Notes under the pieces: generated by a model | What the model was told of the DNA's origin: nothing | Databases searched by the model: none | What the model saw: the letters and a program-made list of their open reading frames with translations, nothing else | Made by a program: the position numbers and the translations under genes | In this document: one piece after another, positions 1-64,000 of the stretch | How the letters are laid out: every line of letters begins with the position of its first letter | How positions within the stretch are numbered: position 1 is the first letter of the stretch | From: Gemmatimonadales bacterium | GTDB lineage: Bacteria; Gemmatimonadota; Glassbacteria; GWA2-58-10 | DNA length: 64,000 nt | NCBI GenBank assembly: GCA_024278175.1 | Contig: JAJRTS010000002.1 | Location: forward strand, 1 to 64,000 | Reading direction: 5' to 3'

Positions 1-253
1 CTATCGACAGGAAATCGAGATTTGCCGCGGACGGTTCCGCGCCACGAAAGGAGGCCCGCGGTCAAGGGAAACTGGTAAATGTCCCCCCATGCAGATATTC
101 CTGAATCCTTGCGATTCATCTTCATACTCAACATCTTATCTATTTATTATCAGACAAATCAGTTTCCGGTCGACCGGGCAGGATTCCAGGCTTTTGGTGG
201 ATAGTGACGTTCTGACTACCGGTGACAATAACCAGTAACAGGAGAGCCAGCAA

Positions 254-1192
254 ATGGCACGTTTTAGATTGTTTGCGATTTCAGCACTCGCCGTCGCCAT
301 GGTTGCGCTCGGCTGCGGCAAAAAAAATAAGACCCCTACCCCTGTCGTACCCACGGAAACCACGCGATTCCAGTTTTCCTTCAGCAGGATTGCCGAGCTT
401 GACAGTGCATACTATCAGGCCTGGGCGTTGATCGGCAATTACGGTTACAACCTGGGCAAGTTCAACATCAATTCTTCCGGCCAGATGGTCGATACCGCGG
501 GCGCCGTTGTGGCCGACAACGCGTTTTTCTACAACATGTCCGCAAGCATGGTGACCGCGGTGGGGATAACGATTCAGGATGTTGACGACAGCACGAGCTC
601 TCCCTCCGGGGCGCATTTACTTGGTGGAAGCGTGGCAAACGGAACCGCGTCGTTGTCCATGAAACATGAAGCCGGTATCAACAAGGAGTTCGGCAGCGTA
701 ACGGGTAAATTCATCCTGGCCACTCCCACCAACGGGACGAACAGCGATGAAACCAGCGGGATCTGGTTTATCGATAACTCCGACGGCGTCACGACCGCCG
801 GACTGACTCTGCCCTCATTCAGCAGTGGTTGGCAATATGAGGGTTGGATCAGCGTTGATGGTAAGTTCTACTCCACCGGCACTTTCACCGGCATGTCAGC
901 GGCTGACGACTCGGCCCGCTACAGCGCCGACATTCAGACGGCTCCCGACTTTCCAGGTGAGGACTTCCTGGCCAACGCTCCGGCCGGAATCACTTTCCCG
1001 CTTGACTTGAGCGGCAAGTACACCATGGTCACGCTGGAACCCAAGCCCGACCCGGCCGTTGGCATTCCCTCGCCGTTCGTGCTGTTAGAGGCCACTATCG
1101 CATCAGACGCCGCCGACAATCAGACTTACAACATGGTAAACACGGCGACCGCATCTCTGCCCAGCGGCACGGTGACCTTGACAACGCAATAG
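254..1192 (+). CDS. Lipoprotein of unknown function
   Basis: The protein has 312 residues. It begins with a signal peptide ending in a lipobox (VALGC, lipidated Cys21), followed by a Lys-rich and then Thr/Pro-rich linker (about residues 22-36), so it should be anchored in a membrane as a lipoprotein. The rest is rich in Gly, Ser, Thr and Asp and looks like a secreted beta-rich domain. I recognise no family. The ATG is preceded by AGGAG at a suitable distance, which decides the start. It stands alone: nothing co-directional lies within 4.8 kb downstream, and a strong hairpin terminator follows. The function is not known. Confidence 0.85.
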   Translation: MARFRLFAISALAVAMVALGCGKKNKTPTPVVPTETTRFQFSFSRIAELDSAYYQAWALIGNYGYNLGKFNINSSGQMVDTAGAVVADNAFFYNMSASMVTAVGITIQDVDDSTSSPSGAHLLGGSVANGTASLSMKHEAGINKEFGSVTGKFILATPTNGTNSDETSGIWFIDNSDGVTTAGLTLPSFSSGWQYEGWISVDGKFYSTGTFTGMSAADDSARYSADIQTAPDFPGEDFLANAPAGITFPLDLSGKYTMVTLEPKPDPAVGIPSPFVLLEATIASDAADNQTYNMVNTATASLPSGTVTLTTQ

Positions 1193-1224
1193 CCTCGCGC
1201 AAACCACACAATTAACATATCCCG

Positions 1225-1260
1225 GGGCGTGGCCGCGTTGTGGCCACGCCCTATTTTGTT
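1225..1260 (+). terminator. Rho-independent terminator after the lipoprotein gene
   Basis: The arms GGGCGTGGCC and GGCCACGCCC form a perfect 10-bp stem around a 7-nt loop, followed by a T-rich tail (TATTTTGTT). It lies 33 nt after the lipoprotein stop codon. Confidence 0.85.
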
Positions 1261-1345
1261 CCGCTCTCCATCTTTGGCAGTCGGCTACCCGGCCCCCGCG
1301 GAGTACCCGCGAACCGCTGAGGTCTCCGGCGGCAAAACAGCCGCT

Positions 1346-1382
1346 AAAAAAAGGGGACAGCCCGGATAGGCCGTCCCCTTAC
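1346..1382 (-). terminator. Rho-independent terminator after fliG
   Basis: On the minus strand a GGGGACGGCC/GGGCTGTCCCC-type stem with a short loop is followed by seven T. It sits about 35 nt past the fliG stop codon and faces the terminator of the convergent lipoprotein gene. Confidence 0.8.
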
Positions 1383-1415
1383 ATGTTCTCGAATTTGATC
1401 TGACAGGTTCCGGCG

Positions 1416-2438
1416 CTACTCGACCAGGGTATCCTCCGCGCCGCCCTTGCCGCTGATCACAATCTCGCCGTCTTCCTCCAGCGAGCGGACAATATCGACA
1501 ATGCGCTGCTGGACTTCTTCCACGTCGCGAAGGCGCACCGGGCCCATGAAATCCATCTCCTCCTGGATCAACTGGGCCACGCGCTCGGAGACGTTGTTGA
1601 AGCACTTGGTTTTCATCTCCTCGCTGGTACCCTTCAGAGCGACACTCAGGTCCTTGACGTCCACTTCCTTGAGTACGCGCTGCATGCTCTTGTCGTCGAG
1701 CAGCAGGATATCGTCGAACACGAACATCAGGTTCTTGACTTCGGTGGCCAGCTCCGGGTCTTTCTGCACCAGGTTGTCCAGGATTTTGCGCTCGGTGGCG
1801 CGGTCGGCCAGGTTGAGAATCTCGGCCACGCTCGACGCCCCGCCGGCCTGGCTCAGGTCCTGGCCCAGCACGTTCTCCAACTGGCTCTCCAGCACTTTTT
1901 CCACATCGTTAAGGAGTTCCGGGCTGATCTTGCCCATCGTGGCGATCCGGTAGACGATTTCGTTCTGAAGCTGTTCGGGAAGTTCGGCCAGGATCGATGC
2001 CGCCTGCTGGGCATCCAGGTGGGCCATGATCACGGACACGGTCTGCGGATGCTCGTGCATGATGAAGTTGATCAACTGGGCCGGATCGACTTTTTTGAGC
2101 AGCTTGAAACCAGACACGTGCAGCGAACTCTGCACCTTGGCCAGAATCTGCGCCGCCCGCGGGCCGCCCAGCGCCTGCTCCAGCACGTTGCGTGCGTAGT
2201 CGATTCCGCCCTGCGCGATATACTCCTGTGCGAGCACCATCTGGTAGAACTCTTCGACAATCTGGTCGCTGATCGCCGAGGGGATGTCGTCCATGTTGGC
2301 GACCTGGATCGACAGTCTTTCGATATCCCGCTCGTTCATGTTCTTGAATATCGAGCTGGACGCCTCCACTCCCAGCGAAACCACCAGAATCGCCGCCTTC
2401 TGCATTCCCGTCAATTCATCGTACTGTATCTCAGCCAT
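1416..2438 (-). CDS. fliG: Flagellar motor switch protein FliG
   Basis: At 340 residues this matches the usual length of FliG, the rotor protein of the flagellar C-ring that couples stator ion flow to rotation and binds FliF and FliM. The order is typical: an N-terminal domain (about 1-105, with the TGMQKAAILVVSLG start), a middle domain with the conserved EHPQ motif (about residue 129) and a C-terminal torque domain with charged helices (about 230-330). The start has GGGAG just upstream. No other flagellar gene is in the window and a terminator follows directly, so it is a single-gene unit here. The cell is probably motile, or keeps the rest of the flagellar genes elsewhere. Confidence 0.96.
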   Translation of the reverse strand: MAEIQYDELTGMQKAAILVVSLGVEASSSIFKNMNERDIERLSIQVANMDDIPSAISDQIVEEFYQMVLAQEYIAQGGIDYARNVLEQALGGPRAAQILAKVQSSLHVSGFKLLKKVDPAQLINFIMHEHPQTVSVIMAHLDAQQAASILAELPEQLQNEIVYRIATMGKISPELLNDVEKVLESQLENVLGQDLSQAGGASSVAEILNLADRATERKILDNLVQKDPELATEVKNLMFVFDDILLLDDKSMQRVLKEVDVKDLSVALKGTSEEMKTKCFNNVSERVAQLIQEEMDFMGPVRLRDVEEVQQRIVDIVRSLEEDGEIVISGKGGAEDTLVE

Positions 2439-2731
2439 CGGCCGAACTCCCTTCCGCCGCCGTCAACAACCACGCAGCGGAGCAAAACGATGACAACACA
2501 ATGTTTATTTTTATAATCAGCGTCTCTTTTAGCCCATGCTTCCGACGAGGAAAAATCAAGCCGCCGCGCACGGATTCCTGCACAGGCGATTAGTTGTAGC
2601 AATTCCCGTGCCTTATGCCGGGAGAGTTGTTTTGCTGTCCACCTGCCCGGGAATTGCCCGGTTTTACAGCCTGAAGCGCCGGATAAGTACTTGTGGCGGC
2701 ATTGCACCCCACCCCGGGCGGAAAATTTTTC

Positions 2732-4162
2732 TCACCCGGCAGGATACTCGTCCCGCTGAGGTTCCACATGCCACAACTTCTCGATCTCCTCCAGCGGCTT
2801 GCCCCGCGTTTCCGGAATCAGCCGCATGACGAAAGCAACCGTGACCACACACAGCGCGCCGTAGACCCAGAACGGGAACGAGTGATTAAACACTTTCACC
2901 AGCCAGGGGTTCTCGTTCAGCATCGGAAACGTCTGGCTGACCACCAGGTTGGCCCCCCACAGGCTGATTGTCGCCAGGCCCATCGCCCGGCCGCGGATCC
3001 GGGTCGGGAAAATTTCGGAGAGCACCACCCAGACCACCGGCCCCATTGAACTGGCGAAACAGGCGATAAAGCCCAGCACAAACGCAACCAGCAGCCACGG
3101 GCTGGCCCCGGTGAACGCCGAGATCCCGATTCCGGCCTGGGCCAGCGCCATCCCTGTCGCCCCCAATATCATCAGCGGCCTGCGGCCCAGCCGGTCGACC
3201 GCCCAGATGGCCACGAACGTAAATATCATGTTCACCGAACCCACCGCCACGGTTTGCAGCATCGCCACATCCGCAGCGGAGCCGACCTGCTTGAATATCT
3301 CCGGAGCGTAGTACATGATCACGTTGATTCCGCTCACCTGCTGAAGCACGGCCAGCACAATCCCGATCGCCAGCACGGTGCGCATCCCGGGCCGCAGCAG
3401 TTCCGCTATTTTTGCTTTGCCCTGGCCCAGCGCGGCTTCAATCCTTTGCATTTCACTGTGCGCCAGAGCGCTGCCCGCGGCGCGCCGCAAAATAGCGCCC
3501 GCCTGCTCACGCCGCCCCTCCTTGACCAGCCAGCGCGGGCTTTCCGGTACAAAAAACAGCAACACCAGCAACAGCACCGCCGGCAGGGCCTCCGCCCCGA
3601 ACATCCAGCGCCAGCCCAACGCCACGTTCCAGGCCTCGTCACCGGCCCCGGCGATAAAGTAGTTGACGAAATAGGCCAGCAGGATTCCGCTGACAATTGC
3701 CAACTGGTTGAGCGAAACCATCCGGCCACGAAACTGCGGCGGCGAAACCTCGGCGATATACAGCGGGCTGACCATCGACGCCGCTCCCACGCCCACACCG
3801 CCCAGCATCCGGAAAATCACGAACTCGGTAATATTACGCGGCAGGGCCGTTCCCAGCGCGGAAACGAGAAAGAACACCGCCGCGCCGAGCAGCACTTTCC
3901 TGCGACCCAGTCTGTCACTGGCCGGGCCCGCGAGGGCCACGCCAATCATGCAGCCGGCCAATGCGCAGGAGGCGGCCCAGCCGGTCATCGTTCCATCGAG
4001 CACGAACCTGGTGCGCAACGAACCTATCGCCCCGCTGATCACCGACGTGTCGTAGCCGAACAGCAGCCCACCCAGACTGGCCACGGCGCTGATTCCCACC
4101 ACGAATAACAGACTGCCCTTGTCCTGCTCAGGCCTTGTGTTTGTAAGGAGTTCACCTGTCAC
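2732..4162 (-). CDS. Sugar porter of the major facilitator superfamily
   Basis: This is a 12-helix inner-membrane transporter of the sugar porter family (XylE/GalP/AraE type), 476 residues from the GTG at 4162. Family signatures are visible: GYDTSVISGA in helix 1, DRLGRRK after helix 2, PESPRWLVK before the central loop, DRLGRRPL in the second half and PETRGKPLEEIE at the C-terminus. It probably imports a hexose or pentose with protons. I chose the GTG because AAGGAA lies about 6 nt upstream; an in-frame ATG at 4198 would overlap the upstream gene by 47 nt. With the GTG the overlap is 11 nt, typical of translational coupling. It is the second gene of a pair with the UroD-family gene. Confidence 0.93.
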   Translation of the reverse strand: MTGELLTNTRPEQDKGSLLFVVGISAVASLGGLLFGYDTSVISGAIGSLRTRFVLDGTMTGWAASCALAGCMIGVALAGPASDRLGRRKVLLGAAVFFLVSALGTALPRNITEFVIFRMLGGVGVGAASMVSPLYIAEVSPPQFRGRMVSLNQLAIVSGILLAYFVNYFIAGAGDEAWNVALGWRWMFGAEALPAVLLLVLLFFVPESPRWLVKEGRREQAGAILRRAAGSALAHSEMQRIEAALGQGKAKIAELLRPGMRTVLAIGIVLAVLQQVSGINVIMYYAPEIFKQVGSAADVAMLQTVAVGSVNMIFTFVAIWAVDRLGRRPLMILGATGMALAQAGIGISAFTGASPWLLVAFVLGFIACFASSMGPVVWVVLSEIFPTRIRGRAMGLATISLWGANLVVSQTFPMLNENPWLVKVFNHSFPFWVYGALCVVTVAFVMRLIPETRGKPLEEIEKLWHVEPQRDEYPAG

Positions 4163-5411
4163 CGTTGAATTCCTTAAGCGCCTCGAACATCGCAACAAGG
4201 TTTTCCACCGGGGTGCAGGCCTGGGTGTTGTGGATAGTGTTGAACACGTAGCCGCCGCCGGGGCTGAATGTTTCCAGCCGCTCGAGCACCTGGGCGCGGA
4301 CTTCCTCTGGTTTACCGAACGGCAGCACGCTCTGGGTATCGACCCCGCCGCCCCAGAACACGAGCCGGCTGCCGTGACGCGCCTTGAGCTTACCGGCCTC
4401 CATCCCGGCGGCCGTTACCTGCACGGGGTTGATAATGTCGAACCCGGCCTCGACAAACAGCTCCATGAAGCTCTCCACCGCGCCGCAGGAGTGTTTGAAC
4501 GTTTTCCAGCCGGTGTGCTCGTGCACCCAGCCGTTGATCCGCCGGTAAGAGGGCAGGAACAGCTCGCGGAAGATCTCGGGGCCTACGAACGTGCCGCTCT
4601 GGGTCCCGAAATCCGTGCCGCAGATAAAGACCACGTCCACGTTGTCGCCCACGCGGGCGTGAATTTTCTCCAGGTTCGCCACCGCGAGTTCCGTCTGCTT
4701 TTCGAACACGGTCTTGATATAGTCCTTGCGGGTGATCAGCGAGATGTACCACTCGGTAATATCGCGGATCCCTTTGGGCTCGCGCAGGGCGACAGCCGGC
4801 ACCAGCGCGATGTCCCCCAGGGCCGAGCCGCCGAAATTGGCCACCACCGTGCGGCCGGTAGCCCGGGCACGGGCGGTTTCACGTTCGAAATAGTCCAGGT
4901 CGCTACCGGTGACCGGCCCAAACTCCTCCAGGTTGTCCGCCGGGTTCAGCCGGTCCTCCTGAATCGGCTGCTGGCGGATGATGGCGTCGAAAAAATACCC
5001 CCCTGACGGCATTCTGGCGCTGGGCGCGGCCCGGGTGTCGCCCTGGGGGTAAATCAGCGTGTCCCCACGCTCATCGACCGTGGTGTTGAACCGCCCCGCC
5101 ACCAGCACCACCTGGCCGTCGGGCATCCGCCACTCCTTCCAGTCTTCGCCGGCGAACCCGAACATCGTCCCGCGCGGAGCCACACCCTCGAAATCCGCTC
5201 CGATAGCCTCCTTGAGGTCGTCCTCGATCTCACCGAGCATCTGGTAGGGCTCCACTGCTTTCACCGGATGGCGCTCCAGAGCGTAATGCTCGCGAAGAGC
5301 GGCCACGCAGCTCACGTGCAGCCCGGTAACCGGCGTGGCCCCGAAATCGACCGGCACGCGGCCCGTGTCACGATGCTCCAGCGCGGCAATCACAGCGGAA
5401 TGATCCATCAT
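4152..5411 (-). CDS. Uroporphyrinogen decarboxylase-family protein (MtaA/CmuA-like)
   Basis: The 419-residue protein has the TIM-barrel fold of the URO-D superfamily. Marks are the N-terminal HRDTGRVPVDFG segment, VVFICGTDFGTQSG in the middle, FKHSCGAVESFMELF, and NPVQVTAAGMEAGKLKARHG near the end. In the distant members it resembles, this fold serves cobamide- or methyl-transfer reactions rather than heme synthesis, and the other heme genes are absent here. The start at 5411 follows AGGAG by 9 nt; an ATG 36 nt further upstream lacks such a site. It precedes and overlaps the sugar porter, so both probably act on one imported compound. The substrate is unknown. Confidence 0.87.
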   Translation of the reverse strand: MMDHSAVIAALEHRDTGRVPVDFGATPVTGLHVSCVAALREHYALERHPVKAVEPYQMLGEIEDDLKEAIGADFEGVAPRGTMFGFAGEDWKEWRMPDGQVVLVAGRFNTTVDERGDTLIYPQGDTRAAPSARMPSGGYFFDAIIRQQPIQEDRLNPADNLEEFGPVTGSDLDYFERETARARATGRTVVANFGGSALGDIALVPAVALREPKGIRDITEWYISLITRKDYIKTVFEKQTELAVANLEKIHARVGDNVDVVFICGTDFGTQSGTFVGPEIFRELFLPSYRRINGWVHEHTGWKTFKHSCGAVESFMELFVEAGFDIINPVQVTAAGMEAGKLKARHGSRLVFWGGGVDTQSVLPFGKPEEVRAQVLERLETFSPGGGYVFNTIHNTQACTPVENLVAMFEALKEFNGDR

Positions 5412-5532
5412 CTGTACAGACTCCTGTTCAATTTTCAGATCATACATTTTCGAGTTTCTTCAAAGCAGATCGCACACCTTTCCATCGATCACTCGCTTCC
5501 AGTCCGGCTGCCCGGAGGGGTGATTGCTTTTC

Positions 5533-5716
5533 AAGGGGACCTCTATTAATCATCTTTCGGCTGCGCCGGTGCTACACAACTGCCCGGCTGCGTTTTTGCT
5601 TAAAAACCGTCCTCAACATAGCGCTGCTATGCTTCCGGCGGTTTTTAGCCTCAGGCCTTGCCGGTGCAGCTTTTCGCTCGAGCTCACTTCAAAATCTAAT
5701 TAATAGAGGTCCCCTT
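5533..5716. repeat. Nested-palindrome element with 18-bp terminal inverted repeats
   Basis: The first 18 bases (AAGGGGACCTCTATTAAT) are repeated exactly in inverted form at the other end (5699-5716). Inside are a second inverted pair (TAAAAACCG against CGGTTTTTA, about 5603-5647) and a central hairpin CATAGC-GCT-GCTATG. No coding capacity was seen. A 31-nt piece of the left part recurs at 35434-35464 with one mismatch, so the sequence belongs to a dispersed family. It is likely a MITE or another palindromic intergenic element. No target-site duplication is clear. Confidence 0.75.
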
Positions 5717-6046
5717 AAGTTATACTTCAACCACCGGATACTCAACATTTCCACTCGCTATTATTGCAAAAAATTGACCGGATCCCCGGAATATACGGCT
5801 CTGCAAACCGGTGGCGGAAACCAGCCGGCAACCAGTGCAATAGAACCGAGCGGCGGAATGAAAGCGATCGTCGAATCCAGCTAACGGCTAATATTCGGAA
5901 CAAATTCGCCCTCGCGGCGTAGCTCCAAGTAGAAGATTTACTTCGGCGTTCCGCCACGGTATATTCAGTGGTATGCCACGGACATTCCCTGGCCGCAGCA
6001 AACAGGGCCATCCGCTTTACGATTTACATCAGGAGGAATCTCGCTA
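5717..6046. other. Intergenic region without a recognisable gene
   Basis: This is 330 nt between the palindromic element and the next lipoprotein gene. I see no convincing gene, promoter or RNA here except AGGAGGA at 6031-6037, the ribosome binding site of the downstream GTG-started gene. A minus-strand ORF of 89 codons lacks a ribosome binding site and resembles no protein family I know. Confidence 0.6.
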
Positions 6047-6475
6047 GTGAAAACACGCACCCGGAAGATATATTACGCAATGGGGGCCATGCTTTGCGCC
6101 ACGCTCTTGCTTTCCCTGTCAGCCTGTGAAAAGCGGGGTGGAAACAACCAACGCGACCTGACAGCGCCTAAAATCGAATACAAGATTTCGATTGTATCCG
6201 GCAGCGGTCAGCGCGGGCGAATCGATACCCGGTTGCCCGGTGGCCTGAAAGTGTTCGTTACCGACGCCAGCAATATCAAGCAGCCCGCCGTGATCGTGAA
6301 GTATAAAATTACCGAAGGGTTCGGCGAGCTTTCGGCCTCCAGCCAGGTGACCGGATCCGATGGTTACGCCGAGGTATTCCTCACGCCCAATAATGCGCTG
6401 GGTGTGATCAGGGTCGAGGCCAGGGTGTCCGGCAGCGATGCAGTGGTCGAATTCACCGCCACCGCGGTTCCATAG
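6047..6475 (+). CDS. Small lipoprotein with a bacterial Ig-like domain
   Basis: This 142-residue lipoprotein starts with GTG, supported by AGGAGGA ten bases upstream. The signal peptide ends in LSAC (lipidated Cys27). Residues about 43-142 look like one bacterial Ig-like (Big_1/invasin-type) domain: GRIDTRLPGGLKVFV, a central YKITEGFGELS strand, SDGYAEVFLTP and a closing VEFTATAVP strand. Such domains usually act as spacers or adhesive modules on the cell surface. It is a single gene ended by a strong terminator. The specific role is unknown. Confidence 0.85.
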   Translation: MKTRTRKIYYAMGAMLCATLLLSLSACEKRGGNNQRDLTAPKIEYKISIVSGSGQRGRIDTRLPGGLKVFVTDASNIKQPAVIVKYKITEGFGELSASSQVTGSDGYAEVFLTPNNALGVIRVEARVSGSDAVVEFTATAVP

Positions 6476-6504
6476 ACCGGCCGGGAACGACGATAGTAAC
6501 CTTC

Positions 6505-6534
6505 AGCCCGGCCTGAACTGGCCGGGCTTTTTTT
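6505..6534 (+). terminator. Rho-independent terminator
   Basis: AGCCCGGCC and GGCCGGGCT form a perfect 9-bp stem with a 6-nt loop (TGAACT), followed by seven T. It lies 30 nt after the Ig-like lipoprotein gene. Confidence 0.92.
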
Positions 6535-6602
6535 ATCCTTCCCGGCCATGCAGCGGCTTTTTCCCATAGCGGGGCATAAACCAGGGCTGAGGGGTTGAAC
6601 AA

Positions 6603-8951
6603 TCAGTCCTGGATCAGCCGGATCAACTGCTGCTCGTTGGGGAAGCGCTCCAGACCGGCCTTCACCACCGCTTCGGCCTCATCCATGCGGCCTGCCTGCT
6701 TGTAGAGGCGGGCCAGGTTGATATAGGCTCCAAGCTGGGTGGGGTCGGCGGCAATCACCATCCGGAACTGCTGCTCGGCGGCGGCTTCGTTGCCCTGCTG
6801 CTGATAGATATTGCCCAGGTTCAGCCTGGCCCCCACATGCCCGGGCTGGCGCCGCAGGGCTTCGAGATAATATTTCTCCGCCTGCCCCACACTGTCCGAG
6901 CGGGCGTAAACCGTACCGATATTATAATATGCCTGGGCGTCGGACGGGTTGATCCCGATCTCGTACTTGAACGCCTCCAGGGCCTGCTCGTAATGGCCGT
7001 CCAGATAGTGGATCAGGCCGATATTGTTGCCCAGTCCCGCCATCTCCGGAGCCAGCCGCCGGGCTTTTTCAAATACCTGCAGCGCCCGGGCGCTTTCGCC
7101 GGAGATGCTGAGCATCACTCCGTAGTCAGAGAGAATACCGGCGTCGTCGGGATAGTAACTCAGCACCTTGTCGTAGGTTGCCATCGCGCTGTCGGCCATG
7201 CCCAGCTGGGTGTACACCCGGGCCAGCATGCTCAGCACCATCAGGTGGTCGTCCTCCAGTTCCAGCGCTTTGCGAAGATGTTTCAGGGCACCCTGGGTGT
7301 CGCCCATGCGCTCCATGATCGTACCAACCAGATAGCGCGCCTGGGCCACGTCTTTCAGGACTTCCCACTGCGACTCCATCACGCGCAGGGCTTCCTGGTA
7401 TTTACGCGCCCAGAGCAACACCTTGGTCAGGTTGAGCAGTCCCTTGCGGTAATATTCTTCCGGCAGGGCGCTCATCACGTCGCGGAAGAGAATCTCCACT
7501 TCCGCGCTCGAGGGATTATAATCCGCGCGCACCATCCCTTCATCACGCAGCCAGCCCAGGATTTCCAGCGCGATCCACAGGTGGCCCCGGGGGTAGGGAT
7601 GGATATGGTCGATCAGCGTCTCCCGGCCGATAATCCCACCGGGCGACACGCTGGCGAACACCATCGGCAACGGCACCAGGTCCGGATCGTCCTTGCCGAC
7701 AGTGTGCTTGCGAAGGATGTCATGGATCGGCTGCTGGGCGCGCAGCGGGCAGACGTCGAGCTCGCGGGCGTAAAAAAACCGCTTCGCCGCCTCAACCGTA
7801 TCCCCGGCCTCCAGCAGCGCGCCGCCGAGATGGAACTGACCCGCCGCATAGAGCGAGTCCGTGGCCACCGCCTCGCGCAAACGGGCCAGTCCCCTGTTGT
7901 TAAGCCCCTGGGCCAGCAGGCTCAAGCCCTCTGTCAGCGCCACACTAAAGCGTCTGCGGCTGTTCGCGTCCAGCCGGGCGTCCTCCTCGCTCTTGAACGG
8001 CGAGAAATCCTTCAGGTTGTCCACCGGCTCCAGAAACAGCACGGGCACTCCGGCCTCGGTGCAGAGCTGCTTGATCCGGCCGATATTGTAATCGAAATGT
8101 TCAAACACTCCGCGGCTGAACGTGCTGTCGCGATGGTAGAGGTCCAGCCCGGCGCTACGGTCCAGGATCGTTTCCACTTCCGCGGTAAGTATGGTGGCCC
8201 CGCCTTTAGGTTTCGCGCCGGGGCTTTCGCCCCTTCCATCACCCTTGACCTTTCGATAAAACCCATCGAGCAGACGGTAGGTTTCCAGGCCCTGGAACAT
8301 CCGCTTCACACCGGAGGTGAAACTGCCCTGTTCGCTGTAGAAGTCCTCGTAGGTGCGGGCCTCAAGGAACTCGTTATGACCGGTATAGACCACGAACAGG
8401 TCCGGCTCGTAGTCCAGCAGCTCTTCCAGCACGTTTACCACCCGGTAGCTGGCGTAGCTCACCCCGCCGGCGTTGATCACTTCGTAGTTGCGCCCCTCCT
8501 GCTCGCCGGAGTTCTCCAGCATGAGCCGCAGCCAGCCCGTGAACGAGGTCCGGTCGGCGTAGGGCCGCCCGTAGGTGGTGGACCCGCCCAGCGTAAATAT
8601 GCGCAAAGTTTCCGGGTCCTTGCGGCGCGGAAACTGCTGAAAGTTGAACCAGCGCAGTTTATTTTCAGCCGTTTCCATCATCGAGCGGCCGTCGTCGCGC
8701 ACCTCGCCCGGCACGAACAGGGGATGGACCTCGCTGAAACCCACAAACGGGTCCTCCGCCGGCTGCCATGCGTTTTCCAGCGGCAGGGCGCGCAGCGTCA
8801 GCTCCACCAACCCCACCAGCGCCAGCCCCGCCAGTACCAGTGCCAGCCGGGATACCAGCCAGGCTCCCGGCCGGTTCCACGTTTTTTTCCGCTCCGCTCC
8901 GGTTCGTTCAGCCTGCGCTGCTTTATGCTTACGCCTGCGGGACTTGGCCAC
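6603..8951 (-). CDS. Membrane-anchored SGNH-hydrolase-like protein with C-terminal TPR repeats
   Basis: The protein has 782 residues: a basic N-terminus, one membrane helix (about 31-50), an SGNH/GDSL-type domain (about 115-465) and a long TPR array (about 510-780). SGNH marks are GGST (122-125, with a candidate nucleophile Ser124), an NAGG segment near 160, GHNE (191-194) and a late DHIHPYPRG motif (near 450), which supplies the usual Asp-His. TPR signatures such as AYYNIGTVYARSDSVGQAE and LGNIYQQQGNEAAAE recur. The family often acts on O-acyl groups of extracytoplasmic glycans, and the TPRs suggest a protein partner. A GTG start with GGAG 6 nt upstream fits best. It is not in an operon. Confidence 0.86.
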   Translation of the reverse strand: MAKSRRRKHKAAQAERTGAERKKTWNRPGAWLVSRLALVLAGLALVGLVELTLRALPLENAWQPAEDPFVGFSEVHPLFVPGEVRDDGRSMMETAENKLRWFNFQQFPRRKDPETLRIFTLGGSTTYGRPYADRTSFTGWLRLMLENSGEQEGRNYEVINAGGVSYASYRVVNVLEELLDYEPDLFVVYTGHNEFLEARTYEDFYSEQGSFTSGVKRMFQGLETYRLLDGFYRKVKGDGRGESPGAKPKGGATILTAEVETILDRSAGLDLYHRDSTFSRGVFEHFDYNIGRIKQLCTEAGVPVLFLEPVDNLKDFSPFKSEEDARLDANSRRRFSVALTEGLSLLAQGLNNRGLARLREAVATDSLYAAGQFHLGGALLEAGDTVEAAKRFFYARELDVCPLRAQQPIHDILRKHTVGKDDPDLVPLPMVFASVSPGGIIGRETLIDHIHPYPRGHLWIALEILGWLRDEGMVRADYNPSSAEVEILFRDVMSALPEEYYRKGLLNLTKVLLWARKYQEALRVMESQWEVLKDVAQARYLVGTIMERMGDTQGALKHLRKALELEDDHLMVLSMLARVYTQLGMADSAMATYDKVLSYYPDDAGILSDYGVMLSISGESARALQVFEKARRLAPEMAGLGNNIGLIHYLDGHYEQALEAFKYEIGINPSDAQAYYNIGTVYARSDSVGQAEKYYLEALRRQPGHVGARLNLGNIYQQQGNEAAAEQQFRMVIAADPTQLGAYINLARLYKQAGRMDEAEAVVKAGLERFPNEQQLIRLIQD

Positions 8952-9117
8952 GGTTCACTCCGCCTGCAACATTTATTTCTATTGGAATAAAATAAGCGCC
9001 GTATTAATATTACTAACTGACCATTCCCCGCGCAATCTTCTGCAAGCATACGCGCCACGCCCGGTTGCCCTCAATCGGCCCGGGCGATAGCTGGCGCATC
9101 CTACAACCGGCAAAAAC

Positions 9118-9539
9118 ATGTCCCCGAAAAAGATGCAAACCAGCGCGTTTATCTACCCCGGCCCGCGGCAGATGGAGGTCCGCACCGTGGAAACACCCCC
9201 GCCGGGCCCCGGCCAGGGAGTAGCCCCTGCCGCGTTTCGCAGGCGGTGTGATCGGGCGGATCGCGTTCAGCTACGCCAACCGCAACACGGACCATCACGG
9301 GTTGGAAATCCAGGGCACGGCCGGCTCGCTGATGGCCTCCACCGGCGAGTTGAAAACCGGCGGGAAGGATTCAGCCTGCTGGGACAGTGTGGAAGGCGGC
9401 CCCGGGCCGTTCGAGGCCTCGGGCGTGGACTGTCGTGGAGCTGGCCAGCGCCGTGCGGGAAAGCCGTCAGCCGGTCAACTCCGCGCTGCTGGCGATAGAG
9501 CACGCGGCCGAAAGCGGCACACCGGTGGAGCTTGCCTGA
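9118..9539 (+). pseudogene. Decayed oxidoreductase remnant (two fragments, frameshifted)
   Basis: Three frames carry coherent pieces. The first (from 9118) encodes MQTSAFIYPGPRQMEVRTVE followed by a Pro/Gly-rich stretch, like the start of a zinc-type alcohol dehydrogenase. A second frame (about 9230-9430) encodes FAGGVIGRIAFSYANRNTDH and GLEIQGTAGSLMAS, typical of the C-terminal half of Gfo/Idh/MocA oxidoreductases. After a further shift, the third frame (9432-9539) gives the closing helix, VVELASAVRESRQPVNSALL, and a stop codon. The reading is of a deletion that joined two neighbouring dehydrogenase genes, plus frameshifts. An assembly error is possible, but two errors and a chimera are less likely. 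Confidence 0.78.
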
Positions 9540-10113
9540 AAGGCAGGCTCTCAGGCGATGCGAATCAGGTACAAGCCGCCCGGCGGAACCGGTGAGAGCG
9601 CCGTATTTCCTTGTATATCTGCATGTTGCCAGCTACGCGCTCTGGAACGGCGGGGCGAATATCCAGGGGGAGCGGTTGACTTTACGGATTAACAGGGCCA
9701 TAATTAAGCAGGCGTTATAATTTAACATGGAGGTTTAAAATGGCCAGATTCAAAAATTTCAATCACGGGCCGGGTAACACGCGACACGGGGAGAAGATTT
9801 CTCACATTCGCCCCTTCAACTGGAACCATGCAATCCTGGGATCGCAGCGTTTTCCGAAAACCTCCTCGCCAGGATCTTTTTTCAGAGTCGGGAAAAGACA
9901 TGCCAGCACCGGCGATCAACAAGCCACGAGTCTCGACCCTGTATTGAGTAACAAAACTTTCCTGCTGAACAGCTGGTTTTCCCAGCTCAAGTCGTCTTGT
10001 TCGTATTTTCTTTAGCGGGGCACCTGAAATAAAACCTTCAACGCCCCTCTGAGCGGAATGAACTACCCCGTGGCAGAGCCGCGAGGAATTCTTTTCGATT
10101 AAAAAACAGAGCA
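9540..10113. other. Non-coding region with possible IS remnant
   Basis: Between the oxidoreductase remnant and the GH94-like gene I see no supported gene. A plus-strand ORF at 9740-10015 (91 codons) has GGAGG before its ATG and begins MARFKNFNH. This recalls the first residues of some IS1182-type transposases, but nothing after that resembles them. It may be a broken transposase start or chance. A hairpin of a dispersed repeat family lies at 10013-10049. Confidence 0.5.
10013..10049. repeat. Partial copy of the GTTGAA-hairpin repeat family
   Basis: The sequence GGGGCACCTGAAATAAAACC followed by TTCAACGCCCC forms a hairpin. It matches the first 35-40 bases of the copies at 13079 and 61162, also preceded by TTAG. 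The rest of the element is not recognisable here. Confidence 0.6.
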
Positions 10114-12561
10114 TCAGCCGAGCGTGATTTTCAACCCGGCTTTCTTCCTGCCCTCGATCATCGCCACCGGCAGCGCTGATTTGCCGCCGGACACGGGCAA
10201 CTCCTCGCCATTGAACAAGGCCCGCACTACTCCGCGCTCCACGCCCTGCGGGTTTTCCACCGTGGCGCTGATCCGGCAGCCGCGGAACTCGCGCACGGCA
10301 CGGTATCCGTCCCACTGCGGCGGCGCCACCGGGTCGATCAGCAAGCTGTCGTAATCGGCCACCAGCCCCAGCATCCGCTCCACCGTGCGCCGCAGCCAAC
10401 TGACCGCGCCGGTGAAATTGCTGTAGAAATTGCAGCCGAACTGGTTGTGCGAGGGTCCCACGGCAAAGTTCGATACCTGGTGCGCCGGGCCGGTTGAGAT
10501 ATCCGGGATTGTGGACGACGGCAGCACTTTGCGGAGTTCTTTCCACGCCCGCTCGCCCATCCCCTGGTTGACCAGCCCATAGGCCAGAAAGCTGTGGCCG
10601 TGGGTGTAGATTGAGCCGTTTTCGAACAGGCCGGGGACCATATCCGCGATCCGTCCCACCTGGCGGCTGGCGGCGGTGTAGGGGGGGCTGATCAGCAGCT
10701 TGCCGAACGGCGTGTCGATTTTCTCCAGAGCCTGAAGTACCTGCCCAACACGGGAGGATTTGTCGGCCACCCCGTTGAACAGCGACCAGGCGTTGACATT
10801 GAGGTGGATTTTGCCCTCGGCGCAGGAAGTGGCCCCCACCGGGGTCCCGTCGCCCATGAACGCATAGATATAATGGTGACCGTCCCAACTGGTGGCGTTG
10901 ATCACCTCTGTCATCTCCGCGGCCAGCTTTTCCGCCCAGGCCGCGTCCGTTTCTTCTCCCAGCCAGCGGGCCAGCCCGGCGAACCGCCGGGCGGCGAACA
11001 CGAACGCCATCGACAGCCACACGCTCACCCCCCGGCCGTCGGCGCCAACCCCGTCCAGCGAGTCGTTCCAGTCGCCGTGGCCGATCAGGCAGAGGCCGTG
11101 CTGATTGCGGTAGCTCCAGAGGCCCTCGATACTTCTTCGCGCGTGCTCGTAGAGTGTGGCCTTGTTCGTCTCGTCCACCCTGCCTGCCACCCGGCTGAAA
11201 AAACCTTCTTCGCGGAAGCAGAACTCCCGGTCGCCTGTCAGCTGGACGTAACCGGCCAGGGTGTCGGACATCCAGGAGCAGCAGTCCAGATAGTTTCGCA
11301 GGTCGTGAGGGGCTCCCGCGTGCCGGGCGAACCCCCGCATGGCGCTGCCGTCCTCGTACTGATGGCGTATCACGGTGGGCAGGTGGGCGGCCACATACCG
11401 GGGGTTGAACGGGGTGACTCCCATCAGATACTGCAGGCTGTCGCGGTAGCCGACCATGTCCAGCGAGAGCGGGATGCGCAGGGAGTTGCGGCCCTGGTAC
11501 TTGAACCAGACGTTGAAAAAGCGGTCCAGCTCCCCGTCCGGAGTACGGGCCAGTTGAGTGGCGAACATCGAGCGCCAGCGTTTTTCGACCCGGAGACGCT
11601 CGCTTTCGAAACTATCCTCGCCGAGATATTTTTCCCGCCAGCCTTTGATCTGACTCTCAGCCTTCGATGGGTTTTCATTGGCCGTGCCCTGAAGAAAGGT
11701 CAGCGAGAGTGTTTCTCCGGCGGCGAATTCGAGATCGAACTGCATGGCGCTCACCAGACCGCGAAACGGCTGCTCTCCGGTTGAGTTGCGGCAGGCGCCC
11801 TCGCGCACCGCCTCTGGCGCGCCGGTCTGTGCGCCGTTACCCCGGAACGCCTCGCCGCTCATGTAGAACCCGGTCCAGGGTCTGTCGACCGCCAGGAATC
11901 CATGGCGTGGATTACTGTTTTTCTTGTCGCTGTTGACCGCCAGCAGGGCGCTCACGTTTTCCAGCACCACTCCCCTGCAGACCACCCGCGGGTCGAAATA
12001 ATGGCCGGGAAACGACTCCATACCCCAGTTCACCGCCACGAACAGGCTCAGCCTGCGCGCGCAGTCCCCGCGGTTGCTCAGGTTCAGCCGCCAGACTTCC
12101 AGCGGATCGTCCACCGGCACGAAAACCGTAAGCTCCGAGTCCAGTTGGTTACGGGTGGCGGCAAGGTTGAGCGAGCTGGTGCCCTGTTCGCAGACAAAGC
12201 CCGCGTAGGTTTCCTCCTCCAGTCCCATCTGTGGAAACGTATGCCAGATGACGGCTTGAGCCCCGGAGCTTTCCTCGCGGATCATGAACAGCCGGTGTTC
12301 GAGTTTTCCCGGCGCGGTGGGTACGTAGGAGTTGTCATCCCGGCGGGTAACCGGACCGGTAAGCGGTGTTTCCAGGCAACTGAATCCACTGCCGCACTGG
12401 TCCCAGAGGCTGCCCCAGATTCCGTGTTCTTTGTCGTGGCCGGAGGCCAGCAGATGGATAAAGGGGCGGGGAGTGGTTACCCGCTGGACCACGTAGGTGC
12501 TGTCCACCACGAACCCGTCACGGTCGCGGGTGTCGGCGAAACTGCCGTAGCGCCGCTGCAA
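10114..12561 (-). CDS. GH94-like glycoside phosphorylase (cellobiose phosphorylase family)
   Basis: This 815-residue protein resembles GH94 enzymes (formerly GT36), which cleave beta-glucosides by phosphorolysis. Visible marks are the N-terminal RYGSF...TPRPFIHLL segment (about 4-38), a beta-sandwich region to about 300, then an (alpha/alpha)6 barrel with GYRDSLQYLMG (371-381), a Trp/Asp-rich segment near 428 and GHGDWNDSLDG (494-504), which contains the region of the general-acid Asp in the family. The absence of a signal peptide suggests the cytoplasm. The only available start is TTG at 12561, three bases after an in-frame TAA that closes a small ORF, so translation may be coupled to it or the N-terminus may be damaged. 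Confidence 0.84.
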   Translation of the reverse strand: MQRRYGSFADTRDRDGFVVDSTYVVQRVTTPRPFIHLLASGHDKEHGIWGSLWDQCGSGFSCLETPLTGPVTRRDDNSYVPTAPGKLEHRLFMIREESSGAQAVIWHTFPQMGLEEETYAGFVCEQGTSSLNLAATRNQLDSELTVFVPVDDPLEVWRLNLSNRGDCARRLSLFVAVNWGMESFPGHYFDPRVVCRGVVLENVSALLAVNSDKKNSNPRHGFLAVDRPWTGFYMSGEAFRGNGAQTGAPEAVREGACRNSTGEQPFRGLVSAMQFDLEFAAGETLSLTFLQGTANENPSKAESQIKGWREKYLGEDSFESERLRVEKRWRSMFATQLARTPDGELDRFFNVWFKYQGRNSLRIPLSLDMVGYRDSLQYLMGVTPFNPRYVAAHLPTVIRHQYEDGSAMRGFARHAGAPHDLRNYLDCCSWMSDTLAGYVQLTGDREFCFREEGFFSRVAGRVDETNKATLYEHARRSIEGLWSYRNQHGLCLIGHGDWNDSLDGVGADGRGVSVWLSMAFVFAARRFAGLARWLGEETDAAWAEKLAAEMTEVINATSWDGHHYIYAFMGDGTPVGATSCAEGKIHLNVNAWSLFNGVADKSSRVGQVLQALEKIDTPFGKLLISPPYTAASRQVGRIADMVPGLFENGSIYTHGHSFLAYGLVNQGMGERAWKELRKVLPSSTIPDISTGPAHQVSNFAVGPSHNQFGCNFYSNFTGAVSWLRRTVERMLGLVADYDSLLIDPVAPPQWDGYRAVREFRGCRISATVENPQGVERGVVRALFNGEELPVSGGKSALPVAMIEGRKKAGLKITLG

Positions 12562-12564
12562 TCG

Positions 12565-12696
12565 TTACAGTTCAGCGGCGGATACCGCCTGATTAACGGT
12601 TTTACCGTCGCGCAGGGCGTCGCGGCACTTTTGGGCGAGCTGGTCGAGCTCGGATTTATCGGCTTCCTGTTTGTATGGGTCGGTCAGTCGGGTCAT
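12565..12696 (-). CDS. Small hypothetical protein upstream of the GH94-like gene
   Basis: This 43-residue ORF begins MTRLTDPYKQEADK and ends VNQAVSAAEL. CGGAG lies 7-8 nt before its ATG, a good ribosome binding site. The protein is charged and probably helical. I recognise no family. It is in the same frame as the GH94-like gene; only TAA-CGA separates it from the TTG of that gene. It is either a true small protein that couples translation, or the original N-terminal extension of the phosphorylase cut off by a nonsense mutation. Confidence 0.5.
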   Translation of the reverse strand: MTRLTDPYKQEADKSELDQLAQKCRDALRDGKTVNQAVSAAEL

Positions 12697-13078
12697 CGAG
12701 GGGCTCCGTTATGTTGAAAAAGTGTCTGTCGTGAGCCAAATTAGTCATGCCCCGCCTGTCGCGCAACGCTCTTTTTCACCCACCCGTGGGTTGAATAGCG
12801 TTGCTTTGCTTCCTCTCTGGTATAATCTTGAATATGCACTCCTTCCTGAATATCGCACTTTCGAGTTTGGAGAGATGAAAAATTCCCATTCTGCCCGTTT
12901 ACTGTATTGCCTGCTCCCCGGCATCCGTCTGCTTATGCAAAGCGGCTGCGTTTTCACCGCTGCCGGGCAGTGAGTCGATCCGGCGCGGCGTCGCCGGGGC
13001 GCACAGCTTTTTGCGATAACTTTCCAGTAGAAATAAATAGTTGCTAAATCCTTGATTGGCGCGTAGAATAAATAGTTT
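12697..13078. other. Non-coding region with a nested palindrome
   Basis: There is no supported gene in these 382 nt. At 12763-12804, outer arms GCAACGCT and AGCGTTGC enclose inner arms ACCCAC and GTGGGT, a clean nested inverted repeat. TGTTGAAAAAG at about 12713 resembles the end of the dispersed repeat family seen at 13466, 48757 and 61366. A 100-codon plus-strand ORF across the region shows no family features. Confidence 0.55.
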
Positions 13079-13466
13079 AGGGGGCCGCTGCAATAAAACG
13101 TTCAACGCCCTCGAATGAAATATTTCGTCTGGTTGGTCGCCCAGGGGCAAGGCACGGGCGTTTTTTTACCGGTTCTGCTATTCGTTTTATTCCAAGCAGT
13201 TAGCCCGGATTATTCATAAAAGGCCGTAGCGAGACAAAGAAGCCCTTAGTGAAACGCGCAGTTGGAGGGATTTTTCTTTGCAGGCGTACTGGAAGTACGT
13301 TGAAAGGAAAAATCGTGAAACCAGCGTTGCAGCCGTGGAGTTCAAAGTCGCAGTAGACTTTTTATGAATAATCCGGGTTAGATTGCTCATGCCAGCTTTC
13401 GGCCGGCATAACGGGAACGGCCCCTGACAACCGGATTCCCATGCTTTTGTTATTTTTCAACACGCT
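13079..13466. repeat. Dispersed repeat (copy A), interrupted by a MITE
   Basis: Copy A aligns along its length with copy B at 61162-61366. Shared blocks are the opening GGGGC hairpin with TTCAACGCCC, GAATGAAATATTTCGT, GGTTGGTCGCCCA, CCAAGCAGTTAG, ATTGCTC, GGCTTTCGGCCGGCAT-type sequence and the terminal TTTTTCAACACGCT. Without the 178-nt insertion (MITE plus duplicated TTAG) it is 210 bp, against 205 bp for copy B. It encodes nothing recognisable. Confidence 0.82.
13204..13377. mobile_element. 174-bp MITE with TTAG target duplication
   Basis: The element starts CCCGGATTATTCATAAAA and ends with the exact inverted copy TTTTATGAATAATCCGGG. It is flanked on both sides by TTAG. Copy B of the host repeat has a single TTAG at the same place (GCAGTTAGATTGCTC), which gives the empty site. 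The middle contains a further palindrome around CGTACTGGAAGTACG. It has no coding capacity, so it must have been moved by a transposase in trans. The ends remind me of IS1380-type ends, but that is from memory. Confidence 0.88.
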
Positions 13467-13549
13467 TTTAGAATATCAACCGTCCCTTTGCGTACGCTGT
13501 CCGCTTAAGGGGCTTTGGACGGTCATTGATCTTGAAGGGAGAACACGCG

Positions 13550-14644
13550 ATGCTCTCAGCCGGAAAAGTTTTATTCAGCTTGCTTGTCGCTATGATTATT
13601 CCACTTGCAGCCGATGCGCAGACCGGCGACCTTCGCCTGCTGGACTGGCGCCCGAAATCGATGCTGGTGGTCAGGGAGACCCGGGTGCTCAAACCGAAAT
13701 TTCCCGTTATCGATGTCCACAACCACCTTCGCAGGTTAAACGAACTCGAAAGCTACCTTGACCAGATGGATCAGGCCGGGGTGTGGAAAGTGGTCAGCCT
13801 GGACGGCCGGAGCAAGGATGATTTCTACAAGGAGCACCTGGCCGCGGTAAAAAAAGTCAGCGCCGAGCGGATGCTGGTTTTTTTCGCACCTGATTTCAGC
13901 AAGATAGATGAACCGGGCTGGGGGCGGAAGGAGGCCGCCAGGCTGGAGCAGGCGGTCAGGCAGGGTTGCCGGGGCCTGAAGATCTTCAAACAACTGGGCC
14001 TGGGAGCGCGCGACAGCACGGGTAAGCTGATCACGGTGGACGACCGGCGGATCGACCCGATCTGGGCCAAGTGCGGCGAGCTGGGTATCCCGGTGATGAT
14101 CCACGTTTCGGACCCCAAAGCGTTTTTCACCCCGTTGGATGAGCATAACGAGCGTTACGATGAGCTGGGGAGCCATCCCCACTGGTCGTTTTACGGAGAG
14201 CAGTGGCCGGCGAAAGAAGAAATTCTGGCGGCCCGCAACCGCGTGTTCGCCCGCCACCCCAACACGATTTTTATCGGTGCGCACATGGGCACTCTGCCCG
14301 AGGAACTGCACCAGGTGGCCAACTGGCTGGACCTCTATCCCAATTTCTACGTGGACATCGACGCCCGCATCAGTGAGCTGGGCCGCCAGCCGCGCACGGC
14401 GCGCAAGTTTTTCCTGCGCTACCAGGACCGCATGATGTTCGGCACGGACACCCCGCCCAGCAAGGAAGCCTACCAGGTTTACTACCGTTTTCTGGAAACC
14501 GACGACGAATATTTCGACCCTTCAGGAGGGCATCACCTCCAGGGACGCTGGATGATATACGGTGTCTACCTGCCGGACGAGGTTCTGGAGAAGATATACA
14601 ACAAGAACATGCTGAAGGTGCTCGGTATGTTCAAGGGAGTCTGA
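13550..14644 (+). CDS. Exported amidohydrolase (amidohydrolase-2 family)
   Basis: The 364-residue protein has a signal peptide ending near ADAQ. Its TIM-barrel has metal-binding features of the amidohydrolase-2 (ACMSD-like) group: IDVHNHL after strand 1, MIHVSDP, FIGAHMGTLPEEL and the final Asp in FGTDTPPS. Members hydrolyse or decarboxylate small cyclic or lactone compounds; the substrate here is unknown, and export points to a periplasmic one. I start at ATG 13550 because AGGGAG precedes it and a signal peptide follows directly; an in-frame TTG lies 24 nt upstream. It opens the long plus-strand cluster. Confidence 0.88.
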   Translation: MLSAGKVLFSLLVAMIIPLAADAQTGDLRLLDWRPKSMLVVRETRVLKPKFPVIDVHNHLRRLNELESYLDQMDQAGVWKVVSLDGRSKDDFYKEHLAAVKKVSAERMLVFFAPDFSKIDEPGWGRKEAARLEQAVRQGCRGLKIFKQLGLGARDSTGKLITVDDRRIDPIWAKCGELGIPVMIHVSDPKAFFTPLDEHNERYDELGSHPHWSFYGEQWPAKEEILAARNRVFARHPNTIFIGAHMGTLPEELHQVANWLDLYPNFYVDIDARISELGRQPRTARKFFLRYQDRMMFGTDTPPSKEAYQVYYRFLETDDEYFDPSGGHHLQGRWMIYGVYLPDEVLEKIYNKNMLKVLGMFKGV

Positions 14645-14705
14645 GGAAAGTTTTAGTTGTGTTTATTAATCGTGCCCACCCATAACTCGACCAAAGACAT
14701 CCCGG

Positions 14706-16436
14706 ATGAATCTGGCCTCTGGAGTTGACCTGGCAGTTGTAGGCGCCTATCTCCTGCTGATGGTGCTGGTGGGAGTTGCGCTGAGCTTTTTCAACCGCGA
14801 TGAATCCGATTTTTTTCGCAGCGGTAACAAGATGCCCTGGTGGCTGGCCGGGTTCAGCCTGTTCATGTCAAGTTTCAGTGTCTGGACTTTTACCGGTGCG
14901 GCCGGACTGGCCTACCGCGCGCCCGGCGCGGCGTTTGCCATGTACTTTTCCACCGCCGCCGGGATGATTTTCGGCATCTGGTTCCTGGCCAAGCTTTGGC
15001 GCAGGACCCGCGCCAGCACAATCCTCTCCTATCTTACCGAGCGCTATAACCTGGCCACCAACCAGACCTACAGTTGGACCATGTTACCGCTCCAGTTGCT
15101 CCAGGGCGGAATCCAGCTCCTGGCCTTGGGCACCTTTATCTCCGTGGCGCTCGGCACCGACTTGCGCCTGACCGTGATCGTCTGCGGAGCGATAATCGCG
15201 CTCTACTGCCTGATCGGCGGGCTGTGGGCGGTGGTGGTCACCGATACGCTGCAGTTCATGGTCCTGTTTCCCACCGCGCTGGTTGTGATGTTTCTCGGAA
15301 TCCGGGAAACCGGCGGGCTGAGCGCGCTGGTGACCGATGTGCCCGAGGGTTTCTGGAGTGTCAATACCGCCGAGTACGACTGGTGGTATATCCTGGCGTT
15401 CGGCGTGATGATGGTTTTTGCGATGAACGCCGGCGCGATGGCCCAGCGCTATTTCTCGGTCAAGGACGAGCGCGAGGCTAAAAAAGTGGCCCTGCTGGCG
15501 ATGGTGCTGTTTCTCCTGGCTCCGTTCCTCTGGTTTCTCCCTCCGCTGTTCGCCAGGTTGAGCGGCCTGGATCTGGCTTCGATCACCCTGGGACTGTCCG
15601 CCCCGGAAGAGGCCGCCTACGTGGCCTACTGCCTGCATATCCTGCCCCACGGGGCGATCGGCATCCTGCTGGCCGCGATGCTCTCGGCCACGATGAGTTC
15701 GCTCAGCAGCGTTTTTAACGCTTATTCCGCGGTGATAACCGACGATATTATCAAGCAGTTGTTCTGGAAAGAAGCGTCGGGGAAAAAACTGCTGCTGATC
15801 GGCCGGCTGGCCACGTTGGCGTTCGGCGCGATGGTGGTCGGGGCGGCGCTGATGCAGGCCAATGGCGATGTCGGGGTATTCCAGTTGATGATGACGTTTT
15901 CCGGGGTGGTGGTGATGCCCTCCGGGATTCCGATCGTGTTGGGCCTGTTCTACCATCGCACTCCCCCCTGGGCCGCTATCGCATCCTACCTCAGCGGCGT
16001 GCTGATGGGGGCGGGGATGTTGTGGTTCGGTGTGGAGCTTTCGTTTACCACCCAGGTGTTTGTCACCGGCGGCGTCAGCATGGCCGTGTTTATCCTGCCG
16101 GGCCTGTTCATCCATCCCGCCCCCGAGTACGCCCGCCGTCTGGCCGTGTTCTACGCCAAGATGAAAACACCGGTGACCGGTTTCGAGATCGGCGACACAA
16201 AAGCCACCGACACCGGCAGTTTCAGGATCACCGGCTGGACCGCCGTTATCATGGGCGCGGGGGCGGCCGGCCTGGCGCTGCTGGACCTGGGATTCGAGGA
16301 CAAAATGATCAACCTGCTGATCGGAGTGGCTATTGGATCTGCCGGCGCTGTACTGCTTGTGGCCGAACGGTTCGCCGTTCGCAAGTCTCCTGCTGCCTGG
16401 AATTTGGAAGCGGAGGATAAAAGCAACGACCTGTAA
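14706..16436 (+). CDS. Sodium:solute symporter (SSS family)
   Basis: This is an inner-membrane transporter of 576 residues with about 13-14 hydrophobic helices. The SSS family signature is visible: DFFRSGNKMPWWLAGFS after helix 1, GAAGLAYRAPG in helix 2, a helix-5 region GGLWAVVVTDTLQF, and HGAIGILLAAMLSATMSSLSS, where the Na2-site Ser/Thr residues of the family lie. It probably imports a sugar, uronate or other small organic acid with sodium. It lies between the amidohydrolase and the heparinase-like gene, and its stop is 10 nt before the latter's start. The solute is inferred from context only. Confidence 0.93.
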   Translation: MNLASGVDLAVVGAYLLLMVLVGVALSFFNRDESDFFRSGNKMPWWLAGFSLFMSSFSVWTFTGAAGLAYRAPGAAFAMYFSTAAGMIFGIWFLAKLWRRTRASTILSYLTERYNLATNQTYSWTMLPLQLLQGGIQLLALGTFISVALGTDLRLTVIVCGAIIALYCLIGGLWAVVVTDTLQFMVLFPTALVVMFLGIRETGGLSALVTDVPEGFWSVNTAEYDWWYILAFGVMMVFAMNAGAMAQRYFSVKDEREAKKVALLAMVLFLLAPFLWFLPPLFARLSGLDLASITLGLSAPEEAAYVAYCLHILPHGAIGILLAAMLSATMSSLSSVFNAYSAVITDDIIKQLFWKEASGKKLLLIGRLATLAFGAMVVGAALMQANGDVGVFQLMMTFSGVVVMPSGIPIVLGLFYHRTPPWAAIASYLSGVLMGAGMLWFGVELSFTTQVFVTGGVSMAVFILPGLFIHPAPEYARRLAVFYAKMKTPVTGFEIGDTKATDTGSFRITGWTAVIMGAGAAGLALLDLGFEDKMINLLIGVAIGSAGAVLLVAERFAVRKSPAAWNLEAEDKSNDL

Positions 16437-16446
16437 CGGAGGTATT

Positions 16447-18816
16447 ATGAGAGCACTCGTCGTTCGCCTGGCGGCTCTGTCCCTTGCCGTTATAATGGCG
16501 GCCTGTCAGGGAGCGCCCTCCCGTGACGACCGGATGTACACCGGGCGCGATGAGTTGCTGGGCTCACCCCACCCGCGGCTGATCCTTACTCCTGATGTGC
16601 AGGAAGCGCTCAGGGACGACCTGGGGTCAAGCCGTCAGTGGCTCTGGCAACGCTACAGCCAGGACGTCCCGGCAAGGCTGGAGAGCGCCCGGAAGGGTTC
16701 TGCCGGGGAACTGGACCGCGGGATTGCCAACAACGCACAGGAGCTGGCGTTTATCTGGACGGTTACCGGTGACGACGAGCATTTCCAGGCCGCCCGCGAC
16801 CACCTTCTTGCCCTGGCCCGCAGCGACCCCTGGCCCCCGGAAAACGACCTGATCCACGGCCACCTGCTGCAGGGTATCGCCCTGGCTTACGACTGGCTCT
16901 ACCCCCGGCTCACAGAGGACGAGCGGCGCACCGTGGCCGATCGGCTTAAACTCGAGGCCGGGAACGAGTACCAGCGCATGACCACCGGGCGGGTCTGGTA
17001 CCGCAACCAGTATTTCCAGAACCACGGTATTTCAAATTTCAGCGGTCTGGCATTCGCCGCCTGCGCCCTGTGGGGCGAGGACGAGCGTGCCGGCCGCTGG
17101 CTCCGGCTCTGCGAAGAGTTCATGGACGTGGTGCTGGAGACCCTTCCCGCCGATGGCACCTCGCTGGAGGGAATCAGCTACGGGGCCTACGATTTCGAGT
17201 TTATCATCCGCTACGTGGAGCTTGCCCGCACGGTACTGGCGAGGGACTACACCGACAACGACGGCCTCCGTAATTTTCCCCGCTGGGTGCTGCATTCGAT
17301 GTTGCCCGTGCAGCAGCCTGCCGAGTGGGCGATGACTTTCGGCGACGCGCCCCGTCATGTGAACTGGCACGGTCCGGAGGCGCAGTTGTTCTGGTGCGCC
17401 TCCCGTTATCGGGACACTCAGGCGCAGTGGCTTGCCAGACATTTGATAGAACTTGAACCACAGGGGTTGGGTTCGGCAAGCTGGTGGGCGCTGTTGTTCT
17501 GCGATGACAATGTCCCGGAGGCGGACCCCTCCGCGTTCAGCACGTTCCATCATTTCAGCGAAAACGACCAGGTGATGATGCGCTCTTCGTGGCAGGACCC
17601 GGACGCCACCCTGGTCGGACTCAAAGCCGGGCCGTTCATGGGCCGCACCTTCTCCCCGCAGGCCCGCTGGGACTGGGGCACCAACCATCAGCAGCCCGAC
17701 GCCGGCAGCTTCCAGATTTTCTCCCACGGGGCGCAACTGGCAATCGATCCGCTCTACACCGTTTTCAAGCGCACTGCCAACCACAACACGATGTTGTTCA
17801 AGGGACAGGGCCAGTTGGGCGAGGACATGCCGTGGATGGGTGTGGCCGAGTGTCTTGAATTCCACCAGTATCCGCATATCGTCCACAGCGAGGACACCGG
17901 CGACTACAGCTACGTTGTGGCCGACCTGGCGCGCGCCTACCATCCGGCGCTGGGCCTGAAAAGCTACGAGCGGCACTATCTCTATCTCAAGCCGGGAATC
18001 CTGCTGGTGGCCGACGAGTTCAGCCTGGACCAGCGGGGCGAGCTGCACAGCTATCCCTCGAAGGATATGAAACTCTCCGGCGGTCTCGAGTTCGGCTGGG
18101 CCGACTACGTTGTGGGCAAACAGGGGCAGGCAACGGTAACATTCAGCGGCTCCCCCGGCCAGTACAGGATCGCGGTCAACTATCTCGACAATTTCCCGGG
18201 CGAAGGTTCGTTTTCCGTACAGGTGGACGGCAAAACGGTCCACCAGTGGCAGAGCGTCAACCGCGACTCCGACAACCACTACATAATCACTCCGCCCGTG
18301 CGCCTGGCTCCCGGCAGCAGGATCAGCTTCGTGGGCCGGGACATGCCCTACAATTGCCGCCTGATGCGCATGGCCGCGTTCAGTCGTGATGCACTCTCCC
18401 GGCGTTCGGCAAGCTGGCTGCTGCACACGGAAACGAGCGCCCGGGTGGAAGTCGACAAAAAATCAGCCACGGTTAGAATAGTAAACGGCCCCGGCGCACT
18501 TGATATCTTTACTGTTTCTCCCGATGCCGGAACGGCGGAAATAGCAGTCGAGGACTGGAAGGTTCTGGAGCCTGATACGGACATTGACGCTACCAAACGA
18601 ATTTCGCTCACACCAAAGTTCGATGGCGACCGGGTGGTGCTGATCAACCTGTTCCATGCCCGTGCCGCGGGGGAGAGTGGGATCGTGGACCTGCGCTCCA
18701 GCCTGGAAAACTCGGATGAAGCTCTCACAGCTAAGATTGGCTGGCGGCTCGGCGGCAAATCATACACATTGAACTGGGACCTTCGCGCGCGCGCCGTGCA
18801 ACTGGACGATAATTGA
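16447..18816 (+). CDS. Heparinase II/III-like polysaccharide lyase, lipoprotein
   Basis: The 789-residue protein has a lipobox (IMAAC). Next comes the HPRLILTPDVQEAL segment typical of the N-terminal alpha/alpha toroid of heparinase II/III-like and alginate-lyase-like enzymes (toroid to about 350), with YRNQYFQNHGISN where family catalytic Asn/His residues are expected. A beta-sandwich follows, with GTNHQQPDAGSFQIFSHG and ANHNTMLFKGQGQ, then a C-terminal beta-rich region. Such enzymes eliminate uronic-acid linkages in acidic polysaccharides. The ATG at 16447 with GGAGG upstream is preferred to an ORF extension inside the symporter gene. Confidence 0.85.
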   Translation: MRALVVRLAALSLAVIMAACQGAPSRDDRMYTGRDELLGSPHPRLILTPDVQEALRDDLGSSRQWLWQRYSQDVPARLESARKGSAGELDRGIANNAQELAFIWTVTGDDEHFQAARDHLLALARSDPWPPENDLIHGHLLQGIALAYDWLYPRLTEDERRTVADRLKLEAGNEYQRMTTGRVWYRNQYFQNHGISNFSGLAFAACALWGEDERAGRWLRLCEEFMDVVLETLPADGTSLEGISYGAYDFEFIIRYVELARTVLARDYTDNDGLRNFPRWVLHSMLPVQQPAEWAMTFGDAPRHVNWHGPEAQLFWCASRYRDTQAQWLARHLIELEPQGLGSASWWALLFCDDNVPEADPSAFSTFHHFSENDQVMMRSSWQDPDATLVGLKAGPFMGRTFSPQARWDWGTNHQQPDAGSFQIFSHGAQLAIDPLYTVFKRTANHNTMLFKGQGQLGEDMPWMGVAECLEFHQYPHIVHSEDTGDYSYVVADLARAYHPALGLKSYERHYLYLKPGILLVADEFSLDQRGELHSYPSKDMKLSGGLEFGWADYVVGKQGQATVTFSGSPGQYRIAVNYLDNFPGEGSFSVQVDGKTVHQWQSVNRDSDNHYIITPPVRLAPGSRISFVGRDMPYNCRLMRMAAFSRDALSRRSASWLLHTETSARVEVDKKSATVRIVNGPGALDIFTVSPDAGTAEIAVEDWKVLEPDTDIDATKRISLTPKFDGDRVVLINLFHARAAGESGIVDLRSSLENSDEALTAKIGWRLGGKSYTLNWDLRARAVQLDDN

Positions 18817-18847
18817 GTTTACGTTTTAACCGTGTCGGAGTATGGCA

Positions 18848-18875
18848 AGGGCCGTTGAACGTTTTCAGGCGGCCT
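18848..18875. repeat. Short remnant of the GTTGAA-hairpin repeat family
   Basis: GGGCCGTTGAACGTTTTCA followed by GGCGGCC resembles the hairpin end of the repeat copies at 13079 and 48624 (reverse orientation), in degraded form. It lies between the heparinase-like and DUF2264 genes and could form a weak stem in the transcript. Confidence 0.45.
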
Positions 18876-18895
18876 GTTGACAAGGAGTGTGACAG

Positions 18896-20938
18896 ATGAT
18901 AAAAAAAATCAAACCAGCGGTGGTCGCCCTGGCGACGATAGTTATCTCAGCCGTCGCGTTTTCGCCCGTGGCGGCAGCAGAGAGCATGGTAAACCCCAAC
19001 GCCAGGCTTAAAACGGCCGAAGACGCACAACTCAGCCCCTACACCGGCTATACCCGCGAACACTGGATCGAGATAGCCCAGCAGATTATCGGCGGCATTT
19101 TGCCCTATTTCAGCCGGGAAAGCGGGATGCCCGAGCTGGTGGGCGATCCCGGCGAAACGGGTCATTTCGCCCGTCTGTTCGATGTCGGCGGGAGCAAGGA
19201 GGCGTTCGACCGCAGCCTGTTCCTGGTGGCTGTCTATACCGCTGCCACCGGCAGCGACCGCGTCCCGGGCTACAAAGGCTCGATTACCGAACCATACCTT
19301 CGCGAGATACGGCGCGGCTCCGACCCTCAGAGCGAACACTACTGGGGCGACCATCCCACCTACGACGTGTTCGGCACCAATCTGGCGATGGGGATCCAGC
19401 TCAGCCCCCGGTTTTTCTGGGAGCCGCTGGATGAGCGCACCCGCGCCAACGTTTTGCGCTATTTCAAGGACCTCTCCCGCACGCAGGCCTACGACTGCAA
19501 CCACTGGTACTTCCATCAGATTACGGTCCCACTGCTCGAGAAACACGGCATAGACTCCAACCGCGAATTCCTGACGGGAATGTTAGAGCACGAGATGCGT
19601 TGGTATCGCGGCGACGGCTGGTTTATCGACGGGGGTAACCGCAGTTTCGACCTCTACAATTTCTGGGCGTTCCAGCTCTACAATAACGCGCTGACCCGGT
19701 TCGACCCGCTCTGGAAGAAGCAGTTCGGGGCAATGGTGGAAAAAACCACGGCTAAATTCCTGGAAAGCTACCCCTACTTTTTTGGCCGCGATGGCGGTCA
19801 TATCGCCTGGGGACGCTCGACAACCTACCGTTTCGCCGCGGTGGCGCCTGTGGGCTGGAGCGTCTGGAACGGGACGAGTACGCTGCCTCCTGGCCAGGCG
19901 CGAAGAATCGCTTCGGGTAATCTCAAGTATTTCTGGGAGCACGGCGCGCTCAGTGAACGCGGTCTGCTGGAACCCGGTTTCTGGGGGCCCAACACCGCTA
20001 TCGCCGAGCCGTATATCGACCGGGGATCGCCATACTGGGCGTTGCAGGGGATGATCAGCCTGATGATTCCGGCCGACGATCCGTTCTGGACCGAGCCCGA
20101 GCAGCCGATTCCGGCCGATGGCGTGGGCGGGCGCAGAGCACTGCCCGGCGCGCAGATGGCTGTAAAAGTCAGCCCGGTGGACGGCGAAGCGCGGCTTTAC
20201 CCGGTGGGCCAGCCGTTCAGCCACTGGGGGAACTGGCAGCGTGGGGTCAAGTACTGCCAGCTTGCCTATTCCAGCTATCTGGGCTGGTGCGTTACGGGCG
20301 AGGGCGGCCAGGACCTGGGCGCGGGCCGCAACGGGGTCAGTTTCGACGGCTCAAGCTGGCATTTCCGCGAGCGCCCGGAACCGCTTCAGGTCGATACGCA
20401 TCACCTGATCAGCAGGGAAGCGATTCCCGCGCCCACTCCCGAGGAAAAAGATTCGCTGATCGATGATTTCGGCGAGATCATGACTCATACGCTGATAGGC
20501 AACGGCGGCGAGGTTCACGTGTTCTGGCACACCAACGGCCGGCCGATGTGGTTGTACCTGGGTGGCTACGGGATCAGTGTACCCCACGGCAGTGAGCCTT
20601 CCGCCGAACAGGCCGACAGAGCGTTGACCATCCGTGGCGGGGAGAACAGCTCGATGATGCGGGTAATCCAGGCCCCGGCTGGCAAGCTTGCCTGGCGGGT
20701 GCTTGAACCGCGTAAGGGCTGGTTGCACACCCACAGCCACGGGGGGCGCGGCGCGTTCCCGTGGTGGCAGAGTGAGCAGGCCGTGCCGAGCAACACGCCG
20801 GTGGTGGTGTTTGTCGAGGGTGCACGCGGACGCTCGATAGCCTCGCCGGATGTGCGTGTGTCCTCGGACGACGAAACGCTGACAGTCACGTTCGAGGGAA
20901 TCGAGTATAAAATCAATATTCCACTGCTCAAACCGTAA
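18896..20938 (+). CDS. Exported DUF2264-family protein
   Basis: The 680-residue protein has a signal peptide (to about residue 28) and a DUF2264-type (alpha/alpha) barrel: YTGYTREHWIEIAQQIIGG near the start, NHWYFHQITVPLL, and the segment FGRDGGHIAWGRSTTYRFA with GSPYWALQGM, which I recognise from this family. A beta-rich C-terminal part follows (about 420-680). DUF2264 proteins often occur in polysaccharide utilisation loci and resemble unsaturated glycosyl hydrolases or lyases; no activity can be assigned. AAGGAG precedes the ATG. It is the fourth gene of the cluster, between the heparinase-like and DUF4091 genes. Confidence 0.86.
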   Translation: MIKKIKPAVVALATIVISAVAFSPVAAAESMVNPNARLKTAEDAQLSPYTGYTREHWIEIAQQIIGGILPYFSRESGMPELVGDPGETGHFARLFDVGGSKEAFDRSLFLVAVYTAATGSDRVPGYKGSITEPYLREIRRGSDPQSEHYWGDHPTYDVFGTNLAMGIQLSPRFFWEPLDERTRANVLRYFKDLSRTQAYDCNHWYFHQITVPLLEKHGIDSNREFLTGMLEHEMRWYRGDGWFIDGGNRSFDLYNFWAFQLYNNALTRFDPLWKKQFGAMVEKTTAKFLESYPYFFGRDGGHIAWGRSTTYRFAAVAPVGWSVWNGTSTLPPGQARRIASGNLKYFWEHGALSERGLLEPGFWGPNTAIAEPYIDRGSPYWALQGMISLMIPADDPFWTEPEQPIPADGVGGRRALPGAQMAVKVSPVDGEARLYPVGQPFSHWGNWQRGVKYCQLAYSSYLGWCVTGEGGQDLGAGRNGVSFDGSSWHFRERPEPLQVDTHHLISREAIPAPTPEEKDSLIDDFGEIMTHTLIGNGGEVHVFWHTNGRPMWLYLGGYGISVPHGSEPSAEQADRALTIRGGENSSMMRVIQAPAGKLAWRVLEPRKGWLHTHSHGGRGAFPWWQSEQAVPSNTPVVVFVEGARGRSIASPDVRVSSDDETLTVTFEGIEYKINIPLLKP

Positions 20939-20956
20939 ATTGCCTATGAGGAACTG

Positions 20957-22798
20957 ATGAAAATTTTGTCTGTATCGTTACTCACTCTGGCAACTCTGGC
21001 AGTCGGCGTTTGCCGGGTCCGTGCGGGAATTGTCGATGTCTGGGCGTTGGGGGAGAGCGAGAAAGTGCTGCGCTACCAGGACAACCACCCCGCCCGTGAG
21101 GGCAGCCTGGTCTGGGATGGAAGCGTGATCCGCCTGCGCGGGTTGTATAACGAAATCCTGGGGTTCCAGGTGATAGTGGTTGCTGACAGCGTGGGGGCGC
21201 GGTCCGTGGAACTGGCAGTCACAGCGCCCGCAAATAAGGACGGGCAGCTTATTGGCGGGCAGGGTACGTTAAAATACGGCCCCTCCGGTACGATCGAAAT
21301 CTTCAGCCAGCATTACCTTCACGTGGCCCGTTCCAATGAAAAATGCTGGTTCTGGGGAAGCACCTCGGTCCCCGAACATCTGACCGGCTGGTTTCCGGAC
21401 GCGCTGATTACTGCCGACGCCCGGCCGGGCAGTGGAGGCATGCCGCTGGATATACCGCCCACGGCTGCACAAGTCAACCGGCGGCAGAACACGCTGGAAA
21501 CAATACCGCGCCGGGCGACCCGGAACCAGGGGTTCTGGGTGGACGTTCACCTTCCCCGTGACAGGAGTTTCTCACCGGGGACATACAACTCAACGGTAAC
21601 AATATTTTCCGCAGGTCGAATAGTAAAAAAACTGCCGCTGGAAGTCACTCTGCTCGATGCTTATCTGCCGGATGAGAACCATTCGACTGTCTGGTTGTTC
21701 GGCAGCGTTGGGGAGAACAGCCTCTATTTCCCCGGCCTCTCCGAGGCGCAGGTGGAAACTATGCTCAAGCACATCAGCCACCGTCACCGGGTAGATTTCA
21801 CCGGTGGCAGCGCCGTGCATTCCAGCCGGTTCGATGAGTCGATGATGGAGCGCTACAGTGGCTGGCTGGACGGCAGCGCGTTCACTCCTGCAATGGGTTA
21901 TCGCGGGCCGGGCGAGGGGCATGGCGAAAAGCTGTTCCCGGTTGGGATGTACGGCTCGATTACCAACACGGTAATGACCGGCCGGGATGCGGTCCGCGCG
22001 GAGTCCGACAAATGGGTCAACTGGTTTGAACGCAACGCGCCGGAGGTCCGGTATTTCTGGTACCTGGTGGATGAACCGGGCCCGGTGCAGTTTCCCTGGA
22101 TCACCGAGCGCGCGGGCTGGGTCCATGGCAACTCCGGTCCCGGCAGCCGCTTACCGGTGTTCACCACCCGCAATTTCACGCCGGAACTGGCCGATGCAAT
22201 CGACCTGTGGGCCTCGAACAAGGGAGTGGACATGGACGCCCTGCCCGGTGCCCGCGGCAGGGGCGGCGACATCTGGTTCTACAACGGCCTTCGCCCGCTG
22301 GACGGCACGGTGACGCTTGAGGCGGAGGCTGTGGATTTCAGGGTAAAGGGTTGGATCAAATACCGCTACGGACTGGATACCTGGTTCCTCTGGGAGGGTA
22401 CTCAGTGGCGGCATAACCGGCAGGGGCCCAAGGGAAACCTTCACCAGCGCCTGTTCAGCGAGCCGGCGACTTTCATTAACTGGACGATGAATTACGCCAA
22501 TGGAAATGGAATTGTGTATTACCCCGGCCGGATGCCGTTCTATCCCGAGGAAGACCGGGGCGTTGAAGGGCTGTTTGGCTCGATTCGTCTGAAAAACATC
22601 CGGCGCGGCCAGCAGGACTACGAACTGATGTGGCTGGCTGCCGGGAAAGCGGGATCGGAAGCGGTGAAGAATATCGTTTGGGACGTTGTCCCGCGGGCGC
22701 TGGAGGATGTCAGCCGTGATGAAACTCTTCCGTGGCCGTTGCGGGGAAATCAATTCGACCTGGCGCGTGACCGCCTGCTGGACCTGATTGTCCGTTAG
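20957..22798 (+). CDS. Exported DUF4091-family glycoside-hydrolase-like protein (copy 1)
   Basis: The 613-residue protein has a signal peptide (about 1-23), an N-terminal beta-sandwich with LRGLYNEILGFQVIVVADS (about 50-70), and a TIM-barrel-like domain containing LDAYLPDENHSTVWLF and YFWYLVDEPGPVQFP (the Asp/Glu pair DEPG is a candidate active-site region). The C-terminal DUF4091 part ends with RLKNIRRGQQDYELMWLA. A paralogue lies at 46741-48594 with the same layout. Its start is 18 nt after the DUF2264 gene. It is probably a glycosidase of unknown specificity. Confidence 0.87.
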   Translation: MKILSVSLLTLATLAVGVCRVRAGIVDVWALGESEKVLRYQDNHPAREGSLVWDGSVIRLRGLYNEILGFQVIVVADSVGARSVELAVTAPANKDGQLIGGQGTLKYGPSGTIEIFSQHYLHVARSNEKCWFWGSTSVPEHLTGWFPDALITADARPGSGGMPLDIPPTAAQVNRRQNTLETIPRRATRNQGFWVDVHLPRDRSFSPGTYNSTVTIFSAGRIVKKLPLEVTLLDAYLPDENHSTVWLFGSVGENSLYFPGLSEAQVETMLKHISHRHRVDFTGGSAVHSSRFDESMMERYSGWLDGSAFTPAMGYRGPGEGHGEKLFPVGMYGSITNTVMTGRDAVRAESDKWVNWFERNAPEVRYFWYLVDEPGPVQFPWITERAGWVHGNSGPGSRLPVFTTRNFTPELADAIDLWASNKGVDMDALPGARGRGGDIWFYNGLRPLDGTVTLEAEAVDFRVKGWIKYRYGLDTWFLWEGTQWRHNRQGPKGNLHQRLFSEPATFINWTMNYANGNGIVYYPGRMPFYPEEDRGVEGLFGSIRLKNIRRGQQDYELMWLAAGKAGSEAVKNIVWDVVPRALEDVSRDETLPWPLRGNQFDLARDRLLDLIVR

Positions 22799-22821
22799 TC
22801 CAAAGAAGGAGAGAAGATCTC

Positions 22822-24171
22822 ATGAAGAGATTGGTGATTGCGTTGGCAGGATTAGCCCTGGCCCTCGTTGCCGCATGTTCCGGAGGTGCCGGTAAGCCCG
22901 AAACCCCGCAGCAGCGCGCGGCGGCGCTCTGCGCGGCGTCGTTGAAGATGATCCGCGCCGAGCACATGATAATGGCCGGCAGGCAGGAGGCCACGCCCAC
23001 ACTGGTGGCCGCCGACAGCGCATTTAACCGCGCGGTGCGTCAGGATCCGGAGTGTGTCAAGCGCTGGGTAGAGAGCGGCGAGGCCCCCTGCACCGCGGCG
23101 CTGACCGCTTTTCTGCGGGAGACCGCGGCGGTGGACAACTTTGCCGCCCCCGACGATCCGGCGTCGGTGGTGCGCGCACTGCTCTCCGGAGCGCCGGAGA
23201 GCAGCGCCCATGTGGGGCCGCTGTTCGACGGGTACGCGGCGGCGTTTCAGCTCTGCCTGGAGATGGAGCGCGACGGGACCCTGATGCAGGATTTTCTGCC
23301 GTTTCTGGTAGCCCTGGGCTGCCCGCTCACACTCAGGGACCTGGGGCTTGAGGAAATCAAAATCGGCCGGCTCAAGGAGCTGACCGCCGAGGCCGCCGGG
23401 CGCACCGCACCGATGCCCTACCCCACGGCCCAGGAGCACTATTTCATCACGTTTATCAAGCTCAATAACTGGGCCAGCAGGTTCAGCAATCAGATGAACG
23501 CCGATACCCTGGCCGCGCAGTTACTGGCCATCGAGGGTTCGAAGCGCGTGAACGGCCACCTTCGCGCCAAAAGCGCCATGCGGATCGGTTTCCTGGGCGA
23601 CAGCCAGATGGACCCCAGGCACTGGTCCACTCCCGCGCCGTTCCCTGATATCGTGGGCGCGGTGTTCAAGCGGCTTAATCCCCGGATCGAGGTGATCAAC
23701 GCGGGCAGGGGGGGCGATGATTCCGGCGAGGCGCTGGCCAGGATGGACGAGCAGTTGCTCGCCCGCAAACCGGATATCACGTTCGTGCTGCTCGGCGGCA
23801 ACGACGCCCGGCACTGGGGCAGGCCCGACCCGGCCGTAACCCCTGAGCAGTTCCGGATCAACATGACGGAGATCGTACGCCGCATCCGCCAGGCGGGCGG
23901 GCGGGCCGTGCTGATGACCTATCCGCTGAGTCCCACGGTAAAAGGGGCCGACCTGGCGGTTTTCCGGGCGATCCGCGCTCAGCTCGACTCGCTGGCCGAC
24001 TCGCCGGGAACAAGCCGGCTCGATATCGCCAAAATTCTCGACGCCGAGCAGCCCGCAATGGTCTACGCGGTGGACATGATCCATTTCAACCCGACGACGC
24101 ACCTGAAAATCACCGGGATGGTGCTGGCGCGCCTGGCGGCGATGGAGTCGCCGGCGGAGTTGAACAGGTAG
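22822..24171 (+). CDS. SGNH/GDSL-hydrolase lipoprotein
   Basis: The 449-residue lipoprotein has the lipobox LVAAC (Cys19). An N-terminal helical region (about 25-245) of unknown type is followed by an SGNH hydrolase domain (about 250-440): GFLGDSQMDP (block I, with the nucleophile Ser), NAGRGGDD (block II Gly), LLGGNDARHW (block III Asn) and DMIHFNPTTH (block V Asp-His). All catalytic blocks are present, so it should be an active esterase or lipase. In this cluster, removal of acetyl or other acyl groups from a polysaccharide is the simplest role. The start has AAGGAG upstream, and the gap to the DUF4091 gene is 23 nt. Confidence 0.89.
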   Translation: MKRLVIALAGLALALVAACSGGAGKPETPQQRAAALCAASLKMIRAEHMIMAGRQEATPTLVAADSAFNRAVRQDPECVKRWVESGEAPCTAALTAFLRETAAVDNFAAPDDPASVVRALLSGAPESSAHVGPLFDGYAAAFQLCLEMERDGTLMQDFLPFLVALGCPLTLRDLGLEEIKIGRLKELTAEAAGRTAPMPYPTAQEHYFITFIKLNNWASRFSNQMNADTLAAQLLAIEGSKRVNGHLRAKSAMRIGFLGDSQMDPRHWSTPAPFPDIVGAVFKRLNPRIEVINAGRGGDDSGEALARMDEQLLARKPDITFVLLGGNDARHWGRPDPAVTPEQFRINMTEIVRRIRQAGGRAVLMTYPLSPTVKGADLAVFRAIRAQLDSLADSPGTSRLDIAKILDAEQPAMVYAVDMIHFNPTTHLKITGMVLARLAAMESPAELNR

Positions 24172-24203
24172 CGTTCGCAGCTCCCTAATGACGGAGGTAA
24201 GAC

Positions 24204-26270
24204 ATGCGTAGCGTGATTTTGGTGTTGCTGTCCCTTTTGCTTGGCGTCTCTCTTGCGGCGCAGGCCGCCGACAGGGATTACTATCAGCTCAACCGGGCAA
24301 ACTGGGTGAACAACGGCCTGGTGCTTGGCTGGGGCAACCACGAGTCGTTCATCTTCCGGATCCGCCGCGGCGGCGCGGAGCCATACGACCAGGAATGGCG
24401 CAAGTGGCTCGCCGAACACAGCGAGCAGACTGTTGCCGCCGCCAAACGGGCCGGGATCGAGGTTTTCCACACTCACGGTTACAAGGGGTTCGGCTACGAG
24501 GCGGAAAAGGGCGAGATGAAGCTGCTGGCCGGCCTGGGCAAGCTGGTCCACAAGTACGGGATGAAGCTCGACACCTACAGCCAGGTGATGACCGTGGTGC
24601 CGGAAACGTTTTTTGTCGAGGAACCCCGCGCGGTCGACTGGATCCAGCGGATGCCCGACGGCACGCCGATCCTGCTGACCTACGGCTACCAGCAGTCCTA
24701 CCGCTACAAGCCCAGCATGATCCATCCCGGCTACCGCGAGTACTACAAGGAAAAAATCCTGCGCACGCTGCTTCAGCAGTGCGACACCGACCTGCTGCAT
24801 TTTGACAACTTCGACTGCAACCCGGAGCCCGAGAGCGACCGCAGTCCCACGGCGGTCAAGGCTTTCCGTTCTTACCTGGAGCACAAGTACCCCACTGACA
24901 GCCTGCGGATCGAACGCTTCGGCCACACGAACTTCAGCTATGTCGATCCCCCGCGGTTCAATAATCCCATGCCCCCGTCCGGGATCAAGGTGATCCGCGA
25001 CCCCGTGCAGCAGGAGTGGATCGACTTCCGCTGCTGGGCCATGGCCGACTGGCTGCGCGAGATGGTGGAGTTCGCCAGGGAGCTCAAGCCATCGGTGGCG
25101 ATCGATGTCAACCCCCACGGCCTGTTCGGCCGCAACCGCGCCTACCAGACTGCTCTCTGGCACCCGTGGTTCATGAAGTACACGGAGGTGATCTGGAGTG
25201 AGGAGGCCAATACCGCCGACTACAACGACAAGGGCGTGGTGGTCTCCAAGATCCGCACTTTCAAGCTGGGCCGCACGCTGGACAACTGGATCCTGACTTA
25301 CAAGGAAAGCGACCGTCAGCACGCCGAGAACCTGGCGTTCAACCAGACCCTGGGCAATATCATTCTGGGCAGCGAAGACTCTCCCGGCAACCGCTACCAC
25401 AAGTTCTACCTCAAGTACCGCGATTACTACTCTGGAACGGTCAACCGCGAGGACGCCGCCCTGCTGCGCAGCTACGCCAGCATGGCCTACGACAACCACC
25501 GCGCGGCCCTTGAGCAGTGCATGTTCGAGCAGGCGATGATCCAGGGGCAGGTGCCGTTCGACCTGATTTTCGACGAGCAGATGGATAACCTCGACCGCTA
25601 CCGGGTGATCGTGCTGGCGGGGCAGAATAATCTGGCCGACGAGCATATTGCCCGCATAGAGAAGTTCGTGCAGAACGGCGGGGGCCTGGTGCTTACCGGC
25701 ATGTCCGCCAGCCGCGACCACTGGGGCCGCCTTCGCCCGCGACCCGGCCTGGCCGAAGTTATGGAAATGGACGATAGCTGGAACGCCACCTCCACCAGCT
25801 ACAACGACAGGGTCAGAAGCAGCCGGGGCGGACGGGTTGTGTACGTCCCGGAGATCGTGGCCCCCGATCCGGAGCTGGCAGCGGGCTGGACCGGCTCGTG
25901 GGACGGCGACGAGCAGAGCGGGCCGTGGATTCTACCCGCCAACAGCCGTGACCTGGAGCGCGCCGTACGCAACGCCTGCGGCGGCAAGCTCAGCGTGGAG
26001 ATTGACGCTCCCGACTGGGTGGTTGTGGAGCAGACCGGCAAGGACAACCTGATCATGGTCCACCTGGTCAACTACCGCGAGGCTGACACGCAAGCGGCAA
26101 TCCCGCTGGACGTGCGCTTGGACAAGGGCCGCAAGGTGCGCTCCGTGCGCGTGCTCAGCCCGGACAGGGTAGCGGAGCAGAACCTGGATTATACGGTCGG
26201 GAACGGCCGGGTGAATTTCGTGGTCCCGGAGCTGAAAGTTTACGACCTGATCGTGATCGAGCAGTCGTGA
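24204..26270 (+). CDS. Exported TIM-barrel glycosidase-like protein (GHL/GH42-like)
   Basis: The 688-residue protein has a signal peptide ending AAQA. The barrel (about 30-400) begins with a strand carrying RANWVNNGLVLGWGNHESF, continues with GIEVFHTHGYKG and TDLLHFDNFDCNPEPESD (an acidic strand end, a candidate catalytic site), and ends near EVIWSEEAN. A Rossmann-like domain follows (about 430-540: VIVLAGQNNLADEHIARIEKF and NGGGLVLTGMSA), as in the trimerisation domain of GH42 beta-galactosidases, then a small beta-domain. This order fits the hypothetical-glycosidase/GH42 clan. The exact family and substrate are not known. GGAGG precedes the start. Confidence 0.78.
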   Translation: MRSVILVLLSLLLGVSLAAQAADRDYYQLNRANWVNNGLVLGWGNHESFIFRIRRGGAEPYDQEWRKWLAEHSEQTVAAAKRAGIEVFHTHGYKGFGYEAEKGEMKLLAGLGKLVHKYGMKLDTYSQVMTVVPETFFVEEPRAVDWIQRMPDGTPILLTYGYQQSYRYKPSMIHPGYREYYKEKILRTLLQQCDTDLLHFDNFDCNPEPESDRSPTAVKAFRSYLEHKYPTDSLRIERFGHTNFSYVDPPRFNNPMPPSGIKVIRDPVQQEWIDFRCWAMADWLREMVEFARELKPSVAIDVNPHGLFGRNRAYQTALWHPWFMKYTEVIWSEEANTADYNDKGVVVSKIRTFKLGRTLDNWILTYKESDRQHAENLAFNQTLGNIILGSEDSPGNRYHKFYLKYRDYYSGTVNREDAALLRSYASMAYDNHRAALEQCMFEQAMIQGQVPFDLIFDEQMDNLDRYRVIVLAGQNNLADEHIARIEKFVQNGGGLVLTGMSASRDHWGRLRPRPGLAEVMEMDDSWNATSTSYNDRVRSSRGGRVVYVPEIVAPDPELAAGWTGSWDGDEQSGPWILPANSRDLERAVRNACGGKLSVEIDAPDWVVVEQTGKDNLIMVHLVNYREADTQAAIPLDVRLDKGRKVRSVRVLSPDRVAEQNLDYTVGNGRVNFVVPELKVYDLIVIEQS

Positions 26271-26423
26271 CCGGGTCGGATTTAACGTGGGAGGATGTAC
26301 CCTCTGGCGGACGGTGGTTGTAACAGCGGGCGGGGGTTGTTTTACTCCCGGTGAAAAGATGATGAACGGAAATCCATTCACCCGCAACAGTGGTTTGTCC
26401 TCAACTTATCAAGGAGCAAGCCG

Positions 26424-28181
26424 ATGAGAGCGACCGCCATGTTTGTATCAGCGGTACTGCTGAGCGCGGTACTGGCCGGTTGCGGCCCCGGGCAGCAAAA
26501 ATATCCGATTCGCTGGGTCTATATCAGCCGGAGCCTGAGCGATGACCAGCACGTGGAGGATATCCGCCGGATTGCCAAAACCGCCAGCGAGCACGGGATG
26601 AACGGAATCTATCTCTCGGCCGGTTTCGACGGGATCGATCTCAAGGGCGAGGAATATTTCCGTCGCCTGGGCGAAGTGAAACAGATCGCCGGCCAGTACG
26701 GCATGGACATCATCCCGCGCTGCATGGATATCGGCTACAACGGCTCGATGCTGGCCCATAACAAGAACCTGGCTGCCGGAATTCCCGTGCGCGAAGCCCT
26801 GTTCGTGGCAGAGGACGGATGGGCCCGGCATCTGCCTGACCCGCCGGTCAGCCTCTCCAACGGCGGGTTCGAGCAGGCGGGCGCGCAAGAGATTCCCGGC
26901 TGGGAGCTGGCCGGAGCGCCGGGACAGGTCACGTTTATCGACAGCGAGGAAGTTCTCGAGGGCAGGGTCGCGCTGCGTTTCGAGAATTTCGGCGGCAGGC
27001 AGGACAATCCCGGCCGGGTGATTCGCAGCGTCGCGGTCAGTCCCGACAGGCTCTACCGCCTCAAGCTGTGGGTCAAGACCAGTGGCATGGACGAGTCCGG
27101 CGCGTTTGGCTCCGGCAATTTCCAGGTGCACGTGCGGGGGGGCGAGGACAAGCGTGAACTGACCTACATTCGCCCCCGAGTGGGCCGGAACACCGACTGG
27201 AAAGAGGTGGTGGTCGGGTTCAACAGCCGGGGCTACGAATCGGTGCGGATCGCCGTGGGGATGTACGGCGCACAGCAGGGTACGTTCTGGCTCGACGATT
27301 TCAGCCTGGAGGAAATCGGCATGGTCAACCTGCTGCGCCGCCCCGGTACACCGCTGACAGTCAGGGGCGAGGATAACGGCACGCTCTACGAGGAGGGTGT
27401 CGATTTCGAGCGAGTGGAGGACAACAATCTCGATTTCAACTGGGACCACGACGGCCCGGAGATCAAGCTCACCGGGGGCAGCCGCATCTCCGCTGGCGAG
27501 CGCCTGCGGGTCGGGTTCTACCACGGTGTGCGGGTCTACGACAGCCAGGTGACCGCCTGCATGAGTGAGCCGCAGATCTACGAAATCTGGCGGCGCACGA
27601 TCCCGCTGATCGAGAAGCACCTGGATCCGAAGTATTATTTTATCAGTGTCGACGAGGTTCGCGCCGGCGGCGCCTGCGCGGCCTGCGTAAGCCGCAAGAT
27701 GACCATGGGGCAGATCCTGGCCGACTGTATCAACAAGCAGGTGAAAATCGTCAAGGAAGTTTCACCCGAGGCCCAGTGCGTGATCTGGAGCGACATGATC
27801 GATCCCAACCACAATGGCGGAGACCGTATGGGTCACGGCTATTACTACCACGTGGACGGCACGTTCGACGGTAGCTGGGAGAACATCCCCCGTGAGCTGA
27901 TTGTCGCCTGCTGGTGGCACAAGATGCGCTACGAGAGCCTGAGCCATTTCTCACGGCTGGGCCATCGCACTTTCGGTTGCGGCTACTACGACAAGGAGGA
28001 TATCGCCAACGACAGCACCTGGATCGAGGCCCTGGACGCCACCCCGGGCGCGCTGGGCCTGATGTACACGAGCTGGCTGAACAAGTTCGAACTGCTGGAC
28101 GAGTTCGGCGACATGCTCAGCGCCCATATCGTCCCTGAGGAAATTGTCGCGAGCTGGGATCGCTACCCGGTTACAGATTAA
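26424..28181 (+). CDS. Lipoprotein with GH20-like TIM barrel interrupted by a beta domain (copy 1)
   Basis: The 585-residue lipoprotein has the lipobox VLAGC (Cys20). The barrel starts at about 33 (RWVYISRSLSDDQHVEDI, HGMNGIYL). It is interrupted at about 140-385 by a carbohydrate-binding-like beta-sandwich (SLSNGGFEQAG to FWLDDFSLEEIG) and a small beta domain, and resumes with PKYYFISVDEVRAGGACAAC. The Asp-Glu pair in SVDEVR resembles the catalytic D-E of GH20-type hexosaminidases. A CxxC follows at once. A close paralogue lies directly downstream. The function is inferred as glycan cleavage; the specificity is unknown. AAGGAG precedes the ATG. Confidence 0.76.
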   Translation: MRATAMFVSAVLLSAVLAGCGPGQQKYPIRWVYISRSLSDDQHVEDIRRIAKTASEHGMNGIYLSAGFDGIDLKGEEYFRRLGEVKQIAGQYGMDIIPRCMDIGYNGSMLAHNKNLAAGIPVREALFVAEDGWARHLPDPPVSLSNGGFEQAGAQEIPGWELAGAPGQVTFIDSEEVLEGRVALRFENFGGRQDNPGRVIRSVAVSPDRLYRLKLWVKTSGMDESGAFGSGNFQVHVRGGEDKRELTYIRPRVGRNTDWKEVVVGFNSRGYESVRIAVGMYGAQQGTFWLDDFSLEEIGMVNLLRRPGTPLTVRGEDNGTLYEEGVDFERVEDNNLDFNWDHDGPEIKLTGGSRISAGERLRVGFYHGVRVYDSQVTACMSEPQIYEIWRRTIPLIEKHLDPKYYFISVDEVRAGGACAACVSRKMTMGQILADCINKQVKIVKEVSPEAQCVIWSDMIDPNHNGGDRMGHGYYYHVDGTFDGSWENIPRELIVACWWHKMRYESLSHFSRLGHRTFGCGYYDKEDIANDSTWIEALDATPGALGLMYTSWLNKFELLDEFGDMLSAHIVPEEIVASWDRYPVTD

Positions 28182-28207
28182 CTTTACTGTTGAAGGAGAA
28201 AACCCGG

Positions 28208-29899
28208 ATGACAAACACAGGTAAAAAAATCCTGCTGCTTGCCGTCGTGTTGATGATTTGCGCCGGAGGACTGCTGGCGCAGAGAGATTATCCTTACAAG
28301 TTCGTCTATGTAACCGGCAAACCGCTGGATAACGCCACCCTGACCAAGCGGGTCAAGGAGCTGGCGGTCACGGCCCGGGAGAACGGGATCAACGGCATAG
28401 TGCTCGATGCTTATTTCGACAGGATCACCCGCGAGCCGCCCTACAGCTACAAGTTCCTGCGCGAGATGGCGGATGCCTGCCGGGATAACGGAGTGGAGCT
28501 GATTCCCGCGCTGATGGGTATGGGTTACAACGCCCCGATGCTCTGCAACGACAAGAACCTGATCGAGGGCCTGCCCGTAAAAGATGCCCTGTTTGTGGTT
28601 AAAGGCGGTCAGGCGCGGGTGGCCGACGACCCGGCGGTGGAGCTTGTCAACGGAGGGTTCGAGCAGGATGGCGGTAGTACATCGGGCTGGGCCGTAAGCT
28701 CCGGGCGAGCCAGGGTGGAGATTGACCGCACTGAAAAATTCTCGGGCAACGCCTCGCTCAAAGTGACAATGGAAGTCGAGGTTGAAGACGAGGAGTCAGG
28801 CCCGGTGTCACAGGAGATTACTGTCGCCCCGTGGCGCAACTACCGTCTGACCCTGAGGGTCAAAACCGAGGGGATCGAAAGCCGCGGCGACATGTTCCCG
28901 ATTCTGGTGCAGGGGCATGACGGCCGCCGGTTGCAGTACTACATCCCTCCGCTTCAGGCCACCGCCGGCTGGAGTGAGGCGCGGGTGGCGTTCAACAGCC
29001 GCGACTACAAGCGGGTCAAGGTTTCGGTCGGCTTTCCCACCAGCGGCAGCGGCACGTTCTGGATCGATGACTACAATATCCGCGAGGAAGGCCCGGTCAA
29101 TATTCTTCGCCGCGAGGGTACGCCGCTGGTGGTCAGGGGCGAGAAAAACGGTGTCGTTTATGTGGAGGGTCGTGATTTTGAGACCCTGATCGACCCGGTG
29201 ATGACCATGCTGTTCGACCACGAACCGCCGGCGCTTAAGCTGACCCCGGACAGCCGGATCGCCGAGGGCGAGCGGCTTCGCGTGAGTTACTGGAACAACC
29301 ACCCGATCTACCACGGCCAGACCCCGGCGTGTTTCAGCGACCCGGCGATTTACGACTGGTGGCGTAAAAGCGTACAGTTCCTGCACGAGTATATCCATCC
29401 CGATAAATACTTCCTCAGCGCGGACGAACTCCGCCTGGCGGGTACCTGCCAGACCTGTCAGGCCCAGGGGTTGAGCCTTTCGGAGATGCTGGGTCGTTGT
29501 ATCCACAAGCAGGTCAACATAATCCGCGAGTTCAATCCCGACGCAGAGATGTTCATCTGGAGCGATATGTTCGACCCCAATCACAATGCGGGCGACAGGC
29601 GGGGCAAAGGTTACTACTATCTCAACTACGAGCTTTTCGAGAACAGTTGGGAATATATTCCCAAAGATCTGGTGATTGTCTGCTGGTACACAGATGTGCG
29701 CGACAAGAGCCTGGCGCACTTTGCCAGCAACGGGTTTCGCACCCTGGGTTCCAGCGCGGGCAATCTGGACACAGCCCGCGGCTGGCTGAAGTCGCTCGAT
29801 GCCACCGAGAACGCCCTGGGGATGATGTACACCACCTGGAGCGACGACTATTCCGGGCTGGTTGATTTCGGCAAGCTGGTGAACAGGAAAATCAAGTAA
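28208..29899 (+). CDS. Exported GH20-like TIM barrel interrupted by a beta domain (copy 2)
   Basis: This 563-residue paralogue of the preceding gene has a cleavable signal peptide (ending GLLAQ) in place of the lipobox, so it may be soluble or differently located. It has the same order: a barrel start (YKFVYVTGKPLDNATL), a beta-sandwich insertion beginning ELVNGGFEQDGG and ending TFWIDDYNIREEGPVNILRR, then the barrel again with KYFLSADELRLAGTCQTC, keeping the D-E pair and the CxxC. The ATG at 28208 has AAGGAG about 10 nt upstream; an in-frame TTG lies 18 nt before it. The gap to copy 1 is 26 nt. It is the last gene of the cluster, followed by a bidirectional terminator. Confidence 0.77.
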   Translation: MTNTGKKILLLAVVLMICAGGLLAQRDYPYKFVYVTGKPLDNATLTKRVKELAVTARENGINGIVLDAYFDRITREPPYSYKFLREMADACRDNGVELIPALMGMGYNAPMLCNDKNLIEGLPVKDALFVVKGGQARVADDPAVELVNGGFEQDGGSTSGWAVSSGRARVEIDRTEKFSGNASLKVTMEVEVEDEESGPVSQEITVAPWRNYRLTLRVKTEGIESRGDMFPILVQGHDGRRLQYYIPPLQATAGWSEARVAFNSRDYKRVKVSVGFPTSGSGTFWIDDYNIREEGPVNILRREGTPLVVRGEKNGVVYVEGRDFETLIDPVMTMLFDHEPPALKLTPDSRIAEGERLRVSYWNNHPIYHGQTPACFSDPAIYDWWRKSVQFLHEYIHPDKYFLSADELRLAGTCQTCQAQGLSLSEMLGRCIHKQVNIIREFNPDAEMFIWSDMFDPNHNAGDRRGKGYYYLNYELFENSWEYIPKDLVIVCWYTDVRDKSLAHFASNGFRTLGSSAGNLDTARGWLKSLDATENALGMMYTTWSDDYSGLVDFGKLVNRKIK

Positions 29900-29916
29900 G
29901 CGGTTTTTCATGGGTT

Positions 29917-29949
29917 AACCCGGAAAGCCCCACCGGGGCTTTCCGGGTT
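29917..29949. terminator. Bidirectional terminator between convergent genes
   Basis: AACCCGGAAAGCCCC and its exact inverse complement form a 15-bp perfect stem with a 3-nt loop (ACC). It lies between the end of the 16-kb plus-strand cluster and the end of nhaA. T-rich stretches flank it only loosely, but the stem is very strong. Confidence 0.85.
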
Positions 29950-29960
29950 AAGTTTAACGG

Positions 29961-31145
29961 CTATGAGTCGGTTAGCCCGTTGTTGGTCCTGCTACCGGAA
30001 CTTAAACGCAGTACAACGTACCCCAGTAGTCCTGAAAGCAAAGATCCAAAGATCACACCTATCCGGACATAACCGGCGTGGTCGGCGGTTTCGAATGCCA
30101 GGTTGCCGATAAACAAGCTCATCGTGAAACCGATCCCGGTAAGCAGGGCCATCCCGTAGAACTGCCGCCAGTTGACTCCTGCCGGCAGGGAGCACAGGCC
30201 CAGAGCTATCCCCGCCCCGGTAATCGCCATTACACCAAGCTGTTTACCAACGAACAGCCCCATGGTGATCCCCGCGGTGACAGGCTGCAGCAGGCTGGCC
30301 GGCGAGATTCCACTCAGTGGTACCCCGGAATTGGCAAACGCGAACACGGGCAGGATGCCAAACGCCACCCAAGGGTGAAGGCCATGTTCCAGTTTCCTTA
30401 ACGGCGATCCGCTGTCGCCTGTTTCTAACGGAATCGCCAGGGCAGTGGCTACGCCTGCCAGAGTGGCGTGGACACCGGATTTCAACACGAATAACCACAG
30501 CGCCAGACCTACCAGCATATACGGGGCCAGACCAGTGACTCCCCTTTTGTTAAGCACAACCAGCACAACCAAGGACACGGCTGCCATCAGCAGGTAAAAC
30601 CCCTGGACTTCCGCCGTGTAGAACAGGGCGATAATCACGATCGCCGCTAGGTCGTCGATAATCGCCAGCGCCACCAGGCATATTTTCAGCGATTCCGGGA
30701 CACGCTTGCCCAGCAGACTGATCACCCCGAGGGCGAAAGCGATATCGGTAGCGGCCGGGATAGCCCAGCCTCTGGCCGCCACCGGGTCGGCTCGGTTAAT
30801 AAGGAAATAGATCAACGCCGGAACAGCCATCCCCCCCACCGCGGCGATCACCGGCAGGGAGGCCTGTTCCCGGCTTGAGAGTTCCCCCTCCAGTATCTCA
30901 CGCTTGATCTCCAGACCGACCAGCAGAAAAAACAGCGCCATCAGTCCGTCGTTGATCCAAAGCAGCAGAGGTTTGTCCACGCCGTAACCGGCCAGCTCGA
31001 CAGTCAGGTAGGTGGAGAGCAACCTGTCGTAATACTCCGCCAGCGGAGAATTGACTATCAGCAGCGCGGCGGCGGCCGAGGCTATCAGTAAGATCCCGCC
31101 TGAAGATTCAAGCCGTAGAAACTCTCTCAGCATTTTAAGCGGCAT
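29961..31145 (-). CDS. nhaA: Na+/H+ antiporter NhaA
   Basis: The 394-residue protein matches NhaA of E. coli in length and motifs. NhaA is an inner-membrane electrogenic antiporter that expels sodium in exchange for protons. Visible are PLLLWINDGLMALFFLLVGLEIKRE (here residues about 59-83, read in parts), AATDIAFALG (Asp134) and ALAIIDDLAAI (Asp164-Asp165), which carries the ion-binding aspartates. GGAG lies 5 nt before the ATG. It stands alone. A functional link to the sodium-driven symporter upstream (sodium balance) is possible but only inferred. Confidence 0.96.
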   Translation of the reverse strand: MPLKMLREFLRLESSGGILLIASAAAALLIVNSPLAEYYDRLLSTYLTVELAGYGVDKPLLLWINDGLMALFFLLVGLEIKREILEGELSSREQASLPVIAAVGGMAVPALIYFLINRADPVAARGWAIPAATDIAFALGVISLLGKRVPESLKICLVALAIIDDLAAIVIIALFYTAEVQGFYLLMAAVSLVVLVVLNKRGVTGLAPYMLVGLALWLFVLKSGVHATLAGVATALAIPLETGDSGSPLRKLEHGLHPWVAFGILPVFAFANSGVPLSGISPASLLQPVTAGITMGLFVGKQLGVMAITGAGIALGLCSLPAGVNWRQFYGMALLTGIGFTMSLFIGNLAFETADHAGYVRIGVIFGSLLSGLLGYVVLRLSSGSRTNNGLTDS

Positions 31146-31178
31146 CGATTCTCCAAGTTTAAATTGGCATTATTTGAT

Positions 31179-31427
31179 GAGACTTTTGAAAAAATGGACG
31201 ACTGAATTGTGATGAGGAAATTTTTCATACCACTCATTTTTGTGTAACAACAGAAAATTCGAGCCAGTTAATTATAACTAATTGATGGGAGTAGAGATAC
31301 GCTCCCCGACAAGAAGTTTTGGCAAAAGAGTGGGGGAGCGTGAGGGGGAGAGAAAAGAACCTTTTTTAAAAGGTTTTGTCTCTCCCCCTCACCATTCTTT
31401 CAATTCTTTGATTAAATCAAAGGTCTC
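31179..31427. repeat. 249-bp repeat, left copy of an inverted pair
   Basis: It starts GAGACTTTTGAAAAA and ends CAAAGGTCTC, so its own ends are short inverted repeats. It contains a long internal hairpin in which GGGGGAGAGAAAAGAACC is followed by its near-complement GGTTTTGTCTCTCCCCC. The copy at 35073-35321 is inverted relative to this one and nearly identical in the hairpin half. A third copy begins at 63861. The apparent peptide SFGKRVGEREGERK read from it is a by-product, since the same peptide appears at both sites. The 128 nt up to the next gene hold nothing recognisable. Confidence 0.85.
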
Positions 31428-31555
31428 TTGGTATTCTTTGATGATAAAATTAACATCAATCCCATGATATCCACAGTTTCTGGCGGTAGTATGCAAGTAA
31501 TTTACAAGGATGTCAACGAAAACAGACAGCCCGGTATCCCCGCGATTCATCCGGG

Positions 31556-34500
31556 TTACTGCCCCAGCCGTCTGGCCGCCGCGCCAAGGTGGTTGATGTT
31601 GAGCTCCAGTGCTTTAGTGAACTCAGCTTTCGCTGCCTCTTCGTTGCCCTGCCCCAGCAGACCCAGGCCCAGCAGGTAATGTGCCTCTGCCAGGCGCTGG
31701 TTTTCGCTGCGCCGCTCGCCGAACTTGGCGAAATAGTCCACACCGCCGCCGCCGCCGAGGATCTCCCTGCCGGTGGACTCCAGCGCTTTGAATATCCGCG
31801 CGGCCTTGTCCCGCCGCTCCAGTTCCACGTACGCCAGCGCCTGGGTATAGGCCAGTTCGCTTACAGGGGGCCGCACGTTTTGCACAGCCAGTTCATACTG
31901 TTTCTTTGCCTCCGCGCTTTGTCCCATCGCGGCATACGCCCTGCCGAGATAGTAGCGGGCCTCCGGCTCCCGGCCGCCGTCGCGGGGACGGCCCACGGCC
32001 AGGTTCGCCGGCCAGGTGAGCGCCAGCCGGAAATCTTTCAGCGCGCCGGAGTGGTCTTCCGCCTCCAGCCGCGTACGGCCACGGGCCAGCAGGGCGTCCA
32101 CCCACACGTCGTGGATATTGCCGCTGCCCTCCCAGACCGCGAACGTGTGGCTTGTCAGTAGCTCAATCGCCCGGTCGAGGTTTCCCTGGCGCACGTGGAG
32201 CACTATCTCCCGCGCCAGGACGCCGTCATGCCCGTCCACCACCGGCTGGCGGCTTTCCAGCAGGGCCAGACGGGTTGCGGGATCCTTGCCCGTGCTCTCG
32301 TAAAGCCGGTCCAGTTCCAGCAGGATCCGCGCATCGTCGGGTTCCAGTTCATGGGCACGCTCAAGACTCGCGACAGCCCGGGTTTGGTCGTTTTTCACCC
32401 GCGAGTAACCCAGGGCGATATTGCGCTGCAGGGTCGAGAAATCGCCGCCCAGCTCCGCAGCCTGTTCCCAGAGCGCCAGCGCCCGCTCGGGCTGATGGTC
32501 GAACAGGAGGTTGCCCAGGTAGTAACGCGGCAGCGGGTCAGCGGGCCGGGCCGCGATCACATCGCCAAGGACCACGATGCTTTCCAAGCGGAACGGGAAG
32601 ACCAGCGTGGTCGGCTCTCTGGAACCCTGTTCGTAGTATTGGGACGCCAGCGATTCGTTGCCCAGCATCTTGTGACAGTAACCGAGATAGTAATAGGCCA
32701 TCGCCTTGGAACCGTCGGTCAGGCTGAGCGCGTCGGATACGCCGAGAGCATTGTAACCGGCGAAAGTCCCGTACATCGCCAGCGACCGCTCCAGGACCGC
32801 GCTCGCCTCGTCCCACAACCCGCAGCCGCCGTAGTCCGCCGCCAGCTCCAGGTAGCTCTGGAAGGAGTCGTGCATTCGGGAGGCAAGCGAATCGAGCACC
32901 GCCGCGGCTTCCTCCACCCGGCCCATCCGGCGGTAAGCCAGGGCCAGTTCGTTGGCGGCCCAGTGCTCCAGCGGGTCGTTTTCGAGCAGCAGACGCGCCA
33001 CCTCGGCCGCCACGTCCGGGCGGCCGGTTTTGCGCAGGGCTGCCGCCTTGAGGCACAGCGCCCGGTTGTTGAGCAGGTTGGCGTTCAGGCTGCGTTCCAG
33101 ATGTTCCAGGGCAGCGCCATAATCGCCTTTCCACGTGTCGATCCGGGCGATTTCATAAAATGCCGGCGCGTAGTATGACGCGCTCCAACTGGCGTCGAAC
33201 AGGGCGTCCGCAGCGCCGTCCAGGTTTCCCCGCGCCCGTCGAACCAGGCCCAGGTAGTACAGCGCCTCGCCGTCGCGGGGCCGCGTATGCTGGGCCGTAA
33301 TCCTGGCCACCGCCCGCTCCAGGTGCTTTTCGGCTTTATCGTACATCCCGCGGCTGATCGCCAGGATACCCATCGCCGTGTTGCTGCGGTAGTCGCCGGG
33401 ATCGCGGCGCAGGGCTTCCTCGTAGTAGGGGGCCGGGGCCACTGCTGCGTTGTGGAACTGCTCCAGGCGTTGCCCGGCCAGATATAGCTGCTCGATGGTC
33501 CCGATATCGCCGGGCGCCGGCGGCGGGGTCACTTTTTCCGGCTCCGGCAGTTCTTTCAACTCCTGCTTCTGATAACTGACCAGTAACTTGCCGGTCCGGT
33601 CATGGAGCGAGGCCTCGATATCCTCCGGCTTAATACCACCGGGCAGTCTGATCTCCGCGCTGAAGGGGGCGGCCGGGGATATGTCGGCGCTCTCGTCGAG
33701 CAGCACACGCTCTCCGGCGCGGACGCTTACGCGGGTGGCGCCGTAGGCGGCCGAGGTGTTGAACGCCACTCTGGTCCTGCCATCGCCGGCCGGCTCGATA
33801 TTGACCGCGGCCTCCAGCGTGGAGTTTTTCACTCCGCCGATTCCCGAGAGCGGCCACCAGGTCATGGTGAAAGTTTTGGTCTCGAACGGCTGGATCCAGC
33901 TGTAATCGGGCTGGTTGTCGCTGTACGCGCCGATCATCAGCTCGATATACGGCCCGTCGTCGTCGGTGAGCACGTTGTCCCACATCCGGCCGGCGTCGCC
34001 GGGACCCCACTCCCAGAGTTTCTTGCCCGGCACCAGGTGCCTGTCGGCCACGTGGACCACCCCGGCGCGCCGGGCGTGGCTGTAGCCCGCCAGGAAATCT
34101 TCCCTGGAGTTGTGGGCGAAAATCGAGATCGGCGAGGGGTGGTTTTTCCACCAACTCAGGTCGTCGCCGGGACTGTAGCCGTCGCGCCCGAGCACTGTCT
34201 CACCCGGCGTAAACGGCCAGCGGGTGAATGCGTGCTTGCCGTGGCCCGTGCCCCATTGCTGGGAGGGCGGGAAAATGATCTGGTAGGAGGAATCCGCGTG
34301 GACCGCCACGTTGGCGAAAAACAGGAACGAATGCACCATCGGCGTGCGGTTGTACAGCCTGCCGGTCACTTCCACCTGGCTGCGTCCCGGCCTCAGCGTG
34401 ACCCCCACCATCCATTTCATCCGGTGCCGCCACTCGATCTCGCCCATCCAGACAGTCTTGCTGCCATCGGGGTTCTCTTCCAGATGGTAGTCCACGGGCA

Positions 34501-34960
34501 GGAACGTGGAGGTGCGGTGATGATGCGGGACGTTCCATTCCACGCCGCCCGAGAGCCACGCGCCCAGCACGGAGATCAGGCCCGGTTTGATTACGTGCTG
34601 GCGGTAGAAAAAGTCGTAGCCGGTGGTCTTGTCCACCGCGCTGAATATCCTTCCTCCGCCGCCCGCGCCGGGCATCAGGCCCACTTTGACGTACTCGTTC
34701 TCCAGGTACACCATCCTGTGGAGACGCGGTTGCCGGCTGTGTGCGATATTGTCGATAAGCGGATACGGATAGACCCGGCCCTGTGCTCCCTGGTAAACCC
34801 TGCCGGCGTAAAAAATCGGCTCGTCCTCGGGGGCGCCGACCAGGTAGGTGGGCAACTCCACGTCTTCTTCCCACATCGTTACCCCGGCTGCGGCGGGGAA
34901 GGCCGCCGGCAAGGTGAAAACCGACATCAGCAGTACAGCGATAAACGTTATGTGGCGCAT
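31556..34960 (-). CDS. Exported DUF5107-TPR protein
   Basis: The 1134-residue protein has a signal peptide (to about residue 25), an N-terminal DUF5107 domain (about 28-390, galactose-mutarotase-like beta-sandwich: MWEEDVELPTYLVGAPEDEP, GGGRIFSAVDKTTGYDFFYR, GGVEWNVPHHHRTSTFLPVD) and a long series of TPRs (about 520-1130, for example EALYYLGLVRRARGNLDGAA). In related proteins the first part may bind or act on saccharides; this is not established. ATG 34960 follows GGAG and begins the signal peptide. The longer reading frame to 35194 runs into a flanking repeat and is rejected. It is the only gene between two inverted 249-bp repeats. Confidence 0.86.
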   Translation of the reverse strand: MRHITFIAVLLMSVFTLPAAFPAAAGVTMWEEDVELPTYLVGAPEDEPIFYAGRVYQGAQGRVYPYPLIDNIAHSRQPRLHRMVYLENEYVKVGLMPGAGGGGRIFSAVDKTTGYDFFYRQHVIKPGLISVLGAWLSGGVEWNVPHHHRTSTFLPVDYHLEENPDGSKTVWMGEIEWRHRMKWMVGVTLRPGRSQVEVTGRLYNRTPMVHSFLFFANVAVHADSSYQIIFPPSQQWGTGHGKHAFTRWPFTPGETVLGRDGYSPGDDLSWWKNHPSPISIFAHNSREDFLAGYSHARRAGVVHVADRHLVPGKKLWEWGPGDAGRMWDNVLTDDDGPYIELMIGAYSDNQPDYSWIQPFETKTFTMTWWPLSGIGGVKNSTLEAAVNIEPAGDGRTRVAFNTSAAYGATRVSVRAGERVLLDESADISPAAPFSAEIRLPGGIKPEDIEASLHDRTGKLLVSYQKQELKELPEPEKVTPPPAPGDIGTIEQLYLAGQRLEQFHNAAVAPAPYYEEALRRDPGDYRSNTAMGILAISRGMYDKAEKHLERAVARITAQHTRPRDGEALYYLGLVRRARGNLDGAADALFDASWSASYYAPAFYEIARIDTWKGDYGAALEHLERSLNANLLNNRALCLKAAALRKTGRPDVAAEVARLLLENDPLEHWAANELALAYRRMGRVEEAAAVLDSLASRMHDSFQSYLELAADYGGCGLWDEASAVLERSLAMYGTFAGYNALGVSDALSLTDGSKAMAYYYLGYCHKMLGNESLASQYYEQGSREPTTLVFPFRLESIVVLGDVIAARPADPLPRYYLGNLLFDHQPERALALWEQAAELGGDFSTLQRNIALGYSRVKNDQTRAVASLERAHELEPDDARILLELDRLYESTGKDPATRLALLESRQPVVDGHDGVLAREIVLHVRQGNLDRAIELLTSHTFAVWEGSGNIHDVWVDALLARGRTRLEAEDHSGALKDFRLALTWPANLAVGRPRDGGREPEARYYLGRAYAAMGQSAEAKKQYELAVQNVRPPVSELAYTQALAYVELERRDKAARIFKALESTGREILGGGGGVDYFAKFGERRSENQRLAEAHYLLGLGLLGQGNEEAAKAEFTKALELNINHLGAAARRLGQ

Positions 34961-35072
34961 GAAAACACTCCGGCGGGAGGGTTGTAGTATGTAACCGGTT
35001 TGGCTACAGTAAAATATAACCGGCTGCAGGTTGCTGGAAAAGGTAAAACGCGGCCACGGAATATTTTTGTTT

Positions 35073-35321
35073 GAGACCTTTGATTTAACCAGAGAATTGA
35101 AAGAATTGTGCGGGGGAGAGACAAAACCTTTTAAAAAAGGTTCTTTTCTCTCCCCCTCACGCTCCCCCACTCTTTTTCCAAAACTTCTTATCAAATGGCA
35201 TACCTTTAATCAAATCATACAGTTACAGCTAAAAAGCCCGAATTTTCTTTTGATTCACAAAAATGAGTGAGCTGAAAAACTTCCTCAAAACAATTCAGTC
35301 GTCTAATTTTTCAGAGGTCTC
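35073..35321. repeat. 249-bp repeat, right copy of an inverted pair
   Basis: This is the inverted copy of 31179-31427. Read on the minus strand it runs GAGACCTCTGAAAAATTAGA, then ACGACTGAATTG, the GAGGAAGTTTTTCA block, AAGAAGTTTTGG, the GGGGGAGAGAAAAG hairpin and TCAAAGGTCTC. Conservation is highest in the hairpin half. The outer flanks of both copies also share ATTTGAT before GAGAC, so the element may be slightly longer. Confidence 0.85.
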
Positions 35322-35360
35322 ATCAAATGAGCTCTAACTCAAATGTATTACATATTTTTT

Positions 35361-35382
35361 GGGCGGACCCATGGGTCCGCCC
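35361..35382. other. Perfect 22-nt palindrome
   Basis: GGGCGGACCCA is followed at once by its exact inverse complement. Six T precede it and three T follow. It could be a terminator stem without a proper U-tract, a protein-binding site or an end of an element. It lies between the inverted repeat and the dockerin gene. Confidence 0.55.
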
Positions 35383-35433
35383 TTTGCCGTCCGTGTTCCC
35401 CGGAGTTTTAAAAGAGTCGTTTCCGAGCCGGAA

Positions 35434-35464
35434 GTGTAGCACCGGCGCAGCCAAAAGATGATTA
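35434..35464. repeat. Partial copy of the 5.5-kb palindromic element
   Basis: On the minus strand TAATCATCTTTTGGCTGCG, then CCGGTGCTACAC matches 5547-5577 over 31 nt with one mismatch. Downstream similarity fades after CGGCT. The 18-bp terminal repeat is not present here. Confidence 0.7.
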
Positions 35465-35574
35465 TCAGAGCTTCCCGTCAGTCTATTCCAATTGCCCGTC
35501 CGCACTCAAAGCGGTATATTTACTACATGTCATACTCAGCCGATCCGATTACTTCCTCTCTGGCGGAGCTACCG

Positions 35575-38112
35575 ATGACTAACCCCCGTGCCTGCAAGTA
35601 TTTACGGCTTCTACCGGTAATAGTTTTATTCGCAATGGTCGTGGCGATCCAGGCCCCGGCTCAGCAGCTTGCCGGCCTGGTGTACCGCGAAGACGTGGAC
35701 GACAACGGCTACGTGAACCTGTTCGACGTGCTCAAGCTGGTGCTGATCGGCCAACAGAACCCGGCGGACCCCAGGGTGGATTTCGACGGGAACGGGGTGT
35801 ATAACGCAGATGACGTCATGTTGCTCTGCCGTAATATAGTCTCGCGGCGGCTGACCACACTCCAGGCTCCCGGGCTGGCCTGGAGCCGGGTAGGGCCGGG
35901 CGGAGGGGGAGGGATGTTCATCCCCACGGTCGATCCTTTCGACCCGGGCCACGTCCTTCTCGCCGGCGACATGACCGGGTCCTATGTCACTTTCAATGAC
36001 GGCGTAAGCTGGAAGATGTTCAACCTCCGGACCCGCGTCTTCGATTTCGAATTCGATCCCACCAGCCAGGGCACGGTCTATGCCGTCAATAGCGGCCTCT
36101 GGCGCAGCGAAAACGGGGGCTTGCGCTGGAACCTGGTCTTCCCCGATCCGGCTGACGTCACTTTCGAGAGAATGGCCGGCGACCATGCCGAACAATTTTT
36201 CGAAACCACGGACGGGCTGCCGGACGCCCGGCTCGACATGGTGCGGGTCGACCCTGCCGATGGCAGCCACATCTATCTCGGTCTCCAGCGCTGGTGGAAC
36301 GGCCCGGCCAAAATAATGGTATCCGACGACCGGGGTGCGAGCTGGCGGATCCTGTCCACCCTGCCCGGCGCTAATGTGCTGGCGATCTTTCCGGGAAGCT
36401 GGTGGGACAAGCCGCGGGAAGTGACAGTGGTAACCGATGCAGCCTGTATCAGGATTTCAGAGGATACCGACGATACCACTCACCTTACCCTGCCCGACAC
36501 GCCGGTCATCCATGCCGATGGCGGCAAGGGCGACAACGGCCCGATCATCTACCTGCTGAGCGAGCTGAGGAAGTCGGGGCAGGACTTTGTCGGCGGGATG
36601 CACCGCTCCACCGACGGCGGCGAAAGCTGGACCTCTATCGACAGCAACCTGACCGCCACTTCCCAGACGCCCGTTTACAACCTTTTCGCGGTCAGCCAGA
36701 ACCATCCCGAGGTTGTCTACCTCTCCTGCGAATCTTTCCCGGTGAACAGGGAGGGGATTTTCAAGACCACCGACAGCGGGGACAGCTGGCAATGGTCGTT
36801 CAGCGAGGACTGGAATTCCTACATCACGAATAACTTCACCGAATCCTGGCATACCCGCAGCTACGGCCACGGCTATTCCGGCAGACCTCACGGCCTGGGA
36901 GTGGGGCCATCGGACCCTGACGTGTGTTTCGCCTCCAGCGGAAGAACCTACCGCACGGTCAATGGAGGGGTGAGCTGGGAGACGGTTTACAGCAACGACA
37001 TGGGTAACGACGCCTACACGAGCCGCGGACTTGACGTCACCACCTGTTACGGAGTACACTTCGATCCTTTCGACAGCCTGCATATTTTCACCACCTACAC
37101 CGATATCGGCCTTTCTCAATCCTACGACGGTGGCAAAAGCTGGGTCCATTCAATCGGCGGGATAACCGGCGGCGTGAGGAACACCTGTTACTGGCTCGAG
37201 TTCGACCCGGACGTCGAGGGTAGAATCTGGTCGGTCTGGAGCAACTGGCACGATCTTCCCCGGATGAAGATGTTCAACGAGAACTGGCCGAATGCCCTGG
37301 GAATGCCCGCCCTGAGCACCGACGGCGGCCGTACCTGGAGCGCGAGGAACTGGGGCATACCGGGTAACGCTCCTCAGACTCACATCCTGATTGACCCGTT
37401 GAGTCCGGTGGATAACCGCACTCTTTACGTCTGCGCTTTCGGCAAAGGGGTGTACAAGTCCGTCGACGGCGGGAATCGCTGGGAAGATGCTTCCGAGGGC
37501 CTGGGCGAAAACCGCAGCGCCTGGCGGATTACCCGCGCCCCGGAGGGCACGCTTTATCTGGTGGTCGTGCGTAACGGAACCGAGCGCGAGGTGATCCCCG
37601 GAGCCCTCTACCGCAGCAGGGACGGCGCGGCCAGTTGGGAAAGCCTGCCTCTGCCCGAGGGAGTGAGCGGGCCGAACGACCTGGTCGTGGACCCCACCGA
37701 TCCCGGCAGGCTCTACCTCAGTTGCTGGCCCAAGACCGACAGGTCGGCTCTGCCCAGACGCGATCACAACGGCGGGCTCTACCGCTCTGAAGACGGCGGT
37801 GCCAGCTGGAAGCTTGTGTTCGACGAGTCGGCCCACGTTTACGCGGCCGCTCTCGATCCGGGACGCCCCTCCACTATCGTGATCAACACGTTCGACAGCG
37901 CGGCGTTCCGCAGCGACGACCGGGGTGAGAGCTGGTACCGGCTGGAGGGTTACGACTTCAAGTGGGGACATCGCCCGGTGTTCGACCCGCACAATCCGGG
38001 GATGCTTTACCTGACGACTTTCGGCGGCGGAGTACACTACGGTCCGGCCGCGGGAGCGCCCGGAGCGCCGGAGTCGATAGAGAACCGGGATTTCCTGCGC
38101 CGACGGCGCTAA
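35575..38112 (+). CDS. Exported dockerin plus Asp-box (BNR/GH74-like) protein
   Basis: The 845-residue protein has a signal peptide ending near PAQQ, then an N-terminal type-I dockerin-like module (about 31-85) with two calcium loops, DVDDNGYVNLFD and DFDGNGVYNADD. The rest is a beta-propeller region with at least ten Asp boxes (for example SDDRGASW, STDGGESW, SYDGGKSW, SEDGGASW, SDDRGESW), as in sortilin-like and GH74 xyloglucanase-like proteins. GH74 enzymes cleave beta-glucans such as xyloglucan; activity here is inferred. The ATG at 35575 has GGAG 7 nt upstream and begins the signal peptide. A lipoprotein paralogue without dockerin is at 61393. Its end nearly touches the convergent next gene (7 nt). 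Confidence 0.85.
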   Translation: MTNPRACKYLRLLPVIVLFAMVVAIQAPAQQLAGLVYREDVDDNGYVNLFDVLKLVLIGQQNPADPRVDFDGNGVYNADDVMLLCRNIVSRRLTTLQAPGLAWSRVGPGGGGGMFIPTVDPFDPGHVLLAGDMTGSYVTFNDGVSWKMFNLRTRVFDFEFDPTSQGTVYAVNSGLWRSENGGLRWNLVFPDPADVTFERMAGDHAEQFFETTDGLPDARLDMVRVDPADGSHIYLGLQRWWNGPAKIMVSDDRGASWRILSTLPGANVLAIFPGSWWDKPREVTVVTDAACIRISEDTDDTTHLTLPDTPVIHADGGKGDNGPIIYLLSELRKSGQDFVGGMHRSTDGGESWTSIDSNLTATSQTPVYNLFAVSQNHPEVVYLSCESFPVNREGIFKTTDSGDSWQWSFSEDWNSYITNNFTESWHTRSYGHGYSGRPHGLGVGPSDPDVCFASSGRTYRTVNGGVSWETVYSNDMGNDAYTSRGLDVTTCYGVHFDPFDSLHIFTTYTDIGLSQSYDGGKSWVHSIGGITGGVRNTCYWLEFDPDVEGRIWSVWSNWHDLPRMKMFNENWPNALGMPALSTDGGRTWSARNWGIPGNAPQTHILIDPLSPVDNRTLYVCAFGKGVYKSVDGGNRWEDASEGLGENRSAWRITRAPEGTLYLVVVRNGTEREVIPGALYRSRDGAASWESLPLPEGVSGPNDLVVDPTDPGRLYLSCWPKTDRSALPRRDHNGGLYRSEDGGASWKLVFDESAHVYAAALDPGRPSTIVINTFDSAAFRSDDRGESWYRLEGYDFKWGHRPVFDPHNPGMLYLTTFGGGVHYGPAAGAPGAPESIENRDFLRRRR

Positions 38113-38119
38113 GGACGGA

Positions 38120-41100
38120 TTATTCCTGCTGGCCGATCATCTGAAGGTAGCGTTGCGAACGCTCGTCGGCGGGGTCCTGGGCCAGCGCGGAGCGGAAGGC
38201 TTTGAGCGCCGTTTCAACATCTCCCTGGGCGTACATTACGATCCCCATCCCGCGCCACGCCCGCGCCTGGGTGGGGTCGACACGCAGGGCCCGACGGAAC
38301 AATTCCTCTGCCGCCGGAAAATTCCTCTGCTCCAGGTTCCTGGTGCCGAGATTCAACAGCGATTCCAGGTGCAGAGGGTCGCGGGCCAGGGCCAGTTCGT
38401 ATTGCCTTTGTTCGAGTTGGCGCTCTCCCAGTCTGTTGTAACCAAGCCCGAGACAATAGCAGGCTTCCGCGCTGGTGCTGTCGGAGTCGGCCGCATGTTG
38501 AAGGACCTGCATTCCCTCGGTGTCCAACCCCTCGGCGAGCAGGGCCAGCCCCAGGTTGATCAGCATGTCCGTGTTCTCGCCTCCCAGTTCGCGGGCTTTG
38601 CGGTAGTGACGGATGGAGTTGCGGTAGTTCTCCAGCTTGAAATCGATATTGCCCAGCGTGCTGTGGATCGAGGCATCGCCGGGATTCTGTTTGATCAGCT
38701 CGGTAAACAGCGTGCGTGCCTCCTCCATCCGGCCGTGCTCGGCCAGTCCCATCCCGACACGCAGTCTCAGCTTATAGTTGTCCCCGGCGTAACTTCGCAT
38801 CCGCTCGTAATAGCCTTCCTCGGCCAGATAGTCCTGGTGGTAGCGGCTGTACTTGCAGCTCTCCGGGTTCATTCTGGCGGCCGCGGTAAAATCACGGCGC
38901 AGCAGGTAAGCCTCGGCTCTCCAGTAGCTTTGCATGCTGTCGGAGAGCGCGATGGTGTGCGTGCTGTCGAGTCCGGCGAGGTACGGGACAATCGGTTCGC
39001 GGTGCCCGGCCAGCATCGACAGGATCTCCTGGGAACCGGCGCCTAAATCGCTGAACTGGTAAAACGGCAGGTCGTCGGTGCTCACGGCCTCCGCCGCGCT
39101 CATGGCGCGGGCGGCCTCCGGTCCCATCAGGAAGCAGTCCAGCAACTCCAGCGGGTCATCGAGGCACCAGGGCGAGAGGTCTGCGGCCAGGTTGCCCTGC
39201 CGCAGCCGGGCGGCCAGCAGCGGGTAGTCGATCCGCAGGGGGGCGGGTGTGCCCAGCAGCACGGTGTAGTCCTTGGTCTGCCAGATACTGGTGTGCGGGA
39301 AAACGCTCTGGAACGTGCGCACCACCGTGTTGTAGGTCTCCGCCGAGCCGGAGTGGACCGGCAGCCACTGGGCCATCACTCCGCCGCTGTTGAGCCGGGC
39401 GGCGCAGAGGGCATAGAACTCGGCCGTGTAGAGCAGCCAGCTGTCCACCGATGCCGGGTTGGTGGCGTCGGAGATGATCACGTCGTAGCTCTCGGCGGTC
39501 ATGGCCACGTAATGCCGCCCGTCCTCCAGGTGGACATGCACCCTGGGGTCCTCGATCACGGCGCGGTTTTCGCTCCGGTAGGCAACCGAGGCGGCCTCCA
39601 CCACCGCCGGTTCCAGCTCCACCACGTCCAGCCTGTCGATCGGGTGGACAGCCACCGCGCCGCTGGCGATCCCGCCGCCGAACGTGACCATCAGCACATC
39701 GCGCGGCTCTCCCTCGTGCAGCAGCAGCGGAAGGTGTCCCAGTACCTTGAAAGTCTGCATGCCGGTGAACGAGTTCTCCACCTCGCCGATTGAATTGATG
39801 TACAGGCTCCTGATCCCGTTGATCCGGTCCTCCAGCACGGCCACCGTGCCAGAGAGTCCCTCGCGGTAGAACACCGTGGAGGTGTAGGGCCGGTCCTTGA
39901 GCGCGAAACGGCGCACCTGGTTGGCGGGCAGAGTGGCCATCAGCACGAACGCCACCACGGCCGCGGCCGCGAACGCTTTTTTCCATCGCCGCCTGTCCGC
40001 GGCCGGCTGTACCTGGTGGAACAGCAGCAGCAGCCCCACTATCAGCACGAGCGCCGACAGGGTTATCAGCGAATGCTGCACGCCCAGCACCGGAACGAGC
40101 AGGAACCCGGCCAGCAGTGAGCCGGCTATCGCCCCGGCAGTGTTGAGCGCGAACAACTCTCCGGTCTGCCCGCCGATATTGCCGCGGTCGGTCACGTAAA
40201 GCCCGCAGGTGGCCGGCAGCAGAGCGCCCAGCAGCAGGGCGGGGATCAGCATGGTCAGCAGGGTGTAGACCAGCCGCACCAGGATTTGCGAGCCGAACGC
40301 TCCCGCGCCCAGCAATGAGAACAGTTCGCGCATGGCGGTGTTGATCAGCAGGCTGTCGTCGCGAAGGTAGAGCCAGGAGCAGGTCAGGTAGCAGGCCAGT
40401 ACGGAAACCGGCAGCAGGATCTCCATCGACGCCAGCAGCAGCCAGCGGTTCCTGATTCTGTCCAGGTAGCGGGAGTAGATCAGGCTGCCTGCGCCGATCC
40501 CGAACAGCATCGTGGAGAGCATCAGGTAATAGGCGTAAATATCGTTGTGCAGGATGTAGCTCAGCAACCGCGCCCAGGTTACCTCGAACGCCAGGGCGGC
40601 CATCCCCGTAAGGGCGGCGGCAAAAAGCAGCAAACGATGGGTGCGGACCGGGTGGGGGGCGCTCGCAATCGATTGCGCCGGCGGGGGTTCGGTCTTGCCG
40701 GGAGCCTTTTCCAGCGGAGCGCGGCGCAGGAAAAGCGCCACCGAGGCCACCGCCAGGTTGAGAATCACGGCGAAATGCAGTGAGGAAGCTATTCCGGCTG
40801 TGCGCAGCAGCCAGAAGCCGGTCAGCGCGCAGCCGGCCACGGCGCCCAGGGTGTTCCAGCCGTAAAACGCTCCGACCCGCCTGCCGGAGAGTTCCACGTC
40901 GCGGGTGGTGTAGGCTACCAGCACGGGCAGCGTACCGCCCATCAGCGCGGTGGGAACGGCCAGCACGGCCAGCGCCAGCACGATCCTGTAGAGGTCGATA
41001 ATCAGGTGGTTGCCGGCGAACATCCGCCAGAGAGGGATTACCAGAGAATCAAGGCGGGGGATAAGCCAGCTGACGCAAATGGCCGAGAGCGCCACTCCAA

Positions 41101-41344
41101 CTTCCAGCAGTACGTAGAGCAGCAGGCGGTCCCGCACTTTGCGGACATATGCGCCAACCAGCCATGCGCCCAGGGCAATCCCGCCCATGAAAGCGGCGAA
41201 CACAGTGGCCGCCGCGTGCAGGCTGTTGCCCAGCACCAGGGCGAACATCCTCAGCCAGACCGCCTGGTACACCAGGGCGGACACGCCGCTGAACAGAAAC
41301 AGCAGGTAGAGAGACCCTTCGAGGGCCGACCTGTTTAATCGCAT
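38120..41344 (-). CDS. MFS-spermidine synthase-TPR fusion protein
   Basis: The 1074-residue protein has three parts. Residues about 1-470 are hydrophobic helices in two MFS-like blocks (GSLYLLFLFSGVSALVYQAV, GVQHSLITLSALVLIVGLLL). Residues about 510-750 form a spermidine synthase-like methyltransferase fold (MVTFGGGIASGAVA, DRLDVVELEPAVVEAA, YDVIISDATNPA). Residues about 840-1070 are TPRs. MFS-fused spermidine-synthase-like proteins are widespread and their substrate is usually unknown; true polyamine synthesis should not be assumed. ATG 41344 with GGAG 8 nt upstream is preferred to an in-frame extension of 23 codons. The TPRs probably face the periplasm. Confidence 0.88.
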   Translation of the reverse strand: MRLNRSALEGSLYLLFLFSGVSALVYQAVWLRMFALVLGNSLHAAATVFAAFMGGIALGAWLVGAYVRKVRDRLLLYVLLEVGVALSAICVSWLIPRLDSLVIPLWRMFAGNHLIIDLYRIVLALAVLAVPTALMGGTLPVLVAYTTRDVELSGRRVGAFYGWNTLGAVAGCALTGFWLLRTAGIASSLHFAVILNLAVASVALFLRRAPLEKAPGKTEPPPAQSIASAPHPVRTHRLLLFAAALTGMAALAFEVTWARLLSYILHNDIYAYYLMLSTMLFGIGAGSLIYSRYLDRIRNRWLLLASMEILLPVSVLACYLTCSWLYLRDDSLLINTAMRELFSLLGAGAFGSQILVRLVYTLLTMLIPALLLGALLPATCGLYVTDRGNIGGQTGELFALNTAGAIAGSLLAGFLLVPVLGVQHSLITLSALVLIVGLLLLFHQVQPAADRRRWKKAFAAAAVVAFVLMATLPANQVRRFALKDRPYTSTVFYREGLSGTVAVLEDRINGIRSLYINSIGEVENSFTGMQTFKVLGHLPLLLHEGEPRDVLMVTFGGGIASGAVAVHPIDRLDVVELEPAVVEAASVAYRSENRAVIEDPRVHVHLEDGRHYVAMTAESYDVIISDATNPASVDSWLLYTAEFYALCAARLNSGGVMAQWLPVHSGSAETYNTVVRTFQSVFPHTSIWQTKDYTVLLGTPAPLRIDYPLLAARLRQGNLAADLSPWCLDDPLELLDCFLMGPEAARAMSAAEAVSTDDLPFYQFSDLGAGSQEILSMLAGHREPIVPYLAGLDSTHTIALSDSMQSYWRAEAYLLRRDFTAAARMNPESCKYSRYHQDYLAEEGYYERMRSYAGDNYKLRLRVGMGLAEHGRMEEARTLFTELIKQNPGDASIHSTLGNIDFKLENYRNSIRHYRKARELGGENTDMLINLGLALLAEGLDTEGMQVLQHAADSDSTSAEACYCLGLGYNRLGERQLEQRQYELALARDPLHLESLLNLGTRNLEQRNFPAAEELFRRALRVDPTQARAWRGMGIVMYAQGDVETALKAFRSALAQDPADERSQRYLQMIGQQE

Positions 41345-41481
41345 CCGGCGCACTCCACAGATATCCCGCGGGAGCGTATCTCTCCCGTGGGCTCCTGATA
41401 ACCCGGTAAGCAAAACGTTGTTTCGGAAAGCAAGAATAATAAACGTTTTCAGCTGCCGTGTTACTCCCGCGCCGGAGCAGT

Positions 41482-43029
41482 CTACTCCAGCTCCAACCCA
41501 CCCGCCAACGCCACACTCATCGATAAGTTTTCAATCATGATCCTCACCAGGGACACAATGTCGGCCGCGCCCCACTGCCCATCGCCATTTATATCGTAAG
41601 ACAAGTTACCCGGATCGCGCAAGCCTTTCAGCAGCAGGGCCAGCGCATCTGCCACGCCGAAACGGCTGTCTCCATTGAAATCGTACATCGATTCCAGACT
41701 GGGCCGGAATTCGTACGCGCCGATGTCCGGAGCCGTTCCCACCGGCCGGGAGTTGCCGGCGAAGTCCTCGGCAGAGAGCGAATCGAGTCGTTCCAGCAGC
41801 CAGGACGTTCCCTCCAGGCGCGCCACCATCGCGCGCACGGTGTCCAGCGGTGCGGCGGCGTCAACGGCCGGGCTGGACTGCGCCGGGATGAAGTCGAATC
41901 CCTCGATATCTCCAAACAGCGGGTCGGCGCGCCGGGAGTGAAGATCGTTGCCGCTGAGCTGCCGCCACTGGTCCAGGCTGATTACATTATCATTGCGCTC
42001 GACCAGTATGCTCTGATCCACTCCCCAGAACAGGTTGTAGTCGCTGATGATAGAGGGTAGGTGCTCGGACTCGATCTGCAGGTTGCCCCGGCTGCCGCCC
42101 GAGACGAAAATGTTGCCGGTGATCACCACTTTTTCGCTGGTGGTCTGGACGTTGATCCCGCTGCGGCCCTCACCGGGGGCGTAGTAGATCGTGTTGCCCG
42201 TGACCAGCACGCGTTTGGAGCCCTGCTCGAACGTACCCGTGTCCTGGTAGATCGTCACCGAGTTCGCGCGGTTGTGATGCAGAATGTTGTTGCGCACGAT
42301 TATATCGTGGACGTGGGTCATGTTGATCGCCCCGCCGCCGCCCGCTCCGTTATGATGGACCAGGTTGCGCTCTACAAGGCCCTCGTTGAGCACCCCGTCG
42401 CCGCCGGGGATTTCCGGGTCGCCGTTGAGATGAATCCCGTTGCCGTTGTTGTGATGGACGTGGTTGCCGCGGATAACGAAACGGTCGCCGCTGTTGGAAT
42501 GGTAGATCCCGTGCTGGACCCTGTTGTAGCTGGCCTCGATGTTTTCAATGGTCAGGTCGTCGGCGAAGCTGGTGAAAATACCCCAGGTTTCGTTGTTGGT
42601 CAGCAGGCAATCCGCCACCCGCACATGGTCGGAGAAGCGCACGGACACACCTGCGCGCCGGGCCTTGCGCACGGTCAGATGTTCCAGTATCACGTGTGAG
42701 CACTCCTGAATCCTGATAGCGTCCACCTTGTCGCCGCTGCCCTCGACAATTGCTTCCAGGCTCTGGCCACGGATCACCAGCGGGGCCTCGGGCGATGACC
42801 TGAGCGTGATCACCACTCCTCCGGCGTAAACGCCGTTGGCGATCAGGAGCGTGTCGCCGGGGGCGAGGCACTCCACCGCCCGCCCCAGTGTGGCGAATAC
42901 CGCCCCGGCAGCGCATTCGGCGTTGTCGTCGCCATCTGGCGCGAGATGGAGAGTGCGGGCGGAAAGAGGACAGGCGAAGACGATTGTAAAGAGAAACAGA
43001 TAGACAAAAAAACGGTTAGTTGAAGACAT
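41482..43029 (-). CDS. Exported right-handed beta-helix protein with C-terminal dockerin (copy 1)
   Basis: The 515-residue protein has a signal peptide (ending SARTL), a short segment LHLAPDGDDNAECAAGAVFA, a right-handed parallel beta-helix (about 70-400, NosD/pectate-lyase-like rungs such as HNNGNGIHLNGDPE and VERNLVHHNGAG) and a C-terminal dockerin-like pair of calcium loops, DFNGDSRFGVAD and DINGDGQWGAAD (about 435-495). Beta-helix proteins of this sort are often lyases or epimerases of uronic polymers, or structural binders. Its ATG lies 14 nt inside the preceding paralogue and has GGAGG upstream, so the two are translationally coupled. Confidence 0.88.
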   Translation of the reverse strand: MSSTNRFFVYLFLFTIVFACPLSARTLHLAPDGDDNAECAAGAVFATLGRAVECLAPGDTLLIANGVYAGGVVITLRSSPEAPLVIRGQSLEAIVEGSGDKVDAIRIQECSHVILEHLTVRKARRAGVSVRFSDHVRVADCLLTNNETWGIFTSFADDLTIENIEASYNRVQHGIYHSNSGDRFVIRGNHVHHNNGNGIHLNGDPEIPGGDGVLNEGLVERNLVHHNGAGGGGAINMTHVHDIIVRNNILHHNRANSVTIYQDTGTFEQGSKRVLVTGNTIYYAPGEGRSGINVQTTSEKVVITGNIFVSGGSRGNLQIESEHLPSIISDYNLFWGVDQSILVERNDNVISLDQWRQLSGNDLHSRRADPLFGDIEGFDFIPAQSSPAVDAAAPLDTVRAMVARLEGTSWLLERLDSLSAEDFAGNSRPVGTAPDIGAYEFRPSLESMYDFNGDSRFGVADALALLLKGLRDPGNLSYDINGDGQWGAADIVSLVRIMIENLSMSVALAGGLELE

Positions 43030-44587
43030 TTCCGTCGCCTCCCGCTGCCGGTAGTGTGGATGGTTGCGCGATCATCAGCCTGACCAGAGCGACAACGTCG
43101 GCCACGCCCCAGGCCCCGCTGCCGTCTATATCGTACGACTGCTCCAGCGGGTCGCGCCAGCCATTGAGCAGCAGGGCCAGCGCATCCGCCACGCCGAAAC
43201 GGCCATCGCGGTTGAAATCGTATAATGATTGCGGGTCGGCCCCCAGCTCGATCGCGCCCATGTCCGCTGCCGCGCCCGCGGGGCGAGAGTTGCCGTACAG
43301 GTCATCGTTTTCCAGCGAATCCAGCCGTCCCAGCAGCCAGCCGGAGCTGTCCAGGCGCGCCACCATCGCGCGCACGGTGTCCAGCGGCGCGGCGGCGTCA
43401 ACGGCCGGACTGGCGTCGGAGGGGGAGAAAAGGGAGTCCGCCACGGAGACAAACAACGGGTCGGCATAGAAAGAATTCAGGTCGCTTTTACGGGAATTGC
43501 GCCAGTTGCCGAGCGAGTAGGTTTGTCTGTCGTTGACAGTGGCGATCCCGGAGCTGTCCACGCCCCAGAGCACGTTGTAGTCGCTCAGGATCGAGTTATA
43601 CTTGCTCGCCCAGACCTGCAATACCGGGTTTTGGCCTCCCCCCGTTACCAGGATGTTGTTGACAATGACCACGCCCTCGCTGGTGTTCTGGATATTGACC
43701 ACCGCCCGGCCGGAGAAGGGCCTGAAATAAACCGTGTTGTGCATGATCAGCGCGCGCCTGCTGGTATAGTTCTGGTCGGTCGTGTCGGCGTAGAAAGTGA
43801 AGCCACCGGCGATGTTATTGTAGAGCAGGTTATTGCGGACGATCACGTCCCGCACGTGGGTCATGTTGATCCCGGCCCCGCCTCTGGTGCCGTTATCGTG
43901 GATGATATTGCGCTCGACAATGCCGAAATTGAGCACCCCGTCGTCGTCCTCACCGGGGTAGATCAGCTCCGGGTCGCCGTTGAGATGAATTCCGTTGCCC
44001 GCGTTGTGATGGATGTGGTTGCCGCGGATGATAAAACGGTCGCCGCTGTTGGAGTGGTAGATCCCATGCTCGTCCTTTGCTCCGTAACACTCGTTGTTTT
44101 CAAACAGGACGTCATCAGCGAATCCGGTAAAAATACCCCACTTGTAGTTGTCGGCGAATACGCAGTTGCGCACGGTTATATGGTCGCTGCGGATAATGCC
44201 CAGCCCCGCGCGGTTGGAAGAACGGAACGTGAGACCCTCGACCACCACGTGCGAACTGTTGTCAAGGCGCAGGATATCCCTGCTGGCCCGGACGGTGGAG
44301 TCGAACACGGCCTCCAGGCTCTGGCCGCGGATCACAATCGGGGCCTCGGCCGTACCGGTAAGGGATACCAGCGGACCGCCGCTGTAGACCCCATCGCGCA
44401 CGAACAGGGTGTCACCGGCCTGGAGGCAGGCCAGAGCCGCGGCCAGCGAAGCGAACTCGGCCCCGGCCTCGCAGGCCACGTTGTCGTCGCCGGTTGTGGA
44501 CAGGTAAATTGTTTTGGCCTGGCCGGACGCAGCCGGACACAGCAGCAGAATTGCAAGGACCAACTGACGGACGCAGTGATTTTTCAT
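43016..44587 (-). CDS. Exported right-handed beta-helix protein with C-terminal dockerin (copy 2)
   Basis: This 523-residue tandem paralogue has the same order: a signal peptide (about 1-24), a YLSTTGDDNVACEAGAEFAS segment, a beta-helix with HHNAGNGIHLNGDPELIYPG and VERNIIHDNGTRGGAG, and a C-terminal dockerin with DFNRDGRFGVAD and DIDGSGAWGVAD. I start at ATG 44587, where the signal peptide begins; AAGGGG lies a little upstream. A longer frame runs through a repeat and is rejected. With copy 1 it forms an overlapping pair. Dockerins imply partner cohesins, none of which is visible in this window. Confidence 0.87.
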   Translation of the reverse strand: MKNHCVRQLVLAILLLCPAASGQAKTIYLSTTGDDNVACEAGAEFASLAAALACLQAGDTLFVRDGVYSGGPLVSLTGTAEAPIVIRGQSLEAVFDSTVRASRDILRLDNSSHVVVEGLTFRSSNRAGLGIIRSDHITVRNCVFADNYKWGIFTGFADDVLFENNECYGAKDEHGIYHSNSGDRFIIRGNHIHHNAGNGIHLNGDPELIYPGEDDDGVLNFGIVERNIIHDNGTRGGAGINMTHVRDVIVRNNLLYNNIAGGFTFYADTTDQNYTSRRALIMHNTVYFRPFSGRAVVNIQNTSEGVVIVNNILVTGGGQNPVLQVWASKYNSILSDYNVLWGVDSSGIATVNDRQTYSLGNWRNSRKSDLNSFYADPLFVSVADSLFSPSDASPAVDAAAPLDTVRAMVARLDSSGWLLGRLDSLENDDLYGNSRPAGAAADMGAIELGADPQSLYDFNRDGRFGVADALALLLNGWRDPLEQSYDIDGSGAWGVADVVALVRLMIAQPSTLPAAGGDGNVFN

Positions 44588-44596
44588 AAAGTCAAT

Positions 44597-44677
44597 ACCC
44601 CTTGATCTCCCTTTTACAAAGGGGATTACAACCCTCGCCCGCTGCGCGGACACTCCCTTTGCCAAGGGAGAATTAAG
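44597..44677. repeat. Intergenic double-hairpin repeat
   Basis: Two hairpins with the same core occur 44 nt apart: CCCTTT-TAC-AAAGGG (44609-44623) and CTCCCTT-TGCC-AAGGGAG (44653-44670). Between them lies CGCCCGCTGCGCGG. The form is that of a repetitive intergenic element. It lies directly before the beta-helix gene and has no second copy in the window. Confidence 0.5.
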
Positions 44678-44771
44678 GCGTTGGTTTTCCCGCTGGTGCG
44701 GGTGATTCGAGAGTTTTTCAGGCCAGGAGCTTATCCACAAAGCCTGCAAAGGAGCCGGAGCCCGGTACGGC

Positions 44772-44805
44772 AAAAAACCCGGCACGGTAAAAGCCCCGGG
44801 TTTTT
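44772..44805 (-). terminator. Rho-independent terminator after the isomerase gene
   Basis: On the minus strand AAAAACCCGG and CCGGGTTTTTT form a stem around a 13-nt loop, and the T run closes it. It begins right at the isomerase stop codon and separates the sugar-metabolism genes from the beta-helix pair. Confidence 0.82.
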
Positions 44806-45625
44806 ACGACCTGAGGCCCGCCTCGTCCATCAGCCGGGCGGTCTCGGTGTAAGCCTTGCGCACCCACTCCACAATCCTCTCGGGCTGGGGGCAGTACTCG
44901 AGCTCGATACTCAGCACCCCGTCGATATTCATTTCCCCCAGCACTTTCATGAACGGCCGGAAGTCGATCACGCCGTCGCCGGGGGGAAGGTCGCCGTGGA
45001 CCTTGCCGTCGCAGTCGGAGAAGTGGACATGGTGCGCCTTGCCCTCCAGCAGCCGCAGGCTCTCCGGCTGGTCACCGACCAGCGCCACGTGGCTGATATC
45101 GATATTGGCGAACACGGCCGGGCTGGCCACCTCGTCCACGAACCGGGCCATTTTCTGCACGTTGTTGACAATCGAGAGCTTGAACGGTTCAAGCTCCAGC
45201 ACAATCTCAATGCCATTGTCGGCGGCGTATTGGCCGATCTCCCGCGTGGCCTCCACGGCCCAGTCCCACTGGGCCTCTGGCGGGACAACCTCCTGCTGCC
45301 ACATGTACTCGCCCAGCACCAGCAGGACGTTACGCGCACCGATTGCGCGGGCGAGATCGACAAACTTATTGGTGCGCCGCACGTGGAACGCCCGCACGGG
45401 TTCGGCGAAATCGGCGATCCCCAGCGAGCAGACCGGCACGGAGGCAATCGGCAGGCCGTATTCCTTGCAGACGCGGATTATTTCGTCGATTTGCCGCGGA
45501 GTGATGTCCCACGCTTCAGTTTGGATGTCCACCGTGTCGAAGCCGATTTCGGCGATATGACGGATGCCTTCGCTGAACTCGATTCCCACCTGATCGAAAG
45601 CGCTGTTGATGATTCCCAGTTTCAT
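44804..45625 (-). CDS. Sugar phosphate isomerase/epimerase family protein
   Basis: The 273-residue protein has the xylose-isomerase-like TIM barrel (AP-endonuclease-2 fold). Marks are MKLGIINSAFDQ, EIGFDTVDIQTEAW, EIVLELEPFKLS (metal-binding Glu), FANIDISHVALVGDQ, HHVHFSDCDGKVHGDLPPGDG and LSIELEYCP. The His, Asp and Glu at strand ends make a divalent-metal site. Members interconvert ketoses or act on inositol-like compounds. There is no signal peptide, so it is cytoplasmic. The ATG 45625 follows GGGGA, two bases after the stop codon of the upstream dehydrogenase, so the pair is co-translated. Confidence 0.9.
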   Translation of the reverse strand: MKLGIINSAFDQVGIEFSEGIRHIAEIGFDTVDIQTEAWDITPRQIDEIIRVCKEYGLPIASVPVCSLGIADFAEPVRAFHVRRTNKFVDLARAIGARNVLLVLGEYMWQQEVVPPEAQWDWAVEATREIGQYAADNGIEIVLELEPFKLSIVNNVQKMARFVDEVASPAVFANIDISHVALVGDQPESLRLLEGKAHHVHFSDCDGKVHGDLPPGDGVIDFRPFMKVLGEMNIDGVLSIELEYCPQPERIVEWVRKAYTETARLMDEAGLRS

Positions 45626-45627
45626 GG

Positions 45628-46728
45628 TTATTCCCCTTTCAGCCATTTGGATGGTGCAACGGCCGCATGGGAGACCGCCGACTCGTAGGCGGCCTCCACC
45701 AGGGCCATCGTGCCCAGGTTGCCGGTGCCGCAGAGGTCGGCTTCCCGCCCGGTTTCCAGGGCTAAGAGCAGTTCGGCCATCGGCCCGGCGAACGCATCGG
45801 GGAACCAGACTTTCTCCCAGCGCGGACTGTGCCAGCGGCCGTTGTCATCGACAGTGGTGTAGTCGATAGTCGAGGGAGTGCGCGCGGGGTAGCTCGGCCA
45901 GCCGATAGTGCCTTTGGCCAGCCCCCTGGTACCCTCCACCCGCCAGTGAATCCGGATGTCGTCGCCGGCGCCCTCCCGGGCCGGACCGGTCCAGACGTCG
46001 TCCCAGGAGGTGGCCCGCAGGCCGGACTCGTCGTACTCCAGGATGTAGAGACAAACCCCGTCGGTGTGCTCGAAGCTGGTGCGGGGGTCGGGGCGCGTGG
46101 AGGCGAACACCCGGTCCGGGTCGCCGAACCAGAAGCGGAACGTATCGAGGTGATGGATCGACATGATCCGCAACGTGCACCAGCCCTGGCGCGCCTGCCA
46201 CGGCATCCAGTGGGGGATCGCCCGCATGTCGATCGTGGCCAGCACGGGTTCTCCCAGCACGCCCTGCTCCAGCAGGCTTTTGCAGGCGCGGATACTCTGG
46301 TCGTAGCGCATGTTCTGGTTCACCGCCAGGGTTATCCCGGCCTCGCGGCAGAGCCGGACGATCTCAGCGGCCTCGGCATAGCTGGCGCCCAGCGGCTTCT
46401 GGGCCAGGATTCCCCGTACGTGGTCCGCGTGCCGCACGGTCTTGCGCACCATCTCCAACTGCACGTCCGGCGGCACGCCGATATCGACCACCTCGATTTC
46501 CCTGTCCGCGAGCAACTCGTCCACCGTGTCGTAGACTTTGGGGATTCCGTGACGCCCGGCGGCAACGCGGGCGCTCTCGCCCCTGGAGGTGATCGCCACC
46601 GGGTTGAACCCGGCGTCGCGATAGGACACCAGATGGCAGTCGGCGACAATGAATCCGGCCCCGATCAGGCCGACCGGCACATCGCGGCGTCGGGGCAGCA
46701 CCGGTTCGTAGTTCAGTTGCACACTCAT
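45628..46728 (-). CDS. Gfo/Idh/MocA family oxidoreductase
   Basis: The 366-residue protein has an N-terminal Rossmann fold ([17 protein letters not shown], about 16-32; [17 protein letters not shown]) and the LAQKPLGAS segment, where the family has its E-K-P loop with catalytic Lys, followed by an alpha/beta substrate domain with [17 protein letters not shown] and [13 protein letters not shown] (His of the active site). It oxidises or epimerises a sugar or inositol with NAD(P). AGGAG is 6 nt before the ATG. It is followed after two bases by the isomerase gene, and both fit catabolism of an unusual sugar. The pseudogene at 9118 contains the C-terminal part of a related family member. Confidence 0.92.
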
Positions 46729-46740
46729 AAGGGTCTCCTG

Positions 46741-48594
46741 TCACTTGACAATGATGTCCAGCAGTGCGTTTCGCACACGGTCGTAGTCGTCGCCGCGCTG
46801 GCTCCAGGGCACGGGGGCATCTTTGTCTACTTCCTCCAGCCCCCTGGGCACTACGGTTTTAATCAGTTCCAGCACCTTGTCCCGGCCCACTTTCCGCTCG
46901 GCCAGCCACATCAGTTCGTAGTCCTGCTGACCGCGGCGCATGTTCTTGAGCCGCACGGAGCCGAGGATACGGGTCAGGCCGCGGTCTTCCTCCGGGTAGA
47001 ACGGCATGCGTCCGGGGTAGAACACGATCCCGTCACCGTTGCCGAAATTCATACTCCAACCGATAAAGGTCAGCGGCTCCGTGAAAACGCGCTGGTGGAG
47101 TTTGCCTTTGGGGCCCTGGGAATTGTGCTGCCAGTGTGTGCCCTCCCAGAGGAACCAGGTGTCCACCCCGTAGAGGTACTTGATCCAGGCGTTGACCCGC
47201 GGGTCAACGGCCTCGGCTTCGAGGATCACCGAGCCGTAGCGCGGGCGCGAACCGTTGTAGAACCAATGGTTCTTGCCCTGCCGCTTCAGCTTGGGCAGCG
47301 CCTCCAGGTCCACCCCATCGTAACCGGCCCAATAGTCGATCGCCTGGTCCAGCTCGGGTGTGTATTTGCGCGTGGTGAACACGGGCAGGCGCTTGCCGGG
47401 TCCGGGGTTGGAATGGACCCAGCCGGCATGTTCCCTGATCCAGGGGAACTGCACCTCGCCCGGCTCGTCGATCATGTACCAGAAATAAGTCACATCCGGA
47501 GCGTTGTTGTCGAACCAGTTTACCCACTTGTCGCTCTCAAGCCGGGCGCTTTCCCGGCTGTTCATCACCCGGCCGGTTATCGAGCCGTACATGCCGACCG
47601 TGAACATCTTTTCGCCCTGGCCCTGGCCGGGGCCGTTATAGCCGTTGGCGGGGGTGTAGGCGCTGCCGTCGAGCCAGGGCTTGTAGGAGTCCATGTCGGC
47701 TTCATCGAACGGGTTGCGATGGGCGTCGCTGCCGCCGATGACGTCTATGCGGTGACGGTGGGCGGTGAACTTGAGCAGCTTCTCCGCTTCCTCATCAGTC
47801 AACTCCGGAAAATATGTCTTGACCGCGCTCACGGTGGAGAAGAGCCAGATGTTGGAGTGGTTCTCATCGGGAAGATACTCCGGCAGCAGCTCCACGTTAA
47901 GGCGGATACTGGCCACTTCCCGGCCGCTCTCGCGCACTCGCACCATGCCGGTGTAGACCCCGGCGGGCCAGCGGCGGTCGCGGGGAAGGTGGAGGTCCAC
48001 CCAGAAGCCCTGGTTCTGTGTAGCCTGGCGGGGGATGACCTCCAGCGTGTTCTGCCGCCGGTTGATTTCCTCGGCGGTGGGCGGAATATCCAGCGGGAAC
48101 CCGCCGCGGCCCGCCCGCGCATCGGCGGGGATCAGGGGGTCGGGGATCCAGCCGGTCATTCTGGCCGGAGCGCTGGCCTTGGAGCCATAGAACCATAGCG
48201 GCTCGGTGGGCCGCCGCACGCGGATATAGTGCTGGCTGAACAGCTCGATAGTACCGCCGGGGCCATAGAGCGGGCCACCGGCTGCAAGCGCCACACCCGA
48301 GCTCTGGTGTACCGGCGGGTCGATTGAAATATCGACACCCTCGGCACCCAGGCTGTCGGCCACAACGATCACCTGGAAGGCCAACACCTCGTTATACAGC
48401 CCCCGCAGGGAAATACTGCGTCCGTCCCAGATCCCGTTTTGCTCCTGGGATGGATGCTGCTGGTCGTAGCGGAATACCTTCTCGCCATCGCCCACCGCCC
48501 AGACGCCGACAACTGACGCAGCCAAAACGGAGAACGAGAGGACAAGCAGAATCAAAACCACGGAAACCGCCTGCGGAAAACATTTACCGGACAT
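46741..48594 (-). CDS. Exported DUF4091-family glycoside-hydrolase-like protein (copy 2)
   Basis: The 617-residue paralogue of the gene at 20957 has a signal peptide (about 1-27), a beta-sandwich with LRGLYNEVLAFQVIVVADS, the LLPEYLPDENHSNIWLF strand, YFWYMIDEPGEVQFPW with the candidate acidic pair, and the DUF4091 end RLKNMRRGQQDYELMWLA. It precedes the Gfo/Idh/MocA gene by 12 nt, so an exported glycosidase-like enzyme and two cytoplasmic sugar enzymes are in one operon. GGAGG precedes the ATG. The two copies are clearly homologous across their length but diverged. Confidence 0.88.
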   Translation of the reverse strand: MSGKCFPQAVSVVLILLVLSFSVLAASVVGVWAVGDGEKVFRYDQQHPSQEQNGIWDGRSISLRGLYNEVLAFQVIVVADSLGAEGVDISIDPPVHQSSGVALAAGGPLYGPGGTIELFSQHYIRVRRPTEPLWFYGSKASAPARMTGWIPDPLIPADARAGRGGFPLDIPPTAEEINRRQNTLEVIPRQATQNQGFWVDLHLPRDRRWPAGVYTGMVRVRESGREVASIRLNVELLPEYLPDENHSNIWLFSTVSAVKTYFPELTDEEAEKLLKFTAHRHRIDVIGGSDAHRNPFDEADMDSYKPWLDGSAYTPANGYNGPGQGQGEKMFTVGMYGSITGRVMNSRESARLESDKWVNWFDNNAPDVTYFWYMIDEPGEVQFPWIREHAGWVHSNPGPGKRLPVFTTRKYTPELDQAIDYWAGYDGVDLEALPKLKRQGKNHWFYNGSRPRYGSVILEAEAVDPRVNAWIKYLYGVDTWFLWEGTHWQHNSQGPKGKLHQRVFTEPLTFIGWSMNFGNGDGIVFYPGRMPFYPEEDRGLTRILGSVRLKNMRRGQQDYELMWLAERKVGRDKVLELIKTVVPRGLEEVDKDAPVPWSQRGDDYDRVRNALLDIIVK

Positions 48595-48623
48595 TAGACA
48601 ACCTCCGACAAAAGGTACGATTC

Positions 48624-48757
48624 AGAGGGCCGTTGAAAAAAACATTCAACGGCCCTCTAATCAGGTTTATTACTTATTTTGCTGTCAAGGGCATGTGAAT
48701 CAGCCTTAGGCTGACCCTTGACAACTACATTCCCATGGCGACTTTTTTCAACACGCT
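48624..48757. repeat. Dispersed repeat (copy D), shortened middle
   Basis: It begins with a perfect hairpin, GAGGGCCGTTGAA pairing with TTCAACGGCCCTC, and ends TTTTTTCAACACGCT, the same terminus as copies A and B. CCCATGG and TTGACAAC-like blocks before the end also match. The middle part differs, giving 134 bp. Its last two bases fall in the stop codon of the esterase gene. Confidence 0.75.
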
Positions 48758-50846
48758 AGTTCAGGTCCACATACGCTCCGTCGGGCAGCAGAAATTCAAT
48801 CGGCCAGGTTTCCTGTTTGCCGTCCACGATAGCCGCCCAGTCAACCAGTTCGGCGTCCGGGGCTGCCAGCAACTCCAGGCCGTCCAGCGAGCCGGCTGCG
48901 GCGGCGGCCACGGTGTGCGCTTTGCCGCGGCCGGTGATCGCCAGTTTGTCGATGCCAAGCCGTCCGCCGGCGAACCTGGCCACGATTTCCACGTCTTCCA
49001 CCATCTGCAGGAAATAGGGCCGCCCGGTGAGCAGCGTGTTGTAGACGTAATTGGCCATCACGCCGGAGGTCTGGCTGTAGTACTGCTCCTCCAGCGGCAC
49101 GGCGGCCAGCCGGGGATCGTCGATACTGGCCACGGCGTAGCGCATCATGTTTTCGCCCTGGCCGCGGAAATCGAAACTGAGCACATCGTAGCCCTGCTCC
49201 AGCAGCGGCTTTACCTCGGCGAAATTGTCCGCGCAGAGCTTGCGACGAAAGTCGAACCAGAGCACGGCTTTGCCCTCCGGGCGCTTGCCTTTGGACTTAA
49301 TGTGCAGCAACGGGATAGCGAGCAGGCCGCTGTGATGCAGGACGTACTTGTCGATAGCGTAACCGTCATGCGAAGCGCTGCCCGCGGCCTCCCAGCCGAT
49401 CTCCCGCTGTGAGTTGCCGTGTTTGAACGGCGTCAGGCTCCAGCCGTTGATTCCCGGATAGTTGCGGCCGTGGTACATCTCGGCAATGTCGATACTGATC
49501 GAATTTTTGCGTGTGTGGTAATAGTCCCGGACCACGTCCAGAAAATCCTTGCCGTCAGGGTACTCCAGCCTTACCTGGCCTGCCCTGGTGCAGTTAAGCT
49601 CCTTGAAATCGAGGAGCTTGAACGGCTCGAAGCCGTGGCGCTCCGGCATGCCGGTCTGGCGGTCGAGGAAGCCGAAGGCGAATAGCTGGTTGTGATCGCT
49701 GAAGCTGTGGGGGTGGTAGCCCTCGGTGATCGCTGCCTTGTCCGCGTGGCCGAAACGGCGGTAGGCGGCCTCGACCTCGCGCCAGGTCTTGCGAGCGCCC
49801 TCGATGGGGAAGAAGTCCTCGACCGCCACGGAGAGCACCAGCGGGCGGGGATAGGTGAGCAGACAGAGTCCGGCATGGCCCACGCCGGAGGACACCATCC
49901 GGTGGACGTCCTGCTCGGGGTCGCTGTCGGGGTCGAGGAAGATGCGGTTGGCCATTCTCATCGGCAGGCTGCTGAGGTAGCACGAGGGCAGCCCGGCGAA
50001 AATCCGGGGCTCCAGGGCCATCACCAGCGCGCTCTGCACTCCGCCGCCGCTGGTACCTGTGATCGAAATGCGCTCCGGGTCGACTTCGCTCCGGGTGGAA
50101 AGGTAGTCCAGTGCACGGATGCCGTCGAACGCCTCCTGACGGGCCAGGCTGGAGCCGGCCAGGTAGGCCACGTTGCCGAAAATGCCGTGCTCACCGCAAA
50201 CGCGGTTGTAGCGGCTCTCTCCCTTGCCGGTGTCCCAGAACTGGCTGCGTTCTCCCTGGCCCACCGGGTCCCAGCACAGGACCACGTAGCCGCGCTGGAC
50301 CAGCCTGGCGGCGATCTCCTGGTAGTTGCGGAACGCCTTGGCAATCGGAGAGTGCCCGCAAGCCAACAGCACGGCGGGACGAGGTTCTTTAACGCCGTCG
50401 GGAACATAGACCAGCGCGGTGACGTGGAACCCGAGCAGGCTCTCAAACACGAGCTTCTCGATCCGGTAACCGTCCATATCGATGGTTCCCGTGATCCGCG
50501 CGTTGAGCGGGGTTTTCTCCTCGGGCAGGCCACCGATAATCTCCAGGAGACGGCCGCGAAGGCTGCGCTGGTACTGGAGGAATTCGGTCTCCGTGCGGAT
50601 CACGGCCAACTCCGCCTGACGCCGTTCATCCTGGCGCCAGGCCATCTCCACCTGATAGCGCAGGAACGGGGTAATCTGGCGGCCGGAGTCGGCTGGCGGA
50701 GCGATGACGGTGAAAGCATCCGGGCTGCCGGCATTCAGTACGGCGGCGGGGATCAGCAAATAGAATGCGAGTAGCAGATAGCCGGTTTTCGAGAGGAAGT
50801 TCACGGCGGAAGTCGAACGAAGTTTTTTTCTCACGGATTTCCTCAT
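48756..50846 (-). CDS. Exported double alpha/beta-hydrolase (acetylxylan-esterase-like)
   Basis: The 696-residue protein has a membrane/signal segment (about 23-40) and two alpha/beta-hydrolase-like domains. The first (about 100-390) holds RPAVLLACGHSPIAKAF, WDPVGQGERSQF and ISITGTSGGGVQSALVMAL, with the nucleophile Ser in GTSGGG, close to acetylxylan esterase-type enzymes. The second (about 490-690) keeps VLSFDFRGQGENMM, but its elbow reads AITGRGKAHTVAA, without Ser, so it is probably inactive. It likely deacylates a polysaccharide. The start is uncertain: GTG four codons later has AGGA better placed. A dispersed repeat overlaps its stop codon. Confidence 0.83.
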   Translation of the reverse strand: MRKSVRKKLRSTSAVNFLSKTGYLLLAFYLLIPAAVLNAGSPDAFTVIAPPADSGRQITPFLRYQVEMAWRQDERRQAELAVIRTETEFLQYQRSLRGRLLEIIGGLPEEKTPLNARITGTIDMDGYRIEKLVFESLLGFHVTALVYVPDGVKEPRPAVLLACGHSPIAKAFRNYQEIAARLVQRGYVVLCWDPVGQGERSQFWDTGKGESRYNRVCGEHGIFGNVAYLAGSSLARQEAFDGIRALDYLSTRSEVDPERISITGTSGGGVQSALVMALEPRIFAGLPSCYLSSLPMRMANRIFLDPDSDPEQDVHRMVSSGVGHAGLCLLTYPRPLVLSVAVEDFFPIEGARKTWREVEAAYRRFGHADKAAITEGYHPHSFSDHNQLFAFGFLDRQTGMPERHGFEPFKLLDFKELNCTRAGQVRLEYPDGKDFLDVVRDYYHTRKNSISIDIAEMYHGRNYPGINGWSLTPFKHGNSQREIGWEAAGSASHDGYAIDKYVLHHSGLLAIPLLHIKSKGKRPEGKAVLWFDFRRKLCADNFAEVKPLLEQGYDVLSFDFRGQGENMMRYAVASIDDPRLAAVPLEEQYYSQTSGVMANYVYNTLLTGRPYFLQMVEDVEIVARFAGGRLGIDKLAITGRGKAHTVAAAAAGSLDGLELLAAPDAELVDWAAIVDGKQETWPIEFLLPDGAYVDLN

Positions 50847-51007
50847 GGATAAATGGCGGGAATGCTCCCTTAAATTCGAGGCATCTGGTGATTTTGTTCA
50901 GATATTTTTTGCGCAGGCCGTGGAGCTGTTTTTTGTGGCTCAGCCAGTCTAACTGTTTTTTGTTTCAGCGGCAATTAATTCAAAACAAAAATGGGAAACC
51001 CGGTTTT

Positions 51008-51047
51008 AATAAAAAGCCCGGTCCGGCAATTTACCGGACCGGGCTTT
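51008..51047 (-). terminator. Rho-independent terminator after the PorV-like gene
   Basis: AAAGCCCGGTCCGG and CCGGACCGGGCTTT form a perfect 14-bp stem with a 7-nt loop; on the minus strand TTTTTATT follows. It closes the receptor/T9SS-like/PorV operon. Confidence 0.92.
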
Positions 51048-51075
51048 GTGTCCACTTGGAGCTTCAGTACTGACT

Positions 51076-52287
51076 TTAGAACCCGAAGCTCAAGGTGAAG
51101 AAGTTATCGGCGCTCAGGCGGCCCTTGTTGCGATAGGCATAGTTGAAAGTAATCGCCTTGCCGCCAATATCACGCCTGACACCACCACCAATGCTCAGAC
51201 CGCGCAAGGTGGGATTATCGCCCAGGTAGGCGTAACCGAAATCGTCCGCTGATCTTGTGTACTCATCGGACTGGATCAGCCAGCCCGCGCGGAAGGCCGC
51301 GGACATGAACGGGGTGAAGTTGTAGTTGATTTCCGTGCCGGTAGCGTAGCTGATGGGCGTGTTGCTATTGCGCCACAGCTCGGTCGATACCAGCCAGTTA
51401 GTCTTTTCGGAAGTCAACAGGTTATACGACAGCGCCAGCTTAACCACCGTCGGCAGACGGTAGGTGTGGGTCTGGCGGTAGGCCCAGCGGTTTTCCCTGC
51501 GGGGCAGGGCGTTGGGATCCGTGCTGTAGTCGACATAACCCGAGGGGATATTGCCGCCGATGTCCTCGGGCCCGACCTCGTAGAGCAGGTTGGGACCGGA
51601 CATGGTGATATTGGTACCGAGGTTCTGGATCGCGAAAGCGAAACGGATTTCACGGTCGGCCAGCTCGGTGTGGTAGATCGCGCCCGCATCGATAGCGAAA
51701 GCGCTGCCGCCGACGTTCCCGAACATGTCCTGGTGGACATATTTGAGGTTCATCCCGGCAACGAAACGATCGCTGAAGGTGTAGGCGAACGAACCACCCG
51801 CCTGGAAATCGTAGGCATTGAACGTGCGTCCGATTCCCTGGGGTGAGTTGAACGTGGTGATTTCCATTTCAGGTACGTCGAGATATCCGAAGAACCCACC
51901 AACCACCAGGTTGCCGTCGCCAATAGGCACGGCCGCCGCAGCGTAGCTGTAGGTGAGGTCCAGGGTATAATCGACAACCGTCAGCATCACTTCCTTCTGC
52001 TGCAGGAAACCCAGTCCGGCTGGGTTCCACCACATTGAGCTGATGCCGTCGGTGACGGCCGAATAGGCGCTACCCATGCCGATACCTCTGGCCCCGACAG
52101 GAATCTCGAGGAACTCAGCGGCTCTGACACCGACAAAGGAAGCATTATCCGGCCGTCCTTGGGAGAGATACTTATCCAGGCCGGTATACTCCTGCCGCGT
52201 GACACCCTGTGCCATCAAAGGCACGGCGACGAACGACACGAGTACGCCGAGGATAATCAAGGCGCGTGTGGCCGTTTTGGTGAACAT
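51076..52287 (-). CDS. PorV/PorQ-like outer-membrane beta-barrel protein
   Basis: The 403-residue protein has a signal peptide ending PLMAQG. It has the PorV/PorQ pattern of the FadL-like barrel family: LEIPVGARGIGMGSAYSAV, GISSMWWNPAGLGFL, and many alternating strands to the C-terminal LSFGF. In type IX secretion PorV carries cargo from the translocon to the surface. Two starts are possible: ATG 52287 (GGAGG, and the signal peptide begins there) and an in-frame ATG pair at 52344 (AAGGAG) that would add 19 residues. The gene is last in an operon after the T9SS-like surface protein, the probable cargo. Confidence 0.87.
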   Translation of the reverse strand: MFTKTATRALIILGVLVSFVAVPLMAQGVTRQEYTGLDKYLSQGRPDNASFVGVRAAEFLEIPVGARGIGMGSAYSAVTDGISSMWWNPAGLGFLQQKEVMLTVVDYTLDLTYSYAAAAVPIGDGNLVVGGFFGYLDVPEMEITTFNSPQGIGRTFNAYDFQAGGSFAYTFSDRFVAGMNLKYVHQDMFGNVGGSAFAIDAGAIYHTELADREIRFAFAIQNLGTNITMSGPNLLYEVGPEDIGGNIPSGYVDYSTDPNALPRRENRWAYRQTHTYRLPTVVKLALSYNLLTSEKTNWLVSTELWRNSNTPISYATGTEINYNFTPFMSAAFRAGWLIQSDEYTRSADDFGYAYLGDNPTLRGLSIGGGVRRDIGGKAITFNYAYRNKGRLSADNFFTLSFGF

Positions 52288-52362
52288 AAACAACCTCCAT
52301 TTGGTCTCAAGGGAGAGAAAATTTTCCGAGTAAGCCGTCATCATCTTGTACTCCTTATTAAT

Positions 52363-55300
52363 TTAGTTGATGACGTAGAACTTACCGGTATGTGTCTCTC
52401 CCCTCTCGTCCGTCACGTGGTAAAAGTACAGTCCGCTTGCCACGGTCTGTCCGAAACGGTTCTGCAGGTTCCAGGCTTCGGTTCCGCCATGGTTGTCCCA
52501 GCCGGTGAACTCGCGTGGTTCTCCCGTGGAACTGAGCCTGTCCCAGTCTTTATAGTTGCCCCAGCCAAAGCGGTTGGCGCCGATATGGTTGAGCACGTTG
52601 ACCAGGTGTCCGCCCAGCGAGTAAATCCGGATCGTGCAGCGGGCGGGTAAATTGACAAACTCGATCCGGCGTTGGCTGGGCGAGAGATCGAGGGCCGAAG
52701 AGGCCATGTACGGGTTCGGCACGACCATGACCTTGCTCAGGTCGGCGTCTTCCGGGTTCATCGACATGGGATTGATCAATATCTTCCACTTGTCGCCCGG
52801 GAAGATCGGCTCTGGAATCTGGTTGAATGTATCACCGTCCCAGCTGCCGTATGCCGTAATCACCGTCATAACTGTACCGGAGGCCGGCATTGCGCTGAGA
52901 TTGGTGAACTTCCAGGCCTGCCCGTTAACATAGAGGTAGAAGTCCTCCGTATTATCGGCCGGGACTGTCTCGGCCAGCAGGATGCTGCGTTCACTCTGCG
53001 GAACCAGCACGTTGCTGGGGCCGCCCCATTTACGGCCCGCGTCTCCGGTAATATCCGCATACGTAGCGCCACCGACGATAAAGCCCCAGTTCTCATCATC
53101 GATATACGGGCTGAAGGGGATCGCTTTGCCGTGGGTCAGGTCCTGAACCGTACAGGTCAGACCACCGCCGGAAGTGCCCCAGGTGATTTTGAATTCACCG
53201 GCCCTGGTGTAGGCGGCATTTGAGTTGCCGCTGTTGTGGACCAGTCCGCCCGAGCCTTCACCCCAGCGGTAAGTGGCAAAAGAGACATCACCACCGTAAC
53301 CGCCCAGGTCCATCTGGGTCTGCATGGTCCTGACAGTCCGCTGGTTGATCGACAAACCGACCGAGTAAGTAATACCGTCAGTGCCCATCCCGCCGGAAAA
53401 GCCGAGGCTCTTGAGATAGGAGCCACCGCGGCCGTTGACCATGATGTTCTGCGCCATGGGATCGATAAGGTTCCCTGACGCGTCGGTCAGAGCCACTGTC
53501 CTGGAGCCGGCTATGCCACCGTGCGGTCCCATGCCGGTCACGGCCAGATAAGCCGTCTGTTCCGTCGTCAACCTTTCATTGTTGACGATGTCGACAGAGA
53601 TGTCAGTGAATGGCTCAAGGTACTTGGGCGTTTCGGTAATCAGTCCCCCGGAACCGGTAAGCGGCACCGTTTCGATCGACAGCGGTTCACCTGTTCCCGC
53701 CCATCCCACACTGGCCAGCTTGGCCTCGCGGAAATTGCTGGCGTTGCTGCGGGGTTGCACGGTATAGAGCTGCGCGCCCAGGCGGTTCCAGAGCTTGCCG
53801 CTGGCGGGATCGGGCAGGCTGAAATATTGCTGCTCGCCCGGATCGTAGTTGTTGTCGTAAGGCACGAGAGCGTACCATACGCGCATGCCGTTGTTCATCC
53901 GGAACAGCGGGTTGTCGCTGTCACGCGTGTCCGTATAGAAGAACGCCAGGTCGCCGCCGCTGATGCTGCCCTCCCAGATCAACTCGGAGTGCGAGTCGCT
54001 GGGTCCGACAAACGAGCGGTAGAGGCGATAGCCTTCGAAATCGTACTCCCGGTACCGGCCGTCGGGATCGAGGGTGGGGTTGTCCTGCAGAAAGTAATAA
54101 TACGCGTCCGGCGTGTTGACGTTGACGTCGCTCCAGGTGATCGTCACCTGTTTCTCGCCGGGGATAATCGTCAGCGGCGGCGGAGCCGGCGTCTCGGGCA
54201 GGATAAATCCACCCGCGGAGACAATCTCGGCCACGTCCATGTAGGCCTCGACCGCGCTCAACTGGTCCTGCACTTCGGGATTGTCTATGTTAGGCAGATC
54301 CGAAGGCGGGAAAGTGAACGGCGGATTCTTCGGCGGCACGAACGCAATCACCGCGTCCAGGCTGAAGCTGTCGCGCGGCGCCACGTCTTTGAACTCACCC
54401 CAGAAGTTATAGGAGTTGTTCGCGTTGCGGGTACCCCACCACCACTGGTCGTAACGCGGCTCGTCGGGCAGCGGCACGCCGGGCCATCCGTACACCGGCC
54501 CGCCGGTCCAGGGGTTGGTGTAGCCTGGATAGAACGGCGCGGTCGCATCGTAGCGGCCGTTGCCATAGCGATAAGCGCGGCCGTTGGGCCGTCCGCCCTC
54601 GAGCACCTCTTCCGGCTCCATCAATCCGTACTCGGTGGACCAGCCATGGGCCAGAGAGTTGGTGAAAGTAAGGGTCTGACCGTTAAGCTCGGGCATGCGT
54701 AGCGGCATCATGCCCATCATCGCCGGCGGGGTGGTAAAAGAATTCTCCACACCGTCACGGTCGGCCTGGACGATGATCTGGCGCGGGAACAGATAAGCCC
54801 ACGCCTCGTCACGGCCGCCGATCCTGAAGCCGTTGGCCGTGGTATAGACCAACTGCATTCCCTGCCAGATCTGACCGGTTTCGGCCGTGCCGGCGATCTT
54901 GGCCAGAAAGTCAGCGTTGGGGTTCCACTTGTTGTACTCACTCATCTGGCGGATGAACACATGCATATAAGCCATGTTGTTGCTTTCCGCGAAATTGAGG
55001 AAGTAGAACTGGTACTCGATCGATGCTCCCATGGTCCTGCCGTCATCGGAAAAACAATCGCCCTGGCTGGCGACGATAGTCTCGGCGCCGTGGAAGATCG
55101 GGGCGCCGGCCAGAGTGCGGCCTTCGCGGAAACGCGCCGGCCACTCGGCAACGTCCCCGGGATCCGAGGATGCGTAGACCCGGTTGACCGAGATGCGGGT
55201 GGAGGCATCATACATGTCCTCGCCGGCCGCGTACAGGGCGGCGAGCTGGTCATAGTCTTCCAGGGCGCAGAGCTCTCCCTGGAAACGGCCACCCCTGGAG

Positions 55301-55587
55301 AGGTTGGCCGCGGTGTCATCGGCCACGCCATCGCCGTTGGTGTCGCGGGCGATATTCAGACCCCAGTTCCAGCGTCCGGCGGTATAGGTGTTACCCGAGC
55401 CGCGCGGGAACTGGTGAGGCCAGGGCGAGCTCCGCAAGGGGCCGCCATAGCTCAGGGCTACCGTTAAGCCGATATTGTTTCCCGCGGACTGGACGGCCTG
55501 TTTCCATTCAGCCATAGCGCTGGAAACAAAGACGACCAGCAGGGCGACAACCGCCAGCTTGATCGGATTGATAAATTTGTGAAGCAT
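52363..55587 (-). CDS. Large exported protein with T9SS/FlgD-like C-terminal domain
   Basis: The 1074-residue protein has a signal peptide ending SSAMA. Its body is of unknown type, rich in Trp, Tyr and Pro (for example YPGYTNPWTGGPVYGWPG), with a fibronectin-III-like part near 480-600 (EKQVTITWSDVNVNTPDAY). The C-terminal 100 residues (MVVPNPYMASSALDLSPSQR, IRIYSLGGHLVNVL, VASGLYFYHVT, GKFYVIN) match the type A sorting/FlgD-Ig-like domain of T9SS cargo. It lies between a TonB receptor and a PorV-like gene, a combination seen in several FCB phyla. It may bind a saccharide or another ligand on the surface in the way SusD does, but it is not SusD-like in sequence. Confidence 0.84.
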   Translation of the reverse strand: MLHKFINPIKLAVVALLVVFVSSAMAEWKQAVQSAGNNIGLTVALSYGGPLRSSPWPHQFPRGSGNTYTAGRWNWGLNIARDTNGDGVADDTAANLSRGGRFQGELCALEDYDQLAALYAAGEDMYDASTRISVNRVYASSDPGDVAEWPARFREGRTLAGAPIFHGAETIVASQGDCFSDDGRTMGASIEYQFYFLNFAESNNMAYMHVFIRQMSEYNKWNPNADFLAKIAGTAETGQIWQGMQLVYTTANGFRIGGRDEAWAYLFPRQIIVQADRDGVENSFTTPPAMMGMMPLRMPELNGQTLTFTNSLAHGWSTEYGLMEPEEVLEGGRPNGRAYRYGNGRYDATAPFYPGYTNPWTGGPVYGWPGVPLPDEPRYDQWWWGTRNANNSYNFWGEFKDVAPRDSFSLDAVIAFVPPKNPPFTFPPSDLPNIDNPEVQDQLSAVEAYMDVAEIVSAGGFILPETPAPPPLTIIPGEKQVTITWSDVNVNTPDAYYYFLQDNPTLDPDGRYREYDFEGYRLYRSFVGPSDSHSELIWEGSISGGDLAFFYTDTRDSDNPLFRMNNGMRVWYALVPYDNNYDPGEQQYFSLPDPASGKLWNRLGAQLYTVQPRSNASNFREAKLASVGWAGTGEPLSIETVPLTGSGGLITETPKYLEPFTDISVDIVNNERLTTEQTAYLAVTGMGPHGGIAGSRTVALTDASGNLIDPMAQNIMVNGRGGSYLKSLGFSGGMGTDGITYSVGLSINQRTVRTMQTQMDLGGYGGDVSFATYRWGEGSGGLVHNSGNSNAAYTRAGEFKITWGTSGGGLTCTVQDLTHGKAIPFSPYIDDENWGFIVGGATYADITGDAGRKWGGPSNVLVPQSERSILLAETVPADNTEDFYLYVNGQAWKFTNLSAMPASGTVMTVITAYGSWDGDTFNQIPEPIFPGDKWKILINPMSMNPEDADLSKVMVVPNPYMASSALDLSPSQRRIEFVNLPARCTIRIYSLGGHLVNVLNHIGANRFGWGNYKDWDRLSSTGEPREFTGWDNHGGTEAWNLQNRFGQTVASGLYFYHVTDERGETHTGKFYVIN

Positions 55588-55647
55588 AAGTTATCTCCTG
55601 TGAGTTGTCCATGGAATTACCAGGTAATAAATTCCGTCCGCTAAGCT

Positions 55648-58600
55648 TTAGAAATTGAACTCGGCACCGAAACGAATCTGCCTGGCGATACCATACTGGC
55701 TCTTGTCCATCGTGGACTGCATCACACGATAGGCGATGTTGCCCTTGGCCTGTTCCTCGAGAGAGAGGACTCCGTCCTGGTTGAAGTCCGCATTGAACCA
55801 GACCTTGGTTTCTTTGGGCGCGTTGTCGTCCCAGACTATCGGAACGCCGCCGCCGGCTGCCCTGTAGTAACCCTCGTAGTTCAGGCCGGAGGGGTACGGA
55901 GTGGGCAGCTTTTTGTTGAACAGGTTGAATATCTCGCTGAAGAAGCTGAGACGATAGGCACGGCCCAGACGGAACTCCTTGGTGAAACGGAGGTCCATGC
56001 TGTAGTCCCAGCGTCCGCGGAAGTAGTTCAAACCGCCGATGGGACGTCCATTGCGCCTGGTCAGCCAGGAGACATTTTGAGCCGCGTTCATAAAATAAGT
56101 GGATCCGCCGGCGACAATCCTGTCGTAGGCGGGCTGGCCACTGCTCAACCGGAACAGTACGAATGCGCGCACGTTCTTCAGGATCGGGTTAAAGATCGTG
56201 CCGGCCTGGAAGTCCTCGGGGAAGAGGTAGTTCAGGGTAGCGGTCAACTTGTGAGTCACATCGCCGTTGATCGGCCGCAACTCATCGGGCGGGGAGAATA
56301 CCGCGCCGGTTGACGGATCCATGAAAATATCCCATCCGCTGGTAGAGCTGTAGTCACTACCGGTGGTACGGGAGAACTGCATGGTGTACATCAGGTTGTA
56401 AGAGAAGTTGTTGCTGAAACGTTTGCGCATGGTAAAGTCCATGCCCTTGATGTTACCGCTGTCCCTGTTGGTGTAGCCGTTGGTCCATGTACGAATACGG
56501 CGTTCTTCGCGCCACTGGTAGTAGTCGCGGAAGAACTCCTTGCGGGCCACGTTACCCATCACATCACGGTAATAACCCACGATGTCGAGGACCATGTCGT
56601 CGCTCAACAGGTAGCTCAGGCCGCCCTCAAACGCGTCCGTGCGGCTGTACTGCAGGCCGCCGGGGTTGCCGCCGTTGAAGATGTAGCTCATGCTGGGCAG
56701 CTGTTTGAACACGCCGTAGCTGAAGCGCAATTGGCTCTTGTCGGTGACAGGGAAGCCGACGTCGAAACGGGGCGACCACTCGCTGAGGGTTTTGGCGAAA
56801 TAATTCTCACCCCAGTCATCGCCATATTTGAAGCCCCAGTTGTCGACCGGGTCGAACCTGTCGTAGCGCAGGCCATAGTTGAACACGAAATCGCCGAGGT
56901 CGGTGCGGTTCTGGGCGTAGGCGCTCAGAATCGTGGGCTCGTAGTTGAACTCGTTGTTCACGTCACGGTTGCGGTTCATGTTGTGCAGCTCGTACTTCTG
57001 GTTCTCGAAGTCCGAGTACTGTACACCGATCTTGGCCCTGTTGTAGCGGTTGAGCTGGAAGTCGATGTCGGCCTTGTAGTTGTTCTGCCATTCGCGGCTG
57101 TAGAAGTAGCTCAGCCAGTAGAGGTCGTTGCCCCTGATGAGCCTGAACGGATACTCAACATCCCAGGTGCGTTCCCACGGTCCCTGGCCGTTGGGGTACC
57201 AGCGGCGGGCTTCGGGCGAATCTTCCAGCGGCAGCTTCATCCCGGGAAAAGTCTCGACCTCGAACGGGATGTCGTGCAGCGACCAGCCGCCAAAGGTAGT
57301 GTTTTCGCTGCGGACGTAATTGTCCCTCAGGCTCGAATTCGTGATGTCCTGAGTTTTCATTCTGGTGTAGCGGAATATCAATGAACCGCTCTTGTCCGCG
57401 CTGCGGTAGAAGTCCCAGTCGGCACCGAGCAGCAGGTTGGTGGTGCGGGTCCTTCTGGCATAGGACTGCGGGATGAAAACAGTCGTATCCGGAGCATCAT
57501 ACTCCCAGGCCCGCAGGGGCAGGGTGCTGATAGTAGCAATGCCGTCGGTGAAGTAGTCCCCGTTATTATTGACGGGATAGCTGTTCTGGACCCGGCTGTA
57601 GTTGATCGATCCCAGCAGTTTCAGACCCTGGATCGGGTAGTAAGTCACCTTGCTGGTGGCAAGGCTCCTGTCGCCCCAGTTGCCCGGAACGCGCACAGGG
57701 TTGCCGGGATTGAACAGCGCAGCGCTCTTGCCGGTCTTGCCGGCGTAGAACTCGCGGCCTGCCTTGAAGTCTTCCAGCGAGAACGCGGGGTTCTGGTTGC
57801 CGAACACCGGGTCGTTACGCACGGCGTAGTTCAGGCGGCTGATGAATTGCTGATTGACTCCCCGGAAGCCCTCGTCGCCGTGCGTTGGCGTCCGGTCGGC
57901 CTGGCCCTGAATTTCTCCGGAACCCTGGATGTAAAGGTTGGGAATACCCGGCACGGGGCCACCGACAGATGCGGTCATCTGGTTGTAGCCGTAGTCGGCG
58001 GTGCGGGGGTTGGTCTCGTCGGTGGTGTACCTGAGGTTACCGCGCCATTGCGCGCCGCCTTCCTTGGTTACGATATTGACCACACCGGACTGGGCGTTGC
58101 CGTACTCGGCCTGGAACCCGCCGGTGATGATGTCAACCTGTTCCACCGCGTTGGCGGAGAACTCAAGAGGAGAAGCATCTTCCGCCTTGGAGCCCAGTTC
58201 CTGCTCCCAGACCCAGCCGTTACCACTGCGGAACGGATCGGCGGTGTAGTTACGCACGGCCACGCCGTCGACAATCATCACTTCCTCGCCGAGGCGGCCG
58301 CCGCGGATACGCAGGCCACGGCTGAGAGCGCCGGGACCGCCGGTCTGCACACCGGCCTCGAGGAGCATCATGTCCTCGAGCTTGGTGGCGGGTATCTCGG
58401 CGATTTTCCCAGCGGTCAGTCTCTGCTTACTGACCGTGTTGTCCCTGGGCATCAGCACATCGGATTCACCTTGGACAGTGATACCCTCAAGCTGAACCAC
58501 GGTGGAACTCAGGTTGGCGTCAACCGTGGTGGTCTGCCCGGAGAGCAGCAACTGGCCACCGACAGTCGTCTTCTGATAGCCGGTGAACGTGAAGGTGATA

Positions 58601-58839
58601 TCGCGCCGTCCCGGCGGGACATTCAAAATAAAATAGTAACCATCCGAGTTGGTTACGTTGCCCAGCCTGGTGCCTTCAATCACTACCTGGGCACCCTGCA
58701 ATGGTTCGCCCGTGTCGGCATCCCGGACCACGCCCTCCACCTTCGAGGTGTTGAGCTGCGCCAGGGCCGGCAGAGCCCAAAGCATTGCCGAAAGCAGCAA
58801 TATGCCGGACCTTCCGAAAAGACGTTTGTTAATCGACAT
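55648..58839 (-). CDS. TonB-dependent receptor with carboxypeptidase-like regulatory domain
   Basis: The 1063-residue outer-membrane receptor has a signal peptide ending ALAQ, an N-terminal carboxypeptidase-regulatory-like beta-sandwich (about 33-110: VEGVVRDADTGEPLQGAQVV, SDGYYFILNVPPG), a plug (about 125-260: LRIRGGRLGEEVMIVDGVAV, NAQSGVVNIVTKEGG) and a 22-stranded barrel ending in Phe (GAEFNF). It takes up a large ligand with energy from TonB. No SusD gene is present; the exported protein downstream takes that place. GGAGG precedes the ATG. A 692-nt region with tandem hairpin units lies upstream. Confidence 0.95.
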   Translation of the reverse strand: MSINKRLFGRSGILLLSAMLWALPALAQLNTSKVEGVVRDADTGEPLQGAQVVIEGTRLGNVTNSDGYYFILNVPPGRRDITFTFTGYQKTTVGGQLLLSGQTTTVDANLSSTVVQLEGITVQGESDVLMPRDNTVSKQRLTAGKIAEIPATKLEDMMLLEAGVQTGGPGALSRGLRIRGGRLGEEVMIVDGVAVRNYTADPFRSGNGWVWEQELGSKAEDASPLEFSANAVEQVDIITGGFQAEYGNAQSGVVNIVTKEGGAQWRGNLRYTTDETNPRTADYGYNQMTASVGGPVPGIPNLYIQGSGEIQGQADRTPTHGDEGFRGVNQQFISRLNYAVRNDPVFGNQNPAFSLEDFKAGREFYAGKTGKSAALFNPGNPVRVPGNWGDRSLATSKVTYYPIQGLKLLGSINYSRVQNSYPVNNNGDYFTDGIATISTLPLRAWEYDAPDTTVFIPQSYARRTRTTNLLLGADWDFYRSADKSGSLIFRYTRMKTQDITNSSLRDNYVRSENTTFGGWSLHDIPFEVETFPGMKLPLEDSPEARRWYPNGQGPWERTWDVEYPFRLIRGNDLYWLSYFYSREWQNNYKADIDFQLNRYNRAKIGVQYSDFENQKYELHNMNRNRDVNNEFNYEPTILSAYAQNRTDLGDFVFNYGLRYDRFDPVDNWGFKYGDDWGENYFAKTLSEWSPRFDVGFPVTDKSQLRFSYGVFKQLPSMSYIFNGGNPGGLQYSRTDAFEGGLSYLLSDDMVLDIVGYYRDVMGNVARKEFFRDYYQWREERRIRTWTNGYTNRDSGNIKGMDFTMRKRFSNNFSYNLMYTMQFSRTTGSDYSSTSGWDIFMDPSTGAVFSPPDELRPINGDVTHKLTATLNYLFPEDFQAGTIFNPILKNVRAFVLFRLSSGQPAYDRIVAGGSTYFMNAAQNVSWLTRRNGRPIGGLNYFRGRWDYSMDLRFTKEFRLGRAYRLSFFSEIFNLFNKKLPTPYPSGLNYEGYYRAAGGGVPIVWDDNAPKETKVWFNADFNQDGVLSLEEQAKGNIAYRVMQSTMDKSQYGIARQIRFGAEFNF

Positions 58840-58859
58840 AGATCCTCCTTCAGGATCCT

Positions 58860-58937
58860 TCAGATCAATTTGCGAATGTAGGTAAATCTGTCTTTTATCA
58901 GCCTGATCGAGATTCTGAGAAAAAGCTCCAATCCATG
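58860..58937 (-). CDS. Possible small leader ORF before the TonB receptor
   Basis: A 25-codon ORF beginning MDWSFFLRISI has AAGGAAGG before its ATG. It ends 20 nt before the receptor start. The peptide is basic and hydrophobic. A second perfect ribosome site (AGGAGGG) about 30 nt further upstream leads only to ATG-TAG. No family is known. It may be a translated leader or chance. Confidence 0.3.
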   Translation of the reverse strand, partial: HGLELFLRISIRLIKDRFTYIRKLI

Positions 58938-59120
58938 TTCGCCTTCCTTCGGTGGCTTTGCTACATTGACCCTCCTTTCTCAGTATTGAGATTTATCGGT
59001 AAGGCCGGAGTACGGGAGCGTTCCCCGGGAACTCCGGCGATGAATCAGGACGGCTTATTGTGATTAAGAGCGCGTTCATGAACAATATCGACCCACGAGT
59101 ACCGGAATTGTAGGCTGAAC

Positions 59121-59466
59121 GCAACAATCCCCAAGGGTTGCGTTTGTGGCTCATGCCGGAGGATTCTTGGCGGAATTGACGGCATGGGCCTTTTAAATTT
59201 CTTTGCAAGCTTTATTTTTTCCGCAGGAACTCAAGTCGCATTTATGTGATTGTGCGCCGTTTTGTAAATAAATGTTGACATTCGTTTCTCAAGCTATTAC
59301 ATTGACGCAGCAATCCCCAAGGGTTGCGTTTGTGGCCCATGCCGGAGGATTCTTGGCGGAATTGACGGCATGGGCCTTTTAAGCTTCTTTGCAAGCTTTA
59401 TTTTTCCAGGCGATTGCGTTTGTGGCTCATACCGGAGGATTCTTGGCGGAACTGACGGCATGGGCC
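59121..59466. repeat. Tandem hairpin units between the ROK gene and the TonB receptor operon
   Basis: Two nearly identical 100-bp units (59121-59220 and 59307-59406) and a third partial unit (59412-59466) are present. Each contains a hairpin with arms GGCCCATGCCG and CGGCATGGGCC (perfect in unit 2) around a conserved 21-nt loop with GAGGATTCTTGGCGG. Units 1 and 2 also share CAATCCCCAAGGGTTGCG and the tail CTTTGCAAGCTTTATTTTT. The 86 nt between units 1 and 2 are unique. The region would be transcribed as the 3' end of the ROK transcript or the leader of the receptor operon. I know no riboswitch of this form. Confidence 0.85.
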
Positions 59467-59531
59467 GGTTGTATTTGCGCTTCAGTGGGCTATGTTCTGG
59501 ATTCCTTCTCCTGCTCTGTTATTTTTTTCAC

Positions 59532-60779
59532 TCAGGCGCAAACACTTTCCTGTCTGGATGTTTTGCTCTTCGATTTCCTCGCCCTGGCCACTGGCTGCCT
59601 CCCGTCGCCGTATTGCCCAAGCATGTGCTGCAGGACGAGGGCGCGTGCACCGCTGAACGTAGGATTATGCAAGGAGCACGGTACAATCAGGTCCGGCAGG
59701 TGCTCCATCGGGTGCGGCGCCCTGCTGCGAAGCTGGTCCAGTAGCTCGGGATAAATCAGTTTCCAGGCTTTGACGAGGTGGCCGGCCAGAATGATCCGCT
59801 CCGGGTCGAGTCCGTTGTTGATACTGGCCAGGCCCGCTCCCAGCCATTTCGCGGTTTCCCGCAAGGCCTTGCGCGCAGCGGAATCTCCCTCGACAGCCAT
59901 ATCGATCAGTCTGATCGCCTGGCTGCCGAGATCGTCTTCCCTCGGGGCACCGGTAAGCTTGCAATAACAGCCGACAATACCATCGAACGAGGCCTTGTCC
60001 TCCCAGGTAGCGCCTTTGGAGGGGGCTTCGTAATCCCCGTCGATCTCTACCCCCCCCCCCCCCGAGTAGAAATAACCATCCATAAACCGGGCTCCGTTAT
60101 AGAGCTTCCCGTGAATTACCGTGCCGCTGCCCACGCCTTCGCAGACCAGAACATACACGAAATCGTTCAGGCCCTTGACCTCGTCGGCGAACCAAAGCTC
60201 GGCTATCGCACCTGCCTTGGCGTCATTTTCAACAAATATAGGACACTCGAAATGGCGCTCGACCGGTTTGCGGCAGGAAACGTTTTTCCAGCCCAGGGAG
60301 TTGTGCCAGAAGATCACGCCGGTCTCGGAATTAAGCACCGCGGGTACGATCACGCTTACGCCGGCAAGGGGCTGCGTGAATTCAGCGACCATTTCCGCGA
60401 GTCTGGTAGCGCAGAGATCGAAGAATTTGTCGGCGTCGTTGGGGAAAATTTCGATTTGTTGTTGGGAAAGGACTCCGCCTGAAAGGTCGCAGACCGACAG
60501 GGTGGCGTGGCGAAGGGTTACATCAATCGATCCGTAAATCCGGTAATCCGGGCTGACCTTCAGGTTGACCGGCTTGCGGCCCAGCGCGTTGGCATCGTCA
60601 CGGCTGGCCTCGTAAATTGCGCCTTCGCCGATCAGTTCGCTGGTAATCTTCGATACCGTACTCTGGTTAAGTCCGGTTATCCGCGAGAGTTTTACCCGCG
60701 AAATCGGACCATGGGTAATGATATTATTAAATACAGCCGAGCGGTTGAGTGCTCGGATTTTTTTATGAGCATGAGGCAT
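59532..60779 (-). CDS. ROK-family transcriptional regulator with a G14 tract
   Basis: The 415-residue protein has an N-terminal winged helix-turn-helix (about 5-75: ISRVKLSRITGLNQSTVSKI) and a ROK domain (about 85-395: FVENDAKAGAIAELWF, VCEGVGSGTVIHGKLYNGARF, LDPERIILAGHLVKAW). ROK repressors of the NagC/Mlc/XylR group bind a sugar and leave their operators. The usual zinc-binding His and Cys residues after the NGA motif are missing; in their place are SGGGG, encoded by 14 G in a row, then VEIDGDYEAPSKG. It is next to the receptor operon on the same strand and divergent from the Asp-box lipoprotein, both plausible targets. Confidence 0.88.
   Translation of the reverse strand: MPHAHKKIRALNRSAVFNNIITHGPISRVKLSRITGLNQSTVSKITSELIGEGAIYEASRDDANALGRKPVNLKVSPDYRIYGSIDVTLRHATLSVCDLSGGVLSQQQIEIFPNDADKFFDLCATRLAEMVAEFTQPLAGVSVIVPAVLNSETGVIFWHNSLGWKNVSCRKPVERHFECPIFVENDAKAGAIAELWFADEVKGLNDFVYVLVCEGVGSGTVIHGKLYNGARFMDGYFYSGGGGVEIDGDYEAPSKGATWEDKASFDGIVGCYCKLTGAPREDDLGSQAIRLIDMAVEGDSAARKALRETAKWLGAGLASINNGLDPERIILAGHLVKAWKLIYPELLDQLRSRAPHPMEHLPDLIVPCSLHNPTFSGARALVLQHMLGQYGDGRQPVARARKSKSKTSRQESVCA
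60050..60063 (-). repeat. G14 homopolymer in the ROK coding strand
   Basis: Fourteen uninterrupted C on the plus strand are G in the coding strand and give Ser-Gly-Gly-Gly-Gly-Val. At the present length the frame is open through both halves of the ROK domain. One base more or less would break the protein about residue 240. It could be a phase-variation tract or a length error of sequencing. Confidence 0.9.
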
Positions 60780-60932
60780 TTACACCTGCTAACCGGACAA
60801 GTTAGATTCGTGTAAGCGGACTCCATTCATCAGTAAGGGCCGTCAATAAGAACTGGCTTTGGATCCTTCACCCGGCATTACCCGGCCGGGCAAAAAGTAA
60901 GGGGGCAGCAGCTTGAAATGGTTTGCGCTTGC

Positions 60933-60961
60933 TATAATATTCTTTCGGAAAGAATGTTATA
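60933..60961. promoter_or_regulatory. 29-nt palindrome, candidate operator between divergent genes
   Basis: TATAATATTCTTTC, one central G and GAAAGAATGTTATA form 14-bp arms with one mismatch. It lies about 155 nt before the ROK start and 432 nt before the divergent Asp-box lipoprotein gene, in an AT-rich stretch. Palindromes of this size with A/T-rich ends suit ROK repressors, so autoregulation is the simplest idea. The left arm contains a TATAAT-like sequence. Confidence 0.6.
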
Positions 60962-61161
60962 GATATATTATCATTTAATAGCGGTAATGTCAAGCGATCA
61001 AAACAAAAAAATATTAAACAGGGGAATTGGAAAGTAATTGTCGAACGTCGTTCAGGCAACCCTGAAGAAGGGTTTTTAAAATGATTAAACTGTAAAACTC
61101 CTTGCTAATATATAAGTTGCATGGTCTCTTTTTCTCAGGTTGCAATTGATGCGTGACGATT

Positions 61162-61366
61162 AGGGGCGCTGAAATAAAGCTCTCAACGCCCCCGAATGAA
61201 ATATTTCGTACGGTTGGTCGCCCAAGGGCAAGACAAGCCCCTTTTTATAGTGTTGCTATTTATGTTGTACCAAGCAGTTAGATTGCTCCCGCCGGCTTTC
61301 GGCCGGCATAGCGGGGAACCGCCCTTGATAACCTCAATGCCCACACTTTCGTTTTTTCAACACGCT
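61162..61366. repeat. Dispersed repeat (copy B), uninterrupted
   Basis: This is the intact 205-bp form of the repeat at 13079-13466. It begins with the GGGGCGCTGAAATAAAGC hairpin followed by TCAACGCCC, and carries GAATGAAATATTTCGTACGG, GGTTGGTCGCCCA, the single TTAG that serves as the empty MITE site, GGCTTTCGGCCGGCAT and the terminal TTTTTTCAACACGCT. It ends 27 nt before the next gene, so it may affect its transcription. Confidence 0.85.
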
Positions 61367-61392
61367 CTCTTACCCACTTCCGGAGGTATAAG

Positions 61393-63783
61393 TTGACCAG
61401 AACTTTGTCAAAAAAAATGCGGTCCATCCTGGTGGCTGTTTTGCTCTCAATGGCGCTTGCCGGCTGCGGCCGGACAACACCGGAAACACGGACAGAGCAG
61501 GTTGCGGCGAATGCTGTAAGCTGGCGCGTACTGGGTCCGGGAGGGGGGGGCGCGCAGTACCTTTCGACAATTAACCCGCAGGACCCCGATCATGTGTTCG
61601 TCCGCTGCGACATGACCGGCGTTTACGTAACCACCGACGGTGGAAAGAAATGGCGCATGTTTAACCTTCGCACCGTGGTCCGCGATTTCGAGTTCGATCC
61701 CTCCAATCCAAACACTGCCTATGCCTCCAACAGCGGAGTTTACCGCACCGATGACCGGGGAGATTCTTGGCGGCTGGTCTATCCCCGGCCCGCGGATATC
61801 GCCGAAGAGATGATGACGGGCGACCATGCAGATCAGTATTTCCTCACCACCGATGGCCGGAAAATCCGCACGATACCCCAGGTGCTGGTCGATCCGGACG
61901 ATAGCGACAAACTCTATATCGGCGATGTCCGTCCCGATGGGATCCGTGTGATGCACAGCCCGGACGGCGGCCAGAGCTGGCGGTTGGTGGCCACTGTGGG
62001 AGGTTCCGGTGTGCTCAACATTTTCCCCGGCGCCTGGTACGGCAGCCCCGCGGAAATAATCTTGTTCGCAGCTGAAGCGGGCTGGCGAATCAATGTCGAA
62101 TCGGGCAAGGTGGAAAAGATAACGCTGCCCGCAGAGATGATACGGGCGGCCGAGGGTGGAAGCGCACAGGGCAAGGCTGTTTTCTACCTGGCAGTCAACA
62201 TCAGCGAAAAAAACGGTAAGCTCGCTGGCGGCGTGTATCGCTCCGATGACCTCGGCCAAAATTGGCGGCAAGTGATCGGCGGGCTGGCGGCGGACTGGAA
62301 GAGCGGCATGCGCGTACCCAGGTTTTATGCTCTGGCGGTCTGCCAGAGCGCTCCGGACGTGGCTTATTTGTCCTGCGGCTACTACCCGCGGCCGCTGACC
62401 GATGGTCAAATCGAGCGTCAGTTCGGGATCTTCAAAACAGTCGATGGCGGCCGGAACTGGAGCTGGGTATACCGCGCCACCAGCGAGGAGATGCTCAGCA
62501 AAAACCACAAGGCGGCCTGGATGATGGAAGACTACGGGCCGGAGTGGGGCGAGTACCCGCTGAGCCTGGGAGTCAGCCCCACCGATCCGGATATCTGCTG
62601 GGCCAATGATTGGGGCACCACCTACCGTACGTTAGACGGCGGCGGGCTCTGGGAGCAGGTCTACACCGAAAGGATGCCCGATGGCTCGTGGCGTTCCCGC
62701 GGCCTGGATGTGACCACCAATTACGGTATCCATTTTGATCCGTTCGATCCGAAGCACGTGTTTATTTCCTATACCGATATCGGCGCGTTCCACAGTTTCA
62801 ACGGTGGCCAGAGCTGGGTCCATTCAATCGAAGGCGTGCCGTCCTCCTGGCGCAACACCTGTTACTGGATGGTGTTCGACCCGGACGTAAAAGGCCGTGC
62901 CTGGGGAGCCTGGGGGGCGGGCCACGATCTGCCCCGGCCCAAGATGTTCCGCAGCGGGAACTTCGACCGTTACGTGGGCGGGGTTACTGTCTCCGGCGAC
63001 GCCGCCCGCAGTTGGCGCCGGAGCAATGAGGGCCTACCGCCCAATACGGTATGTACCCATATCCTGCTCGACCCCGACAGCCCGGTCGATGCGCGTACAT
63101 TATATGTCTGCGGGTTCGGCAAGGGCGTATTCAGGAGCACCGATGGCGGGCGGAGCTGGACGCTGAAAAACAGCGGGATCGGAGAGAACCTCAATGCCTG
63201 GCGGATCACCCGTACTCCGGACGGGATGCTGTATCTGCTGGTGGCCCGTGGGCTGGAACAGGGCCGGGTGGTCGATGGCGCGATGTACGTCAGCGGCGAC
63301 GGGGCCGAAAGCTGGCGGCCGCTGGCCATGCCGCCCGGCACAAACGCTCCCAACGATCTGGTTTACGATCCCACGGAACCGGCCCGGATGTACCTGAGCT
63401 GCTGGCCGGATACCGCCGGCGGGGCCGAGACCGGCGGCGGACTGTGGCGCAGCGAGGACGCCGGGGCTAGCTGGAAGCCGGTGTTCCGGCAGGATGCTCA
63501 CGTGTACGCCGCGGCTGTCGATCCGGAGAACCCGAACACGGTGATTATCAACACGTTCGACAGCGCGGCGTTTCGCTCCGATGACCGTGGCGAAAGTTGG
63601 CGGCGGCTGGAGGGTTACACTTTCAAGTGGGGTCACCGCCCGGTGTTCGACATCCACAACCCCGGCATGATCTACCTGACCACGTTCGGCGGCAGCGTGT
63701 TTTACGGCCCGGCTGGCGGCGTGCCCGGCGCGTTCGAGGACATTCTGGACCCAACCTGGCAGAAGTGGTACGGCAAGTACTGA
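61393..63783 (+). CDS. Asp-box (BNR/GH74-like) lipoprotein
   Basis: The 796-residue paralogue of the dockerin protein at 35575 has the lipobox MALAGC instead of a dockerin. The propeller region starts with SWRVLGPGGGGAQYLSTINP and has about twelve Asp boxes (TTDGGKKW, SPDGGQSW, TVDGGRNW, SFNGGQSW, STDGGRSW, SDDRGESW and others), ending with LEGYTFKWGHRPVFDIHNPG, which is nearly shared with the paralogue. A GH74-like glucan-cleaving role is inferred. TTG is the start: GGAGG lies 6 nt before it, while the next ATG (eight codons later) has no site. It is divergent from the ROK gene and followed by a terminator. Confidence 0.85.
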   Translation: MTRTLSKKMRSILVAVLLSMALAGCGRTTPETRTEQVAANAVSWRVLGPGGGGAQYLSTINPQDPDHVFVRCDMTGVYVTTDGGKKWRMFNLRTVVRDFEFDPSNPNTAYASNSGVYRTDDRGDSWRLVYPRPADIAEEMMTGDHADQYFLTTDGRKIRTIPQVLVDPDDSDKLYIGDVRPDGIRVMHSPDGGQSWRLVATVGGSGVLNIFPGAWYGSPAEIILFAAEAGWRINVESGKVEKITLPAEMIRAAEGGSAQGKAVFYLAVNISEKNGKLAGGVYRSDDLGQNWRQVIGGLAADWKSGMRVPRFYALAVCQSAPDVAYLSCGYYPRPLTDGQIERQFGIFKTVDGGRNWSWVYRATSEEMLSKNHKAAWMMEDYGPEWGEYPLSLGVSPTDPDICWANDWGTTYRTLDGGGLWEQVYTERMPDGSWRSRGLDVTTNYGIHFDPFDPKHVFISYTDIGAFHSFNGGQSWVHSIEGVPSSWRNTCYWMVFDPDVKGRAWGAWGAGHDLPRPKMFRSGNFDRYVGGVTVSGDAARSWRRSNEGLPPNTVCTHILLDPDSPVDARTLYVCGFGKGVFRSTDGGRSWTLKNSGIGENLNAWRITRTPDGMLYLLVARGLEQGRVVDGAMYVSGDGAESWRPLAMPPGTNAPNDLVYDPTEPARMYLSCWPDTAGGAETGGGLWRSEDAGASWKPVFRQDAHVYAAAVDPENPNTVIINTFDSAAFRSDDRGESWRRLEGYTFKWGHRPVFDIHNPGMIYLTTFGGSVFYGPAGGVPGAFEDILDPTWQKWYGKY

Positions 63784-63814
63784 TCAGCACAGAGCAAATG
63801 CTATTCGGAAAAGG

Positions 63815-63841
63815 CCCCCGCCGCTGGGCGGGGGGTTTTTG
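63815..63841 (+). terminator. Rho-independent terminator after the Asp-box lipoprotein gene
   Basis: CCCCCGCC and GGCGGGGG form an 8-bp stem with a GCTG loop, followed by G and six T. It lies 32 nt after the stop codon. Confidence 0.88.
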
Positions 63842-63860
63842 TTGGCGGTCATCATCTATA

Positions 63861-64000
63861 GAGACCTTTGAAAATTGAATTGTTATGAGGAAGTTTTTCA
63901 GCTCTCTCGTTTTTGTGTATCAAAAGAAAATTCAGAGGTTGTTAATTGTAACAACATGATCTTACTTAAAGATATGTCCCTTGATAAGAAGTTTTGGAAA
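63861..64000. repeat. Third copy of the 249-bp repeat, cut by the window end
   Basis: It begins GAGACCTTTGAAAATTGAA and continues with GAGGAAGTTTTTCAGCTC, TCGTTTTTGTGTATCAAAAG, AAAATTC and GATAAGAAGTTTTGGAAA, in the same order as the copies at 31179 and 35073 and in the orientation of the first. The hairpin half would lie beyond the window. Confidence 0.82.

What the first reader, a model, noticed from the sequence alone, without database searches (positions are those of the whole stretch)
59121..59466. Tandem structured units in the leader of the TonB receptor operon
Two 100-bp units and a third partial one share an 11-bp stem, a 21-nt conserved loop and a shared tail, with unique sequence between units. 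The one stem difference in unit 1 is a G-U pair if read on the plus strand and a mismatch if read on the minus strand, while the conserved loop suggests a binding site. They could be tandem cis-regulatory RNAs, multiple operator sites for the ROK protein, or an array of a mobile repeat. No riboswitch class I know fits.
Basis: partly seen in the sequence, partly recalled or inferred. Interest (0 to 1): 0.7.

Follow-up and report, generated by a model that had tools for sequence, protein, structure and literature searches.

The report
Small-RNA gene family beside surface-protein genes
The repeated hairpins are tandem copies of a previously uncatalogued small-RNA gene that faces away from surface and secreted protein genes in one little-studied bacterial group, and probably helps to control them.

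Summary
The repeats are real: two near-identical ~100-bp units and a truncated third, found nowhere else in the genome. They are not a riboswitch-like leader of the TonB operon, because they read on the opposite (+) strand. Each complete member is a ~75-80 nt two-hairpin RNA. The second hairpin (11-bp stem, loop around CUUGGCGGA) ends in a T run like an intrinsic terminator. A strong sigma-70-type promoter sits just upstream in 7 of 12 members, including unit 2. Covariance models find the RNA in 6 of 6 held genomes of the window's family (Candidatus Glassbacteria) and, credibly, in none of 389 other genomes of the phylum. Pairs covary, and G-U pairs occur mostly as read on the + strand. Rfam 15 has no match.

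In all 7 loci with the promoter, the RNA diverges from a surface or secreted protein gene whose leader has a strong Shine-Dalgarno followed by a 1-5 codon ORF. In five of them that site lies in a conserved hairpin. The set-up resembles Bacteroides DonS-like RNAs divergent to susC, without shown sequence relation. Function is inferred: probably local control of the divergent gene. Two base-pairing tests gave no support, and no Hfq was found.

The parts
59275..59303 (+). sigma-70-type promoter of unit 2 (TTGACA, 17 nt, TACATT)
   Evidence: 10 of 12 consensus bases, 5 nt before model position 1; shuffles p 0.002
59309..59387 (+). unit 2: best-formed sRNA copy; hairpin 1 59310-59327, hairpin 2/terminator 59334-59376, then T run
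   Evidence: (101.8 bits; it is also in the training set of R1)
59123..59201 (+). unit 1: near-identical duplicate (hairpin 1 59124-59141, hairpin 2 59148-59190), T run kept, no convincing promoter
   Evidence: 96% over 101 nt; 7 of 12, shuffles p 0.33
59408..59477 (+). unit 3: truncated copy (hairpin 2 59424-59466), no 5' arm of hairpin 1, no promoter, T run lost
58970..58979 (-). strong Shine-Dalgarno-like stretch in the leader of the divergent TonB gene
   Evidence: sequence
58961..58966 (-). start-stop mini-ORF (ATG TAG) in the TonB leader; the real start is at 58839
   Evidence: sequence; counterparts in relatives
55648..58839 (-). divergent gene: TonB-linked outer-membrane receptor, SusC/RagA-like N-terminal part
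   Evidence: Pfam; NCBIfam (TIGR04056 54 bits, below its 368-bit cut-off)
59532..60779 (-). ROK-family protein, NagC/Mlc-like, convergent with the sRNA

Best explanation
WHAT (about 0.85): the units are copies of a small non-coding RNA gene on the + strand, specific in the genomes searched to the Glassbacteria family. Transcription starts near hairpin 1, runs through hairpin 2 and stops at its T run, giving ~75-80 nt. HOW (inferred, about 0.35): the RNA is a local regulator of the divergently transcribed surface-protein gene, working like DonS-type RNAs of Bacteroides. Transcribing the sRNA, or the RNA itself, limits expression of the divergent gene. Its conserved CUUGGCGGA loop is the contact site, probably for a protein. 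In this window unit 2 is the likely working copy; unit 1 is a recent duplicate, unit 3 a remnant. Shown by sequence comparison: structure, strand, promoter, T run, distribution, divergent placement. Not shown: transcription, partner, direction of control.
For: R1 was built from 6 copies. It found unseen members in G002 (E 1.3e-10), G004 C132 (6.4e-10) and G001 C5 (7.0e-8) in 61 genomes. R2 hit 6 of 6 family genomes and 1 of 389 others (E 0.0075, chance level). Structure on 11 members: 94.3% of 211 cells paired; 6 of 21 pairs with double-sided changes; covariation 0.214 against 0.148 in shuffles (0 of 500 reach it) and at most 0.093 when slid. RNAalifold recovers the same two hairpins on a MAFFT alignment of 9 members. 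G-U on + 18 cells, A-C on + 8 cells. Promoter of 10-11 of 12 bases in 7 of 12 members. T run of 4 or more after the stem on + in 10 of 12, on - in 0 of 12. Divergent to a surface/secreted-type gene in 7 of 7 promoter-bearing loci.
Against: No transcript data. Pairing of sRNA with its own divergent leader is no better than with other loci's leaders. Exact 10-nt complements of the loop lie near no translation start (0 of 15 sites in two genomes). 5 of 12 members lack the promoter, and 2 of these 5 are at contig edges. The inner stem is broken in both G001 C4 copies and in G005. The covariation rests on few, related sequences, and alignment A4 was fitted to the structure.
Confidence: 0.6

Rival explanations
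1. Protein-titrating RNA: the loop and its GGA motifs sequester an RNA-binding protein such as CsrA, as CsrB/RsmZ do, with effects across the genome and no link to the neighbour.
For: Two CsrA genes in the own genome; no Hfq in 6 of 6 family genomes; the loop is among the most conserved parts; 32 GGA in 11 members against 20.7 in shuffles.
Against: Only 2 of 11 members exceed shuffles at p 0.05 or less; the A(N)GGA core is absent from 6 of 11; the apical hexaloop is UUGGCG, not GGA. Constant divergent placement is unexplained.
Confidence: 0.2
2. The DNA palindrome CAATCCC..GGGATTG (hairpin 1, and a second copy over the -35 region and spacer in five loci) is a transcription-factor operator for the divergent promoters; the RNA is secondary.
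For: Second copy in 5 of 5 type A loci. Within 1 mismatch the pattern matches four of those five loci; the other 7 of 11 hits look like coding or non-promoter sites (my reading of the flanks).
Against: Hairpin 1 pairs are kept through G-U on + (7 G-U against 1 A-C), which breaks DNA symmetry. The second copy is absent from the window. No candidate regulator common to the loci was identified (neighbours only partly annotated).
Confidence: 0.2
3. Minus-strand leader element (riboswitch or attenuator) of the TonB operon.
For: The units lie between ROK and TonB, both on -. Reverse-strand folds are also better than shuffles.
Against: Promoter and T run are on + only; G-U bias favours +; the gene in the minus direction differs between type B and type A loci while the RNA stays the same.
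Confidence: 0.07
4. Mobile or selfish repeat (REP/MITE-like).
For: Copies in several loci; tandem duplication; 3 of 9 loci lie near contig ends.
Against: Own genome holds 3 copies, all here; 1-3 per relative, not scattered.
Confidence: 0.05

Closest known systems
DonS-like PUL-associated antisense sRNAs of Bacteroides (78-128 nt; passages read in PMC7366714 and PMC10994844)
   Same: Similar length; divergently encoded to a SusC-like TonB receptor (window and G001 C4); sugar-uptake-like neighbourhood with a ROK protein.
   Different: A conserved two-hairpin family with tandem copies; most loci face T9SS-type secreted proteins rather than susC; overlap with the mRNA and repression not shown; no sequence relation tested.
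CsrB/RsmZ-type CsrA-titrating RNAs (recalled)
   Same: Stand-alone structured RNA; CsrA present; conserved purine-rich loop.
   Different: One hairpin loop per unit, no GGA in the apical hexaloop, A(N)GGA core missing in 6 of 11 members.
STAB-SD mRNA stabilisers, e.g. cry3Aa (recalled; only a search listing seen)
   Same: Strong GAAAGGAGG stretch in the leader, not serving the main gene.
   Different: Here it is followed by a start-stop ORF and, in five loci, held in a hairpin. Concerns the divergent mRNA, not the units.

Membership tests
Intrinsic-terminator sRNA gene | own promoter just upstream | tested here: met
   7 of 12 members incl. unit 2; units 1 and 3 not
Intrinsic-terminator sRNA gene | GC-rich terminal hairpin plus T run on the same strand | tested here: met
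   10 of 12 on +, 0 of 12 on -; the generic scan found none in the window, as it allows loops of 3-8 only
Intrinsic-terminator sRNA gene | RNA is made | not testable with these tools
   no RNA-seq
DonS-like PUL antisense RNA | 78-128 nt, divergent to a susC homolog | tested here: inconclusive
   ~75-80 nt predicted; SusC/RagA-like in the window (below cut-off) and its G001 C4 counterpart, but 5 of 7 promoter-bearing loci face other secreted genes
DonS-like PUL antisense RNA | overlaps the mRNA and represses it | not testable with these tools
   mRNA start unknown
Any Rfam 15 family | covariance match | tested here: not met
   none, even at E up to 1
CsrA-titrating RNA | repeated A(N)GGA in loops | tested here: not met
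   core absent in 6 of 11
Mobile repeat | dispersed copies | tested here: not met
ROK operator array | sites accompany the ROK gene | tested here: inconclusive
   ROK adjoins the units in 2 of 7 promoter-bearing loci; the other 5 face secreted-protein genes, but flanking ORFs there were only partly annotated

The most novel reading that the evidence does not exclude
A two-part riboregulatory module new to science: a stand-alone sRNA and a divergent mRNA leader that share a palindromic 5' hairpin around one promoter region. The leader hides the Shine-Dalgarno of a start-stop mini-ORF in a hairpin; the sRNA acts as a partner or decoy that sets whether surface proteins are made, in bacteria in which no Hfq was found.
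Probability: 0.25. Interest if true: 0.7.

Novelty: new variant of a known kind. Interest (0 to 1): 0.52.

Why it matters
It adds a structured RNA family with promoter, T run and covariation to an uncultured group for which the searches listed no sRNA report by title. It ties that RNA to surface-protein and TonB genes, and gives a second, distant case for divergent small RNAs beside SusC-like operons outside Bacteroides. The conserved start-stop ORF with a hairpin-held Shine-Dalgarno is unusual and testable.

Tried and rejected
Rfam at gathering and at E up to 1: nothing. Pattern of the loop over genome contigs: none. Base pairing of sRNA with its divergent leader: own pairs not better than crossed pairs. 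Loop complement as target site: 20 sites in two genomes; 5 are the units themselves and were dropped; of the other 15 none lies near a start, and BLAST between the two sets gave one pair of loci with short matches only. Two intergenic sites were read by eye; no reason to call either a target. Coding: the units hold a short frame in the window and G001 C4 that shifts in other loci (by eye); rejected. Weak model hits were dropped: G044, G046, G002 C247, which reads as a terminator after a cold-shock-like gene (my reading), G000 C91, G000 C88 and G002 C68, window 51004-51060 on - and a short minus-strand hit in L037. These chance-level hits show that R2 below about 33 bits also picks plain terminators. 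G003 C143 (34.4 bits) is kept because of its promoter and leader. Kissing between the loops of hairpins 1 and 2 was considered by eye; the G001 C4 copies break it.

Full report
OBSERVATION. The repeat is present as described. Units 1 and 2 are 96% identical over 101 nt. Unit 3 is a truncated copy. The whole genome (4.18 Mb, 113 contigs) holds these three and no other copy: the remaining DNA matches were 24 nt or shorter, and the covariance model gave one further hit at E 0.15, which reads as a terminator-like hairpin.

STRAND AND ANATOMY. On the + strand a complete unit has two hairpins. Hairpin 1 is GCAATCC-CCAA-GGGTTGC in unit 2. Hairpin 2 has an 11-bp stem, a 21-nt loop with CTTGGCGGA, and a T run directly after the stem. 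Unit 2 has TTGACA-17-TACATT just upstream, so that transcription would begin at hairpin 1. Across 12 members in 6 genomes, 7 have a 10-11 of 12 promoter at that place (shuffles p 0.002 or less); units 1 and 3, G001 C4b, G003 C425 and G005 C177 do not. A T run of 4 or more follows the stem on + in 10 of 12, and on - in 0 of 12. Both genes that flank the units lie on -, so the RNA points away from the TonB gene and towards the end of the ROK gene.

RELATIVES. DNA search of 61 genomes found strong relatives in G001 and G004 and a short one in G005. Model R1, from six copies, added members in G002, G004 C132 and G001 C5 at E 7e-8 or below, and weak ones in G003 C425 and G005. Model R2 added G003 C143. 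In all there are 12 members in 9 loci, in 6 of 6 held genomes of the family. In the phylum sample of 395 genomes, 1 of the 389 outside the family passed E 0.01 (0.0075), fewer than the ~4 that chance would give. I therefore take the family to be Glassbacteria.

RNA EVIDENCE. On 11 members 94.3% of 211 cells pair; 6 of 21 pairs show changes on both sides; the covariation score is 0.214 against a shuffled mean of 0.148 (0 of 500 shuffles as high) and at most 0.093 when partners are slid. Without the inner stem the score is 0.211, reached by 2 of 500 shuffles. The inner stem just under the UUGGCG loop has three pair types at its outermost pair (G-C 4, U-A 3, A-U 1) but that pair is broken in 3 of 11. 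Departures from Watson-Crick are 18 G-U and 8 A-C as read on +, and 4 others; four of the eight A-C cells are from the poorly preserved G005 copy.

NEIGHBOURHOOD. Two locus types occur. Type B (window, G001 C4): between a ROK protein and a SusC/RagA-like TonB receptor, tandem copies. Type A (G001 C5, G002 C161, G003 C143, G004 C132, G004 C155): single copy, divergent to a secreted protein. Three of the five divergent proteins are homologous to each other (G001 C5, G003 C143, G004 C155); three carry T9SS/FlgD-like tails (G001 C5, G004 C155, G002); G004 C132 faces a lipoprotein-like gene with no family hit, and the G003 gene was compared only in its first 327 residues. Downstream on the sRNA's own strand, ORF lists show a convergent gene in the window, G001 C4, G003 C143, G004 C155, G005 and probably G001 C5; G002 and G003 C425 have a same-direction ORF some 380 and 600 nt away; G004 C132 reaches the contig end. 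So it is not a leader of a gene downstream.

THE DIVERGENT LEADER. In 5 of 5 type A loci the minus-strand leader contains the exact 16-mer AAAGGAGGTTGGCATG, which occurs nowhere else in the six genomes; three one-mismatch hits exist. On the minus strand it pairs with an upstream GTCAACCT arm in all five. Both arms are almost invariant, so covariation cannot be tested (0 of 20 pairs doubly changed, covariation term unfavourable). Minus-strand folds are stronger than plus-strand folds in 5 of 5, one of them by only 0.5 kcal/mol. The AUG is followed by a stop after 1-5 codons in 5 of 5 type A leaders, and also in both type B leaders, where the conserved hairpin sequence is absent. A random frame would stop within five codons about 21% of the time. 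The -35 region and spacer of the sRNA promoter carry a second copy of the hairpin 1 palindrome in type A; the window lacks it.

MECHANISM. The divergent placement, promoter overlap in type A, and lack of a gene directly downstream make local control of the surface gene the best guess, DonS-like in set-up. DonS is described as one of a family of 78-128 nt RNAs divergently encoded to, and lowering, susC homologs (passage in PMC7366714); 32 such RNAs are annotated in B. thetaiotaomicron, with both negative and positive correlations (passage in PMC10994844). I tested pairing with the divergent leader and loop complements near starts; neither gave support, so a protein partner or transcriptional interference is as likely as base pairing. 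CsrA is present, Hfq was not found in 6 of 6; the GGA pattern is weak.

VERDICT. Paper searches for the group and its RNAs listed nothing on it by title; most subscription papers are not in that library. The original DonS paper was not read.

Noticed in passing
58961-58979 (-) and leaders in L050, L051, L053, L054, L074: Start-stop mini-ORFs of 1-5 codons behind a strong Shine-Dalgarno in all seven divergent leaders; in five the site is in a conserved hairpin.
   Followed up: partly
59381-59405 (+): Second small AAGCTT..AAGCTT hairpin with a T run after unit 2, perhaps a backup terminator; weaker in unit 1.
   Followed up: no
about 59000-59034 (-): GC-rich inverted repeat with a CCCGGGG core in the TonB leader of the window, before the mini-ORF.
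   Followed up: no
L040/L075, L055, L053: Three of nine sRNA loci lie within about 200 bases of a contig end, perhaps an assembly effect of repeats.
   Followed up: no
G000 C16 and C63 (L060, L061): Two CsrA genes in the own genome, while no Hfq was found in any of six family genomes.
   Followed up: partly

What the first reader, a model, noticed from the sequence alone, without database searches (positions are those of the whole stretch)
59532..60779. ROK regulator with a 14-G coding tract, a possible on/off switch for a surface uptake operon
The sequence shows 14 G in a row inside the ROK reading frame, in place of the usual zinc-ligand segment. The frame is open at this length and would be lost by a one-base slip. 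Known phase-variable loci use such tracts in surface or regulatory genes. The neighbours are a TonB receptor operon and a surface glycanase-like gene, which would make a switchable regulator meaningful. That it switches is inference.
Basis: partly seen in the sequence, partly recalled or inferred. Interest (0 to 1): 0.72.

Follow-up and report, generated by a model that had tools for sequence, protein, structure and literature searches.

The report
Recent 14-G run inside ROK regulator
A gene regulator of the ROK family in an uncultured bacterium carries a slip-prone run of 14 G's that its closest relatives lack; slipping would switch the regulator off, but nothing available here shows that it does.

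Summary
In detail: 14 C on the + strand at 60050-60063 (14 G in the gene), inside an intact 415-aa ROK regulator of a Candidatus Glassbacteria-like genome. Loss of one G gives a stop at once (243 aa); gain of one gives a 371-aa hybrid. It is the longest G run of the assembly. Two points of the reading are wrong or weakened. The tract does not replace the zinc segment: zinc Cys ligands and His are already missing in all four family-level relatives, none of which has the tract. And the tract is not conserved: the congener (88% identical) has TCG GGG ATT GTG there, two codons shorter. G runs in this genome are mostly intergenic and none of 18 is shared with the 10 of the sister species, unlike Campylobacter, where most poly-G lies in ORFs. 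Mismatch-repair genes are present. The locus is otherwise conserved: divergent BNR/sortilin-like gene, ROK, TonB operon, with a palindrome (60939-60955) at the divergent promoters, also in two relatives. Most likely: a recent, frameshift-prone tract in a flexible loop of a selected, probably autoregulatory repressor. Length heterogeneity is plausible; an adaptive switch is unproven and not favoured. Read-level counts would decide.

The parts
60050..60063 (-). G14 homopolymer in frame (Ser239-Gly4-Val244)
   Evidence: longest G run of the assembly; ortholog in G001 reads TCG GGG ATT GTG
59532..60779 (-). ROK-family transcriptional regulator, 415 aa
   Evidence: Pfam ROK PF00480 113 bits, cut-off 22.9; full-length fold match to 1z05 and 5f7q; dN/dS 0.20 against G001
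60594..60758 (-). N-terminal winged helix-turn-helix region (about aa 8-62)
   Evidence: weak Pfam MarR/HTH matches below cut-off; predicted helices 2-23, 28-35, 39-52 and strand 55-58; aligns with DNA-bound ROK repressor Lmo0178 5f7q
60000..60050 (-). degenerate former zinc loop (aa 244-260, VEIDGDYEAPSKGATWE), no Cys ligands
   Evidence: alignment with CxCGxxGC-bearing relatives; model pLDDT < 50 over aa 239-249
60939..60955 (.). palindrome ATTCTTTCGGAAAGAAT, candidate operator
   Evidence: only site within 3 mismatches in the window, only locus genome-wide within 1 mismatch of its 15-base core, present at the same place in G001 and as TATATATTCTTgtagaAAGAATATATA in G002
60965..60993 (-). 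sigma-70-like promoter TTGACA-17-TAATAT towards ROK
   Evidence: same hexamers just upstream of the palindrome in G001
60913..60940 (+). weaker promoter-like site TTGAAA-16-TAATAT towards the BNR gene, overlapping the palindrome
   Evidence: consensus match only
61393..63783 (+). divergent 796-aa BNR/sortilin-repeat protein, possible lipoprotein
   Evidence: Pfam Sortilin-Vps10 and BNR; orthologs at the same place in G001 and G002
55648..58839 (-). TonB-dependent receptor downstream of ROK, same strand
   Evidence: Pfam CarboxypepD_reg and Plug; orthologs in G001, G002, G004
52363..55587 (-). 1074-aa protein of the operon, no Pfam family
   Evidence: ortholog in G001 and G004
51076..52344 (-). 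outer-membrane barrel, PorV/FadL-like (below Pfam cut-offs)
   Evidence: ortholog in G001

Best explanation
The tract is a recent, species-level mononucleotide expansion in a flexible loop of a probably autoregulated, zinc-free ROK repressor. The repressor probably binds the palindrome at 60939-60955, at two divergent promoters, and so controls its own gene, possibly the BNR/sortilin-like gene, and by read-through perhaps the TonB operon. Replication slippage at G14 would make frame loss unusually frequent: minus one gives a 243-aa product lacking the C-terminal part, plus one a 371-aa hybrid; reversals would restore the frame, and steps of three only change the number of glycines. It therefore acts at least as a mutational weak point that would give some cells derepressed target genes. 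Shown: tract, frame, slip products, absence in relatives, purifying selection, conserved locus and palindrome. Inferred: actual slippage, operator function, derepression, any benefit.
For: Same-genus ortholog at 88% identity has no tract and is two codons shorter; G002-G004 also lack it. Gene under purifying selection, dN/dS 0.20 (0.13 before, 0.34 after the tract). Tract and next residues (239-249) have pLDDT below 50 in an otherwise confident model (85.2), so glycine number is likely tolerated. G runs >=10: 18 in this genome and 10 in G001, no shared locus; codon-usage scoring puts at most 3 of the 18 inside predicted genes. MutS and MutL domains are present, so no sign of a mutator genome. 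Conserved palindrome with promoter next to it in G000 and G001 and a variant in G002; BNR-ROK-TonB order kept in G002.
Against: No reads: length heterogeneity is not shown, and the true length could differ from 14. The change from the relatives' sequence needs replacement of ATT as well as added G's, so simple slippage from a short G run is not the whole story. Only one congener was available, so 'recent' rests on one close comparison plus three distant ones.
Confidence: 0.6

Rival explanations
1. Adaptive phase-variable switch: the tract is maintained by selection so that subpopulations lose the ROK repressor reversibly and express the TonB/BNR surface locus constitutively.
For: Tract twice the 7-G cut-off used for Campylobacter (PMC6321876); in frame, with an immediate stop on a -1 slip; local regulator of a surface uptake locus.
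Against: Absent in the congener and family; G runs of this genome are mainly intergenic and none is shared with the congener, whereas 82% of poly-G tracts lie in ORFs in Campylobacter. A full-text search for 'ROK family' with 'phase variation' gave three papers, none of which names a phase-variable ROK gene in title or abstract.
Confidence: 0.2
2. Sequencing or assembly artefact: the true sequence is a shorter, less G-rich stretch, or a G run of other length.
For: Draft assembly in 113 contigs; homopolymers are error-prone; some other genomes of the phylum have G12 runs close to contig ends, as artefacts would give. Both coding runs replace non-G bases of the relative (ROK: ATT; L006: AAAACC).
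Against: The run is internal to a 156,653-base contig with conserved, in-frame sequence on both sides; an insertion of random length would keep the frame only one time in three.
Confidence: 0.15
3. The tract was selected at protein level: Gly4 is a functional flexible linker at the former zinc-stabilised loop.
For: Low-confidence loop at the former zinc site.
Against: Relatives lack both zinc ligands and Gly4, so no linker is needed; all four codons are GGG although GGG is only 19% of glycine codons in the window.
Confidence: 0.05

Closest known systems
ROK-family repressors (Mlc 1z6r, Mlc homolog 1z05, Lmo0178 5f7q)
   Same: HTH plus ROK domain matched over the full length; a palindrome at its own promoter
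   Different: no ExGH and no CxCGxxGC zinc motif; Gly4 loop from a G14 tract
Zinc-free ROK proteins such as Fusobacterium nucleatum NanK (PMC5458393)
   Same: ROK fold without the cysteine zinc motif
   Different: that protein is a kinase and keeps the His; here the His is lost too and the protein carries an HTH
Poly-G phase-variable genes of Campylobacter (PMC6321876)
   Same: poly-G inside an ORF, a slip truncates the product
   Different: not present in the sister species, the genome's other runs are mostly intergenic, switching not shown

Membership tests
ROK transcriptional regulator | ROK domain (Pfam PF00480 above cut-off) | tested here: met
   113 bits against 22.9; fold matches 1z05, 5f7q
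ROK transcriptional regulator | N-terminal DNA-binding winged HTH | tested here: met
   predicted helices and full-length alignment to DNA-bound 5f7q; individual Pfam HTH models below cut-off
ROK transcriptional regulator | ExGH sugar motif and CxCGxxGC zinc motif | tested here: not met
   DGYFYS and EAPSKGATWE; the zinc cysteines and His are also missing in G001-G004. Natural zinc-free ROK proteins are published (PMC5458393), so it is filed only as a zinc-free ROK-domain regulator
Simple-repeat phase-variable gene | mononucleotide G tract of 7 or more inside an ORF | tested here: met
   G14; cut-off from PMC6321876
Simple-repeat phase-variable gene | one-base slip destroys the product | tested here: met
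   243 or 371 aa
Simple-repeat phase-variable gene | tract shared by homologs or strains with varying length | tested here: inconclusive
   no tract in the congener or in G002-G004, which counts against it; no other strain of the same species was available
Simple-repeat phase-variable gene | length variation within a population and change of expression | not testable with these tools
   no reads, no expression data

The most novel reading that the evidence does not exclude
A real phase-variable switch in a zinc-free ROK repressor, with G14 turning a dedicated surface-uptake locus between regulated and constitutive states in an uncultured Glassbacteria-type bacterium, arisen within one species.
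Probability: 0.18. Interest if true: 0.55.

Novelty: new member of a known kind. Interest (0 to 1): 0.33.

Why it matters
If the tract does vary, a local regulator rather than a surface gene has been made switchable in an uncultured lineage, and the comparison with the congener would show how such a locus arises within one species. If it does not, it is a useful example that a long in-frame homopolymer alone is not evidence of a switch.

Tried and rejected
Zinc-segment replacement by the tract: rejected, relatives without the tract also lack the zinc ligands. Mutator genome: MutS_I and DNA_mis_repair domains are both found. Shared tract positions between the two species: none. Known RNA element in the window: no Rfam match at gathering scores. 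The first genome-contig scan with the single protein found nothing; the alignment query found Glassbacteria relatives but no new congener. The codon-usage scan of the G001 runs stopped on an N and was not repeated. Paper search for ROK with phase variation gave three papers, none naming a phase-variable ROK gene in title or abstract.

Full report
Observation. The + strand has 14 C at 60050-60063; the gene on the - strand therefore reads TCG GGG GGG GGG GGG GTA. The ORF 59532-60779(-) is 415 aa and intact. One G less brings the TAG of GTAGAG into frame at once (243 aa); one more gives 371 aa; changes of three keep the frame. The assembly (4.18 Mb, 113 contigs) holds 18 G runs of 10 or more; this is the longest, the next being 12. 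Runs of 14 or more are expected 0.26 times genome-wide under an order-1 model and 0.005-0.013 times under order 2-4 models of the window. Under synonymous-codon shuffling of the window's genes 2 of 500 shuffles reach 14 or more, so it is unusual but not impossible as composition.

What the gene is. Pfam gives ROK at 113 bits. The AlphaFold2 model (mean pLDDT 85.2) matches ROK repressors 1z05 and DNA-bound Lmo0178 5f7q along the whole length. The nearest relatives in named collections are Candidatus Glassbacteria. In the alignment, distant homologs have EFGH...CxCGxxGCWE; the window protein and its family relatives G001-G004 have none of the cysteines and no His at that place. Loss of the zinc site thus precedes the tract. 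Zinc-free ROK proteins are known (PMC5458393).

The tract is young. The same-genus ortholog (88% identity) reads TCG GGG ATT GTG GAG; the window reads TCG GGG GGG GGG GGG GTA GAG. G002 (53%), G003 and G004 have no tract either. So the window's lineage gained two codons and lost the ATT. dN/dS between G000 and G001 is 0.20 over the gene, 0.13 before and 0.34 after the tract; the later value rests on low dS and is not taken as relaxed constraint. The gene has therefore mostly been kept functional. Residues 239-249, the tract and what follows it, are the only internal stretch of the model below pLDDT 50, which suggests a tolerant loop (inference).

Genome-wide context. G001 has 10 runs of 10 or more; G002-G005 have 0 to 3. 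No tract locus of G000 matches a tract locus of G001. By codon-usage scoring at most three of the 18 runs of G000 lie within predicted genes (this one, a secreted cupredoxin-like gene on contig C32, and one at the extreme 5' end of an ORF on C63); the rest lie between predicted genes. In Campylobacter 82% of poly-G tracts lie in ORFs (PMC6321876). Long G runs here look like weakly constrained intergenic features that seldom enter genes. MutS and MutL domains are present.

Locus. The order BNR/sortilin-like gene, divergent ROK, then TonB receptor is the same in G001 and G002; ROK-TonB adjacency is also seen in G004. Between the divergent genes lies ATTCTTTCGGAAAGAAT (60939-60955), found once within three mismatches in the window and at one locus in the genome within one mismatch of its core; the same palindrome is at the same place in G001 and a spaced variant in G002. 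It lies directly downstream of a TTGACA-17-TAATAT promoter towards ROK in G000 and G001 and overlaps a weaker site towards the BNR gene. This is the expected place for an autoregulatory operator; binding is inferred.

Mechanism and verdict. The most economical account is a recent, frameshift-prone expansion in a loop of a functional, probably autoregulatory repressor. Slippage would produce cells without a full-length repressor and hence altered expression of the uptake locus. Whether this happens often, and whether it is selected, cannot be told without reads or strains. Adaptive switching is given 0.2, artefact 0.15.

Noticed in passing
window 59119-59219, 59305-59405, 59395-59495: Three copies of a ~100-nt element with a strong hairpin (GGCCCATGCCG...CGGCATGGGCC; RNA fold z -4.25 for one copy) between ROK and the TonB receptor; two copies at the same place in G001. 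Elsewhere in the phylum sample only single 1-2-mismatch matches to the core, about as many as chance would give; no Rfam family. Two copies can also be read in one small ORF (MPSVPPRILRYEPQTQ...MPSIPPRILRHGPQTQ), 90 nt apart in both genomes.
   Followed up: partly
L011 (G000:C64) 1501-1511: G11 run 6 nt upstream of the ATG of a 402-aa ParB_N + N6_N4 DNA methylase, at the Shine-Dalgarno place; no match in G001 or G002. A candidate for a variable-expression locus.
   Followed up: partly
L009 (G000:C62) 1501-1510: G10 run 6 nt upstream of the ATG of a 498-aa secreted zinc carboxypeptidase (Peptidase_M14).
   Followed up: partly
L006 (G000:C32) 1501-1510: G10 run inside a 225-aa secreted cupredoxin-like gene; the G001 ortholog has CGGAAAACCGGC at the same length, i.e. 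non-G bases replaced by G without an indel there.
   Followed up: partly
genome G035: One genome of the phylum has 35 G runs of exactly 12, far above all others sampled; genome biology or platform artefact.
   Followed up: no
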